Source: Bacteroidetes Order II. bacterium
GTDB lineage: Bacteria; Bacteroidota; Rhodothermia; Rhodothermales; UBA2364
Length of the DNA: 40,986 nucleotides
Direction: 5' to 3'
NCBI GenBank assembly: GCA_016788705.1
Contig: JAEUSQ010000036.1
Coordinates: 1 to 40,986 of the forward strand
The notes beneath the pieces are model-generated. The model searched no databases. It worked only from the letters and a program-made list of their open reading frames with translations, and was not told where the DNA came from. The position numbers and the translations under genes are program-made. Of this stretch, positions 1-40,986 are shown in pieces; position 1 is the first letter of the stretch; each line of letters begins with the position of its first letter.

Positions 1-107
1 ACACGGAAATTTTCAATTACATAGCGTGCTCCTACAACCCGAAAAGGAGGCATTCGGCACTGGGGTATCTTTGCCCCGACAAGTTCGAGGAACACTACTT
101 TTCTAAC

Positions 108-299
108 TTAACGCTGTGTCCGTGAAAATGGGACCATGTCACGCAAATCCATACTTTGTTCAAGCAAGTGTGTTGTAAAGGAGCGGTCTAAAGTGTGAAC
201 GATGGGATAAGGGTTTACGCCTAACTTAGGCTTTTCGTAAAACTTGCTGTACGTTTCTATCGCTGTATTGTCCGCTTTCTTGCCCTTCAAACAACCCAT
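108..299 (-). pseudogene. decayed tyrosine recombinase (XerC/D-type) C-terminal remnant
   Basis: The 63-residue reading frame contains NPYPIVHTLDRSF followed by TTHLLEQSMDLRDM. This matches the catalytic block of phage-type integrases (usual form VHTLRHSFATHLLEQG.DLRYIQ). The invariant Arg of the HxxR motif is Asp here (HTLD), and the alignment stops right after DLRDM, before the LLGH and tyrosine-nucleophile segments. No upstream catalytic domain is present between this frame and the HxlR gene, so it is a dead fragment. Between it and the window edge (105 to 1, minus strand) a different short frame stays open and I could not identify it. The remnant marks the region as a past site of mobile-element activity. 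Confidence 0.6.
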
Positions 300-445
300 A
301 ACATGGTTGATAAGTTATGAGAGATTTTTGTAATGAGGCAAGTACTTTTGTAGATAAGAAGAGATATTTTTTGGCGCTTTACCTGCTTTTACGAAGTGCG
401 CATAGGGTTATCGCTATCAGCGCGGCTTTCTTGTTGATGATAAGG

Positions 446-790
446 CTACGCCTCAATGCCGGCCTCTTTCATCAATTCCAAGCCATAATCACGGATAAAG
501 GTAATCACCTCTATCGCTCGTTCACCTTTCGGTGTGAGGCGATATTCCACACGGGGTGGAACCTCTGGATAGACTTTGCGCCCCAGAAATCCATCACGTT
601 CCAATTCACGAAGCTGGGTGGTTAGCATTTTTTGACTGATATGGGGAATGTCCTTATGCAATTCGCTATATCGCATCACCCGATTTTTAAGCCGCCAAAG
701 AATCGGCATCTTCCATGTTCCGCCAATCTGGTCTAAAGCAAACTCTACGGGATTATAGAAGGTTTTGCCTTGGTAATGAAAATCGCCCAT
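446..790 (-). CDS. HxlR-family winged-helix transcriptional regulator
   Basis: This 114-residue protein is a complete HxlR-type MarR-like regulator. It carries the ALDQIGGTWKMPILW helix, the ISQKMLTTQLRELERDG recognition segment and the PPRVEYRLTPKG wing. Family members usually bind DNA as dimers, and many sense aldehydes or oxidants through an N-terminal Cys in a CPxxxAL motif. Here the equivalent position reads NPVEFAL, so that Cys is absent and the protein contains no other obvious sensor. It is divergent from the DJ-1/PfpI gene at 963 across a 172-bp gap, the usual arrangement for an HxlR repressor and its target. The start is the first ATG of the conserved frame. Family assignment is firm; the ligand is unknown. 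Confidence 0.93.
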   Translation of the reverse strand: MGDFHYQGKTFYNPVEFALDQIGGTWKMPILWRLKNRVMRYSELHKDIPHISQKMLTTQLRELERDGFLGRKVYPEVPPRVEYRLTPKGERAIEVITFIRDYGLELMKEAGIEA

Positions 791-962
791 ACCTTAAGCG
801 TTTGTTTTTATTGATTCCTACTAAAAAGTGCGTTTCATACAATAGTGTACATTCTTTTTTTTACATGGCGTTTGTGTGCAATTTAGGACCATGCTATGAA
901 GCAAGCTTTGCCTTTACAAACCAAAAGGTGAAGTGTTCCCGTCATTTTTTTGAGAAACCAAG
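791..962. promoter_or_regulatory. divergent HxlR / DJ-1 intergenic control region
   Basis: The gap holds a small inverted repeat, TACA-ATAG-TGTA, at 838-849, and a TTGTTTTTATTGAT tract close to the HxlR start. A nearly identical tract (TTGTTTTTATTAGAT) precedes the second HxlR gene at 4385. The repeat is a candidate regulator site and is inferred only from position and symmetry. No clear sigma-factor boxes were recognised. Confidence 0.3.
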
Positions 963-1727
963 ATGCAAACAATCCAAGAAGTCCAAAACTACGTTCATTT
1001 TCACGGCGCGTCCTCTAAAGGCAAAATCTTAATGGTGGCCAGTTCACCCAGCATTTCTAAACAAACGGGTTGGCCCATCGGGTTTTGGGTAGCTGAACTC
1101 ACGCACCCCTTGCGCGTTTTCCAAGAAGCAGGATATGAAGTCACGCTTGCCTCTACCGAGGGCGGCAAATTAGAAATGGATAGCTACTCCAATCCTACCG
1201 ATGCCAGTGGCTACTCGGCACATGATGTCATTTCGCTGGGCTATATGCAACAAGCATGGTTCAAGGAGATGCTGGAAAACACGCCAAAACTGACGGATGT
1301 AAACGCATCAGATTATGATGCCATTTTTTTGGTGGGCGGTCAAGGTCCCATGTACACTTTCAGGGGCCATGCAGCCTTAGAAAAGCTTTTTGTGGACTTT
1401 TATGAAAGTGGAAAACCAAGCGCTGCTGTCTGCCACTCAACAACCTTGCTTTTAGAAGCGAAAAAGTCAGACGGCGAACTTTTGGTCCATGGCAAAACAT
1501 GGACAGGCTTTGCCGATGCAGAAGAAGAGTTTGCCGATCAAGCGGTGGGCATGAAAATCCAACCTTATCGCATAGAAACGGAAGCCCGCAAAATCGAAGG
1601 AACGACGTTCAAAGTGGCAGCCCCCTTTAGTTCATATGCCATTCAGGATGGCAACCTGATTACAGGTCAGCAGCAAAACAGTGGGGCTGCAGCGGCGGAA
1701 CTGGTGGTAAAAGCACTCAATCGCTAA
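963..1727 (+). CDS. DJ-1/PfpI family protein (type 1 glutamine amidotransferase-like, Hsp31/glyoxalase-III-like)
   Basis: The 254-residue protein has the DJ-1/PfpI fold signatures: KILMVASSPS at the first strand, a GFWVAELTHPLRVFQEAGYEV segment, DYDAIFLVGGQGPMYTF before the nucleophile elbow, and AAVCHSTTLLLEAK with the nucleophile Cys at about residue 157. The following His and the insert before the active site resemble the larger Hsp31-type members that act as chaperones or glyoxalases on reactive carbonyls; the exact substrate cannot be read from the sequence. An internal ATG at 1032 would remove 23 residues, and the upstream start is chosen because it gives the usual N-terminal extension. 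It is divergent from an HxlR regulator and is followed almost immediately by an outer-membrane protein gene. Confidence 0.9.
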   Translation: MQTIQEVQNYVHFHGASSKGKILMVASSPSISKQTGWPIGFWVAELTHPLRVFQEAGYEVTLASTEGGKLEMDSYSNPTDASGYSAHDVISLGYMQQAWFKEMLENTPKLTDVNASDYDAIFLVGGQGPMYTFRGHAALEKLFVDFYESGKPSAAVCHSTTLLLEAKKSDGELLVHGKTWTGFADAEEEFADQAVGMKIQPYRIETEARKIEGTTFKVAAPFSSYAIQDGNLITGQQQNSGAAAAELVVKALNR

Positions 1728-1732
1728 GTGTG

Positions 1733-2362
1733 ATGTTGATGCGCGTATTTGGGGTAATGGCAATGTTCCTTTTCGGGAGCATTGCCCATGCCCAATCTGT
1801 TGAAACCTATGTAGGGCATAAACGGGTAGGGGTGGACTTGATGTGGTTCAAAAACTTTAAGGACACAGCAGGACAGCGAACGCCTTTTTTGTTTTTCAGC
1901 CGCAACCGAGCCAGTATGGATTATGGCAATGCGCCGACGGCTTTTGGCTCGACCAATGCGGTGTCGTACAATTTCAAAAATGGTTTAGGCCTGGTGGTTG
2001 TTGGTTCCTTCTTGAACGCAGGCTTTACGCCCAAGGCTGGGGTTCAATGGGTGAAAATGAAGGATAATTTTTTGTTTTTTGGCTGGCTGGTGGCCGATTT
2101 GAAGGAAAAAGGTGGTATAGATGGCTTTGGGCTATTTCGTTATCAGCCGAAAATCAACGAGAAATGGAAAGGTTTCGGACAGGCAGAGTTGTTCCCTATT
2201 TATAATCCGACAACAAAAACATGGAACCTCACCCAACGCCTACGCCTGGGAGCAAGACATCAGGCTTGGGCAGGTGGCTTGATGATGGACTTTAATCAAA
2301 CGGGGCAAGACCATTTTACGAAAACCCATAATTTCGGCGCATTTTTGAGGTATGAGTTTTAA
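1733..2362 (+). CDS. predicted small outer-membrane beta-barrel protein, function unknown
   Basis: The gene encodes about 209 residues, starting with a hydrophobic signal peptide (MFLFGSIAHAQ, cleavage after the second Ala likely). Alternating hydrophobic/aromatic strands with many Gly and aromatic girdle residues follow, and the protein ends in FLRYEF, with the terminal Phe typical of barrel proteins. I do not recognise a named family. It begins 5 bp after the DJ-1/PfpI stop, so the two are probably co-transcribed. A GTG at 1730 and ATGs at 1733 and 1739 compete as starts; 1733 is chosen as the first ATG. The next gene follows after 26 bp. Outer-membrane location is inferred from composition. 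Confidence 0.65.
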   Translation: MLMRVFGVMAMFLFGSIAHAQSVETYVGHKRVGVDLMWFKNFKDTAGQRTPFLFFSRNRASMDYGNAPTAFGSTNAVSYNFKNGLGLVVVGSFLNAGFTPKAGVQWVKMKDNFLFFGWLVADLKEKGGIDGFGLFRYQPKINEKWKGFGQAELFPIYNPTTKTWNLTQRLRLGARHQAWAGGLMMDFNQTGQDHFTKTHNFGAFLRYEF

Positions 2363-2388
2363 TTTGCTGTCTTATAAACACGAAGGTC

Positions 2389-3336
2389 ATGATTCTCAAA
2401 CGTAATTTTAGCCCCCTTAAAGTCTGGGGCTATATCCAAAATCCGACTTTATTTGCCCTTTTCTGGTCAGGCGCAGTTTGGACGATTTTCCGTTTGACAG
2501 GCGCAAAAGAGATGGGGCTTAGCTTTACCATCATGGGCGTTTTGGGGTCTGCATTGGCCATTTTTGTTGCTTTTCGGAACCAGAGTGCGTATGCCCGCTG
2601 GTGGGAAGCCCGAACCTTGTGGAGCAGTATTTTGGGGGCAAGCCGTGTCTTAGGGCGGCTCATTATTACCTTTACAGATAGCCATGCCCACCAAACCCAA
2701 TATGACCGTGCGCGGAGCGAAACGTTTAAACGCCGTTTGGTTTATGCCTGTATTGCTTGGGCACATGCCTTGCGGATGCAACTTCGCCAGCAAAATGATT
2801 GGGAATCCCTGAAGCCGTTGCTTGAATCCGCCGATTTTGAAGCCTTTAAGACGGCCCATAACAAGCCGTTTTATTTACAGGTGTGGATGGGACAACGGAT
2901 TTATGAAGCGATGGCAAATGGCACTTTGGGAGGTTTTGATAGTTTTCAGATGGAAGGGCAGCTTTTGAGCTTGGCGAATGCCCAAGCAGGATGTGAGCGT
3001 ATCAAAAGCACGCCTTTGCCGCGCCAATACGACTTTTTTACGCGGCTTTTTGTGTTGCTCTTTGCCTTGTTACTTCCGTTTGGGCTTTTAGGTTTTTTTA
3101 CTTCCGAAGCCTTACAACCGGTTTCTTGGCTTATTGTGCCACTTTCTACTGTATTGGCTACTGTTTTCATCATTATGGAGCGAACGGGTGTTGCCAATGA
3201 AGACCCATTTGAAAACAAAATTACCGATGTGCCGCTAACGTACATCTGCAATACCATCGAACGCGATTTGCGCGAAAGTTTAGGAGAGGTAAACTTACCC
3301 GCAAAAGTAGAACCTGAAAACGGATATTTATTCTAA
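2389..3336 (+). CDS. bestrophin-family (UPF0187/YneE-like) anion channel
   Basis: This 315-residue membrane protein carries bestrophin hallmarks: two N-terminal membrane segments, the AFRNQSAYARWWEAR motif after the first pair, PLPRQYDFFTRLFVLLFAL at the start of the second membrane pair, and EDPFENKITDVPLTYIC followed by an IERDL segment near the C terminus, corresponding to the EnPFG...D.p.. signature. Bacterial bestrophins form pentameric channels in the inner membrane; KpBest conducts cations and eukaryotic relatives conduct chloride. Ion selectivity cannot be read here. The stop lies 4 bp before a TMEM175-family channel gene, so the two channel-type proteins are almost certainly expressed together. 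Confidence 0.92.
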   Translation: MILKRNFSPLKVWGYIQNPTLFALFWSGAVWTIFRLTGAKEMGLSFTIMGVLGSALAIFVAFRNQSAYARWWEARTLWSSILGASRVLGRLIITFTDSHAHQTQYDRARSETFKRRLVYACIAWAHALRMQLRQQNDWESLKPLLESADFEAFKTAHNKPFYLQVWMGQRIYEAMANGTLGGFDSFQMEGQLLSLANAQAGCERIKSTPLPRQYDFFTRLFVLLFALLLPFGLLGFFTSEALQPVSWLIVPLSTVLATVFIIMERTGVANEDPFENKITDVPLTYICNTIERDLRESLGEVNLPAKVEPENGYLF

Positions 3337-3340
3337 ACGT

Positions 3341-3928
3341 ATGATGAGCAAAAACCGCATCGAAGCCTTCTCGGATGGTGTCATAGCCATTATCATTACG
3401 GTCATGGTTTTTGACCTGAAAATCCCTGATTTGGCTGCCCATTTTACCGATGCCGATGTGTGGAATGCCTTTCGAGCGCTTATGCCCAAAATTGGGGCTT
3501 ATGCCCTGAGCTATGTCGTTTTGGCCATTATGTGGCTCAATCATCACGCCCTCTTCGACCAATTGCCCCATACCACTTCTAAACTGGTTTGGTATAATTC
3601 GTTTTTGCTCTTTGCCATGTCGCTCATTCCGGCACCAACCGCTTTTTTGGCCGTCCATCCTTTTTTGCCTCAAGCAGTTATGTTCTATGGGTTTATAATG
3701 TTTATGAATGGGCTTGGTTTTTATCTTTTGCGTTGGTATGTGGAAGCCAAAGCCCAATTACTGCCCTATAATCCTTTTATTCAAAGAAGCAACCGTATCA
3801 CAAGCTTGCTCTATTTGGCTTCTGTGCCATTGGCTTGGGTCTCGGTGTATCTTTCGTTCATCATTTTTATTGGCATTCCAATCTGGTATTTTTTACCAGA
3901 TAAATTTCACGCCTCTAAATCATCTTAA
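3341..3928 (+). CDS. TMEM175-family (DUF1211) potassium channel-like membrane protein
   Basis: This 195-residue protein begins with the family signature RIEAFSDGVIAIIITVMV (RxxxFSDG in the first membrane helix), followed by a WLNHH segment and several further hydrophobic helices (about six in all). Bacterial TMEM175 proteins assemble as tetramers of single-repeat subunits and pass potassium with modest selectivity. It starts 4 bp after the bestrophin stop and is probably translated from the same message; ATGs at 3341 and 3344 are both possible. The C terminus is short (LPDKFHASKSS), so no cytosolic regulatory domain is fused. The sequence turns strongly AT-rich immediately downstream. Confidence 0.9.
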   Translation: MMSKNRIEAFSDGVIAIIITVMVFDLKIPDLAAHFTDADVWNAFRALMPKIGAYALSYVVLAIMWLNHHALFDQLPHTTSKLVWYNSFLLFAMSLIPAPTAFLAVHPFLPQAVMFYGFIMFMNGLGFYLLRWYVEAKAQLLPYNPFIQRSNRITSLLYLASVPLAWVSVYLSFIIFIGIPIWYFLPDKFHASKSS

Positions 3929-4040
3929 ACATAAGTGTTACGATCCATTATGGATACTCAAGATATAGGGCATCTTGGTAAATAAGTTTATTTGTATAAA
4001 TGATTGTTTTTAAGATTAAAACTTGGAAATAAACTAAATT

Positions 4041-4385
4041 CTAACCTAATTTATTTTCATCCTTAATTATTTGCCCCCAAATACATAAATCCTGTAAAAT
4101 TGGAGATAAGCTTTTGCCAAATTCTGTAAGGCTATACTCAACCTTAGGTGGAACTTGAGTATATACTTTCCTGTAAATTAACCCGTCATTTTCTAATTCC
4201 CTAAGCTGCTGTGTAAGCATTTTTTGTGTTATACCGCAAATTATCTTTTTTAATTCTCCAAAACGTTTTTTGCCTATAGAAAGATGTCCTAAAATAACAA
4301 CCTTCCACTTCCCCCCAATCACATTCATTGCCGTGGTAAGTGGGCAGTCGAAGTATTTTTGTGCATTTTCAATTTTATTTTTCAT
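4041..4385 (-). CDS. HxlR-family winged-helix transcriptional regulator (second copy, AT-rich)
   Basis: This is a 114-residue HxlR protein with AMNVIGGKWKVVILGHL, ITQKMLTQQLRELENDGLI and PPKVEYSLTEFG. Unlike the regulator at 446, it retains the N-terminal Cys (FDCPLTTAM) where redox or electrophile-sensing members carry it. It is divergent from the GDSL-like lipoprotein at 4505, with a perfect palindrome in the gap at 4422-4436. Base composition is far more AT-rich than genes such as uvrA or the heptose cluster, suggesting recent acquisition with its neighbours. The 112 bp between the TMEM175 stop and this gene hold nothing recognised. Confidence 0.93.
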   Translation of the reverse strand: MKNKIENAQKYFDCPLTTAMNVIGGKWKVVILGHLSIGKKRFGELKKIICGITQKMLTQQLRELENDGLIYRKVYTQVPPKVEYSLTEFGKSLSPILQDLCIWGQIIKDENKLG

Positions 4386-4421
4386 ATAAGTGGTTGTTTT
4401 TATTAGATAGTCACTTTTTTG

Positions 4422-4436
4422 TAAGTATAATACTTA
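4422..4436. promoter_or_regulatory. perfect palindrome, candidate HxlR operator
   Basis: TAAGTAT-A-ATACTTA is a perfect inverted repeat (7-bp arms, one central base) in the 119-bp divergent gap between the HxlR gene and the GDSL-like gene. Flanking TTTTTTG and TATCTACTTG elements repeat the ACTT half. HxlR regulators such as YodB bind TACT/AGTA-type dyads, so autoregulation and control of the divergent gene are likely. This assignment is inferred from position and symmetry. Confidence 0.55.
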
Positions 4437-4504
4437 TAGGTATCTACTTGCAAATATAACACTGTTAAACGTAATTTGGAACATCAATTTTTAAAATCAA
4501 ACTA

Positions 4505-5479
4505 ATGATGAACAAATTCAATATTCAATTTATAGCTATCGTTGTTTTTTCTGCGATGCTTTTCAGTTGTAAAACATTTAAACAATCAAACAAAATGGAA
4601 CAAAAATTTTCAGGAATTGTCGTTTTTGGAGATGGCTTAAACGATATGGGTAAATGGGGAAAATTAACTAACAATCAATATCCACCAGCAGAAGTTGGCT
4701 TTTATGAAAGTCGTTGGACAAACGGAAAAGTATGGGTTGAATATTTTTCAGAAAGTCTAAACTTACCCATTTCATTAGATAACAATTTTGCAATGGGCGG
4801 TGCAACCACAGGTTTATACAACATCAATGAACCACTAAAACCTGCACTGAAATTAGATGAAAAAACTCCTCTCTTGGGAATGTTGGCACAAGTGCAAACT
4901 TACCTTACTTCGAATCCTAAGATTGACGACAAAACCTTGTTTGTACTTTGGGCAGGCGGACACGATATTGGAAACTATCTGGAATATGGACAACCCGATT
5001 TAACACAATATCCCCCATCCAGCAATTACAAACAAGCCATTGAACTTTTGGTAAAAGCAGGAGCAAAAAATATTTTTGTAGGCACTATGCCCGATATGGG
5101 ATATAGTTCAGGCTATTTTGGAACTGATAAGCAAGCCAAGGCATCTGAACTCTGTCAACAATTAAACAAAGGACTTCAAGAAATTGAAGATACTTACAAA
5201 AACACACCAGTAAAATTTTTCAAATTTGATGGTGCAGCCGTTTTTGCGAAAGTTGGAATGAACCCTACTGAATATGGCATCAAATACACAGACGCTTATT
5301 TACCGATGAACATCATCAACTTTATGAATCCTTTGGAAAGAACGAATGTAGCTATTCCGAACAAAGTAAAAGGTTTAAATCCAGACGAATTTATGAATTG
5401 GTGGGCAGTTTCAGCAAGTGCCAAAGTTCATAAAATCATCGCAGGCGAAGCAGTAAAATTTGTATCAGATAAAAAATAA
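4505..5479 (+). CDS. GDSL/SGNH-family lipoprotein with degenerate catalytic residues (predicted pseudoenzyme)
   Basis: The protein is 324 residues with a lipobox ending at Cys22 (AMLFSC), so it is probably anchored in the outer membrane. Similarity to GDSL esterases of the thermolabile-hemolysin type is clear: block I FGDGLNDMGK (about 41-50), ESRWTNGKVWVEY, block II NFAMGGATTG, block III LWAGGHDIGN and a C-terminal block V region. The active-site positions are altered. The block I Ser is Gly44 (GGC, one base from AGC Ser), the block III Asn is His153, and in NWWAVSASAKVHKI the Asp and His of the usual D-x-x-H are Trp300 and Ser303. Hydrolysis is therefore unlikely; a binding role is possible. 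AT-rich, divergent from HxlR, and its last 69 bp are repeated at 6052. Confidence 0.8.
   Translation: MMNKFNIQFIAIVVFSAMLFSCKTFKQSNKMEQKFSGIVVFGDGLNDMGKWGKLTNNQYPPAEVGFYESRWTNGKVWVEYFSESLNLPISLDNNFAMGGATTGLYNINEPLKPALKLDEKTPLLGMLAQVQTYLTSNPKIDDKTLFVLWAGGHDIGNYLEYGQPDLTQYPPSSNYKQAIELLVKAGAKNIFVGTMPDMGYSSGYFGTDKQAKASELCQQLNKGLQEIEDTYKNTPVKFFKFDGAAVFAKVGMNPTEYGIKYTDAYLPMNIINFMNPLERTNVAIPNKVKGLNPDEFMNWWAVSASAKVHKIIAGEAVKFVSDKK
5393..5461 (+). repeat. 69-bp direct repeat, copy 1 (end of GDSL-like gene)
   Basis: Bases 5393-5461 match 6052-6120 with one substitution (A at 5452, C at 6111; both Ala codons). This copy encodes MNWWAVSASAKVHKIIAGEA and the following VKF of the intact gene. The spacing is 659 bp. 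Confidence 0.95.
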
Positions 5480-5489
5480 TCATAATGTT

Positions 5490-6027
5490 ATGAAGCAATT
5501 ATATTTCAAAAGCAAAAAGCATATTATAGCAGTTGCGTTAAGCTGGATTTCAGTATTAATCTTACTTCAGTCATATTTTATCCCTAAATTCGGTAAACTT
5601 ACAGGTCAAAAGTTACTCGATTTTTCTGATTTCAATTCCGAGACAATCAATCAAATTGTGTCTAAATTTGGAGATGCAGGTGTTAATTTATATTTTAAAA
5701 TTCAATTCTTTGATTTCCTATCTCCCTTATTATTAGGGTTTTTATTGGTTAGCATCTGTTTAACTATCTTAATAAAGAGAGGTATTAAATTTTCATTTAT
5801 CGGGTATTTTCCATTTTTATTAACCTTATTTGATTTTATTGAGAATGGAATTATCCTTAATATACTCATAAAGTATCCAGAAAAAAATAAGTAGTGAAGT
5901 AGCAAATACACTTCTCAGCGTTTCTTCAATAAAAACATTGATCTATTTAACTTCCTTTTTGTTGACACTTGGTTTGATAATTTACTATTTTATAACAAGA
6001 AAAATAACAGCTAAATCCAATCATTAA
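5490..6027 (+). pseudogene. four-helix membrane protein gene split by a frameshift in a poly-A tract
   Basis: The frame from the ATG at 5490 encodes about 134 residues with two to three hydrophobic helices (AVALSWISVLILLQSYFIP; LLLGFLLVSICLTILI; FPFLLTLFDFIENGIIL) and stops at 5894 after KYPEKNK. Just before that stop is a run of seven A (5881-5887). Removing one A restores a continuous frame, KYPEKISSEVANTLLS, followed by another membrane helix (LIYLTSFLLTLGLIIYYF) and a stop at 6025-6027. The whole gene would then encode about 178 residues with four helices. I do not recognise the family. This is a real lesion, a phase-variable tract or a sequencing error. AT-rich; it starts 10 bp after the GDSL-like gene. 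Confidence 0.6.
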
Positions 6028-6051
6028 ATAATATTATAAAGGCTAAACCTA

Positions 6052-6135
6052 ATGAATTGGTGGGCAGTTTCAGCAAGTGCCAAAGTTCATAAAATCATCG
6101 CAGGCGAAGCCGTAAAATTTATTAACTCAAAATAA
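6052..6135 (+). pseudogene. orphan 3' end of a second GDSL-like gene (direct repeat copy 2)
   Basis: Bases 6052-6120 repeat 5393-5461 with one synonymous difference, then diverge into FINSK and a stop at 6133-6135, where the intact gene reads FVSDKK. The separate C-terminal residues show this is the tail of a distinct but near-identical gene, or of the ancestral gene at this locus, rather than an exact copy. No upstream part of that gene is present. The stop lies 8 bp before the oxidoreductase at 6144, so a GDSL-like gene probably once stood directly in front of it. Confidence 0.8.
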
Positions 6136-6143
6136 TTAAAAAA

Positions 6144-6761
6144 ATGAATATCGCCATTATTGGAACTGGAAATGTGGGCGGTGCGCTCGCCACACATTGG
6201 GCAAATAAAGGGCATACGATTTTCTTGGGGGTACGCGATCCCCAAAACTTTAAAGGGGCAAACCTGCTCCAAAATCCGCATACAACGGTTCATTCGATCC
6301 CCGAAGCGGTAAAACGAGCCGAGGTGATTTTACTCTCCACCCCTGCCATGATGGCCGTAGAGGTGGCACAATCCCTGGGTGATACCACTGGAAAAATTGT
6401 GATAGATGCCATGAATATCGTCATGGGGCGGGGGCCAGCAGGGTTTTCTAATACCACCGATGCCATTCTGGCGCACACCCCAGCCTGTGATGTGGTGAAA
6501 TGCTTCAATACAACAGGCTATAACAATATGCAGAACCCAGTTTATGGGGATAACGCGATTGATGCCTTTGTGGCAGGCGATAGCGCAAAAGGCAAGGCAC
6601 TTGCTACTGAATTGGCATTGGATGCGGGCTTTGCTGCTTGTTACGATGTGGGCGGAAACGATAAATTTCAGCTCATGGAGCAATTCGCGTGGTTCTGGAT
6701 CAATCTTGCCATGTTCCAAGGACAAGGTCGTGAAATAGGTTTTAAACTCCTAAAGCGGTAA
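6144..6761 (+). CDS. NADPH-dependent F420 reductase-like / NAD(P)-binding oxidoreductase
   Basis: The 205-residue protein opens with a Rossmann fingerprint (MNIAIIGTGNVGGALATHW), then FLGVRDP at the cofactor-specificity strand, EVILLSTPAM, IVIDAMN and KCFNTTGYNN. These match the FNO-like (F420-dependent NADP reductase, COG2085) family, which in bacteria without F420 acts as a general NADP-binding reductase. The C-terminal LMEQFAWFWINLAMFQGQG segment fits the family dimer helix. Base composition returns to the host-like value here, so it lies outside the AT-rich island. It starts 8 bp after the orphan GDSL tail; no partner follows downstream. Substrate unknown. Confidence 0.88.
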   Translation: MNIAIIGTGNVGGALATHWANKGHTIFLGVRDPQNFKGANLLQNPHTTVHSIPEAVKRAEVILLSTPAMMAVEVAQSLGDTTGKIVIDAMNIVMGRGPAGFSNTTDAILAHTPACDVVKCFNTTGYNNMQNPVYGDNAIDAFVAGDSAKGKALATELALDAGFAACYDVGGNDKFQLMEQFAWFWINLAMFQGQGREIGFKLLKR

Positions 6762-7094
6762 ACTGAAGACCACGCTAGGTTTAAACGTGATCTTGTATTG
6801 GGGCGTAAAGGATCGTGAGGTGGCTTTGAATTCCGCTTTGGAATACCTTAAGTCCCCAAGTACACCATACGCAGGTCACCAACATAGCGATCTATAAGCG
6901 CCCATTCCCCGATTTGCGTTTCGTAATCTTGCTTCAATGTCTCAAAATTCGGACAGATTCTTTCTAAGGCTTGGGTCAAGGTCAAAAGCCTTTTTCGAAA
7001 TGCAGGCTTAGATGATCATTTACTGATGGCGAATGACCCCAATGAAGGCATTTTAGTCGAAGAAGGACACTTGGTTTTACCCAACTGGGCAGGT
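6762..7094. other. gene-free stretch with overlapping coding remnants
   Basis: No intact gene is present. On the minus strand a stop-bounded frame (about 7010 down to 6850) reads like a protein C terminus (QALERICPNFETLKQDY, then QIGEWALIDRYVGDL, ending YLGT). On the plus strand a frame ending at 7122-7124 also reads like a C terminus (MANDPNEGILVEEGHLVL, PNWAGLCVRAKSHE) and overlaps the end of the FkbM gene. Neither has an upstream body. They look like tails left by deletions. Families not recognised. Confidence 0.35.
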
Positions 7095-7823
7095 TTATGC
7101 GTTCGGGCCAAATCTCATGAATAAAGCAGGGTCAAGCAGGTTAATTTGTTTTTCAGGAATGGCGATGCGATTTACGCTAATGGCTTCGGAGTGGGTAAGC
7201 GATGCGGAAACCTTGGTGAGTTTTTGTGCGGTTGTTAGTGCAAAGATGTCATAGTGTAAATCTTTCAAAAACAAATTCAAATCGGCTTCTGTATAGCCTT
7301 GCATCTCAAAATTTCCTACTTCGAAAATAAGAATGGGTTGTGCGACTTGTAAGAGTGTTTTAGCACCGCGCAAAACAAAAAACTCATAGCCTTCCACATC
7401 GCATTTGATGAGTTTCGTTTCAATTAAAGCTGGATATTCTGCGATCATCTCATCTAATACCTTCAATTGAATAGATTGAACGGCTTCTTTTGGGGCTTGG
7501 TTGGTTTTATCAATATGCGAAAGCCCTGACATTCGTTCTCCTGAAGCATCTTTTATGCGTAAGGCGACCTGCTCGTTTTGATCCGAAAGCCCAAACGAAA
7601 ATAAGGTCGTGCCTTTTAACCCCATCCAACGGATTGCCAAAGCAGTGGCACGGGCATAGTATGGATCGGCTTCAAAAGCAAAAACACGCCCTTTTTTTCC
7701 AACAGCTTGCTGTAAATAATACGTCCAGTTTGCGCCATTGTCTAAGGCGAGGTCGTTTTCTTTTAAAAAATGAGACAGCAATGCGGTTTCTGGGTCGCGC
7801 AGGGCCTCCGAGCGGGCGATCAT
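7095..7823 (-). CDS. FkbM-family SAM-dependent methyltransferase, 5' end interrupted by an in-frame stop
   Basis: The 242-residue frame contains an FkbM-type methyltransferase: ALDNGANWTYYLQQAVG (SAM motif I, where the family usually has DvGANiG), VFAFEADPYY at the acidic SAM-binding strand, LIKCDVEGYEFFVLRGA (motif DVEGxE) and PILIFEVGNFE. FkbM proteins methylate hydroxyls on sugars or secondary metabolites. The coding sequence visibly continues upstream in the same frame to an ATG at 7907: MNLPRIKTWL, then TAA at 7877-7875, then NLLGETPTAYLQALRLV leading into Met at 7823. One AAA-to-TAA change at codon 11 explains this. Either translation now starts at 7823 with a shortened N terminus, or the gene is dead. 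It sits among other remnants. Confidence 0.75.
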   Translation of the reverse strand: MIARSEALRDPETALLSHFLKENDLALDNGANWTYYLQQAVGKKGRVFAFEADPYYARATALAIRWMGLKGTTLFSFGLSDQNEQVALRIKDASGERMSGLSHIDKTNQAPKEAVQSIQLKVLDEMIAEYPALIETKLIKCDVEGYEFFVLRGAKTLLQVAQPILIFEVGNFEMQGYTEADLNLFLKDLHYDIFALTTAQKLTKVSASLTHSEAISVNRIAIPEKQINLLDPALFMRFGPNA

Positions 7824-7907
7824 AACTAACCGCAGGGCTTGGAGGTAAGCCGTAGGCGTTTCACCTAAAAGATTTTAAAGCCATGTTTTAATGCGCGGGA
7901 GGTTCAT

Positions 7908-8588
7908 AGAGGCCAGAGGTTTGAGCAAAAGGGAAAGAAGGCAGCAAAATAAAGAGAATTAAACGCGAATCCTCTTCAATAATGGAATTAAGCAGTATTC
8001 CTTAAATAATTACACAATTCTATGAGGAATAATTGCTTTATCCAAATGAAACCACATCGCTAATTATTACTTACTAAAAAAGAGCACAAAGAGGTAACCA
8101 AAGAAGATCCCTTTCAAGTCACACATCGTTTTAGGCAACGGTGCATGGCTTATTGTTGAATCATGAAGGTAAATCATACCCCAAATTATCACCTTATTCA
8201 ATAAACGGCGCTAGATGATACATCAATGATTGAATGGGAAAGCGACGGAATCAAAGGGATTGATATTAAAAAGTAGTAGGCCGAAAACCCCTCCTGAATA
8301 TAACCGACTCTCCCTTGGTCGAACATCTTTAAAAAGTAGCAGATCAACCGATTAAGTTGTCTGCTGTTTTAGAGTGGTGTACTATATTCGGCATCATAAA
8401 GAAAAATAATAAGTCAATTTAAGGGCCATACAGAGATCTGTACAAGATATTAGTGGTCATTTTAGGGCAGTCTTTTAGGAGTTACAAAAAAAGTTCAGAT
8501 AAGCACATATGTTTTTTCATGTGATAATGGCGTACCTTGCCAAAAACATCCGCCCACCGTCCTATTTCAAAACCGTAAACCCGCATAG
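7908..8588. other. 681-bp gene-free stretch upstream of uvrA
   Basis: No convincing gene on either strand. A short plus-strand tail (MIEWESDGIKGIDIKK, stop near 8275) resembles a coding remnant. A hairpin lies at 8338-8365. The rest is AT-rich and probably contains the uvrA promoter, but I could not place boxes with confidence. Confidence 0.4.
8338..8370 (+). terminator. terminator-like hairpin in the intergenic region
   Basis: AGCAGA-T-CAAC, loop CGATTAA, then GTTG-TCTGCT forms a 10-bp stem with a single bulged T, followed by GTTTT. Nothing intact lies just upstream, so it may be left over from a lost gene or act as a leader structure for uvrA. Confidence 0.35.
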
Positions 8589-11495
8589 ATGTCCGAAACC
8601 GTTCAATTTCCGCCGGAAAAAGGGCCCTCGGCCGATGTACGTAGGCCCATTGTAATAAAGGGTGCTCGGCAACACAACTTGAAAAATGTGGATTTGGTAT
8701 TGCCCCGGAATAAACTGATTGTGTTTACCGGGCCATCTGGCTCTGGCAAGTCTTCACTCGCTTTTGATACCATTTATGCAGAAGGACAACGGCGCTATAC
8801 CGAAAGCCTGAGCGCTTATGCCCGCCAGTTTTTGGAGCGTATGGATAAGCCAGACGTGGATAATATTACGGGGCTTTCACCAGCCATCGCCATTGAGCAA
8901 CGCACCGTAGCCCGAAATCCACGTTCCACGGTTGCTACAACTACGGAAATCTACGACCATTTGCGTTTGCTTTTTGCCCGCATAGGGAAGACGGTTTCTC
9001 CGATAAGCGGCGAAGTGGTAACAAAAGACTCGCCTCGCTCGGTAGCGAACGAGTTGGAAGCCATCCTGGAAGAGGGCGCTCGGTTTTATATATGCTTTCC
9101 GTTTCCACAGCGTAAAGGCGGTTCCTTGCTCTTGGAACTTCAGGCAATGCAGGCACGTGGTTTTTTTCGGTTTTTGGTGCTCCCAACCTCTAAACAGGCG
9201 GAAAAGGGGATCACGGAAACCCTGATAGACCTTAATGAGACACCCCCTGAACAGGTGAAAGCCACCAAAGAACGGCTTTTGGTGTTGGTGGACCGTCTGG
9301 CTATGCAGAAGAGAGATGAAGCCCTCCTCTCGCGTATTGCAGACTCGGTTGAGGCGGCTTTCCGGGAGGGAGGAAGCCAATGTGTGGTTAAACGGTTCAG
9401 AGATACAACTCAATGGGTCTTTTCGGAGTTGTTCGAGCGCGACGGTATTGTATTCCAGGAGCCTACCCCTCAGTTGTTTTCCTTTAATTCGCCAACAGGT
9501 GCTTGTCCAACTTGCCAAGGATTTGGTCGCGTGCAAGGCATAGACGAAAATCTGGTTGTGCCCAATATTAATCTGACGATACGCGAAGGAGCCTTGGCGC
9601 CTTTTAATACCGATACTTGGAGGACTTACTATCAAGACTTGCTCTCAGAAGCCTCGAAATACCGATTTCCAATAGATATACCCTATGTAGCGCTAAACAC
9701 CGAACAAAAAGAATGGCTGTGGAACGGTTATGGGGCCTATATCGGGGTCCGACCTTTTTTTGCATTTTTGGAAAAGAACAATTATAAAATGCACTACCGG
9801 ATTTACCACGCACGGTTCCGGGGATATACTACGTGTCCCGATTGCAAAGGCCACCGAGTACGGGCAGAGGCACGGTATATACGGGTGGATGATGGTACAC
9901 CCACTAAAGGCAAAAGTATTGGTGAAGTTTCCGCTTTGACCATCCGAGAAGCACATGATTGGTTTTATGGATTACATCTCACGGCCTTTGAACATGGGGT
10001 AGCTGGAAGGGTGATGGAGGAAATCTTGAAACGCCTCCGGTATTTAAATGAGGTGGGGCTGGAATACCTGACCCTAAATCGCTTGTCGCAAACCCTCTCT
10101 GGCGGGGAAAGCCAACGAATTAACCTCGCTACATCGCTTGGCTCATCGCTGGTGGGTTCTCTTTATGTCTTGGATGAACCCAGTATTGGGCTACATCCGC
10201 GTGATACCGATCGGTTAATCCGGATTTTGGAACACCTACGCGATATCGGAAATACAGTCTTGGTGGTAGAGCACGATAAAGACATGATGGCACGGGCAGA
10301 CCATATTGTAGATATAGGGCCTGGGGCGGGCAAGTTTGGAGGAGAAATTGTGGCGGCAGGTACCTATGAGGAAGTGATCCAAAACGCGGACTCGTTGACA
10401 GGGGCTTATCTTTCCGGTACTAAAAGCATTCCCACGCCTATAACAAGGCGATCGGTGGACCCGGCGCGGATGCTTGTTGTAGAAGGAGCACGGGCCAATA
10501 ACCTAAAAAACCTTACCGTTCGTTTCCCATTAGGCATTTTTACGGTAGTTACTGGGGTGAGTGGATCTGGAAAATCTACCTTAGTCTATCAAACCTTGTA
10601 CGGTGGGCTAAAACGTCTGAAAGACAGTTTTTCGGAAGAAGTAGGGGCGCACGAAGCCATACATGGCTCGGAAGCCATAGGGCAGGTAGAAATGGTGGAT
10701 CAATCTCCGATTGGCCGGACGCCCCGTTCCAATCCTGTAACCTATATGGGGGCATACGATGAAGTCCGCAACCTTTTCGCAGATACTTACCAAGCCAAAA
10801 TACGCGACTATAAGGCGGGGTATTTCTCCTTTAATGTACCTGGTGGACGATGTGAAACGTGCGAGGGTGATGGGGTGGTGAAAGTGGAAATGCAGTTTCT
10901 GGCCGATTTATACCTGACGTGCGAAGCCTGTAAAGGCAAACGGTTTAAACAAGATGTGTTGGATGTACGGTATAAAGATAAAAATATTGACGATGTACTT
11001 CGGATGACGGTGGACGAAGCGGTTCTTTTTTTTGCAGATAAGCCTCGCTTAGTAAAAAAACTCAAGGTCATGCAAGATATTGGATTAGGGTATCTGTCTT
11101 TGGGGCAACCGGCCAATACCATATCGGGCGGGGAGGCCCAGCGTCTGAAATTAGCCTATTATCTGGCAAGATCTGCTAAAGAACACACTTTGTATATCTT
11201 CGATGAACCCACAACTGGTTTACACTTCGACGATATTCAAAAACTATTAGATTCGTTTCAAATGTTGATCAAAAACGGTCATTCCGTAGTTGTTATTGAA
11301 CATAATTTGGATGTTATCCGGTGTGCAGATTGGGTCATAGATATTGGTCCGGAAGGCGGAGATAAAGGTGGTACCCTTGTAGCCGAGGGAACACCAGAAG
11401 TGCTCTCCGAGATTTCGGAAAGCCATACAGGTCGCTTTTTGAAACAGGCAATGACCACCCATAAATGCCAAAAGCCTATGAATGGGGAACTGTAA
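8589..11495 (+). CDS. uvrA: UvrABC excinuclease subunit A
   Basis: UvrA is the damage-recognition ATPase of nucleotide excision repair; a UvrA dimer loads UvrB at lesions. The 968-residue protein has two ABC ATPase modules: Walker A FTGPSGSGKSSLAFDTI (about 46-62) and GVSGSGKSTLV (about 655-665), signature motifs LSGGESQRINLA and ISGGEAQRLKLA, and Walker B LYVLDEPSIGLHPRD and LYIFDEPTTGLHFDD. The zinc-binding cysteines CETC (from about 755) and CEAC (from about 778) are present in the second half. In the first half the CxxC pair normally preceding the LFSFN segment is missing, while CPTC (about 306) and CPDC (about 416) remain, the form usual in Bacteroidota-type UvrA. Length is normal. Stands alone, with no uvrB nearby. 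Confidence 0.98.
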   Translation: MSETVQFPPEKGPSADVRRPIVIKGARQHNLKNVDLVLPRNKLIVFTGPSGSGKSSLAFDTIYAEGQRRYTESLSAYARQFLERMDKPDVDNITGLSPAIAIEQRTVARNPRSTVATTTEIYDHLRLLFARIGKTVSPISGEVVTKDSPRSVANELEAILEEGARFYICFPFPQRKGGSLLLELQAMQARGFFRFLVLPTSKQAEKGITETLIDLNETPPEQVKATKERLLVLVDRLAMQKRDEALLSRIADSVEAAFREGGSQCVVKRFRDTTQWVFSELFERDGIVFQEPTPQLFSFNSPTGACPTCQGFGRVQGIDENLVVPNINLTIREGALAPFNTDTWRTYYQDLLSEASKYRFPIDIPYVALNTEQKEWLWNGYGAYIGVRPFFAFLEKNNYKMHYRIYHARFRGYTTCPDCKGHRVRAEARYIRVDDGTPTKGKSIGEVSALTIREAHDWFYGLHLTAFEHGVAGRVMEEILKRLRYLNEVGLEYLTLNRLSQTLSGGESQRINLATSLGSSLVGSLYVLDEPSIGLHPRDTDRLIRILEHLRDIGNTVLVVEHDKDMMARADHIVDIGPGAGKFGGEIVAAGTYEEVIQNADSLTGAYLSGTKSIPTPITRRSVDPARMLVVEGARANNLKNLTVRFPLGIFTVVTGVSGSGKSTLVYQTLYGGLKRLKDSFSEEVGAHEAIHGSEAIGQVEMVDQSPIGRTPRSNPVTYMGAYDEVRNLFADTYQAKIRDYKAGYFSFNVPGGRCETCEGDGVVKVEMQFLADLYLTCEACKGKRFKQDVLDVRYKDKNIDDVLRMTVDEAVLFFADKPRLVKKLKVMQDIGLGYLSLGQPANTISGGEAQRLKLAYYLARSAKEHTLYIFDEPTTGLHFDDIQKLLDSFQMLIKNGHSVVVIEHNLDVIRCADWVIDIGPEGGDKGGTLVAEGTPEVLSEISESHTGRFLKQAMTTHKCQKPMNGEL

Positions 11496-11825
11496 AATGG
11501 AATAAGGGGTCAGAGGGCAAAATTATACACCAATAAAACCATAAGGCTTACAATTGCCGTACAGACCAGCATCAATTTGATGCTACGTGCATACTGTAAC
11601 ATAGTGGGAGATGGTTGGTAGTGAGTATTTCCGAATTAGTTTGTGTCGCACACAGAGTAAAGACGCCCACAATTCATCGCAACATAGCAATCAAAAGTTC
11701 ATTCTTCAAATGTCATGGCTGCTTTTTTGATGAATCTTGGGTTATTTGTGACAAATACACCAGCGGGAATCCAATATTTTGCGGCTTCCTTTTGATCTTA
11801 GACGAACCTAACGTATTGACCCCGC
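11496..11825. other. 330-bp gap between uvrA and the glycan cluster
   Basis: No firm gene. A 30-codon minus-strand frame (11602 to 11510) would encode a single-helix peptide (IKLMLVCTAIVSLMVLLVY); it is too short to support as a gene. The promoter of the large plus-strand cluster should lie here but was not pinned down. Confidence 0.35.
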
Positions 11826-13004
11826 ATGGAGCATACACATAGACCTAAACGTATTGCCCTCTTTACTGGAAACTACAACCATGTGGCAGATGGTGTTTCG
11901 CTCACATTGAATCGCTTGGTGCGATATTTGGAAGCTCGTGGTTCTAAAGTGATGGTGGTTGCGCCAACCATCGAAAAACCTCCCATTGAAGCAGCGGGGT
12001 TATTTCGCCCCGTCCCCTCTATTCCCATGCCCATTCCCAATCGGCAGGAGTACAGGGTGGCTTTTCCAATGTCTATACGCGCCAGACAAGAAGTCATACG
12101 CTTTCGCCCACAATTAATCCATATTGCCACGCCCGATCTGCCTGGGCGTAATGCGCTTAAACTTGGACGGAAATTGGGGATCCCCGTTGTTGCTTCCTAT
12201 CATACCCACTTTAGTTCGTATTTATCCTATTACCACATGGATATGTTGGTGGGACGTTTGTGGCAGTATCTCAAAAGGTTTTATGATCAATGCGACCATG
12301 TATATGTGCCCTCGAGTTCTATGGCCGAGGTTTTACGTGAACACGACATCCAGAAAAATATTTTACTCTGGGAACGGGGGGTCGAAACAGACCAGTTCTC
12401 GCCAGAGAAAAAGTCGGAAGCATGGCGTATAGCGCATGGGATTGCCCCAAACGAGCCTGTTGTGCTGTTCGTAAGTCGGCTGGTATGGGAAAAGGGCTTG
12501 GAGGTGTTTATGCGGGTAGTCCAGCAACTGGAGGCAAAAGGTATTTCGCATAAGAGCGTGATTGTAGGGAATGGTCCTGCGGAGGAAGAGCTGCGCGAGC
12601 AGTTACCCAATAGTATTTTTAAAGGGCATTTAGCGGGCGAAGAGCTGGCCATGGCGTATGCGTCGTCGGATGTTTTCCTTTTTCCCAGTACTACCGAGAC
12701 GTTTGGAAATGTTACCTTAGAAGCCATGTCTTCTGGCTTGCCTACAGTTTGTGCAGATGCGACTGGAAGCAAAGAATTGGTAGCCAATCATAAAACAGGC
12801 TTCCTATTGGCGTCTGGCAATGTGGCCCAGTTTTATGAACGTGTAGAAACCCTGATTATCCAAGATGCTCTTAGGAAAGAAATGGGGGCCGCTGCGCGTG
12901 AACGGGCCTTATTGTATAGCTGGCCCGAAATCTTGGGGAAGATAGACGGTTATTACGATCAATTACTTTTCCCCGACGCCGAAAAAAGTTTGTTCAACCT
13001 TTGA
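11826..13004 (+). CDS. GT4-family glycosyltransferase (MgtA/PimB-like)
   Basis: This 392-residue GT-B fold retaining glycosyltransferase has an N-terminal acceptor domain starting RIALFTGNYNHVADGVS, with VSLTLNRLVRYLEARG and SYHTHFSSYLSYY, and a C-terminal nucleotide-sugar domain with VVLFVSRLVWEKGLEVF, VGNGPAEEELRE and the EX7E motif in STTETFGNVTLEAMSSGLP (about 288-306). The closest recognised relatives are GDP-mannose-dependent alpha-mannosyltransferases and SQD2-like enzymes; donor and acceptor cannot be set from sequence. It is first in a run of ten plus-strand genes and shares the TTGA overlap with a second GT4 gene. With hddC, hddA and gmhA downstream, a GDP-sugar such as GDP-heptose is a plausible donor, but that is inference from context. 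Confidence 0.9.
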   Translation: MEHTHRPKRIALFTGNYNHVADGVSLTLNRLVRYLEARGSKVMVVAPTIEKPPIEAAGLFRPVPSIPMPIPNRQEYRVAFPMSIRARQEVIRFRPQLIHIATPDLPGRNALKLGRKLGIPVVASYHTHFSSYLSYYHMDMLVGRLWQYLKRFYDQCDHVYVPSSSMAEVLREHDIQKNILLWERGVETDQFSPEKKSEAWRIAHGIAPNEPVVLFVSRLVWEKGLEVFMRVVQQLEAKGISHKSVIVGNGPAEEELREQLPNSIFKGHLAGEELAMAYASSDVFLFPSTTETFGNVTLEAMSSGLPTVCADATGSKELVANHKTGFLLASGNVAQFYERVETLIIQDALRKEMGAAARERALLYSWPEILGKIDGYYDQLLFPDAEKSLFNL

Positions 13005-14152
13005 CCCCTTCACCACACGTTATCGTGCGTATTTTATTCGTATCGCATCTTTTTCCGCCACAAGACCGACCTGAAGCCAATGTAGGTGGGATGCAGCGGG
13101 TGGCAACCGATTTATATGCGGTACTGCAAAAAAGGACGGATCTTTCGTTGCATTCTAAAGTCCTTAGAACGTCTTGGAAGTGGATCGAATGGAACACGGC
13201 CCAGTTCTTGGTGGGGTTGTGGCGCAACCTCCCCGAATACATAGAACGTCACCAAATTGAGGTGGTTTTGTTCTCGTCTATGGTTCCTGCCCTCGTTCTT
13301 ACGCGAATTCATCATAAAATGGCGTCTCTTGGGGTGAAAACCTTTGTCATCGTACATGGACACGATGTGACCATGCGGGCTGTTGTATATCAAAGGTTGG
13401 TACATCAGGTCTTTAAGGCGGCAGATGGTATTCTTCCTGTAAGTACGGCCACTGCGGAGGCCTGTTTGGCGCGGGGGCTGTCGCCCGGAAAGTGCCATGT
13501 CGTGCATAATGGCATAGACGTATCTCGGTTTACCCAAACGGCTACCCGATTAGAGGCCCGTCATGCACAACTTGAGTTATTGGGCATTTCTGAAGTGCCG
13601 GATACCGACCTCATTCTATGTAGTGTAGGACATTTGGTGGAGCGTAAAGGGTTTCACTGGTTTATTGAAGAAGTAATGCCTCTGCTTCCGCCAAGTGTGC
13701 ATTATTGGTTGGCGGGCGATGGGCCTTATCAAGGAAAAATACGCGAGGCCATCCACCGACATCATCTCGAAGGACGGGTTAGGCTTTTGGGTAGGACGTC
13801 AGAGTTTGTCTTGGAAAACCTGTATTCGGGGGCGGATTTGTTTATCATGCCCAATATCCCTGTTGTAGGAGACCTAGAGGGGTTTGGGATGGTATTATTA
13901 GAGGCGGGTACTTGTGGTCTTCCTGCTATCGTCTCGGACTTGGAGGGCTTGCATGACGTCATTCATGAAGGAGAAAATGGACATTTTGTACCATCTGGTG
14001 ATGCCGCCGCCTTTCGGGATAAAATTTTGTTTTATGAAGATCGAGACCAGCTAAAGTCTGCATCCGAGCGGGCAATGGCGTATATTCCGAACGTTTTTTC
14101 CTGGGAAAGCGCGGTGGAGCAATACCTTGCCATTTTCCAGCAACATCTTTAA
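13001..14152 (+). CDS. GT4-family glycosyltransferase
   Basis: The second GT-B glycosyltransferase of the cluster is about 383 residues. It shows the N-terminal glycine-rich acceptor loop (ANVGGMQRVATDLY), VIVHGHDVTMR, VSTATAEACLARGL and HNGIDVSRF at the domain junction, then CSVGHLVERKGFHWFIE, LAGDGPYQGKIRE and the EX7E segment EGFGMVLLEAGTCGLP. The start is either TTG at 13001, overlapping the previous stop as TTGA, or GTG at 13025 directly before RILFVSHLFPPQ; both keep the fold intact, and the overlapping start suggests translational coupling. Donor and acceptor are unknown. The next gene starts 8 bp after the stop. Confidence 0.88.
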   Translation: MTPSPHVIVRILFVSHLFPPQDRPEANVGGMQRVATDLYAVLQKRTDLSLHSKVLRTSWKWIEWNTAQFLVGLWRNLPEYIERHQIEVVLFSSMVPALVLTRIHHKMASLGVKTFVIVHGHDVTMRAVVYQRLVHQVFKAADGILPVSTATAEACLARGLSPGKCHVVHNGIDVSRFTQTATRLEARHAQLELLGISEVPDTDLILCSVGHLVERKGFHWFIEEVMPLLPPSVHYWLAGDGPYQGKIREAIHRHHLEGRVRLLGRTSEFVLENLYSGADLFIMPNIPVVGDLEGFGMVLLEAGTCGLPAIVSDLEGLHDVIHEGENGHFVPSGDAAAFRDKILFYEDRDQLKSASERAMAYIPNVFSWESAVEQYLAIFQQHL

Positions 14153-14159
14153 TGCTCTT

Positions 14160-14600
14160 ATGTCTTTTATCAAACAAATGAACTACACATACGATACCTT
14201 GGAAATTGGGCAACACTTTGCAATGAAGCGCACCCTCAGCATGGAGGAAGTCATGGTTTTTGCACAGGTTACGGGCGATGACAATCCAATTCACGTAGAT
14301 TATGAATATGCCCAAAATACCCCTTTTGGCAAGCCGATTGTGCATGGCGTTTTTCTGATGGGGCTGGTTTCTAAGGTGCTCGGACGAGATTTTCCGGGGC
14401 ATGGCAGTGTGGCAGTATCCATAGAAACCAAGTTCTTGCGTCCGGTAGCCGTCGGCGAAGAAGTGACCATCGAGATAGAGGTGCTGGAAAAACTCCCGCG
14501 TAATCAGGTAAAGGTTCGAACAGCAGGGTATATCGTCGTGCGTGATCGAAAAAAAATTGCTTTTGATGGGTCGGCAGTTTTGATTCCACCCACCGAATAA
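14160..14600 (+). CDS. MaoC-like / (R)-specific enoyl-CoA hydratase
   Basis: This single hot-dog domain of about 146 residues carries the hydratase-2 motif VTGDDNPIHVDYEYA, with catalytic Asp at about 40 and His at about 45, spaced as in PhaJ, and the following GKPIVHGVFLMGL helix. Family members hydrate trans-2-enoyl-CoA to (R)-3-hydroxyacyl-CoA. The start is taken at 14160, 8 bp after the glycosyltransferase stop; a second ATG at 14178 would also keep the domain. It ends 2 bp before a MenE-like ligase, so the two acyl-CoA enzymes are probably co-translated. Their role inside a glycan cluster is unclear; acyl modification of the glycan, or simple operon sharing, are both possible. Confidence 0.88.
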   Translation: MSFIKQMNYTYDTLEIGQHFAMKRTLSMEEVMVFAQVTGDDNPIHVDYEYAQNTPFGKPIVHGVFLMGLVSKVLGRDFPGHGSVAVSIETKFLRPVAVGEEVTIEIEVLEKLPRNQVKVRTAGYIVVRDRKKIAFDGSAVLIPPTE

Positions 14601-14602
14601 AA

Positions 14603-15997
14603 ATGACAAAAGACCCTTTCAAAATTCCAGATCCTATTATACTCAGGGCGACTTCTTCCCCTCAAGCGGTTGCTATTTATACAGAGGAGGGGTTCTGGAC
14701 TTGGGCAGACTTAGATAAAAAAGCCCGCCGTATGGCCACTAAGTTGAAAAATGACGGGATCGGCCAAGGCGACATTCTGGCGATTTGTGCCCATCCACAA
14801 CCCAACTATATGGCCTTAATGCTGGCTTGTATTCGGGAAAAAATTGTTTTTTGCCCGTTAAGCCCGCAATTGCCAGAAGACGCTTTGCATGAACAGATGC
14901 GCGAAGTGGGTGCAAAGGCTTGTTACCAAGAAGCAGAACTTGCTGATATGCCAACAGATGCCGTGCCACATAGAGAAACTCCTTGGTACTTTACGCAACA
15001 CACCACACTGGTCTTTACGTCGGGCAGCAGCGGCCGCCCCCAAGCGGCATTACATTCATTGGGTAATCATTATTGGAGTGCAGACGGCTCTTGTCAGAAT
15101 ATCCCCCTCGCACCAGGCCATTGTTGGTTATTGTCGTTACCACTCTATCATGTTTCGGGCTTGGGCATCGTTTTTCGTTGTTGGTTTTCCGGTGCTGCTC
15201 TGCTGCTCTCTGGTTCTTTGTGGGAGACCTTGCAAAAAAGTCGCCTGCCCACCCATGTCTCATTGGTTGGTACGCAAGCCATTCGTTTATTAGAAAAAAA
15301 AGCTCCATTAGACCGTTTGGTCGCCGTATTACTCGGCGGAAGTGCAATGCCAAAATCCGTTATTTCAGCAATGATTTCCCATAAGTGGCCTATTTTTATA
15401 AGCTATGGGATGACGGAAATGACCTCGCAAATCACTACAACTCCGCCCAATGCTTCCTTGGCATGTTTGACTGGAACTTCCGGACGTTTATTGCCTCATC
15501 GCGAAGTCCGTCTTAATGCCGATGGGGAAATTTGCGTTCGAGGCAAAACGCGCTTTTTGGGATATTGGACAAAAAACGACTTGGTAGCGCCCTTTGATGA
15601 ACAAGGGTGGTTGGCTACGGGCGATTTGGGGTCGTGGACTGAGGAGGGGTTTCTACAGGTGACAGGCAGAAAAGATAATCTATTTATCTCCGGTGGCGAA
15701 AATATTCAGCCGGAAGAAATCGAAAACCTTTTATATCAGGTTCCGGGTGTACAAAACGTCTTGGTCGTCGCCATTCCAGATGTGGTTTATGGGCAGCGTC
15801 CCGTAGCTTTTATACAAGGGGAAGTCTCTGCTCCTGACCTGTTGTTGGCATTAGAAAAACAATTGCCGCGCTTTAAAATCCCGGTGCATATTTGGGATTG
15901 GCCATTACCGAAAGACAACACGGAACTAAAACCGAAACGCCATTTTTTTGAGCAAAAGGCGATGGAATACTTGGAAAAACAAATTTCTTTATCCTAA
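14603..15997 (+). CDS. menE: AMP-dependent acyl-CoA synthetase, probable 2-succinylbenzoate-CoA ligase
   Basis: This 464-residue ANL-superfamily enzyme has the phosphate-binding loop TLVFTSGSSGRPQAAL, PLYHVSGLGIVFRC, ISYGMTEMTSQ (A5), GWLATGDLG (A7), GRKDNLFISGGENIQPEEIE (A8) and a C-terminal LKPKRHFF segment carrying the catalytic Lys. The short length, LPLYHVSGL and GYGMTE-like motifs match MenE, which makes o-succinylbenzoyl-CoA for menaquinone. No other men gene flanks it, although a MenI/PaaI-like thioesterase lies at 39576. It follows the MaoC-like gene by 2 bp. An alternative is another acyl-CoA ligase; MenE is the best reading. Confidence 0.8.
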   Translation: MTKDPFKIPDPIILRATSSPQAVAIYTEEGFWTWADLDKKARRMATKLKNDGIGQGDILAICAHPQPNYMALMLACIREKIVFCPLSPQLPEDALHEQMREVGAKACYQEAELADMPTDAVPHRETPWYFTQHTTLVFTSGSSGRPQAALHSLGNHYWSADGSCQNIPLAPGHCWLLSLPLYHVSGLGIVFRCWFSGAALLLSGSLWETLQKSRLPTHVSLVGTQAIRLLEKKAPLDRLVAVLLGGSAMPKSVISAMISHKWPIFISYGMTEMTSQITTTPPNASLACLTGTSGRLLPHREVRLNADGEICVRGKTRFLGYWTKNDLVAPFDEQGWLATGDLGSWTEEGFLQVTGRKDNLFISGGENIQPEEIENLLYQVPGVQNVLVVAIPDVVYGQRPVAFIQGEVSAPDLLLALEKQLPRFKIPVHIWDWPLPKDNTELKPKRHFFEQKAMEYLEKQISLS

Positions 15998-16003
15998 GAA
16001 CCT

Positions 16004-17659
16004 ATGTGCCCATTTTTATCTCGTTGTTCTTTTCTAATCAGCGTTTTGGCCTTTGGGGTCTCCTCATTTGCATGGGCCCAATTTACCGACTCTAACTTGC
16101 CCATTATTCGGATTGATACCGGAGGGAAGACGATTGTGGATGAGCCGCGCATCGTAGCAAAAATGGAAGTGGTGTGGAATGGTCCCGGAAAACGAAATGC
16201 CCTGAACGATCCGGCAAATCATTATGATGGCCCAATCACCATCGAATTTCGTGGCTCGACATCGCAAGACCTGTTTCCCAAAAAGCCCTATGGTTTGGAC
16301 ACCATCTTGCCGAGCGGCGAAAACAATGAGGTCTCTTTGTTTGGTATGCCCAAAGGGCACGATTGGGTACTAAACGCTGCATATAACGATAAAACCCTCT
16401 TGAGGGATGTCTTGGCCTTCAAAATTGCACGGGATATGGGCGGATACTGGGCGCCCCGTACACAATTTGTGGAGCTGGCAATAAATGGCCGATACGAGGG
16501 GGTTTATGTCTTTATGGAGCAAATTAAACGGGGTAAAGACCGAGTAAATATTTCTAAACTAACCAATAAAGATCTGACAGGAGATGCCCTGACGGGGGGG
16601 TATATCCTAAAAGTGGATAAACTGACGGGTGACAAAAGCTTTTCATGGACCTCGACCATACCACCCAAGCCTGGTGCATCACAGCGCATTACCTATCAGG
16701 TTGAGTATCCCGATCTGGAAGACTTGGCTCCTGAACAAAAAACGTACATTCGGCAATGGATGACAAATCTGGATACAGATCTGAACAGCATAGGCTGGAA
16801 TAACCCTACGACTGGATACCGTAAATATATAGACACCGCCTCGATGGTGGACTATTTGTTGCTGAACGAGGTGACCAAAAACATTGATGGCTACCGCCTG
16901 AGTGCCTTTATGTTTAAAGACCGCGATAGTAAAGACCCACGGTTACGTATCGGGCCACCCTGGGACTATAACCTGACGTTTGGTAATGCAGACTATCACG
17001 ACGGAAACGACACCAACGATTGGGTGGTATTGTTTAATCAACGCTTTAACGACAATTTTTATGTACCTTTTTGGTGGGCCAAAATCTGGCAAGATACCAA
17101 TTTTCAGAACGATATGCGATGCCGCTGGCTTTCACTAAGAGGAGAGAAACTAACCCGCAACCACATGCTTCATTGGGTGGATTCTATGGCTGTTGTATTG
17201 AACGAGGCGCAAAAAAGAAACTTCCAACGGTGGCCCATTATGGGCAAATATGTGTGGCCAAATGGCTTTGTGGGCACATCATATGCCAGTGAAATAGATT
17301 TTCTACGTTCGTGGCTGCTTCTTCGTATTGGATGGATAGACGAAAACCTCCCTGGCTCCTGTACAACGGCCAATATTCCGCCCGAAATGCGTGAGTATGA
17401 CAAAAGCCTTCATGTGTACCCAAATCCATTCTCGGATAAACTAACCTTGCGGTACGATACGCCGCTTTCTGGAATGTTGGATATTGAACTGTTTAGTGTC
17501 TTAGGTAGGCGCGTGATGCAAAAAGAAGTCTTGATTCCCTATAAAGGATCATACGAAATATTACTACCCATAGAGGCTTTAGCCCCCGGCATCTACTTGG
17601 GTACGGCACGACTATTGTCAGATGTGAACCGGTTTAAAGTCGTCAAAAACCCAAAATAG
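16004..17659 (+). CDS. CotH kinase family protein with T9SS C-terminal sorting domain
   Basis: The 551-residue protein has an N-terminal signal peptide (FGVSSFAWAQ, cleavage near residue 26). A CotH-family domain covers about residues 75-400: EFRGSTSQDLFPKKPYG, DWVLNAAYNDKTLLRDVL, GRYEGVYVFMEQIKRGKDR, GGYILKVDK, YLLLNEVTKNIDGYRLS and GPPWDYNLTFGNADY. From about residue 465 to the end there is a type IX secretion sorting domain with YPNPFSDKLTLRYD, ELFSVLGRRV and LAPGIYLG. The CotH family includes atypical secreted protein kinases, and catalytic activity here is not proven. The protein should be exported by Sec, then moved across the outer membrane by T9SS. It sits between menE (7 bp) and hddC (24 bp). 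Confidence 0.92.
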   Translation: MCPFLSRCSFLISVLAFGVSSFAWAQFTDSNLPIIRIDTGGKTIVDEPRIVAKMEVVWNGPGKRNALNDPANHYDGPITIEFRGSTSQDLFPKKPYGLDTILPSGENNEVSLFGMPKGHDWVLNAAYNDKTLLRDVLAFKIARDMGGYWAPRTQFVELAINGRYEGVYVFMEQIKRGKDRVNISKLTNKDLTGDALTGGYILKVDKLTGDKSFSWTSTIPPKPGASQRITYQVEYPDLEDLAPEQKTYIRQWMTNLDTDLNSIGWNNPTTGYRKYIDTASMVDYLLLNEVTKNIDGYRLSAFMFKDRDSKDPRLRIGPPWDYNLTFGNADYHDGNDTNDWVVLFNQRFNDNFYVPFWWAKIWQDTNFQNDMRCRWLSLRGEKLTRNHMLHWVDSMAVVLNEAQKRNFQRWPIMGKYVWPNGFVGTSYASEIDFLRSWLLLRIGWIDENLPGSCTTANIPPEMREYDKSLHVYPNPFSDKLTLRYDTPLSGMLDIELFSVLGRRVMQKEVLIPYKGSYEILLPIEALAPGIYLGTARLLSDVNRFKVVKNPK

Positions 17660-17683
17660 TGTAATGGAGCCTTAAAACATCAC

Positions 17684-18439
17684 ATGAAAACCCTAATCCT
17701 TTGTGGCGGTCTTGGGACCCGTTTAAGAAGCGCCGTCGCGGATCGCCCCAAGTCGCTTGCACCTATTGCCCATCGCCCGTTTTTGGCGTGGACCTTAGAT
17801 GCGCTTCGCCGTCAAAATCAATACGATTTTGTACTGAGTGCCGGATATTTGGCCGAGCAAATCGAGGTTTTCGCAAGGGAATACCAACAAGAGGTTGCCG
17901 ATTCGAAGCTACGCATTGAAGTCATAACCGAGCCAAAACCACTTGGAACGGGCGGAGCGATATTCTATGCCCTTCGTAAAGCAGCCTTGAAAGAACCTTT
18001 TTTGGTCTTGAATGGGGATACCTTTTTTAGTGGATCGGTCGCTGAACTCATCCGGTTTTATGCACAAAAAAAAGCTATGGTCGCCATTTGTGTCACCCAA
18101 GTCGCCGATTCGAGCCGATATGGCCGCGTGATGTTTGTACCTGAAAGTGGCTTGGTCACTGGTTTTGAAGAGAAAAATGGCAGCCATCAGGCCGCCTCTT
18201 GGATCAACTCCGGGCAATACCTGCTAAATCCCGCTGTTTTTGACATTCCTTCCCTTCCAGATGCCTTTTCTTTGGAACACGATATTTTTCCCCGTTTGTC
18301 TGATCAACAACAGCTATATGCCCATCCTTTTCCAGAGGCTTTTTTTTTGGACATCGGGACACCTGAAGATTACACCCGTGCGGAGGCCCTACTCCCCATT
18401 TTTCGTGAAACCCACCTGACTAAAAGACCGACATTATGA
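17684..18439 (+). CDS. hddC: D-glycero-alpha-D-manno-heptose 1-phosphate guanylyltransferase
   Basis: This 251-residue sugar-phosphate nucleotidyltransferase has the GTP-binding loop LILCGGLGTRLR followed by RPKSLAPI, then GYLAEQIEVF, PLGTGGAIFYAL, FLVLNGDTFF (metal-binding Asp) and the C-terminal FFLDIGTPEDYTRA. It matches HddC, which converts D-glycero-alpha-D-manno-heptose 1-phosphate and GTP to GDP-heptose. The assignment is strengthened by hddA and gmhA directly downstream: its stop overlaps the hddA start by 4 bp (ATGA). A generic mannose-1-phosphate guanylyltransferase is less likely, because the length and neighbours fit the heptose enzyme. Confidence 0.9.
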   Translation: MKTLILCGGLGTRLRSAVADRPKSLAPIAHRPFLAWTLDALRRQNQYDFVLSAGYLAEQIEVFAREYQQEVADSKLRIEVITEPKPLGTGGAIFYALRKAALKEPFLVLNGDTFFSGSVAELIRFYAQKKAMVAICVTQVADSSRYGRVMFVPESGLVTGFEEKNGSHQAASWINSGQYLLNPAVFDIPSLPDAFSLEHDIFPRLSDQQQLYAHPFPEAFFLDIGTPEDYTRAEALLPIFRETHLTKRPTL

Positions 18440-19473
18440 GCAAAACCATTATTCGCGCTCGTGCGCCGTTGCGCATCAGTTTTGGAGGCGGTGGAACTGA
18501 TGTGGCTCCGTATTGTGCTGAACGGGGTGGTTTGGTACTGAATGCCACGATCAACCGATACGCCTATGTCACCATTGAGCCAAACGACTCCGGACGAATT
18601 AAGTTGGTTTCGTTAGATTTTGGACAAGAAGTTGTGTATGACGCCGATTCCCCGATTCCTACAGAGAATGACGATATGAAATTAGCCAAAGGCGTTATCC
18701 GGCGGCTGGGGATTTCCGGCGAGGGGTTTAATCTTTATACCCACACCGATTGCCCTCCCGGAAGTGGCCTTGGCGCCTCTTCGACAATGGTGGTAGCGCT
18801 TTTGGGGGCTTTTAATGAGTGGAAAGGCTTGAGCCTCGGTACCTACGACATTGCCCAATTGGCCTACGATATCGAACGGATAGACTTGGGGATTAAGGGG
18901 GGAAGCCAAGACCAATATGCAGCCGCTTTTGGAGGCTTTAACCTGATAGAGTTTTATGCCGATCATGTGCTCGTAAATCCGCTACGTATTTCAGATGCCG
19001 CTATCGCAGAGTTGGAGTATTCGCTGATTTTGGCTTTTACCGGGAAAAGTCGCTTTTCGTCCTCCATCATAGAGACACAAATCCGAAATTATGAAGCCCA
19101 AAACGCCGATGCCATTGCGGGGATGGATGCTACCAAAGCCTTGGCCACCGAAATGAAGGCGGCCCTCCTAAAAGGAACTTACCGCAGGCTGGGTGAATTA
19201 CTGCACGAAGCATGGGTCGCGAAGAAAAAAATGTCTGACCATATCTCCAATCCGCAAATAGACCGCCTCTATGAGGCGGCATGTGAGGCAGGAGCTGTCG
19301 GAGGGAAAATTTCGGGTGCTGGAGGTGGTGGATTTATGTATTTTTTTGCAGCGTTTGATAAACGCAAGGCCGTAGCCGATTCCATTCAGGCGCTCGGAGC
19401 TGAAGTGGTTCATTTTGGCTTTACCCAAACGGGTTTACAAACTTGGAAAAGAAGTATTCCTCTTAATAAATAA
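18436..19473 (+). CDS. hddA: D-glycero-alpha-D-manno-heptose 7-phosphate kinase (GHMP kinase)
   Basis: This 345-residue GHMP-superfamily kinase has motif 1 RAPLRISFGGGGTDV, the ATP-binding motif 2 PPGSGLGASSTMVVALL, IKGGSQDQYAAAFGG, and motif 3 KISGAGGGGFMYFF. It matches HddA, which phosphorylates D-glycero-D-manno-heptose 7-phosphate at C1 to give the 1,7-bisphosphate in the GDP-heptose branch. It overlaps hddC by 4 bp and ends 3 bp before gmhA. The next enzyme of the route, the phosphatase GmhB, is not in the window. L-fucose kinase-type relatives are an alternative, but the gene neighbourhood decides for heptose. Confidence 0.92.
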   Translation: MSKTIIRARAPLRISFGGGGTDVAPYCAERGGLVLNATINRYAYVTIEPNDSGRIKLVSLDFGQEVVYDADSPIPTENDDMKLAKGVIRRLGISGEGFNLYTHTDCPPGSGLGASSTMVVALLGAFNEWKGLSLGTYDIAQLAYDIERIDLGIKGGSQDQYAAAFGGFNLIEFYADHVLVNPLRISDAAIAELEYSLILAFTGKSRFSSSIIETQIRNYEAQNADAIAGMDATKALATEMKAALLKGTYRRLGELLHEAWVAKKKMSDHISNPQIDRLYEAACEAGAVGGKISGAGGGGFMYFFAAFDKRKAVADSIQALGAEVVHFGFTQTGLQTWKRSIPLNK

Positions 19474-19476
19474 AAA

Positions 19477-20049
19477 ATGACAACAACCCATTGGCTCCAT
19501 GAGCAGATTGAAGAAAGCATTCGTGTACATGAGGCCGTAAAAGGCATGGTTCCACTGCTTGAGTCCATTGCGCAAGAAATGGTGAACACCTTCCAAAACA
19601 ATGGCCGCGTTTTTTTCTGCGGAAACGGAGGAAGTGCCGCCGATGCCCAACACTGGGCCGCCGAACTTTCAGGTAGATTCTTTTTAGATCGTCCAGGGCT
19701 TCCTGCCATTGCCCTCACCGTAAACACCTCCGAAATTACCGCTATCGGAAATGACTATGGCTACGACGTTGTCTTCTCAAGACCCCTCTACGGGTTAGGG
19801 CAAGAAGGGGATATGCTCATTGGTATTTCAACCAGTGGTAGCTCGGTCAATGTGATTCGGGCCGTAGAAACAGCAAAGGAAAAAAAGATCCGAACCGTAG
19901 CATTCACAGGCGAAACGGGAGGAAAATTGTTGCATATGGCGGACTGGTGTGTTCGGATGCCTTCTCAAAACGTGGCGCGTATTCAGGAAGGACATGAACT
20001 TTGTGGCCATCTGATCTGCGGCTTGGTAGAACGAATGATCTTCGGATAG
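19477..20049 (+). CDS. gmhA: sedoheptulose 7-phosphate isomerase
   Basis: This 190-residue SIS-domain protein has FFCGNGGSAADAQHWAAEL, the SGRF strand, AIGNDYGYDVVFSRP, GISTSGSSVNVIRA and the C-terminal QEGHELCGHLICGLVE helix with the metal and catalytic Glu/His residues. GmhA converts sedoheptulose 7-phosphate to D-glycero-D-manno-heptose 7-phosphate, the first committed step of heptose synthesis, in the cytoplasm. It completes the run hddC-hddA-gmhA, with 3 bp between hddA and gmhA. Length is normal for the family. Confidence 0.95.
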   Translation: MTTTHWLHEQIEESIRVHEAVKGMVPLLESIAQEMVNTFQNNGRVFFCGNGGSAADAQHWAAELSGRFFLDRPGLPAIALTVNTSEITAIGNDYGYDVVFSRPLYGLGQEGDMLIGISTSGSSVNVIRAVETAKEKKIRTVAFTGETGGKLLHMADWCVRMPSQNVARIQEGHELCGHLICGLVERMIFG

Positions 20050-20066
20050 AACAAACTCCTGAAAAT

Positions 20067-20675
20067 ATGGCTTTCTTGGTATTAGATTTAGAACTTTCTG
20101 GTTCCGAACCTGGCTGGCACGAGATTGTGCAGATTGGCGCAGTCCTATGCGATAGTCAATGGGGTGAACGTAGTACCTTTCTCTCGAATGTCTATCCCGA
20201 AAATGAGGAGAGTTTCTCCGAGCCTTCTCGGAAAGTACATGGCCTCTCATTAGATGATTTAGAAGAGGCCCCGATGCTGCACGAACTATTGCCGGAGTTG
20301 GAAGAGTGGATCATAGGAAGCCTACCCATTCGTCCAGCAAAACATATTCCTGGTAGCCGCGAACGTGCACTCCGAGAAGTTATTATTTGCGGACAAAGTG
20401 TGATCTACGACATCAATTTTCTGCGTTATGCCTATCGGCAAGAAAAGAAAAATTGGCCCTTCTCTCACCAAATCTTAGACCTTCATACCCTGTCGTATCT
20501 CTATTTTGATGTGATGGGTGGGGCCGAGGGCGATGTGCCACACTCCCGCAGCCTTGGGAGTATAGCCAAATGGTTTGGATTTGAACGGGCAGATAACACG
20601 CACAATGCGCTTGAAGATAGTTTGCTTACGGCGAAGTGTTTTCGAGAAATGACCCAACGGATTCAGGCACGCTAA
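20067..20675 (+). CDS. DEDDh 3'-5' exonuclease (DnaQ/oligoribonuclease-like)
   Basis: About 202 residues from the ATG at 20067, which opens directly into the ExoI motif FLVLDLELSG (catalytic Asp7 and Glu9). ExoII is in CGQSVIYDINFLRYAY and ExoIII in HNALEDSLLTAKCF (HxAxxD). This is the DEDDh exonuclease fold used by the DNA polymerase III epsilon subunit, RNase T and related proofreading or RNA-trimming enzymes; no polymerase or BRCT domain is fused. The frame is open back to 20001 inside gmhA, but the conserved fold starts at 20067, 17 bp after the gmhA stop. Substrate unknown. Its place between heptose and pcm genes looks like operon sharing rather than pathway. Confidence 0.85.
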   Translation: MAFLVLDLELSGSEPGWHEIVQIGAVLCDSQWGERSTFLSNVYPENEESFSEPSRKVHGLSLDDLEEAPMLHELLPELEEWIIGSLPIRPAKHIPGSRERALREVIICGQSVIYDINFLRYAYRQEKKNWPFSHQILDLHTLSYLYFDVMGGAEGDVPHSRSLGSIAKWFGFERADNTHNALEDSLLTAKCFREMTQRIQAR

Positions 20676-20685
20676 CCCGAAGGCC

Positions 20686-21339
20686 ATGCAGTATTTTCGT
20701 TCATTCGATCGTCAGCGTGCCGCAATGGTGGCAGAACTTCGCAGCCTTGGCATCACACACGAAGGCGTGCTTGATGCGATTGGGCGCGTAGAACGTCATC
20801 TTTTTATAGACCAAGCATTACACCTTAGGGCCTACCGAAACGAGGCATTGCCCATCGGAAACGGCCAAACCATTTCTCAACCCCTTACCGTAGCACTCCA
20901 AACTGCCTTGTTGGACCCAAAGCCGGGAGATCGTGTGCTCGAGGTAGGGCTGGGCAGTGGTTATCAGGCCGCTGTTTTGTGCGAAATGGGCGTGCAGGTT
21001 TATTCCATTGAATACCACGAGCGGCTTTGGCAACTTGCACAACAACGGTTGAACACCTTGGGGTATGTCTTCACTTCTCGCGCCGGAGATGGTAGTTGTG
21101 GTTGGCCAGAATTTGCACCTTTCGATGGAGTGGTGGTGACAGCTGGGGCTACAGAAATACCAAAAGCGCTGATGAATCAGTTAATCTTGCCAAGCCCGCA
21201 AAAACAAGGCGGTCGAATGGTCGTGCCTATCGGCGACCGGACTTCGCAGAAAATGATGAAATGTTTAAGAGTAGGCCCGTATGAATACCAGTGGCAAGAA
21301 GGAGGGGCCTTTCGTTTTGTCCCATTTATTAATGGCTGA
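20686..21339 (+). CDS. pcm: protein-L-isoaspartate O-methyltransferase
   Basis: This 217-residue class I methyltransferase of the PCMT family has IGNGQTISQPLTVALQTALL (the active-site GQTISQP loop), RVLEVGLGSGYQAAVLCEMG (SAM motif I), VYSIEYHERLWQLA at the acidic strand, and FDGVVVTAGATEIPKALMNQL before GGRMVVPIG. Pcm repairs isoaspartyl damage in ageing cytoplasmic proteins using SAM. It starts 10 bp after the exonuclease and is the last gene of the long plus-strand cluster; no terminator was seen directly after it. Length is normal. Confidence 0.95.
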   Translation: MQYFRSFDRQRAAMVAELRSLGITHEGVLDAIGRVERHLFIDQALHLRAYRNEALPIGNGQTISQPLTVALQTALLDPKPGDRVLEVGLGSGYQAAVLCEMGVQVYSIEYHERLWQLAQQRLNTLGYVFTSRAGDGSCGWPEFAPFDGVVVTAGATEIPKALMNQLILPSPQKQGGRMVVPIGDRTSQKMMKCLRVGPYEYQWQEGGAFRFVPFING

Positions 21340-21649
21340 TCTTTAGAACAACCCCTACACGGGATCCTCTTCCATGTGTTATTATGAACTTATTGTGTGT
21401 TTATTTTTAAAATAAAATCGGCTTATTGCGATTCTAAAATGATTTTTTGTCATTGGAAGCGCTTTTTGTTGTAAATTCTTCACTTGCTTATTGGTTTAAT
21501 ACCCGATTGCAAGTTTTGCTTGAGAAATCTTCAAACGGAAAATCTTCTTTATCTCCTTTATTTCCCTTATTTTAAGTAAACGTCAATTAGGAAGTGTTCT
21601 TTCCTACGACATGCTACCGACTGTTTCGGCTCACCAAAACCTCTTAATC
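21340..21649. other. 310-bp gap between pcm and the SleB-like gene
   Basis: An AT-rich leader with no gene or RNA recognised. TTGTTG, 17 bases, then TATTGG (about 21468-21496) is a loose promoter candidate. An in-frame ATG at 21611 could extend the downstream gene by 13 residues. Confidence 0.3.
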
Positions 21650-22375
21650 ATGGCCAAAGTACTAACCTCTCGACAGTCACAACTGCGGGTATTAGGCTCG
21701 GCGCTATTGGTATCCTCCGGTATATTCCTCGGCTCAATGACCTTGGATCAAGGAATATACAACGGAATGTTGGATCAACTGTTTTCCGATGAACCCAGCA
21801 CAATGCAAGCCGGAATGCCCCTTGCATATGATGCCCGTCAAGCCGGAAATCTGAATATCAAAGCTTATCAGCCTGTTCTTCCCGAAGCCAGTGAAGTTGT
21901 TGCCGAAGAAACCGAAATTGCACCTGACCCAATACAGATTGAACAAAATATGTTATGGATGGCACGGTGTATGCTCTCCGAAACCCGACGCCCGGAAGAA
22001 ATGGAATTGGTCGCTTGGGTGATCCGCAATCGTGTGGATACCAGCTATCGTGGCAAAAGTACCTATGAAGATGTTGTACTAGATCCTTTCCAGTTTTCGG
22101 CCTTTAATCCTGGCTGGTCCACCCGTTCATACTTCATGAAACTTGACCGAAACTCCAAGACCACTGGCTGGAAAGAAGCACTTGATATTGCTGCCAAAGT
22201 GATTAACGCAGAGGAGACAGAACGTCCCTTCTCTGAAAAAACCCGTCATTTTTATAGCGAAATTTCCATGACTGGCCACAATGAACCCATTTGGGCGAAT
22301 GGCCGGATGCCAGTTTTTCTGGAAGGTCGAGACATTGACGCCCGTCGCTTCCGGTTCTATCGGGATATATTCTAA
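21650..22375 (+). CDS. SleB-like cell wall hydrolase (Hydrolase_2 family), membrane-anchored
   Basis: From the ATG at 21650 the protein has about 241 residues. A hydrophobic segment (VLGSALLVSSGIFLGSM) near the N terminus acts as a signal or anchor. After a low-complexity acidic linker, a SleB/CwlJ-type domain begins: MLWMARCMLSETRRPEEMEL (Glu at about 111 in the position of the catalytic Glu), VAWVIRNRVDTSY, VVLDPFQFSAFNPG and the HFYSEISM tail. This family cleaves peptidoglycan as a lytic transglycosylase and in non-sporing bacteria works in wall turnover. An in-frame ATG at 21611 is possible but adds only a short polar stretch. It ends before a strong terminator and is convergent with porX. 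Confidence 0.8.
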   Translation: MAKVLTSRQSQLRVLGSALLVSSGIFLGSMTLDQGIYNGMLDQLFSDEPSTMQAGMPLAYDARQAGNLNIKAYQPVLPEASEVVAEETEIAPDPIQIEQNMLWMARCMLSETRRPEEMELVAWVIRNRVDTSYRGKSTYEDVVLDPFQFSAFNPGWSTRSYFMKLDRNSKTTGWKEALDIAAKVINAEETERPFSEKTRHFYSEISMTGHNEPIWANGRMPVFLEGRDIDARRFRFYRDIF

Positions 22376-22402
22376 GAGTTTGGGCGAACTTCCTTATACC
22401 TT

Positions 22403-22444
22403 AAACCCCGACCAGTTTTGTGTCGGGGTTTTTGATTTTTTTTA
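22403..22444. terminator. bidirectional intrinsic terminator between sleB-like gene and porX
   Basis: AAACCCCGAC, loop CAGTTTTGT, GTCGGGGTTT forms a perfect 10-bp stem followed by TTGATTTTTTTT. It sits between convergent genes, with short A runs on the left that could serve porX on the minus strand as well. Confidence 0.9.
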
Positions 22445-22509
22445 ATGGTCATGGTTTTGGCTGGTATAACAGATCCAAACTGGTCATTAGAGGTTTCTGG
22501 GATAGGGTG

Positions 22510-24075
22510 TCATTTCTTTGGCTTCATCCGTATGACGGGTAGGATCATTTCCTGCAAAGAGGCACCACCATGCTGGAAGGTATCCCAATATTGGTGTTGA
22601 TAATGATGGTAGTTGGTGGGATAGACAAAGTAATAATCCTCTTTTGCAATAATGTAGTTTGTATTAATCCCACCCGGGGGTAATCCATAACGTTTAGGGT
22701 CTTTAATAAAAATGGCATGTCGTGAATCCGCCTTCAGGTTTCGGCCATGTTTGTACCGTAAACTGGTAGAGGTAGAGCGGTCTCCGATCACTTTGGTGTC
22801 GTGTAAACTCCGGACGGCGCCATGATCGCTCGTAACGATAATATTGCAGTCTAATTCAGCCAATTCCTGAAAAACCTGAAACAGCCAAGAGTGCGCAAAC
22901 CAGGTACGTGTAAGGGCGCGGTAGGCGCGTTCATCCGGTGCAATTTCCTTCAATACATTCGAGTCCGATCGGCTATGCGCCAAAATATCTACAAAGTTCA
23001 CGACGATGGCCGAGAGGTCGTTTTTGGCGTGGGTACGGATGTTTTTGAGCAATTCCCGGCCTTCGTTTCCGTTAACGATTTTCTCGTAACGGGTTTTGGG
23101 AGCAAGTCGGTGTCGTTTTAGTAGATCCTGAAGAAAAAGTTCTTCGTTCAGGTTTTTGCTATTCTCATTTTCTTCTGCATCAGCCCACTGTGACGGAAAC
23201 CGTTTTGCCATATCAATGGGCAGTAATCCACTAAAAATAGCATTGCGGGCATAGGGCGTTGCGGTTGGTAAGATGGCATAATGAAAGTTTTTTTCCATCT
23301 CGAAAAGGGGGTAGAGCAGGCGCTCGAACTCCAGCCATTGGTCGTAGCGCATACAATCTATCAGGAAAAAGAAGGTGGGTTTTTTCTCTTGCAGCAGCGG
23401 GAAGACCCATTTAGGCATTACCTCATGAGAAAGTACAGGTCGGTGTTCGTCGGGTGGGGTATGGGCATATTGAATCCAGTCTTCATAGTTGGCTTCAATC
23501 CATCTCCCAAAAGCGGTTTGTGCATTCCGGAGTTGTTCGTCTAAGATTTGTCTGGCACCGTCATCCCCTTCAAGTTGTAGGTCGTACCGTACCAACTCTT
23601 GGTAAACCTCTGCCCAGGCTTCATGCGAGAGTTCGTCGTTGAGAGTTGTGGAAATGCGTCCGAAGGACTGCAAAAAGGTTTGGGCCGCTTTTTCCTCTTT
23701 CAGTACCCTGCCATCCAGCAATTTTTTGCAAGTTAGTAATATCTGGTTCGGTTTTACGGGTTTGATCAGGTAATCTGCAATTTGTCCGCCAATGGCATCT
23801 TCCATGAGGCTTTCTTCTTCGCTTTTGGTGATCATCACCACCGGAATATCAGGAGCTGAAGCTTTGATTTCGCTTAGGGCTTCCAAACCGCCCATGCCAG
23901 GCATTTGCTCGTCAAGGAACACCAAGTCGAATCGCTCTTCACGTACTTTTTCAACTGCATCAACGCCGTTGGTCACACCAACAACGTCGTAGCCTTTAGA
24001 TTCCAGAAAAAGAACATGGGGCTTCAGTAGTTCGATTTCGTCGTCTGCCCATAGAATTCGGGGGAGGTTTGCCAT
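22510..24075 (-). CDS. porX: PorX-type response regulator with PglZ/alkaline-phosphatase-like output domain
   Basis: The 521-residue protein starts with a receiver domain (about 1-120): ILWADDE (Asp11-Asp12), LVFLDEQMPGMGG (phospho-acceptor Asp55), TKSEE and LIKPVKP (Lys105). A helical linker follows, then a PglZ domain of the alkaline-phosphatase superfamily (about 230-521) with FLIDCMRYDQW (Asp240), ILPTATPYAR (Thr271 or Thr273), NFVDILAHSRS (Asp363, His367), TSDHGAVR (Asp417, His418), YKHGRN and TFQHGGASL (His502). These are the expected metal ligands and nucleophile. In Bacteroidota PorX works with the kinase PorY and sigma factor SigP in controlling T9SS genes, and the domain hydrolyses oligonucleotides in studied examples. 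Downstream of the HU-like gene on the same strand. No porY nearby. Confidence 0.93.
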   Translation of the reverse strand: MANLPRILWADDEIELLKPHVLFLESKGYDVVGVTNGVDAVEKVREERFDLVFLDEQMPGMGGLEALSEIKASAPDIPVVMITKSEEESLMEDAIGGQIADYLIKPVKPNQILLTCKKLLDGRVLKEEKAAQTFLQSFGRISTTLNDELSHEAWAEVYQELVRYDLQLEGDDGARQILDEQLRNAQTAFGRWIEANYEDWIQYAHTPPDEHRPVLSHEVMPKWVFPLLQEKKPTFFFLIDCMRYDQWLEFERLLYPLFEMEKNFHYAILPTATPYARNAIFSGLLPIDMAKRFPSQWADAEENENSKNLNEELFLQDLLKRHRLAPKTRYEKIVNGNEGRELLKNIRTHAKNDLSAIVVNFVDILAHSRSDSNVLKEIAPDERAYRALTRTWFAHSWLFQVFQELAELDCNIIVTSDHGAVRSLHDTKVIGDRSTSTSLRYKHGRNLKADSRHAIFIKDPKRYGLPPGGINTNYIIAKEDYYFVYPTNYHHYQHQYWDTFQHGGASLQEMILPVIRMKPKK

Positions 24076-24161
24076 AAGTTGTACCTTTTGATGACGGTGA
24101 GAGAAGGTTTATTAAACGTCTGTGGTACCAGTTGGCGATAGGCGAAAGATTGGTTGTGTCG

Positions 24162-24198
24162 AAAAAGAGGTAGGGGGCCGCTATCAAATGCGCCCCCT
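24162..24198 (-). terminator. hairpin between HU-like gene and porX (terminator or attenuator)
   Basis: Read on the minus strand, AGGGGGC, 13-base loop, GCCCCCT forms a 7-bp GC stem, followed by ACCTC and TTTTT. It lies 12 bp after the HU stop and about 85 bp before the porX start, so it would reduce readthrough from HU into porX. Confidence 0.6.
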
Positions 24199-24210
24199 GA
24201 AATTAGGAAA

Positions 24211-24588
24211 TCAAGAAGCATCTGCACTTCCATCCGGAACAGCGTACTCAAGTTCTGCTAGAGGTTGCTGCAAGATTTTGCGCAAGGTCTTGCTGGGTTT
24301 AAAGTGCGTTTTCCGACGGCTGGGGATAAAGACCACTTCGTTGGTTTTAGGATTTCGGGCTTTCGGTTTTGCTTTGGTTTTCTTTACCTCGATCACACCA
24401 AAGTCCCGCAATTCAATTCGTACTTCCGGATCTGCCTCTACCATCAATTCGCGGACAGCTGTAATGACGGCGTGTACCCACGGCTCACAACGATAAATTG
24501 GCTCTCCCATATTTTCAGCAACCCGCCGTGCGACATCTTTCTTTGTCAGGGTTGGAATTCGATCTTCTTTTTCAAGTTCATTTGCCAT
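24211..24588 (-). CDS. HU/IHF-family DNA-binding protein
   Basis: This 125-residue protein has the HU fold: TLTKKDVARRVAENMGEPIY helices, ELMVEADPEVRIELRDFGVIEV (core beta strands), then a basic arm KTKAKPKARNPKTNEVVFIP with the RNPKT/P motif that inserts into the minor groove, and KTHFKPSKTLRKIL at the C-terminal helix. It is longer than standard 90-residue HU: it adds an acidic N-terminal lead (MANELEKEDR) and a 20-residue acidic tail. It binds and bends DNA without strong sequence preference. An unusually good Shine-Dalgarno sequence precedes it. porX lies downstream on the same strand beyond a hairpin. Confidence 0.93.
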   Translation of the reverse strand: MANELEKEDRIPTLTKKDVARRVAENMGEPIYRCEPWVHAVITAVRELMVEADPEVRIELRDFGVIEVKKTKAKPKARNPKTNEVVFIPSRRKTHFKPSKTLRKILQQPLAELEYAVPDGSADAS

Positions 24589-24598
24589 TTGTACGTCT

Positions 24599-24606
24599 CC
24601 TCCTTT
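24599..24606 (-). promoter_or_regulatory. strong Shine-Dalgarno site of the HU-like gene
   Basis: On the minus strand AAAGGAGG lies 10 bases before the ATG at 24588. Most genes in this window lack any recognisable Shine-Dalgarno sequence, as expected for Bacteroidota, so this one suggests high translation and supports the chosen start. Confidence 0.7.
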
Positions 24607-24740
24607 GGCTATTTACGCCGCTTTCCGGCCAAAAATGCCACCAATAAGGGTGGTGTCGGGAAGTTAGCGGGTATTGTGGATTTTAAGAATCAGGTACTGA
24701 TCATAAGGGTATAATTTCCGACAAAAACACAAGCCGAATT

Positions 24741-24769
24741 GTTTAAACATGTTGAACATCATTTGAACA
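24741..24769 (-). repeat. three in-line TGTTYAA direct repeats upstream of the HU-like gene
   Basis: On the minus strand the sequence reads TGTTCAAATGA, TGTTCAACA, TGTTTAAAC, so the unit TGTT(C/T)AA starts at 24769, 24758 and 24749. Spacings of 11 and 9 bases put the units on nearly the same face of the helix. Regulatory role is inferred. Confidence 0.45.
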
Positions 24770-24890
24770 ACAAAAGAACCTATCACTTTGTTTTTTGTAC
24801 GCTTTAGTAAATCCTTATAGTTTGTGGGGGTTCCATGAAACTTTAACTTTTCATAACCTTCAAATCAGCAGGATTGTCGGTTGGCACAGA

Positions 24891-25478
24891 TCAGGGATTG
24901 TGAAAAGAGGCAATATCTGCAATCCTTTGGGTTAGGTCTTGTAATAGATCAAGAAAAGAGTGGGGATGGGCAGAAAGGAGGGCACGTGCATCAAAGATTA
25001 GGGTTCTAAGTTGTTCCATAAGTTCTTCTGGTTGGTGGATGTCGGGGAGGTGAGGATATAGGCTCATGGCGTGGTGGTGAATCCGTTGTAGCCGGTCTGA
25101 TAGATCTTGTATGAGCACCATACTATGGAACCGGAGGAGCGTTTGCTCGGTTGTGCCCCATGTTTCCATAGGCCGATTGCGTTCCGTATGGAGGTTTTTT
25201 CGTAGTTCATAAGTGAGACCTTTAAGGAGTGCCCACTCTGCATCAAACCCTTGGTGTGCGAGGTGTTTAGGCAGAAAATCTTGGGGGGATATTCCCGCAT
25301 GTCGTTCTACTATTTTCTTTTGGGTCTTTCGGGCTGCAAACAATGTGGCAAAAAGGGCCATCGCATCCAGAATGGCCAGAACCTCTAAGTCAGAATCTTC
25401 TTCCATTAAGTCAGGATCTTCTTCCATATATTTATGCGTCAGACATTCGTATATTCTTCTCTTCCGGGAAGGTTCCAT
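24891..25478 (-). CDS. hypothetical helical protein with an N-terminal acidic tandem repeat
   Basis: I do not recognise this 195-residue protein. It has no signal peptide or membrane segment and is almost entirely predicted helix (for example ILDAMALFATLFAARKTQKK, LIQDLSDRLQRIHHHAM, LLDLLQDLTQRIADI). A short acidic repeat, MEEDPDL-MEEDSDL, lies at about residues 18-31. Met18 (25427) is an alternative start that would begin exactly with the repeat. It is divergent from the lipoprotein at 25514 with only 35 bp between starts, so their promoters must overlap the coding ends. Cytoplasmic location is likely; function unknown. Confidence 0.7.
   Translation of the reverse strand: MEPSRKRRIYECLTHKYMEEDPDLMEEDSDLEVLAILDAMALFATLFAARKTQKKIVERHAGISPQDFLPKHLAHQGFDAEWALLKGLTYELRKNLHTERNRPMETWGTTEQTLLRFHSMVLIQDLSDRLQRIHHHAMSLYPHLPDIHQPEELMEQLRTLIFDARALLSAHPHSFLDLLQDLTQRIADIASFHNP
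25386..25427 (-). repeat. 21-bp tandem repeat (two copies) coding MEEDxDL
   Basis: Copies 25386-25406 and 25407-25427 differ at one base (A/G, giving Ser or Pro). They are in frame, so changes in copy number would lengthen or shorten the protein by 7 residues. Confidence 0.9.
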
Positions 25479-25513
25479 CGGGAACTATTCTCAATCATGT
25501 TTTGCGAATTACC

Positions 25514-26290
25514 ATGTTTAGGCTTATGAATTGTACCTTCCGGCTGGCATTGCTCATTTTCTGGGTTGTTGCTGGATGCCAAAATGTACCAGAGACCCCG
25601 CCCATTCGTAATTGGACTGGAAATTGGATAGATGATGGTATCCGGCAGGGTGTTTTGAAAAATGAGACGTTCCTTGCTGCGCCTACCTTACCCATGGAAT
25701 TGATTTTTACACCACGTACTGATTCTGTTTTTGTTCAAAATGGTACATTCGAGGCAGGCGTTATTTCTTTCCGAACCCTTAAGCCTAATCAACGGGCAGT
25801 TCATCTTTTTGATACCGAAAAGCCTACCATTCTGACCTTGGAGGACGAGGATCACCTATCATTCCATAACCATAAGACCGGGACAGACCATACATTTATA
25901 CGGATAACCGGAGCTCTTACGGACAAACAAACGGGCGCGGTGATGCCCAATTTCTTTCTGGAACAACTTTTAAAAGGCCAGTATCGTGTTACAGGACAAT
26001 ATAAAGACGAACCGAGCACCGGCCCCCTCTTTACCATCCATGCCAATGGCCGTGCGGAAGGCCTTGGTGCTACACACGTCCAATTGGTGATTGGGGGAGA
26101 TATGGCTGCTACAGATATAGACGTGATTTCGCTGATTAATATGACAAAAAGGCAAGTACGGCACTTTGGATGGCGCAAAGACGGTACCAAGCTCCTCCTT
26201 CATTATTTGGTAAATATGACCGAAAAAGATGGAAAGCCGGAATATAAAGCCGGAAAAGTGGCGTTTGTTCTGGATCGGATAGGTGAATGA
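25514..26290 (+). CDS. predicted lipoprotein of unknown function
   Basis: About 258 residues beginning MFRLMNCTFRLALLIF with lipobox VVAGC, so the mature protein starts with a lipidated Cys. The frame is open further upstream but that part overlaps the divergent gene, and 25514 (or ATG 25526) gives a proper signal peptide. The mature part is rich in beta strands (NWTGNWIDDG, QYRVTGQYKDEPSTG, KAGKVAFVLDRIGE) and contains two similar halves each starting with a G-x-W or G-Q-Y turn. No family recognised. It is followed by a hairpin that serves the convergent gene on the minus strand. Confidence 0.8.
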   Translation: MFRLMNCTFRLALLIFWVVAGCQNVPETPPIRNWTGNWIDDGIRQGVLKNETFLAAPTLPMELIFTPRTDSVFVQNGTFEAGVISFRTLKPNQRAVHLFDTEKPTILTLEDEDHLSFHNHKTGTDHTFIRITGALTDKQTGAVMPNFFLEQLLKGQYRVTGQYKDEPSTGPLFTIHANGRAEGLGATHVQLVIGGDMAATDIDVISLINMTKRQVRHFGWRKDGTKLLLHYLVNMTEKDGKPEYKAGKVAFVLDRIGE

Positions 26291-26292
26291 GC

Positions 26293-26321
26293 AAAAAAAG
26301 AGGCCCCTAGTGGAAGCCTCT
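26293..26321 (-). terminator. intrinsic terminator of the peptidase-MA fusion gene
   Basis: On the minus strand AGAGGC, 11-base loop, GCCTCT is followed by seven T. It lies 27 bp beyond the stop of the gene ending at 26348. On the plus strand there is no T run. Confidence 0.85.
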
Positions 26322-26347
26322 GTGTATGGTAGTTAATAGGTGTAGGT

Positions 26348-29300
26348 CTAAAAATCTAAGCCGAGTGAAACTAAGAACCGACTCTTCTCAAAGCCTTTCC
26401 CCGTGTAGGGCCAAGCCCAGTCTAACTGAATGGGGTAGCCGAGTGCAATAATCCGGATGCCCAGACCAGCGCTTGCCCTGAGGTCATCAAAAACCCGGTT
26501 TCCGGTTGTATCTGTTTTCCAAAGGTTAAATTGAGGATTGTTCTCGTTGCGTCCGCCCCATATGGAGCCTGCATCTACAAAAGCGACCCCCTGAATGTTG
26601 TACAGAGGGATTACGGGAATTGGGCCTGGTAACAGGGCGGCAATCAATGGGAATCGAAACTCGGCATTCACCAATCCAAAAGTAGAACCGTATTGATTGG
26701 TTACATCAAAGCCACGCAAAGGCATCACGGGCAGGGCGAGTTCGAAATCTGCAACATCCAGAATAGGGAAACTGTTTTGGCTATCAAATCGGCGGTTAAT
26801 CCAGTAACTACCTGTCCCAGCGGTGTAAAACAATTGGGGCGTTTTACCAAAAGAGTGTCCACCGGATAAGCGTAGGGCCAACGTGTAGTACCGAGACATC
26901 AAAGATTTGTAATATCGAAAATCTCCTAAAATAGTACCGAATCTTATTTTTTTATCGGACCCAAAACTGAAGGGTGAACCCTGAAATGACAGGCCATAAC
27001 GGTAGCCACTTACAGGGAAGGTATAGCCATCCACCGTTACATCTTTTTGGAAGGAAACCGAGGGATAGAGATAGGAACGTACTTCCACCGGAACATTGAA
27101 GTAGCTGATATTGGTCTGACGAAGCGAGGCCAGAGACATCGTTCCGTCTATGCGACGGAACTTATCAATCGGGTAAGAAGCCTGTACTCCCCCACCAAAA
27201 GACCGGTAGCGATAATAACTATAGCCGTATTCGGTGTTATCGCTCAGGGCAATGATATTGGCATTGTGATACCCGATCATGGTCCAGTCCATGCGTTTGG
27301 GTAGATACGTGTAAGCCAGCAGGTAGTCGGAGTTTCGGAGATCTACCATCAGGTTTGTTGCGAGCACCAACTGATGGTCTCCGGTCACGTCCGAGAAGGC
27401 AAACGTGGTATTTCCTTGTACGCCATAGAGTGTGCTATATCCGGCAGCACCATTAATGAGGTCGGTCGTAAATTTGAGTTTATACTTTTTATCGCGATAA
27501 GCACCTGTAGAGTCCACATTATCTGTTGGATCAAAGCGGTTTAAATCTTCGGGTAGGCGGTCTTTGTTGGCGGTATCAAACGAATTATTAAAGACATAAT
27601 TGCGAAAATCCACCCGTTTTCCACCATAATTTGTGGTGTCAGGCTTGGCTGCTGCAATGGGTGGGGTGTTGGTAGTGCCGCTGGCTGGAGTTGGTTTGCT
27701 TCCTGAGTCGGGCTTGGTGGGTACGGGCGATGTATTGTCCGGAACACTACGTACATCGGATGGATTGCCAATGGAGGCCTTAATTCGGGAGAAGATATTT
27801 CCTGGGCGATCCGATTTGTAGGGGAAGGGCTTGCCATCGGTGGCATCCCGCAAGAAGGGGTTGGCCTGAATCAGGTCTTTGTCCACCATAGCGAGTGCAG
27901 GCGTTCGTGGATCTGCAGTTTGGGTTACCCGCTGTGCCCATACATTAGGTACTAAAGACTCTTTAGACTTCATGCGGGTAAAGGGATCTTTCAAGAGGTA
28001 AATAGAGGGAGTGCCTTTTTCCAAGCTGTTTAGGATTACTTTTTTTCCATCCGCAGATAGGGATGCCTGTGTAATGCCTGTAAGGACATTGGTTAAAGGC
28101 TGCTCCTCACCCGTTGATAAGTTTTTGGCGTACAGATTGGGGATGCCGTTTCGGTCGGAGATAAAGGCCAGTAGATTTGGATCATTGCCAAAGACGGGGC
28201 TTTTTTCGTCCCACTTTTCGTCTGTTGTGATCCGCACCAAGTCTGATTGCCCAGGGATTAGTTTATATAGATCGTTTTGGGCGTAGTTATGGCTCATCAT
28301 ATTGAAGTTCTCCACTTGTTGGGTGGCAACCCGTGTATGTGTGCCCCTATCGGAATGGAAAATCAAAAAGGATCCATCAGGCGACCATTCAGGCTCCATG
28401 TCACTAAAAATATCATTCGTGAGGTTATTGACATCACCCGTTTTCATGTCCAATAAATACAAGTCACTTTGGGCGTCCCGCGTAGCCGATACCGCCAAGA
28501 CGTCTTTTTGAGGATGCCAAGCGATGGAGATAATGGCATCTACGCCCGGAATGCGATATTCTTTGGTGGAACGGGTTTTTACATCCATTACTTGGATCAC
28601 ATCGTTCGCTTTGCTTTTGGTAGGCAGGGCAATGTGGGTTCCTGCAGCATTCCAAGCAATGCCCGGAGAGAGGATTTTCAGGCTTTCGAATCGGTTATTG
28701 TCTTGCCCATTGGCGAGGCGTCGGATCACCTTCCCGTCACTGGTTCGGGCAAGGAATACATCAAACAAGCCGTCGCGGGTCGAGATAAAGACCATTTGGT
28801 CTCCTTGCGGCGAAATTTCGGCGGCCGAGGTATAGAGAAAGCCTTTCTCGCGGCTAATGAGCAATTTTCCTATATCGTTCAGGTCTTCACGAATGGCCAC
28901 TTCCGGCCAATAGACTTTTTTTAGCGAAGATTGCCAGCGTTCGGATAGTTCTTTCAATGAAAGCCCGGTGGCTTGTTTAAAGGCACTTTCCACCGAGCGG
29001 GTAAGGCGTAGTTTTTGCATGATTTCGCCGATTTTTTCGCGCCCGTATTGCTCGGAGATATAATCCCATACGCTTTGTCCGCCACGGTATGCAAAGTAAC
29101 CATCCAGTTGTTCAATTCGGGATAACTGATTGGTCAGGATCGCTTCACGGACGTACATGTCGGAGTTTGTGTCCCAGCCTTGCGCTTGGTACTCGGCGAT
29201 GCCCTCATTAAACCACAGCGGGATGTTGAGTTGAATACGATTTTGGATCACATTCTGAATAGAGCCGCCATAAAACATATCGTTCACAACGGCATGGGTC

Positions 29301-29734
29301 AGTTCATGGTGAATCAGCCGACGATAATCGGCATAATCGCCAGTGAAAGGCATGATTACACGGTTCTTATAGAGCTCCGTCACTCCACCGATGCCCTCGG
29401 CGTTATCAGGAAGCGGAGCGGCATTGTTTACGGCAAAGTCGTTGTGACTCTGATAGACCATAATCGTAATGCGGTCCGAGATGTCGTGATTGAAGTCCTT
29501 GGCAATTTGGTTGTAGGCATCTTCGGCAGCATCGGCGGTGAAGCGGGCTAGATATGCTCCACCTTCGTAATAATAGACATCGAAGTGTTTGGACTGAATA
29601 AAGGACCAGATGTGGTTGCCATAATTAACCCGGTTCTTTCCAAAATTGAAATACTGGGCCTCGGCTTGCCCGCCAAACAGCAGGATGAGTGGTAATAAGA
29701 GCAAACAAATCCGTAACTTTTTTTGGATACGCAT
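26348..29734 (-). CDS. peptidase MA-like / TolB propeller / Omp85-like barrel fusion protein
   Basis: The 1128-residue protein has a signal peptide (ends AEAQ, about residue 27). Residues about 40-270 form a gluzincin domain with HHELTH (His143, Glu144, His147) and WFNEGIAEY with the third ligand near Glu177. A TolB-like beta propeller follows (about 290-640) with repeats such as EWSPDGSFLIFHSDR, AWHPQKDVLAVSATRD and LLAFISDRNGIPNLY. A Pro/Thr/Ser-rich linker (about 660-710) leads to a C-terminal barrel (about 750-1128) with NAEFRFPLIAALLPGPIPV and FVDAGSIWGG, ending in FLVSLGLDF, as in Omp85/BamA-type barrels. It should be an outer-membrane protein with a periplasmic or surface zinc peptidase. 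Substrate unknown. Related fusions occur in Bacteroidota and relatives. Confidence 0.85.
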   Translation of the reverse strand: MRIQKKLRICLLLLPLILLFGGQAEAQYFNFGKNRVNYGNHIWSFIQSKHFDVYYYEGGAYLARFTADAAEDAYNQIAKDFNHDISDRITIMVYQSHNDFAVNNAAPLPDNAEGIGGVTELYKNRVIMPFTGDYADYRRLIHHELTHAVVNDMFYGGSIQNVIQNRIQLNIPLWFNEGIAEYQAQGWDTNSDMYVREAILTNQLSRIEQLDGYFAYRGGQSVWDYISEQYGREKIGEIMQKLRLTRSVESAFKQATGLSLKELSERWQSSLKKVYWPEVAIREDLNDIGKLLISREKGFLYTSAAEISPQGDQMVFISTRDGLFDVFLARTSDGKVIRRLANGQDNNRFESLKILSPGIAWNAAGTHIALPTKSKANDVIQVMDVKTRSTKEYRIPGVDAIISIAWHPQKDVLAVSATRDAQSDLYLLDMKTGDVNNLTNDIFSDMEPEWSPDGSFLIFHSDRGTHTRVATQQVENFNMMSHNYAQNDLYKLIPGQSDLVRITTDEKWDEKSPVFGNDPNLLAFISDRNGIPNLYAKNLSTGEEQPLTNVLTGITQASLSADGKKVILNSLEKGTPSIYLLKDPFTRMKSKESLVPNVWAQRVTQTADPRTPALAMVDKDLIQANPFLRDATDGKPFPYKSDRPGNIFSRIKASIGNPSDVRSVPDNTSPVPTKPDSGSKPTPASGTTNTPPIAAAKPDTTNYGGKRVDFRNYVFNNSFDTANKDRLPEDLNRFDPTDNVDSTGAYRDKKYKLKFTTDLINGAAGYSTLYGVQGNTTFAFSDVTGDHQLVLATNLMVDLRNSDYLLAYTYLPKRMDWTMIGYHNANIIALSDNTEYGYSYYRYRSFGGGVQASYPIDKFRRIDGTMSLASLRQTNISYFNVPVEVRSYLYPSVSFQKDVTVDGYTFPVSGYRYGLSFQGSPFSFGSDKKIRFGTILGDFRYYKSLMSRYYTLALRLSGGHSFGKTPQLFYTAGTGSYWINRRFDSQNSFPILDVADFELALPVMPLRGFDVTNQYGSTFGLVNAEFRFPLIAALLPGPIPVIPLYNIQGVAFVDAGSIWGGRNENNPQFNLWKTDTTGNRVFDDLRASAGLGIRIIALGYPIQLDWAWPYTGKGFEKSRFLVSLGLDF

Positions 29735-30142
29735 GTTTTTTGGGGTCTAAAAGATGGGCGCGTCACCAGTACGCACGTTTTTTTGGTCGGAATACACCGT
29801 ATTTGCCGCTTTGGGTTCTCTAAAGGTTACACCATTCACCCCCTCATTCGTACCATCCGGCACGCTTGTTCGGTAAACAGCTACCCGGTTAATATACCCC
29901 AATCTCCATAAAGAGGCCCAAGATAAATACCCGAAATGATAAAAAAGCCCAAGACATTCCTTGTTTAGGGGCTGTTGTGGCTTCTATGGCGCAGAGAATC
30001 ATGCAATTTTAGTGATCTCTTTTGGCTTCTTGTTTGCTGAAGGACGCCATAGGTTGTTTTTTTGAGATGATCACACAACTATACATGAAGGTGGTGTATC
30101 TTTCGGTGACAGAATTTACCATTCACAAAACCTGGAGTATAT
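29735..30142. other. 408-bp gap between divergent genes
   Basis: Holds the divergent promoters of the peptidase-MA fusion and the DUF4920-like lipoprotein. I see no gene, tRNA or convincing repeat. Two T-rich tracts (about 29783-29790 and 30056-30064) could be part of lost terminators. Confidence 0.4.
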
Positions 30143-30640
30143 ATGCGAATTTTTCTTCTATGTGGGCTGATGTTGGGCTTCGCGGCCTGTACGAGTTCGA
30201 TAAAGCAAACGGCTGAGGCCAATTCCTCGATACCGTCGCCTGTCGGATATGAACACATTGGGTTATCGCCCGTTCGGTTGAGTGCCGCTATTCCGGTTGA
30301 GAAAGGACTGGCGTCTGCCCAAACCAAACCAGGCAAGGCTGTGGTGGTGAAAGGGGAGGTGGAAAAAGTATGTCAGGCCAAAGGTTGTTGGATGACGTTA
30401 AAAACGACCAGTGGGGAACCCATTCGGGTTACGTTTAAGGATTATGCATTCTTTATGCCCAAAGACATTGCTGGACGCCAAATTGTAGCTACGGGTGTTT
30501 TCGAGAAAAAGGAGGAATCCGTAGAGCACCTTCGCCACTTGGCTGAGGATGAAGGCAAACCGCAATCTGAAATTGACGCCATTACTTCCCCTAAAACTAC
30601 CTGGGGCTTCTTGGCCAGTGGCGTTCTGCTGAAGAAATAA
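30143..30640 (+). CDS. DUF4920-like lipoprotein
   Basis: This 165-residue lipoprotein has lipobox LGFAAC (Cys16). The C-terminal half carries the DUF4920 signature VEKVCQAKGCWMTLK with two cysteines, then FKDYAFFMPKDIAGRQIVATGVFEKKEESVEHLRHLAEDEG in segments typical of the family. Function is unknown; the paired Cys suggest metal binding or a thiol role. It is transcribed alone and ends before a good terminator. Placement in the periplasm is inferred from the lipobox. Confidence 0.85.
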   Translation: MRIFLLCGLMLGFAACTSSIKQTAEANSSIPSPVGYEHIGLSPVRLSAAIPVEKGLASAQTKPGKAVVVKGEVEKVCQAKGCWMTLKTTSGEPIRVTFKDYAFFMPKDIAGRQIVATGVFEKKEESVEHLRHLAEDEGKPQSEIDAITSPKTTWGFLASGVLLKK

Positions 30641-30670
30641 GGGGCCACTCCGGCTTAATCGCGTTCTTAG

Positions 30671-30702
30671 AGGCACTTGTTTGAGAATAGGTGCCTTTTT
30701 TT
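30671..30702 (+). terminator. intrinsic terminator of the DUF4920-like gene
   Basis: AGGCAC, 14-base loop, GTGCCT then a T run to 30702. It lies 30 bp after the stop at 30640. Confidence 0.85.
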
Positions 30703-30800
30703 GTCTTTATGAAGGTAACAAACGAGTAGGGCGGAAGTCCGCACTTCGTCCTATAAGGTTGTATATTGTGGTTCCTTATTCATTACATCGTTTGTTCATC

Positions 30801-33800
30801 ATGAAAAAGTATTTAAGACATTTAGGCTTTCTGTTACTCTGTCCGGCACTCTTGCATGCACAAGACACAAAATGGGATGTAACCAAGCCCTTTGGTAAGA
30901 CATTTGAAAACCAATTTACCACAGATGAAGGAACGTGGATGAGTTTAGACGTCTCGCCTGATGGTCGAGAGATTGTATTTGATCTCTTGGGTGATCTTTA
31001 TACGATGCCTGCTTCGGGTGGAACAGCCACCTTGCTTGCTGGTGGGCCTGCTTGGGAACTTCAACCTCGTTATTCACCAGATGGGCAGTGGATTTCCTTT
31101 ACCTCGGACCGTGACGGCGGCGATAATATCTGGATGATGCGTCGTGATGGCAGTGGTACGAAGCAAATCACAAAAGAAACGTTCCGCTTGCTGAATAACG
31201 CGACCTGGAGCCCCGACGGACAATATATAGTTGCCCGAAAGCACTTCACGGCTACGCGGTCGTTGGGGGCTGGTGAGATGTGGCTCTATCATGTATCAGG
31301 CGGTACCAGTGGGTTGCCTTTAACGACTCGTAAAAACGATCAACAGGATGCAGGAGAACCCGTTTTTTCGCCCGATGGCCGTTACCTGTATTGGAGCGAA
31401 GACATGTCTGGCGGGAGCTCTTTCGAGTATAACAAAGATCCGAATGGCAGTATTTATTATATCCGGCGCTTAGACCGTATGACTGGGCAAATATTGAATT
31501 TGGTGACCAGTGCCGGAGGAGCGGTGCGGCCACAGCCTTCCCCAGATGGTAAGTTGCTTGCTTTTATCAAACGGGTACGGCTAAAGACTGTTTTGTATAT
31601 GATGGACTTGCAAACCGGGGAGGAGTGGCCCGTCTATGATGCCCTCTCGAAAGACCAGCAAGAGACATGGGCCACATTTGGCGTTTATCCAGGATTTGCA
31701 TGGATGCCCGATGGCAAAAGTGTGGTGATTTGGGCCATGGGTAAAATCCGCCGGATTGATCTGGCTACCAAAAAGGCCACGGAGATTCCCTTTGAAGTGA
31801 AGGCGAAACATACTATGACCGAGGCCCTCCGTTTTCCAGTAGAAGTTTCACCAGAGACCTTCGAGGTGAAGATGGTGCGCCACGCCATTACCACACCCGA
31901 TCGCAAAACCTTGGTCTTTGTTGCGGCTGGGCAGTTGTGGCGAAAAAACCTACCCGATGGCAAGCCAGAACGCCTAACAGACCGCACGCACGGGGCTTAT
32001 TATCCGGATATTTCACCCGACGGGAAGTGGGTGGTGTATAGTGGCTGGAACGATGTAGCGCATGGAGCGCTTTATAAAATGCCAATTGATGGCGGCGCGG
32101 CCCAAAAATTGACGACCACAAAAGGATATTATCTATCACCCCGTTTTTCACCAGATGGCAAAAAGGTGGCTTTTCAGCGGGGTACCGGAAATCCTCACCT
32201 CGGCTTTACGTTTGCCCTTGCGCCAGGCTTGTACTGGGTGGATGCCAATGGTGGAGACTTGCAATTTATTACCGAAGAAGGAACCGAGCCGCGTTGGATG
32301 AAGGATGGGAACCGAGTGTTTTATCTGAGTGGCGGCGGACTATCCAAATCTTATAAGAGCATAGACTTGGATGGAAGTGATGTACGGACGCATTTCTCGA
32401 TGAAATATCCCAATGACGTGATTCCAAGCCCAGATGGGCAATGGGTGGCTTGGCGAGAATTATACAACCTATATGTGGCACCTTTTCCCCAAACCGGACG
32501 AACAGTGGAGCTGAACAAAGACATGAAAGAGGTACCTGTTACACGCATCACCCGCGATGCAGGGGACTATCTGCATTGGTCTGCGGATAGCAAGGCACTG
32601 CTGTGGACAATCGGAGGCACATACTTCCACCGCGAGTTGAGCGAAACGTTCTCTTTTGTGACCGGTGCGTCAGAAAAACTGCCTGTGCCAGACTCGACAG
32701 GCATTCGAATCGGGCTGATGCTAAAGTCGGATAAGCCTTCTGGAAGATTCGCCCTTACTGGAGCACGGATCATCACCATGAAGGGCGATGAAGTGATAGA
32801 AAACGGAACCGTTTTGGTAGAAGGCAACCGTATTGTCGCCGTCGGGAAAGCACTCCCTACACGTGGTTACAGAACAATAGAGGTGAAAGGAGCCACGATT
32901 ATGCCTGGCATTGTGGATGTTCACGCCCATCTCGGAACAAGTTACAATGGCCTCTCGCCCCAACAAAGTTGGTCGTATCTTGCAAATCTGGCCTTTGGTG
33001 TAACCACTGCACACGACCCTTCGGCAGATACCGAAATGGTGTTTTCGCAAGCGGAAATGGTACAAGCAGGAATAATGACCGGCCCGCGTATCTATTCCAC
33101 CGGAACCATTCTATACGGTGCCGATGGCGATTTTAAGGCCGTTGTCAATAGCTTAGACGATGCCCGTAGCCACCTGCGCCGCATGAAGGCCGTTGGGGCG
33201 ATTTCGGTGAAAAGCTACAATCAACCACGTCGGAACCAACGCCAGCAGGTGCTGACGGCTGCCGCCGAGTTGGGTATGATGGTGGTTCCCGAGGGAGGCT
33301 CCTTCTTACAACACAACCTAACAATGGTGGCAGATGGGCATACGGGCGTAGAACATGCGCTCCCGGTGGCGCCCCTCTATAAAGACGTTCAGCAATTTTG
33401 GGGCAAAACGCAGGTTCAATATACGCCCACCCTTATTGTTGGTTATGGCGGCATCTGGGGAGAAAACTATTGGTACCAAAAAACGAATGTTTGGGAAAAT
33501 AAACGCTTGCTCAATTTTGTTCCTCGGCCTATTGTAGATGGACGGAGCCGCCGCAGGATGATGGCACCAGATGACGACTTTGGACACATTGGGCTGGCAC
33601 AGTCGGCGCGGACGCTCACTGAAAACGGGGTTCGGGTAAACTTGGGGGCGCACGGCCAGTTACAGGGCCTTGGGGCACACTGGGAGTTGTGGATGATGGC
33701 ACAAGGCGGTATGACAAGCCTGCAAGCCATCCGGACGGCCACATTGAATGGTGCACGATATATTGGCATGGATCGTGACTTGGGTTCTATTGAAGCAGGA

Positions 33801-34046
33801 AAGCTTGCCGATTTGGTGGTGATGGACCAAAATCCGCTCGAAAACATCCGTAATACCGAGACGATTCGCTATGTCATGAAGAATGGGCGCCTCTACGACG
33901 CACACACCATGAACGAAATCGGTAATGGGGATGCCAAACGCGGCCCCTTCTGGTGGGAAAACAACAAAATTGCAGATGCTTTTATCTGGAAAGGGGCAAC
34001 ATTTGGCTTTGGAGAAGCAGCCTGTGGATGTTTTGGAGCGCATTAA
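30801..34046 (+). CDS. secreted amidohydrolase with N-terminal TolB-like propeller
   Basis: From the ATG at 30801 the protein has 1081 residues, with a clear signal peptide (HLGFLLLCPALLHAQ). The frame is open 40 codons further upstream but that stretch is polar and lies in the terminator. The first 600 residues are a WD40/TolB-like propeller with repeats of the form SPDGRxIxF (for example YSPDGQWISFTSDRDG and FSPDGRYLYWSED). The C-terminal part is an imidazolonepropionase-type amidohydrolase: MPGIVDVHAHLGTSYNG (His708, His710), GVTTAHDPSADTEMV, ISVKSYNQ (Lys804, the bridging Lys), DGHTGVEH, GAHGQLQGLGAHWE and LGSIEAGKLADLVVMDQNP. Probably a periplasmic metal hydrolase on a peptide-like or cyclic amide substrate. 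Confidence 0.9.
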   Translation: MKKYLRHLGFLLLCPALLHAQDTKWDVTKPFGKTFENQFTTDEGTWMSLDVSPDGREIVFDLLGDLYTMPASGGTATLLAGGPAWELQPRYSPDGQWISFTSDRDGGDNIWMMRRDGSGTKQITKETFRLLNNATWSPDGQYIVARKHFTATRSLGAGEMWLYHVSGGTSGLPLTTRKNDQQDAGEPVFSPDGRYLYWSEDMSGGSSFEYNKDPNGSIYYIRRLDRMTGQILNLVTSAGGAVRPQPSPDGKLLAFIKRVRLKTVLYMMDLQTGEEWPVYDALSKDQQETWATFGVYPGFAWMPDGKSVVIWAMGKIRRIDLATKKATEIPFEVKAKHTMTEALRFPVEVSPETFEVKMVRHAITTPDRKTLVFVAAGQLWRKNLPDGKPERLTDRTHGAYYPDISPDGKWVVYSGWNDVAHGALYKMPIDGGAAQKLTTTKGYYLSPRFSPDGKKVAFQRGTGNPHLGFTFALAPGLYWVDANGGDLQFITEEGTEPRWMKDGNRVFYLSGGGLSKSYKSIDLDGSDVRTHFSMKYPNDVIPSPDGQWVAWRELYNLYVAPFPQTGRTVELNKDMKEVPVTRITRDAGDYLHWSADSKALLWTIGGTYFHRELSETFSFVTGASEKLPVPDSTGIRIGLMLKSDKPSGRFALTGARIITMKGDEVIENGTVLVEGNRIVAVGKALPTRGYRTIEVKGATIMPGIVDVHAHLGTSYNGLSPQQSWSYLANLAFGVTTAHDPSADTEMVFSQAEMVQAGIMTGPRIYSTGTILYGADGDFKAVVNSLDDARSHLRRMKAVGAISVKSYNQPRRNQRQQVLTAAAELGMMVVPEGGSFLQHNLTMVADGHTGVEHALPVAPLYKDVQQFWGKTQVQYTPTLIVGYGGIWGENYWYQKTNVWENKRLLNFVPRPIVDGRSRRRMMAPDDDFGHIGLAQSARTLTENGVRVNLGAHGQLQGLGAHWELWMMAQGGMTSLQAIRTATLNGARYIGMDRDLGSIEAGKLADLVVMDQNPLENIRNTETIRYVMKNGRLYDAHTMNEIGNGDAKRGPFWWENNKIADAFIWKGATFGFGEAACGCFGAH

Positions 34047-34126
34047 AGGGTGCTCTATCTCCTTTCTATTTCCTTCTTCTGCACCTTTTGTGGTATTCTA
34101 TACTGTTTCACCTAATCTTTTCTGAT

Positions 34127-34531
34127 ATGAAAATCTTACAGTCTATTCCATTATTTGCATGGCTTTTGTTGGTGCTCAATATGGTGGTATTTGCCAGCGA
34201 TCGGGCATTGGAGACCGTTATTTTGGATGTCCCGCTTATTTCCGGAGCACGCTTTATCTTGGATTTGGGACATCTTCTCTTGATGGTGGGCGTTGTGGTC
34301 TTATATTTCGAGATTATAAAGGCCACCCGCACCACAACCGCTTCGGTGGTAGATCATGGTCTGTCCACCATTATTTTTGTCTTATTCCTGATAGAGTTCA
34401 TTACCGTCAGAGCGTGTGGAAATGCCACTTTCCTGGCCATTGCGGTCATGTCTTTGGTAGATGTGGTGGCCGGGTTTACCGTCACCATTTCGTCTGCTAA
34501 GCGCGATCTTTCATTGGGAACACAGCCCTAA
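34127..34531 (+). CDS. small integral membrane protein, four helices, function unknown
   Basis: 134 residues with about four membrane helices: IPLFAWLLLVLNMVVFA, FILDLGHLLLMVGVVVLYF, STIIFVLFLIEFITV, and FLAIAVMSLVDVVAGFTVTI. No family recognised. The frame is open upstream, but ATG 34127 is the first start outside the amidohydrolase gene, lying 80 bp after it. It stops 10 bp before prmA and is probably in the same transcript. Confidence 0.75.
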   Translation: MKILQSIPLFAWLLLVLNMVVFASDRALETVILDVPLISGARFILDLGHLLLMVGVVVLYFEIIKATRTTTASVVDHGLSTIIFVLFLIEFITVRACGNATFLAIAVMSLVDVVAGFTVTISSAKRDLSLGTQP

Positions 34532-34541
34532 TTCTTTTTAC

Positions 34542-35420
34542 ATGAACTACGTTTCCCTTACGGTTTCCGTCCCGTCTGAAGAACAGGACTTGCTCATCGC
34601 AGAGTTGATTGCCCTTGGCTTTGAGTCTTTTTTGCAGGAAAATGACCACATACAGGCATTTGTCGCTAAAAATCAATATCCTGCCGAGGCGGCAAATGTA
34701 GTATTAGACTGGCTGGCACACCATGGATACCCGCAGCAGGTTTCTCTTGATGAAATAGAGCCGCGCAATTGGAATGCACAATGGGAAGCCTCGATTCGTC
34801 CGATTGTGGCCGGATCGTTTGTGATTGCCCCTACTTGGAGTGCGGTTGGGGGAGAATATGTGGGGAAAACCGTTATCCGCATAGACCCCAAGATGAGTTT
34901 TGGTACAGGCCATCACCAAAGTACACGGTTGGTCTTAGGCTTTTTGCCTAAATTTGTCCGGCCCAACGACCGCGTATTGGATGCCGGAACCGGAACGGGG
35001 GTTTTGGGAATTGCAGCCCTCAAACTGGGTGCACTTCATGCACTGGTCTTCGACGACGATCCTTGGGTAGAGGAAAACGTTCAGGAAAACTTCCTCTTAA
35101 ACCATGTAGAATATGCGTATGAACTACGGATTTGTGGTATGGAGGGTATCTACGAAGTTGGCTTTGATGTGATCATTGCCAATATCCAGCGGAATGTGTT
35201 GTTAGAGATGATGCCAGACTTTCAGGAGAAAACCAAGCCCAATGGCTTTCTGATCTTGGCTGGGTTGTTGACGGAGACAGACCGCGTACCGATCATTGCT
35301 TCGGCGGCGGCGCATGGGTTTACCTTGGAAGACGAAGCAACCGAGGATGAATGGTGGAGCGGGGTATTCTTGCGGCACAATACCTTTGCTGAAAATGTCT
35401 CCACAAATGGAAAGAATTAG
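34542..35420 (+). CDS. prmA: ribosomal protein L11 methyltransferase
   Basis: This 292-residue PrmA has an N-terminal substrate-recognition domain (MNYVSLTVSVPSEE...) and a C-terminal class I methyltransferase: KTVIRIDPKMSFGTGHHQST (the family substrate and SAM loop), RVLDAGTGTGVLGIAALKLG (motif I), FDVIIANIQRNVLLEMM (NI motif) and WWSGVF at the end. PrmA methylates lysines of ribosomal protein L11 in the cytoplasm. The ATG at 34542 gives the usual N terminus. Its stop overlaps the start of a second, diverged PrmA-like gene by 14 bp. Confidence 0.95.
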   Translation: MNYVSLTVSVPSEEQDLLIAELIALGFESFLQENDHIQAFVAKNQYPAEAANVVLDWLAHHGYPQQVSLDEIEPRNWNAQWEASIRPIVAGSFVIAPTWSAVGGEYVGKTVIRIDPKMSFGTGHHQSTRLVLGFLPKFVRPNDRVLDAGTGTGVLGIAALKLGALHALVFDDDPWVEENVQENFLLNHVEYAYELRICGMEGIYEVGFDVIIANIQRNVLLEMMPDFQEKTKPNGFLILAGLLTETDRVPIIASAAAHGFTLEDEATEDEWWSGVFLRHNTFAENVSTNGKN

Positions 35421-36249
35421 TCTTTTTGTCTTTCCTGCCGAAGGAGAAAATCCCGAAGATTGGGTTCAGACATTGGCCCAAATCGGTTGGCAACACCCTT
35501 ATGGGACCAGTGCCTATGCCGCTGCTTCAGCATTTCGCACCGACTGGAAAGGGGTCTTTGCCAATCATACGTTTCAAACATTAACACATTTTGTAGAAGC
35601 CCGTCGCTTATTAGATTGGCATATACAAGGAGAAGAAAGCCCTGTTCAGTGGGAAGTATTCTCTCGCCCTGTTTTAGCAGGAGATTTCTACGTCTTGCCG
35701 GACTGGTTGCATCCCAAGCCTGCTACGTTGGCACCACATTACCTCTTGCTTAAGCAATCCCTCGCGTTTGGAACGGCCCAGCACCCCGCTACACGGATGC
35801 TGCTCCGGATGCTGTCCAAGTACCTCAAGCCCAGTGATACCGTGGCCGATATCGGCACTGGTACGGGTATTCTGACCATCGCTGCTTTGCAATGTGGGGT
35901 TACATCCGTCTGGTGTAGCGATCTACATGAATGGATGGTAGAAGAACTCCAGCATAACTTGCTGCTCAACCAATGCTCGCCAGAAAACATTCATTTCACG
36001 ACCAAGCCACCTAAGGACTTTCCGCAAAAACATTTTTCGATGGTTTTAAGCAATATCTCGGCAACTTTTCACTTGGAAAATGTGCATGAGCTGATGGATC
36101 TGTTGTCTTTGGATGGGCTTTTGATGGTGTCTGGTATAAAAGAACCAGAAGCCGAAGACGTATTGGAGGCGTTTATGCGCGCTGGTCTAAAGCACGTCCA
36201 AGCCGAAGTCGAAGAAGGTTGGTGGTCAGGTGTTTTTAAACCGTTATGA
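35407..36249 (+). CDS. PrmA-like methyltransferase, tandem diverged paralogue
   Basis: 280 residues with the same two-domain layout as prmA just upstream: an N-terminal domain starting MERISLFVFPAEGE, aligned with MNYVSLTVSVPSEE of prmA, and a methyltransferase domain with QSLAFGTAQHPATRMLLRML (prmA: MSFGTGHHQST), DTVADIGTGTGILTIAALQCG, MVLSNISATFHLENV and EGWWSGVF. The SAM-binding residues are kept but the substrate loop and the IANI motif (here LSNI) are changed, so it may target a different protein. It overlaps prmA by 14 bp. An ATG at 35395 is also possible; 35407 is preferred because it matches the PrmA start. Confidence 0.85.
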   Translation: MERISLFVFPAEGENPEDWVQTLAQIGWQHPYGTSAYAAASAFRTDWKGVFANHTFQTLTHFVEARRLLDWHIQGEESPVQWEVFSRPVLAGDFYVLPDWLHPKPATLAPHYLLLKQSLAFGTAQHPATRMLLRMLSKYLKPSDTVADIGTGTGILTIAALQCGVTSVWCSDLHEWMVEELQHNLLLNQCSPENIHFTTKPPKDFPQKHFSMVLSNISATFHLENVHELMDLLSLDGLLMVSGIKEPEAEDVLEAFMRAGLKHVQAEVEEGWWSGVFKPL

Positions 36250-36345
36250 GTTTATCTTGTTGTCAAAACTTGGTCTATGGTCGTACCGGATTTCCGCAAA
36301 CCGCCGTATCTTTTTCAGCCGTATTCCCGAAACCTTTCCTGTTTT

Positions 36346-38634
36346 ATGCCAAAGAACCCACACCGGAGCGCTTTTAGCCTCTTTTTGTTGTCTCTGATTG
36401 CTTTCTGTTTCCCTCTTCAGGCGCAGTCTATTCGTGGATTTATAACGGGTAGTACCGATGGACTCCCTTTGATTGGCGCAACCGTTGCCATGCGGTCGGA
36501 GGCTGGCAAGATTGTTGGCGTAGTAACCAATACCGAAGGGTATTACGTACTTAGTCGCTTAGCACCCGATACCTATACGTTTAGTGTGTCTTTTGTGGGG
36601 TATAAAACCCATACCGAAACCCTGCGCCTAAAAGCCGGACAAGTAGTCACTAAATCCCTGATTCTTCAGGAAGACGAACAATCCTCGGAAGTGGTAATTG
36701 AGGCACGCGATGAACGGGGTGCTGCCGATGTAACGGCAGGCCTTCAAACCGTACGTGCGGTGGATATAGACCGGATCCCTGTACCCGATGTATCCGGCGA
36801 TCTGGCGGCTTATCTCACCACCATGCCAGGTGTTGTCTCAGACGGCGACAGAGGGGGACAATTGTTTATCCGTGGTGGAACCGCCTCGCAAAACCTAATC
36901 TATATAGACAATATGCTGGTCTATAACCCCTTCCATATTTTGGGGTTCTATTCGGCATTTCCGTCTGATATTGTGAATAAGGCCGATGTATATGCGGGTG
37001 GCTATGGCGCAAAATTTGGTGGGCGTATTTCGTCGGTCTTGGATATTGGAACCAGAAATGGCAATAAGCGAAACTTTGCCGGCGCGGTTTCGGTGGCACC
37101 CTTTGTTACCAGTGGGCGGTTAGAAGTCCCGATCATTCGCGATAAAGTCTCTTTAATGGCCTCGGCGCGGCAATCAGTAGTGGATTTGGTAGGCCCCAAA
37201 CTTGTTGGGCGTCCATTGCCGTTTCAGTTCGGGGACCAATTTGCAAAACTCCATGCCACATTATCGCCCAGTAGCCAAGTTTCTGTTAGTGCCCTACGGA
37301 CAAACGATCGTGGCACTGTAGCAAGTCAGGACAAACTGAGCAATGCCAGCCTCTCCGATACCACCCTCACACAAGCCGGATGGGGGAACGAGGCGTATGG
37401 CGTGCGGTTTTTATTGCTCCCCACCAACTTTCCAGTCTTGGCGGATATAAACCTTAACACCTCGATTTTTCATAATGAAATTGGGCCGAGAAACAAGCCA
37501 ACCCGAAAGGCGGACGTTCGGCAATTTGGTTTTTCGGCCAACCTTTCCTACATGATCGGGGAAAGTGGGCTGAATTATGGCATCTTTCTCAATAACTATT
37601 CTTTGGGATATACACTCGGCGGACAATACCAAAACTTTACCTCGGATGCAGAATACATGACAGATGTTGGTGGCTATGTAGAAGCCGACATCGTCTTGTT
37701 CAAAAAGCTAAAACTCACCCCCGGTGTTAGGCTACATTCCTTTCCAAGGGCCAATCGTAAATACATCGAACCCCGATTTAAGACCGTATTTACGCCTAAT
37801 CTAAAACACAAAATAAGTGCTGCTTGGGGAATCTATCATCAGGAAATTGTAGGGTTAAATGACCGTCGCGATGCCGGGGATGTGTTTACGGCTTGGACCT
37901 CCTCGCCCTTCGGGAAAGCAGTACCCGAGGCCATGCACGCCATTCTCGGCTGGCAATACAAACCCTCTAACAAAATTACCTGCTCGGTGGAGGGATTCTA
38001 TAAAACGCTCGAAAACTTGGCTATTGGCGAATGGACGCCTTATCCCCGTTTTACCACCAAACTCCAACCCGCATCGGGAAACGTGCGTGGGGCAGACTTT
38101 CGCATAGAGGCAGACCTTGGCAAGTTCTATGGCTACATCAGTTATGGGTATGCCTCGGTGTTATACGAAGCCAAGCAAGCCAGTATTCCGGTTTGGTATG
38201 GTGTAGATAAATTGGTCTTCCATCCGCCACACGATCGGACACACCAAACCAATGCCGTACTCTCATATGCAGTCAAGGGGTTTGCATTCAATGCGCGGTG
38301 GCAATTTGGAACGGGTTTGCCCTTTACCCAATCCATCGGCTTCGATGATTGGTTTATGTTATCAGGTCGGTTAGATATTACCCAAGAAGAAGGTACCATT
38401 GGGCGTGTGTTGTATGGCGCACCCTATCAAGCCAGAATGCCAGATTATCACCGTTTAGATGTTTCGGTAGAGAAAAAAATTGACTTCTCTAAACGCTTGG
38501 AGTTGCTCTTGCAGGCAGGTTTGATTAATGCTTATAACCAAACCAATATTTTTTATTTGGATTTGTTTACGCTCGAACGAGTAGATCAATTGCCGCTGAT
38601 CCCAACTTTTGGGATGAAAATCACCGTTAAATAA
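36346..38634 (+). CDS. TonB-dependent receptor with N-terminal carboxypeptidase-regulatory-like domain
   Basis: 762 residues from the ATG at 36346, with a signal peptide ending CFPLQAQ. Residues about 25-110 are a CarboxypepD_reg-like domain (GSTDGLPLIGATVAM, GYYVLSRLAPDTYTFSVSFVGYKTH). A plug follows (DLAAYLTTMPGVVSDGD, GGQLFIRGGTASQNLIYIDN, FYSAFPSDIVNKADVY) and then a beta barrel ending in PTFGMKITVK. The length is shorter than SusC-type receptors. The stop is followed by a DUF4249-like lipoprotein, the typical partner arrangement. It should import a nutrient or siderophore across the outer membrane; substrate unknown. An upstream in-frame start at 36277 would add a non-signal stretch and is rejected. 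Confidence 0.95.
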   Translation: MPKNPHRSAFSLFLLSLIAFCFPLQAQSIRGFITGSTDGLPLIGATVAMRSEAGKIVGVVTNTEGYYVLSRLAPDTYTFSVSFVGYKTHTETLRLKAGQVVTKSLILQEDEQSSEVVIEARDERGAADVTAGLQTVRAVDIDRIPVPDVSGDLAAYLTTMPGVVSDGDRGGQLFIRGGTASQNLIYIDNMLVYNPFHILGFYSAFPSDIVNKADVYAGGYGAKFGGRISSVLDIGTRNGNKRNFAGAVSVAPFVTSGRLEVPIIRDKVSLMASARQSVVDLVGPKLVGRPLPFQFGDQFAKLHATLSPSSQVSVSALRTNDRGTVASQDKLSNASLSDTTLTQAGWGNEAYGVRFLLLPTNFPVLADINLNTSIFHNEIGPRNKPTRKADVRQFGFSANLSYMIGESGLNYGIFLNNYSLGYTLGGQYQNFTSDAEYMTDVGGYVEADIVLFKKLKLTPGVRLHSFPRANRKYIEPRFKTVFTPNLKHKISAAWGIYHQEIVGLNDRRDAGDVFTAWTSSPFGKAVPEAMHAILGWQYKPSNKITCSVEGFYKTLENLAIGEWTPYPRFTTKLQPASGNVRGADFRIEADLGKFYGYISYGYASVLYEAKQASIPVWYGVDKLVFHPPHDRTHQTNAVLSYAVKGFAFNARWQFGTGLPFTQSIGFDDWFMLSGRLDITQEEGTIGRVLYGAPYQARMPDYHRLDVSVEKKIDFSKRLELLLQAGLINAYNQTNIFYLDLFTLERVDQLPLIPTFGMKITVK

Positions 38635-38652
38635 TTGTTAGCCGCCAACTTT

Positions 38653-39549
38653 ATGAAACTCCGGAATTACCTATTAACGCTGTTGTGTTTGGCCACGGCT
38701 TCTTGTGACAGCACCTTTGATCCTTTTGTCAAAAGTTCTCAGATTTTCACCCTTTTGGGGTATTTAGACATGGGGCGTCCGGTCCATTATTTGCGGGTTG
38801 TACCTTTGCGGCCAGTGGTTACGCCCGCAAACAGCCCCACCATAGACGCCACGGTCAAAACCATAGACCTGAACAATGGAAACGTGGTACATTGGCGAGA
38901 TTCGGTGATTACGTTTCCCAAAGGAACGGTTGGGCATGTGTTCTATGCTCGGTTTCCGGTAGAAGATAACCACACCTACCGCGTAGAAGTGACACGCTCG
39001 GACGGACAGACCACGTATGCCGAAACCACCATTCCCAAACGGAAAACGATCACATTAGGCAACGTTGTCGTGGGAACGTTTGGAAGTGGTGCTGCAGATG
39101 TTACCCAGCAAGTCTCTTGGAACGATGTGCCCGAAGAGCCTTATGACGTCGAGGTTTGGTATCGTTTCTTTAATCCACCCGTTGGTCCGTTTGTAGATGC
39201 TAAAGCGCCATACAAAATCCTCTATGGGGAATTGGGGAAAGCTTCCGGAGGGAATTATGCGATGACACTACGCTACTCCAGAGATAAAATCTTGCTGAAA
39301 GACAAAGAAATTTTTAATACCGATAACCGGATTCTCTATGGCGTTGGTGTTCGGTTGATACAATTGGACGATAAATGGAAAGCACCCAATGGCGTTTGGG
39401 ATCCAGATGTGATTGCGCAACCGAACGTACTGACGAATGTAACCAACGGTTTTGGCTTTTTTGGATCGGTAGGGCAATTTGATCTGGAGTGGACGCTCTC
39501 GGATCAAGTCGTTAAAACCATTGGCTATGGCACGCCCGCAGACCGATAA
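38653..39549 (+). CDS. DUF4249-like lipoprotein, TonB-receptor partner
   Basis: 298 residues from the ATG at 38653, with lipobox ATASC. The beta-rich body (KTIDLNNGNVVHW, TYRVEVTRSDGQTTYAETTIP, then WNDVPEEPYDVEVWYRF) and the position directly after a TonB-dependent receptor fit DUF4249-type outer-membrane lipoproteins. A TTG at 38635, touching the receptor stop, is an alternative start that would add six residues before the signal peptide. Probably translated together with the receptor. Family assignment rests on context and fold type. Confidence 0.75.
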   Translation: MKLRNYLLTLLCLATASCDSTFDPFVKSSQIFTLLGYLDMGRPVHYLRVVPLRPVVTPANSPTIDATVKTIDLNNGNVVHWRDSVITFPKGTVGHVFYARFPVEDNHTYRVEVTRSDGQTTYAETTIPKRKTITLGNVVVGTFGSGAADVTQQVSWNDVPEEPYDVEVWYRFFNPPVGPFVDAKAPYKILYGELGKASGGNYAMTLRYSRDKILLKDKEIFNTDNRILYGVGVRLIQLDDKWKAPNGVWDPDVIAQPNVLTNVTNGFGFFGSVGQFDLEWTLSDQVVKTIGYGTPADR

Positions 39550-39575
39550 TCACCTCTGAAAAATTATTTTATTCC

Positions 39576-39974
39576 ATGTTTCCTCCCGAAAAATTAGCAA
39601 CGGGCCTCACCAAATTATTGGGAATTCAGTTTGTTGAAGCCTCTGGCGAGCAGGTGGTTGCTACCATGCCTGTGACCTCCGATCATCACCAACCTATGGG
39701 CTATTTGCACGGGGGCGCAAGTGTAGCCCTTGCCGAAACCGTTGTTAGTGTGGGTGGGACCTTGCGTGTGATGCACGAGGGCAAAGCCTGTATGGGGATG
39801 GAAATCAATGCCAATCACCTCCGACCTGTAAAGTCGGGCATCCTTAAGGCCGTTGCCACACCAGTCTATGCCGGAAAATCCACCCAAGTATGGGAAGCCA
39901 AACTCTACGACGAGGCCGAGAAAATGATCTGTATCTGCCGATGTACTTTGGCCGTGGTGCAAATAGACCGCTAA
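39576..39974 (+). CDS. PaaI/MenI-like hot-dog thioesterase
   Basis: This 132-residue single hot-dog domain has QPMGYLHGGASVALAETVVS, the signature of the YdiI/MenI and PaaI subgroup (catalytic Glu in the ALAET helix), then MGMEINANHLRPVKSGIL and STQVWEAKLYDEAEKMICICR. YdiI/MenI hydrolyses 1,4-dihydroxy-2-naphthoyl-CoA in menaquinone synthesis; others act on phenylacetyl-CoA and related thioesters. A role in menaquinone synthesis would fit menE at 14603, but the distance makes this only suggestive. It starts 26 bp after the DUF4249-like gene and ends before a terminator. Confidence 0.85.
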   Translation: MFPPEKLATGLTKLLGIQFVEASGEQVVATMPVTSDHHQPMGYLHGGASVALAETVVSVGGTLRVMHEGKACMGMEINANHLRPVKSGILKAVATPVYAGKSTQVWEAKLYDEAEKMICICRCTLAVVQIDR

Positions 39975-39979
39975 AAAAA

Positions 39980-40004
39980 GCCCCTTCTCGTGATAAGAAA
40001 GGGC
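39980..40004. terminator. bidirectional terminator-like hairpin
   Basis: GCCCCTTCT, loop CGTGATA, AGAAAGGGC (one mismatch) lies between convergent genes, with seven A on the left (a T run for the minus-strand lipoprotein) and ATTTT on the right. Confidence 0.7.
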
Positions 40005-40033
40005 ATTTTAGGCACTGCTAAGTATAAAAGACT

Positions 40034-40660
40034 TTATTCAGCACGTTGCAAAGCCTGCACAGAAGCTGAAATCTGCCCGAATTTAGATTGGTCTAAGTCT
40101 TTTTCGGTTGTGCTACAATCTTTACAAACAGGCTTTCCTTGTTTCTGCATCCACTCGGTTGCGGCGGTAAGTGCAGTATTTTTCGCTTGTTGTATTTTCT
40201 CTTGGCTCCACGTCCCCTCCAATTTTGCAAGGGCAGGCTGGATGATGCTGGCATCTGGGTTTTTCCATTTAAGCAACAAGTCCGTATAAAACCCCACGAT
40301 TTTCAGTTCTGCTGGTGTTAGGGTTTCCGATTGCAACAAACGTTGGTCGAGCATCGTCATCGCCACACTTTGTTCAAAACTATAAGCATCGGTAAGGTTT
40401 TGGGCGCGGGTCAATAACGGTTGTAACTTTTCATGTGCTTTTTCATGAGAAAGATTCCCCATAATAATTATGTGGGCCTCTGTTTCGATCTTTCTCATTT
40501 TCAATGTTTGCTCAGGTGAGGCTGCGGGAGTATTTGGAGGGATCGCAAAGGAATAAGAGGCCTCTTTAACTGCTACACGGTTGTTTTGTGTGGTAGCGGG
40601 TTGCTCGGAACAACCAAGGGCAAAAAGACCGAAGAGGAGGGTTAGGAAATAGTGTTTCAT
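40034..40660 (-). CDS. predicted lipoprotein of unknown function
   Basis: 208 residues with lipobox LFALGC (Cys17). The mature part begins with a Thr/Asn-rich stretch and is then mostly helical (KMRKIETEAHIIIMG, HEKLQPLLTRAQNL, IIQPALAKLEGTW, QAKNTALTAATEWM). A CKDC motif near the C terminus (KPVCKDCSTTEKD) is the only cysteine pair outside the lipobox. No family recognised. Location is the outer membrane, by the lipobox. Confidence 0.8.
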   Translation of the reverse strand: MKHYFLTLLFGLFALGCSEQPATTQNNRVAVKEASYSFAIPPNTPAASPEQTLKMRKIETEAHIIIMGNLSHEKAHEKLQPLLTRAQNLTDAYSFEQSVAMTMLDQRLLQSETLTPAELKIVGFYTDLLLKWKNPDASIIQPALAKLEGTWSQEKIQQAKNTALTAATEWMQKQGKPVCKDCSTTEKDLDQSKFGQISASVQALQRAE

Positions 40661-40986
40661 GGCAAATGTTTTTGATAATGGATGATAAACGGAAATTACA
40701 ATAGATATGGGTAGAAGATCAATAGATTTACCTATGGATGAAAATTATTTTTTCCACTAAGTATAAGTCAAAAGAATAAAAAAATACGATAGGAAATATG
40801 TCTAAATACTGTCAAGTGATCCGTAGATCCTCAAATCAGGGACACAAGTTTTAGATTATTGTCCAGCAATGGTTTTTCCATGCGTCTGGCCGTTCTGTAG
40901 AAAGCAGTATGGGGACAGGGAAGGGTAAGGTCTCGCCTTTCCATACCCCATGTAGGTTCTGATCTGGGCATTTGAATAGGGTGTAG
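40661..40986. other. 326-bp gene-free edge
   Basis: Upstream of the minus-strand lipoprotein. AT-rich to about 40800, then of mixed composition. A small GGGTAAGG-TCTCG-CCTTTCCATACCC pairing near 40923-40948 is too weak to call. No gene or RNA recognised. Confidence 0.35.

Follow-up and report, generated by a model that had tools for sequence, protein, structure and literature searches.

A conserved GDSL-fold protein with replaced catalytic residues, a probable maintained pseudoenzyme associated with an HxlR-linked gene cluster

Can a protein that has all the sequence blocks of a GDSL/SGNH esterase, yet carries other residues at its catalytic positions, still be of use to the cell, and in what role? 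The question is raised by a gene at positions 4505-5479 of a 40,986-nucleotide contig (JAEUSQ010000036.1) of Bacteroidetes Order II. bacterium (Rhodothermales, UBA2364), the whole of which is referred to below as the window. Profile-based annotation would label the product a GDSL hydrolase. An initial annotation of the locus, made from the DNA letters, described instead a lipoprotein that had lost its catalytic residues together, was probably kept for a non-enzymatic role such as lipid or glycan binding, and was accompanied by an HxlR regulator and a candidate operator.

Fold and catalytic positions of the pseudo-SGNH protein

The gene and the codons at the catalytic positions are as follows:

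4505-5479, plus strand: pseudo-SGNH (GDSL-fold) gene, probable lipoprotein; intact ORF of 324 aa, with a Pfam match, PDB relatives and seven homologues
4634-4636, plus strand: Gly44 codon (GGC) at the nucleophile position (block I Ser), from codon comparison
4961-4963, plus strand: His153 codon at the position of the block III Asn, from codons and alignment
5402-5413, plus strand: codons of Trp300 (5402-5404) to Ser303 (5411-5413), where block V would have its Asp and His, from codons and alignment

The 324-residue protein scores 44.6 bits with the Pfam family Lipase_GDSL (PF00657; cut-off, 23.6), which places it within the fold, and its relatives by sequence in the PDB are Legionella PlaA, GDSL enzymes of Vibrio and Photobacterium, and ChoE. 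It is clearly an SGNH/GDSL-fold protein of the PlaA/ChoE type. An AlphaFold2 model built from 11 aligned rows (pLDDT 77, pTM 0.80), which superseded a first one based on 7 rows (pLDDT 65.8), found its best structural match in ChoE (6uqv; Z 26.3, rmsd 3.0, 264 aligned), while comparison with PlaA (8a25) gave a Z of 24.3 and an rmsd of 2.9 over 259 aligned. Part of block V has a pLDDT below 50 in both models (residues 285-303 in the first, 301-303 in the second), so the models do not fix the local geometry there.

The likeness to PlaA-type lysophospholipases (NCBIfam NF045906; PDB 8a24-8a26) extends over the full length in both sequence and fold (NF045906, residues 32-321). However, the score against this equivalog is far under its cut-off (94.8 versus 450 bits), and each of the four catalytic residues of these enzymes (Ser, Asn, Asp, His) is replaced in the window protein. 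ChoE, a bacterial acetylcholinesterase, retains the catalytic set; its PDB entries with S38A, N147A, D285N and H288N are made mutants, whereas the window protein differs naturally at the corresponding positions.

In a single alignment, the four catalytic columns read Gly, His, Trp and Ser in all eight family rows and Ser, Asn, Asp and His in all six canonical rows, the latter being those readable at all four sites (fetched sequences L012, L013, L014-L018 and L057-L059, which were partial, long or not read, stand outside this count). None of the eight members thus has the residues expected of an active hydrolase, namely the block I Ser (Gly44), the block III Asn (His153) and the block V Asp and His (Trp300 and Ser303). 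The block II Gly is retained, with Gly98-Gly99 present in 8/8. The joint loss of the catalytic residues from an intact frame, as initially proposed, is therefore borne out, and it is common to all seven homologues.

Misalignment of the blocks was ruled out by comparison with a relative from Kovacikia, whose FGDSLSD, WAGANDY and NPDQFLFWDSIHPTTKAH align without gaps to FGDGLND, WAGGHDI and NPDEFMNWWAVSASAKVH of the window protein (blocks I, III and V, respectively). It should be noted that the Kovacikia frame contains a stop just upstream of FGDS and that only the portion after this stop was used.

According to passages of a study of another, unrelated SGNH lipase, substitution of Ala for the Ser, the Asn or the block V His abolishes activity (PMC10779480). 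Since these catalytic residues are replaced here and the Ala mutants of that lipase are inactive, we strongly infer that classical catalysis has been lost in the pseudo-SGNH family.

The N-terminus of the window protein contains, by eye, a candidate lipobox, LFSC, at residues 19-22, ending at Cys22. A lipobox-like Cys was seen by eye in five of the seven members with a visible N-terminus, those at loci L005 and L007 being without it. The family is probably exported, and most of its members are probably lipoproteins; the initial designation as a lipoprotein is plausible for the window protein, though perhaps not for every homologue.

Conservation and distribution of the family

The seven homologues share 85 to 48% identity with the window protein. 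Six were recovered by a scan of genome contigs (from Bacteroidetes UBA2364, a contig binned as Acholeplasmataceae, Saprospiraceae UBA2365, a Kapabacteria bin, an Ignavibacteriaceae bin and Lentimicrobium) and one came from genome G013 (locus L020, 66% identity); all eight known members were found with the window sequence or with an alignment begun from it. The Bacteroidetes UBA2364 homologue evidently belongs to a congeneric genome, G127. The contig labelled Acholeplasmataceae (L004, JAAYVM010000154.1) bears the gene cluster that is seen here in Bacteroidota loci, and is probably mis-binned.

The replacement residues are encoded by different synonymous codons across the family (GGA, GGC, GGG and GGT for Gly44; CAC and CAT for His153; TCA, TCG and TCT for Ser303), which indicates that the residues, and not merely the DNA, have been kept. 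The dN/dS ratio to the nearest relative was 0.163 by a counting method. The remaining pairs that allowed dS to be calculated (three did not) gave ratios between 0.067 and 0.250, these being rough values because dS was mostly saturated. The blocks, with ranges of our own choosing (residues 40-50, 94-104, 148-158 and 292-309), proved to be the most conserved part of the protein: 36 of their 51 positions are invariant, compared to 68/235 elsewhere between residues 33 and 318 (odds ratio 5.9, Fisher p 4.6e-8). His153, Ser303, Asp43, Asp154 and His309 are identical in all eight members. No internal stop was present in any of the eight reading frames as read, of which that of L006 is cut at the 5' end by the end of the contig.

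In a tree of the eight members and nine canonical sequences, a single branch sets the members apart from the rest, with a support of 80/98, short of the 95 bootstrap mark. The canonical rows lie on long branches whose order the tree does not resolve, nor does it resolve the canonical branch from which the family originated.

Absence of the catalytic motifs, retention of the fold and purifying selection, the features by which a maintained pseudoenzyme is recognized, are thus found together. Since the replacement residues are common to all eight members, their codons have drifted synonymously and the site blocks are the best kept part, the changes are old and selected. The simplest account would be that the residues were replaced once, in the family's ancestor, and that selection has acted on the new site ever since. 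The view that the protein has been kept agrees with these results. As for the nucleophile, the initial annotation had correctly placed a GGC codon at the Ser position of FGDS, but the AGC to GGC transition that it mentioned, taken as a recent event in this genome, does not fit an old replacement with four Gly codons in the family. Conservation of the replacement residues across distant bacterial groups would mean that the dead site has a selected function.

The family is patchily distributed. Within the class of the window genome, a member is carried by 3 of 244 genomes, all of the window's own genus. In a sample of the phylum, 11/394 genomes matched, comprising three members and eight weaker matches (1.4e-14 to 4.4e-7); the two of these eight that were read (G074 and G229) bear FGDS. 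In samples taken around the homologues, the seed was the only member found (1/198, 1/294, 1/197 and 1/199, the samples of 294 and 197 overlapping); both overlapping samples contained a further match, G682 (E 4.4e-25), with a canonical FGDS. Of four scans of viral contigs, one yielded a 30-residue fragment (L019), two no match, and one four relatives, which show, by eye, FGDS and the block III Asn; no phage match was obtained for a carrier of the pseudo-SGNH gene. Of the 23 plasmid records that matched the protein, none reached 60% identity (30.8% for the best of those listed); four were read and proved to be canonical.

The HxlR-linked cluster and the inserted unit

The pseudo-SGNH gene is preceded by a divergent regulatory gene, which confirms the initially noted presence of an HxlR regulator:

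4041-4385, minus strand: HxlR2, divergent HxlR-family regulator with Cys14, Cys50 and Cys101 (HxlR, 124 bits)
4386-4504, no strand assigned: divergent promoter region, with a palindrome at 4422-4436

The same divergent HxlR2 / pseudo-SGNH pair occurs at L003 and L005. HxlR2 has three Cys residues, with Cys14 near the N-terminus, compared to none in HxlR1, the second HxlR protein of the window. Thiol-based sensing is known for HxlR proteins; in the present case it finds support solely in matches to redox-regulator models that score below their cut-offs (RrpB, 115 versus 175 bits).

The operator candidate, which we equate with the perfect palindrome TAAGTATAATACTTA at 4422-4436, is present in the sequence. 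However, it was found in the window only among the 11 sequences scanned, being absent from L003 and L005, which have the same divergent pair, and a 7-base arm was reached by 111 of 1000 shuffles. Its assignment as an HxlR site is therefore not supported. The promoter stretch (A/G)GTA(C/T)CTACTTGC is common to the window, L003 and L005.

The genes on both sides of the HxlR2 / pseudo-SGNH region form a resident cluster:

446-790, minus strand: HxlR1, HxlR-family gene in the resident cluster, no Cys (HxlR, 98.5 bits)
963-1727, plus strand: DJ-1/PfpI-family protein, family match
1730-2362, plus strand: conserved exported protein that may form a small outer-membrane barrel (by eye: signal peptide, C-terminal Phe; no Pfam match)
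2389-3336, plus strand: bestrophin-family protein, family match
3341-3928, plus strand: TMEM175-family protein (potassium channel family), family match
6144-6761, plus strand: F420_oxidored-type NAD(P)-binding reductase, family match

The order in the window is thus HxlR1 (reverse), DJ-1/PfpI, the exported protein, bestrophin, TMEM175, the interruption that carries the pseudo-SGNH gene, and the reductase. Seven of the eight family loci lie near at least one of the five families DJ-1, outer-membrane protein, bestrophin, TMEM175 and F420_oxidored-type reductase. All five are present in the window and at L020, four at L004 (no bestrophin), three at L008, two at L005 and one each at L006 and L007; L003 has none of the five, HxlR2 alone being present there, and its contig ends 266 bases beyond the stop codon. 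These counts are lower bounds, several contigs being cut close to the pseudo-SGNH gene. The neighbours are related at the level of the family: the outer-membrane proteins of L004 and L008 are 34% and 37% identical to that of the window, and the TMEM175 proteins of L004 and L005 32% and 36%. The reductases of L004, L005 and L006 are of another subtype (the L005 copy is 26% identical to that of the window), so that the single linkage of L006 rests on a neighbour that is the same at the family level only. The gene order varies between the loci, which indicates that the pseudo-SGNH gene joined the cluster repeatedly or moved within it.

When the outer-membrane protein served as the query, 13 of 375 genomes in the phylum gave a match: G000, G013, G372, G190 and nine others, for which the surrounding stretch was analysed. 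Six of the nine have DJ-1 beside the outer-membrane protein, and none of these six stretches contains the pseudo-SGNH gene; the other three lack genes of the cluster. The cluster therefore exists without the pseudo-SGNH gene, which is an accessory component. Additional genes were seen at single loci: a carbonic-anhydrase-like gene at L048 (by eye), an SDR gene at L004 and a DsrE gene at L008.

YodB, HypR and HxlR belong to redox- or aldehyde-responsive HxlR operons. The arrangement shared with these is an HxlR gene divergent from DJ-1 and reductase genes, while bestrophin, TMEM175 and the pseudo-SGNH protein are additions of the window cluster. The DJ-1/PfpI protein and the NAD(P) reductases hint at stress from reactive carbonyls or of the redox kind, and the two channel families at an adjustment of ions; the recurrent cluster of HxlR, DJ-1, outer-membrane protein, bestrophin, TMEM175 and reductase may be a response to electrophiles or pH that includes two families of channels. 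Searches of the open literature returned no paper joining bestrophin and TMEM175 in a bacterial operon, or HxlR and DJ-1/PfpI with electrophiles, and none with three of HxlR, bestrophin, DJ-1 and TMEM175; the combination of HxlR and SGNH gave only a match with an unrelated title.

The pseudo-SGNH gene lies in DNA of distinct composition. The GC content of 3929-6051 is 0.316 versus 0.458 for 446-3928, and at third codon positions the pseudo-SGNH gene has a GC content of 0.29 and HxlR2 one of 0.30, versus 0.48-0.52 for the resident genes. The interruption comprises HxlR2 (reverse), the pseudo-SGNH gene and two further elements:

5490-5894, plus strand: TM144, small membrane-protein-like gene; frame broken near 5885, with a continuation in another frame to about 6028
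6040-6132, plus strand: duplicate of the 3' end of the pseudo-SGNH gene (69 nt at 99%), immediately before the reductase gene

TM144 is also present 3' of the L003 homologue. Its frameshift in the window falls near an A-run at about 5885 and could be a real break, an assembly error or a programmed shift. Four plasmid records matched the DNA of the insert, the match covering 5-6% of its length and lying within the HxlR2 gene; one of them is annotated as HxlR there and three are unannotated.

The two copies of the 3' end in the window (5393-5461 and 6052-6120) flank TM144. At L020 in G013, the 3' end of a gene in the cluster is likewise duplicated (11164-11385 and 12413-12634, 222 nt at 98%), the copies flanking a XisH-XisI pair. 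These two congeneric genomes share a pattern in which a gene is followed by small inserted genes and a near-identical copy of its own 3' end. The tail duplications look like the result of insertion at the 3' end of a gene, with the old tail displaced.

In G127, the resident cluster (L047) is without the pseudo-SGNH gene, and HxlR2, pseudo-SGNH and TM144 are placed elsewhere (L021, L003). The more distant copy of G013 is located between the outer-membrane protein and bestrophin genes. The window copy is nearer to those of L004 (80%) and L005 (73%) than to that of G013, and the tree groups these three with a support of 90/85, short of the 95 mark. Since the window copy is closer to copies of other groups than to that of its congener, the HxlR2 / pseudo-SGNH unit has likely moved by horizontal transfer.

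At L021 of G127 (12322-14394, corresponding to L003 2504-4576), a Kef/CPA2-like antiporter gene (by eye) adjoins HxlR2 and pseudo-SGNH. This neighbour may reflect chance or a link to potassium efflux.

Possible role of the pseudo-SGNH protein

We consider it probable that the pseudo-SGNH protein is a maintained pseudoenzyme, exported and likely anchored in the membrane, whose cleft binds without hydrolysing and which serves the HxlR-regulated stress cluster. In the family ancestor, the Ser, the oxyanion Asn and the block V Asp and His would have become Gly, His, Trp and Ser, and the remodelled cleft would then have been held nearly invariant. In the periplasm, the cleft might hold a ligand of acyl, lipid or glycan nature, or else another protein as its partner, and leave it intact. 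HxlR-type regulators would drive production of the protein together with DJ-1/PfpI, the outer-membrane protein, bestrophin, TMEM175 and the NAD(P) reductase, and we infer that an electrophile or redox signal calls it into action. The linkage yields the hypothesis that a redox/electrophile cluster with two ion-channel families works together with an exported protein that is not an enzyme.

In a bolder reading, to which we attach little probability, the SGNH fold has been re-tooled for another chemistry or for sensing, so that His153, Ser303 and Trp300 constitute a new periplasmic site that deals with adducts of reactive carbonyls or acyl groups. This site would be part of a response to electrophiles under HxlR control, and TMEM175 and bestrophin (a family of anion channels) would adjust the cell by analogy with the Kef channels of E. 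coli.

It is likewise rather improbable that the protein has stayed an enzyme by rearranging its active site, so that His153 acts as the base and Ser303 or another residue as the nucleophile, the chemistry being changed and not lost. The invariance of Asp43, Asp154 and His309 in addition to these two residues in 8/8 members would suit such a site, as catalytic pockets are often the best kept part of enzymes, and SASA-family SGNH enzymes are active with a non-standard oxyanion residue, as stated in passages of a superfamily review (PMC9487903). However, four standard side-chain roles have been lost together, a bulky Trp occupies the Asp position, and no subfamily in the passages of that review, or in the other literature passages, uses such a set; in addition, block V is precisely where the models are weak.

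The protein could also be cargo of a mobile HxlR2 / pseudo-SGNH / TM144 unit, functionally unlinked to the stress cluster, with its neighbours representing chance sites of insertion. The low GC content of the unit, its different place in G127 (L021 versus L047) and the patchiness of the family (3/244 genomes of the class) are consistent with this explanation. We nevertheless find it unlikely, given that seven of the eight loci lie beside the same five gene families, in several slots and even where HxlR2 is not adjacent (L004 and L020). Recent inactivation or a sequence error in a gene on its way to becoming a pseudogene, an idea that the broken frame of TM144 and the tail fragment at 6040-6132 might inspire, is scarcely credible, because the same residues occur in seven other records from separate genomes, with synonymous changes, stop-free frames and low dN/dS.

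For the proposed non-hydrolysing pseudo-SGNH protein, there is a parallel among plant proteins in At1g54030, which we take to be GOLD36/MVP1/ERMO3 and which likewise belongs to the GDSL family. The plant protein was reported to be inactive as a lipase and to have taken on a new function, and in the passages of the source it is apparently counted among sequences without block V (PMC4757993), whereas the pseudo-SGNH family has all the blocks, with their residues changed. SGNH pseudoenzymes have thus been described in plants, while the literature passages name no comparable bacterial case, and no paper on the pseudo-SGNH family or its gene cluster was found among the matches listed in the open literature.

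Elsewhere in the window, positions 34461-36249 contain two consecutive overlapping frames that resemble, by eye, PrmA-type methyltransferases.
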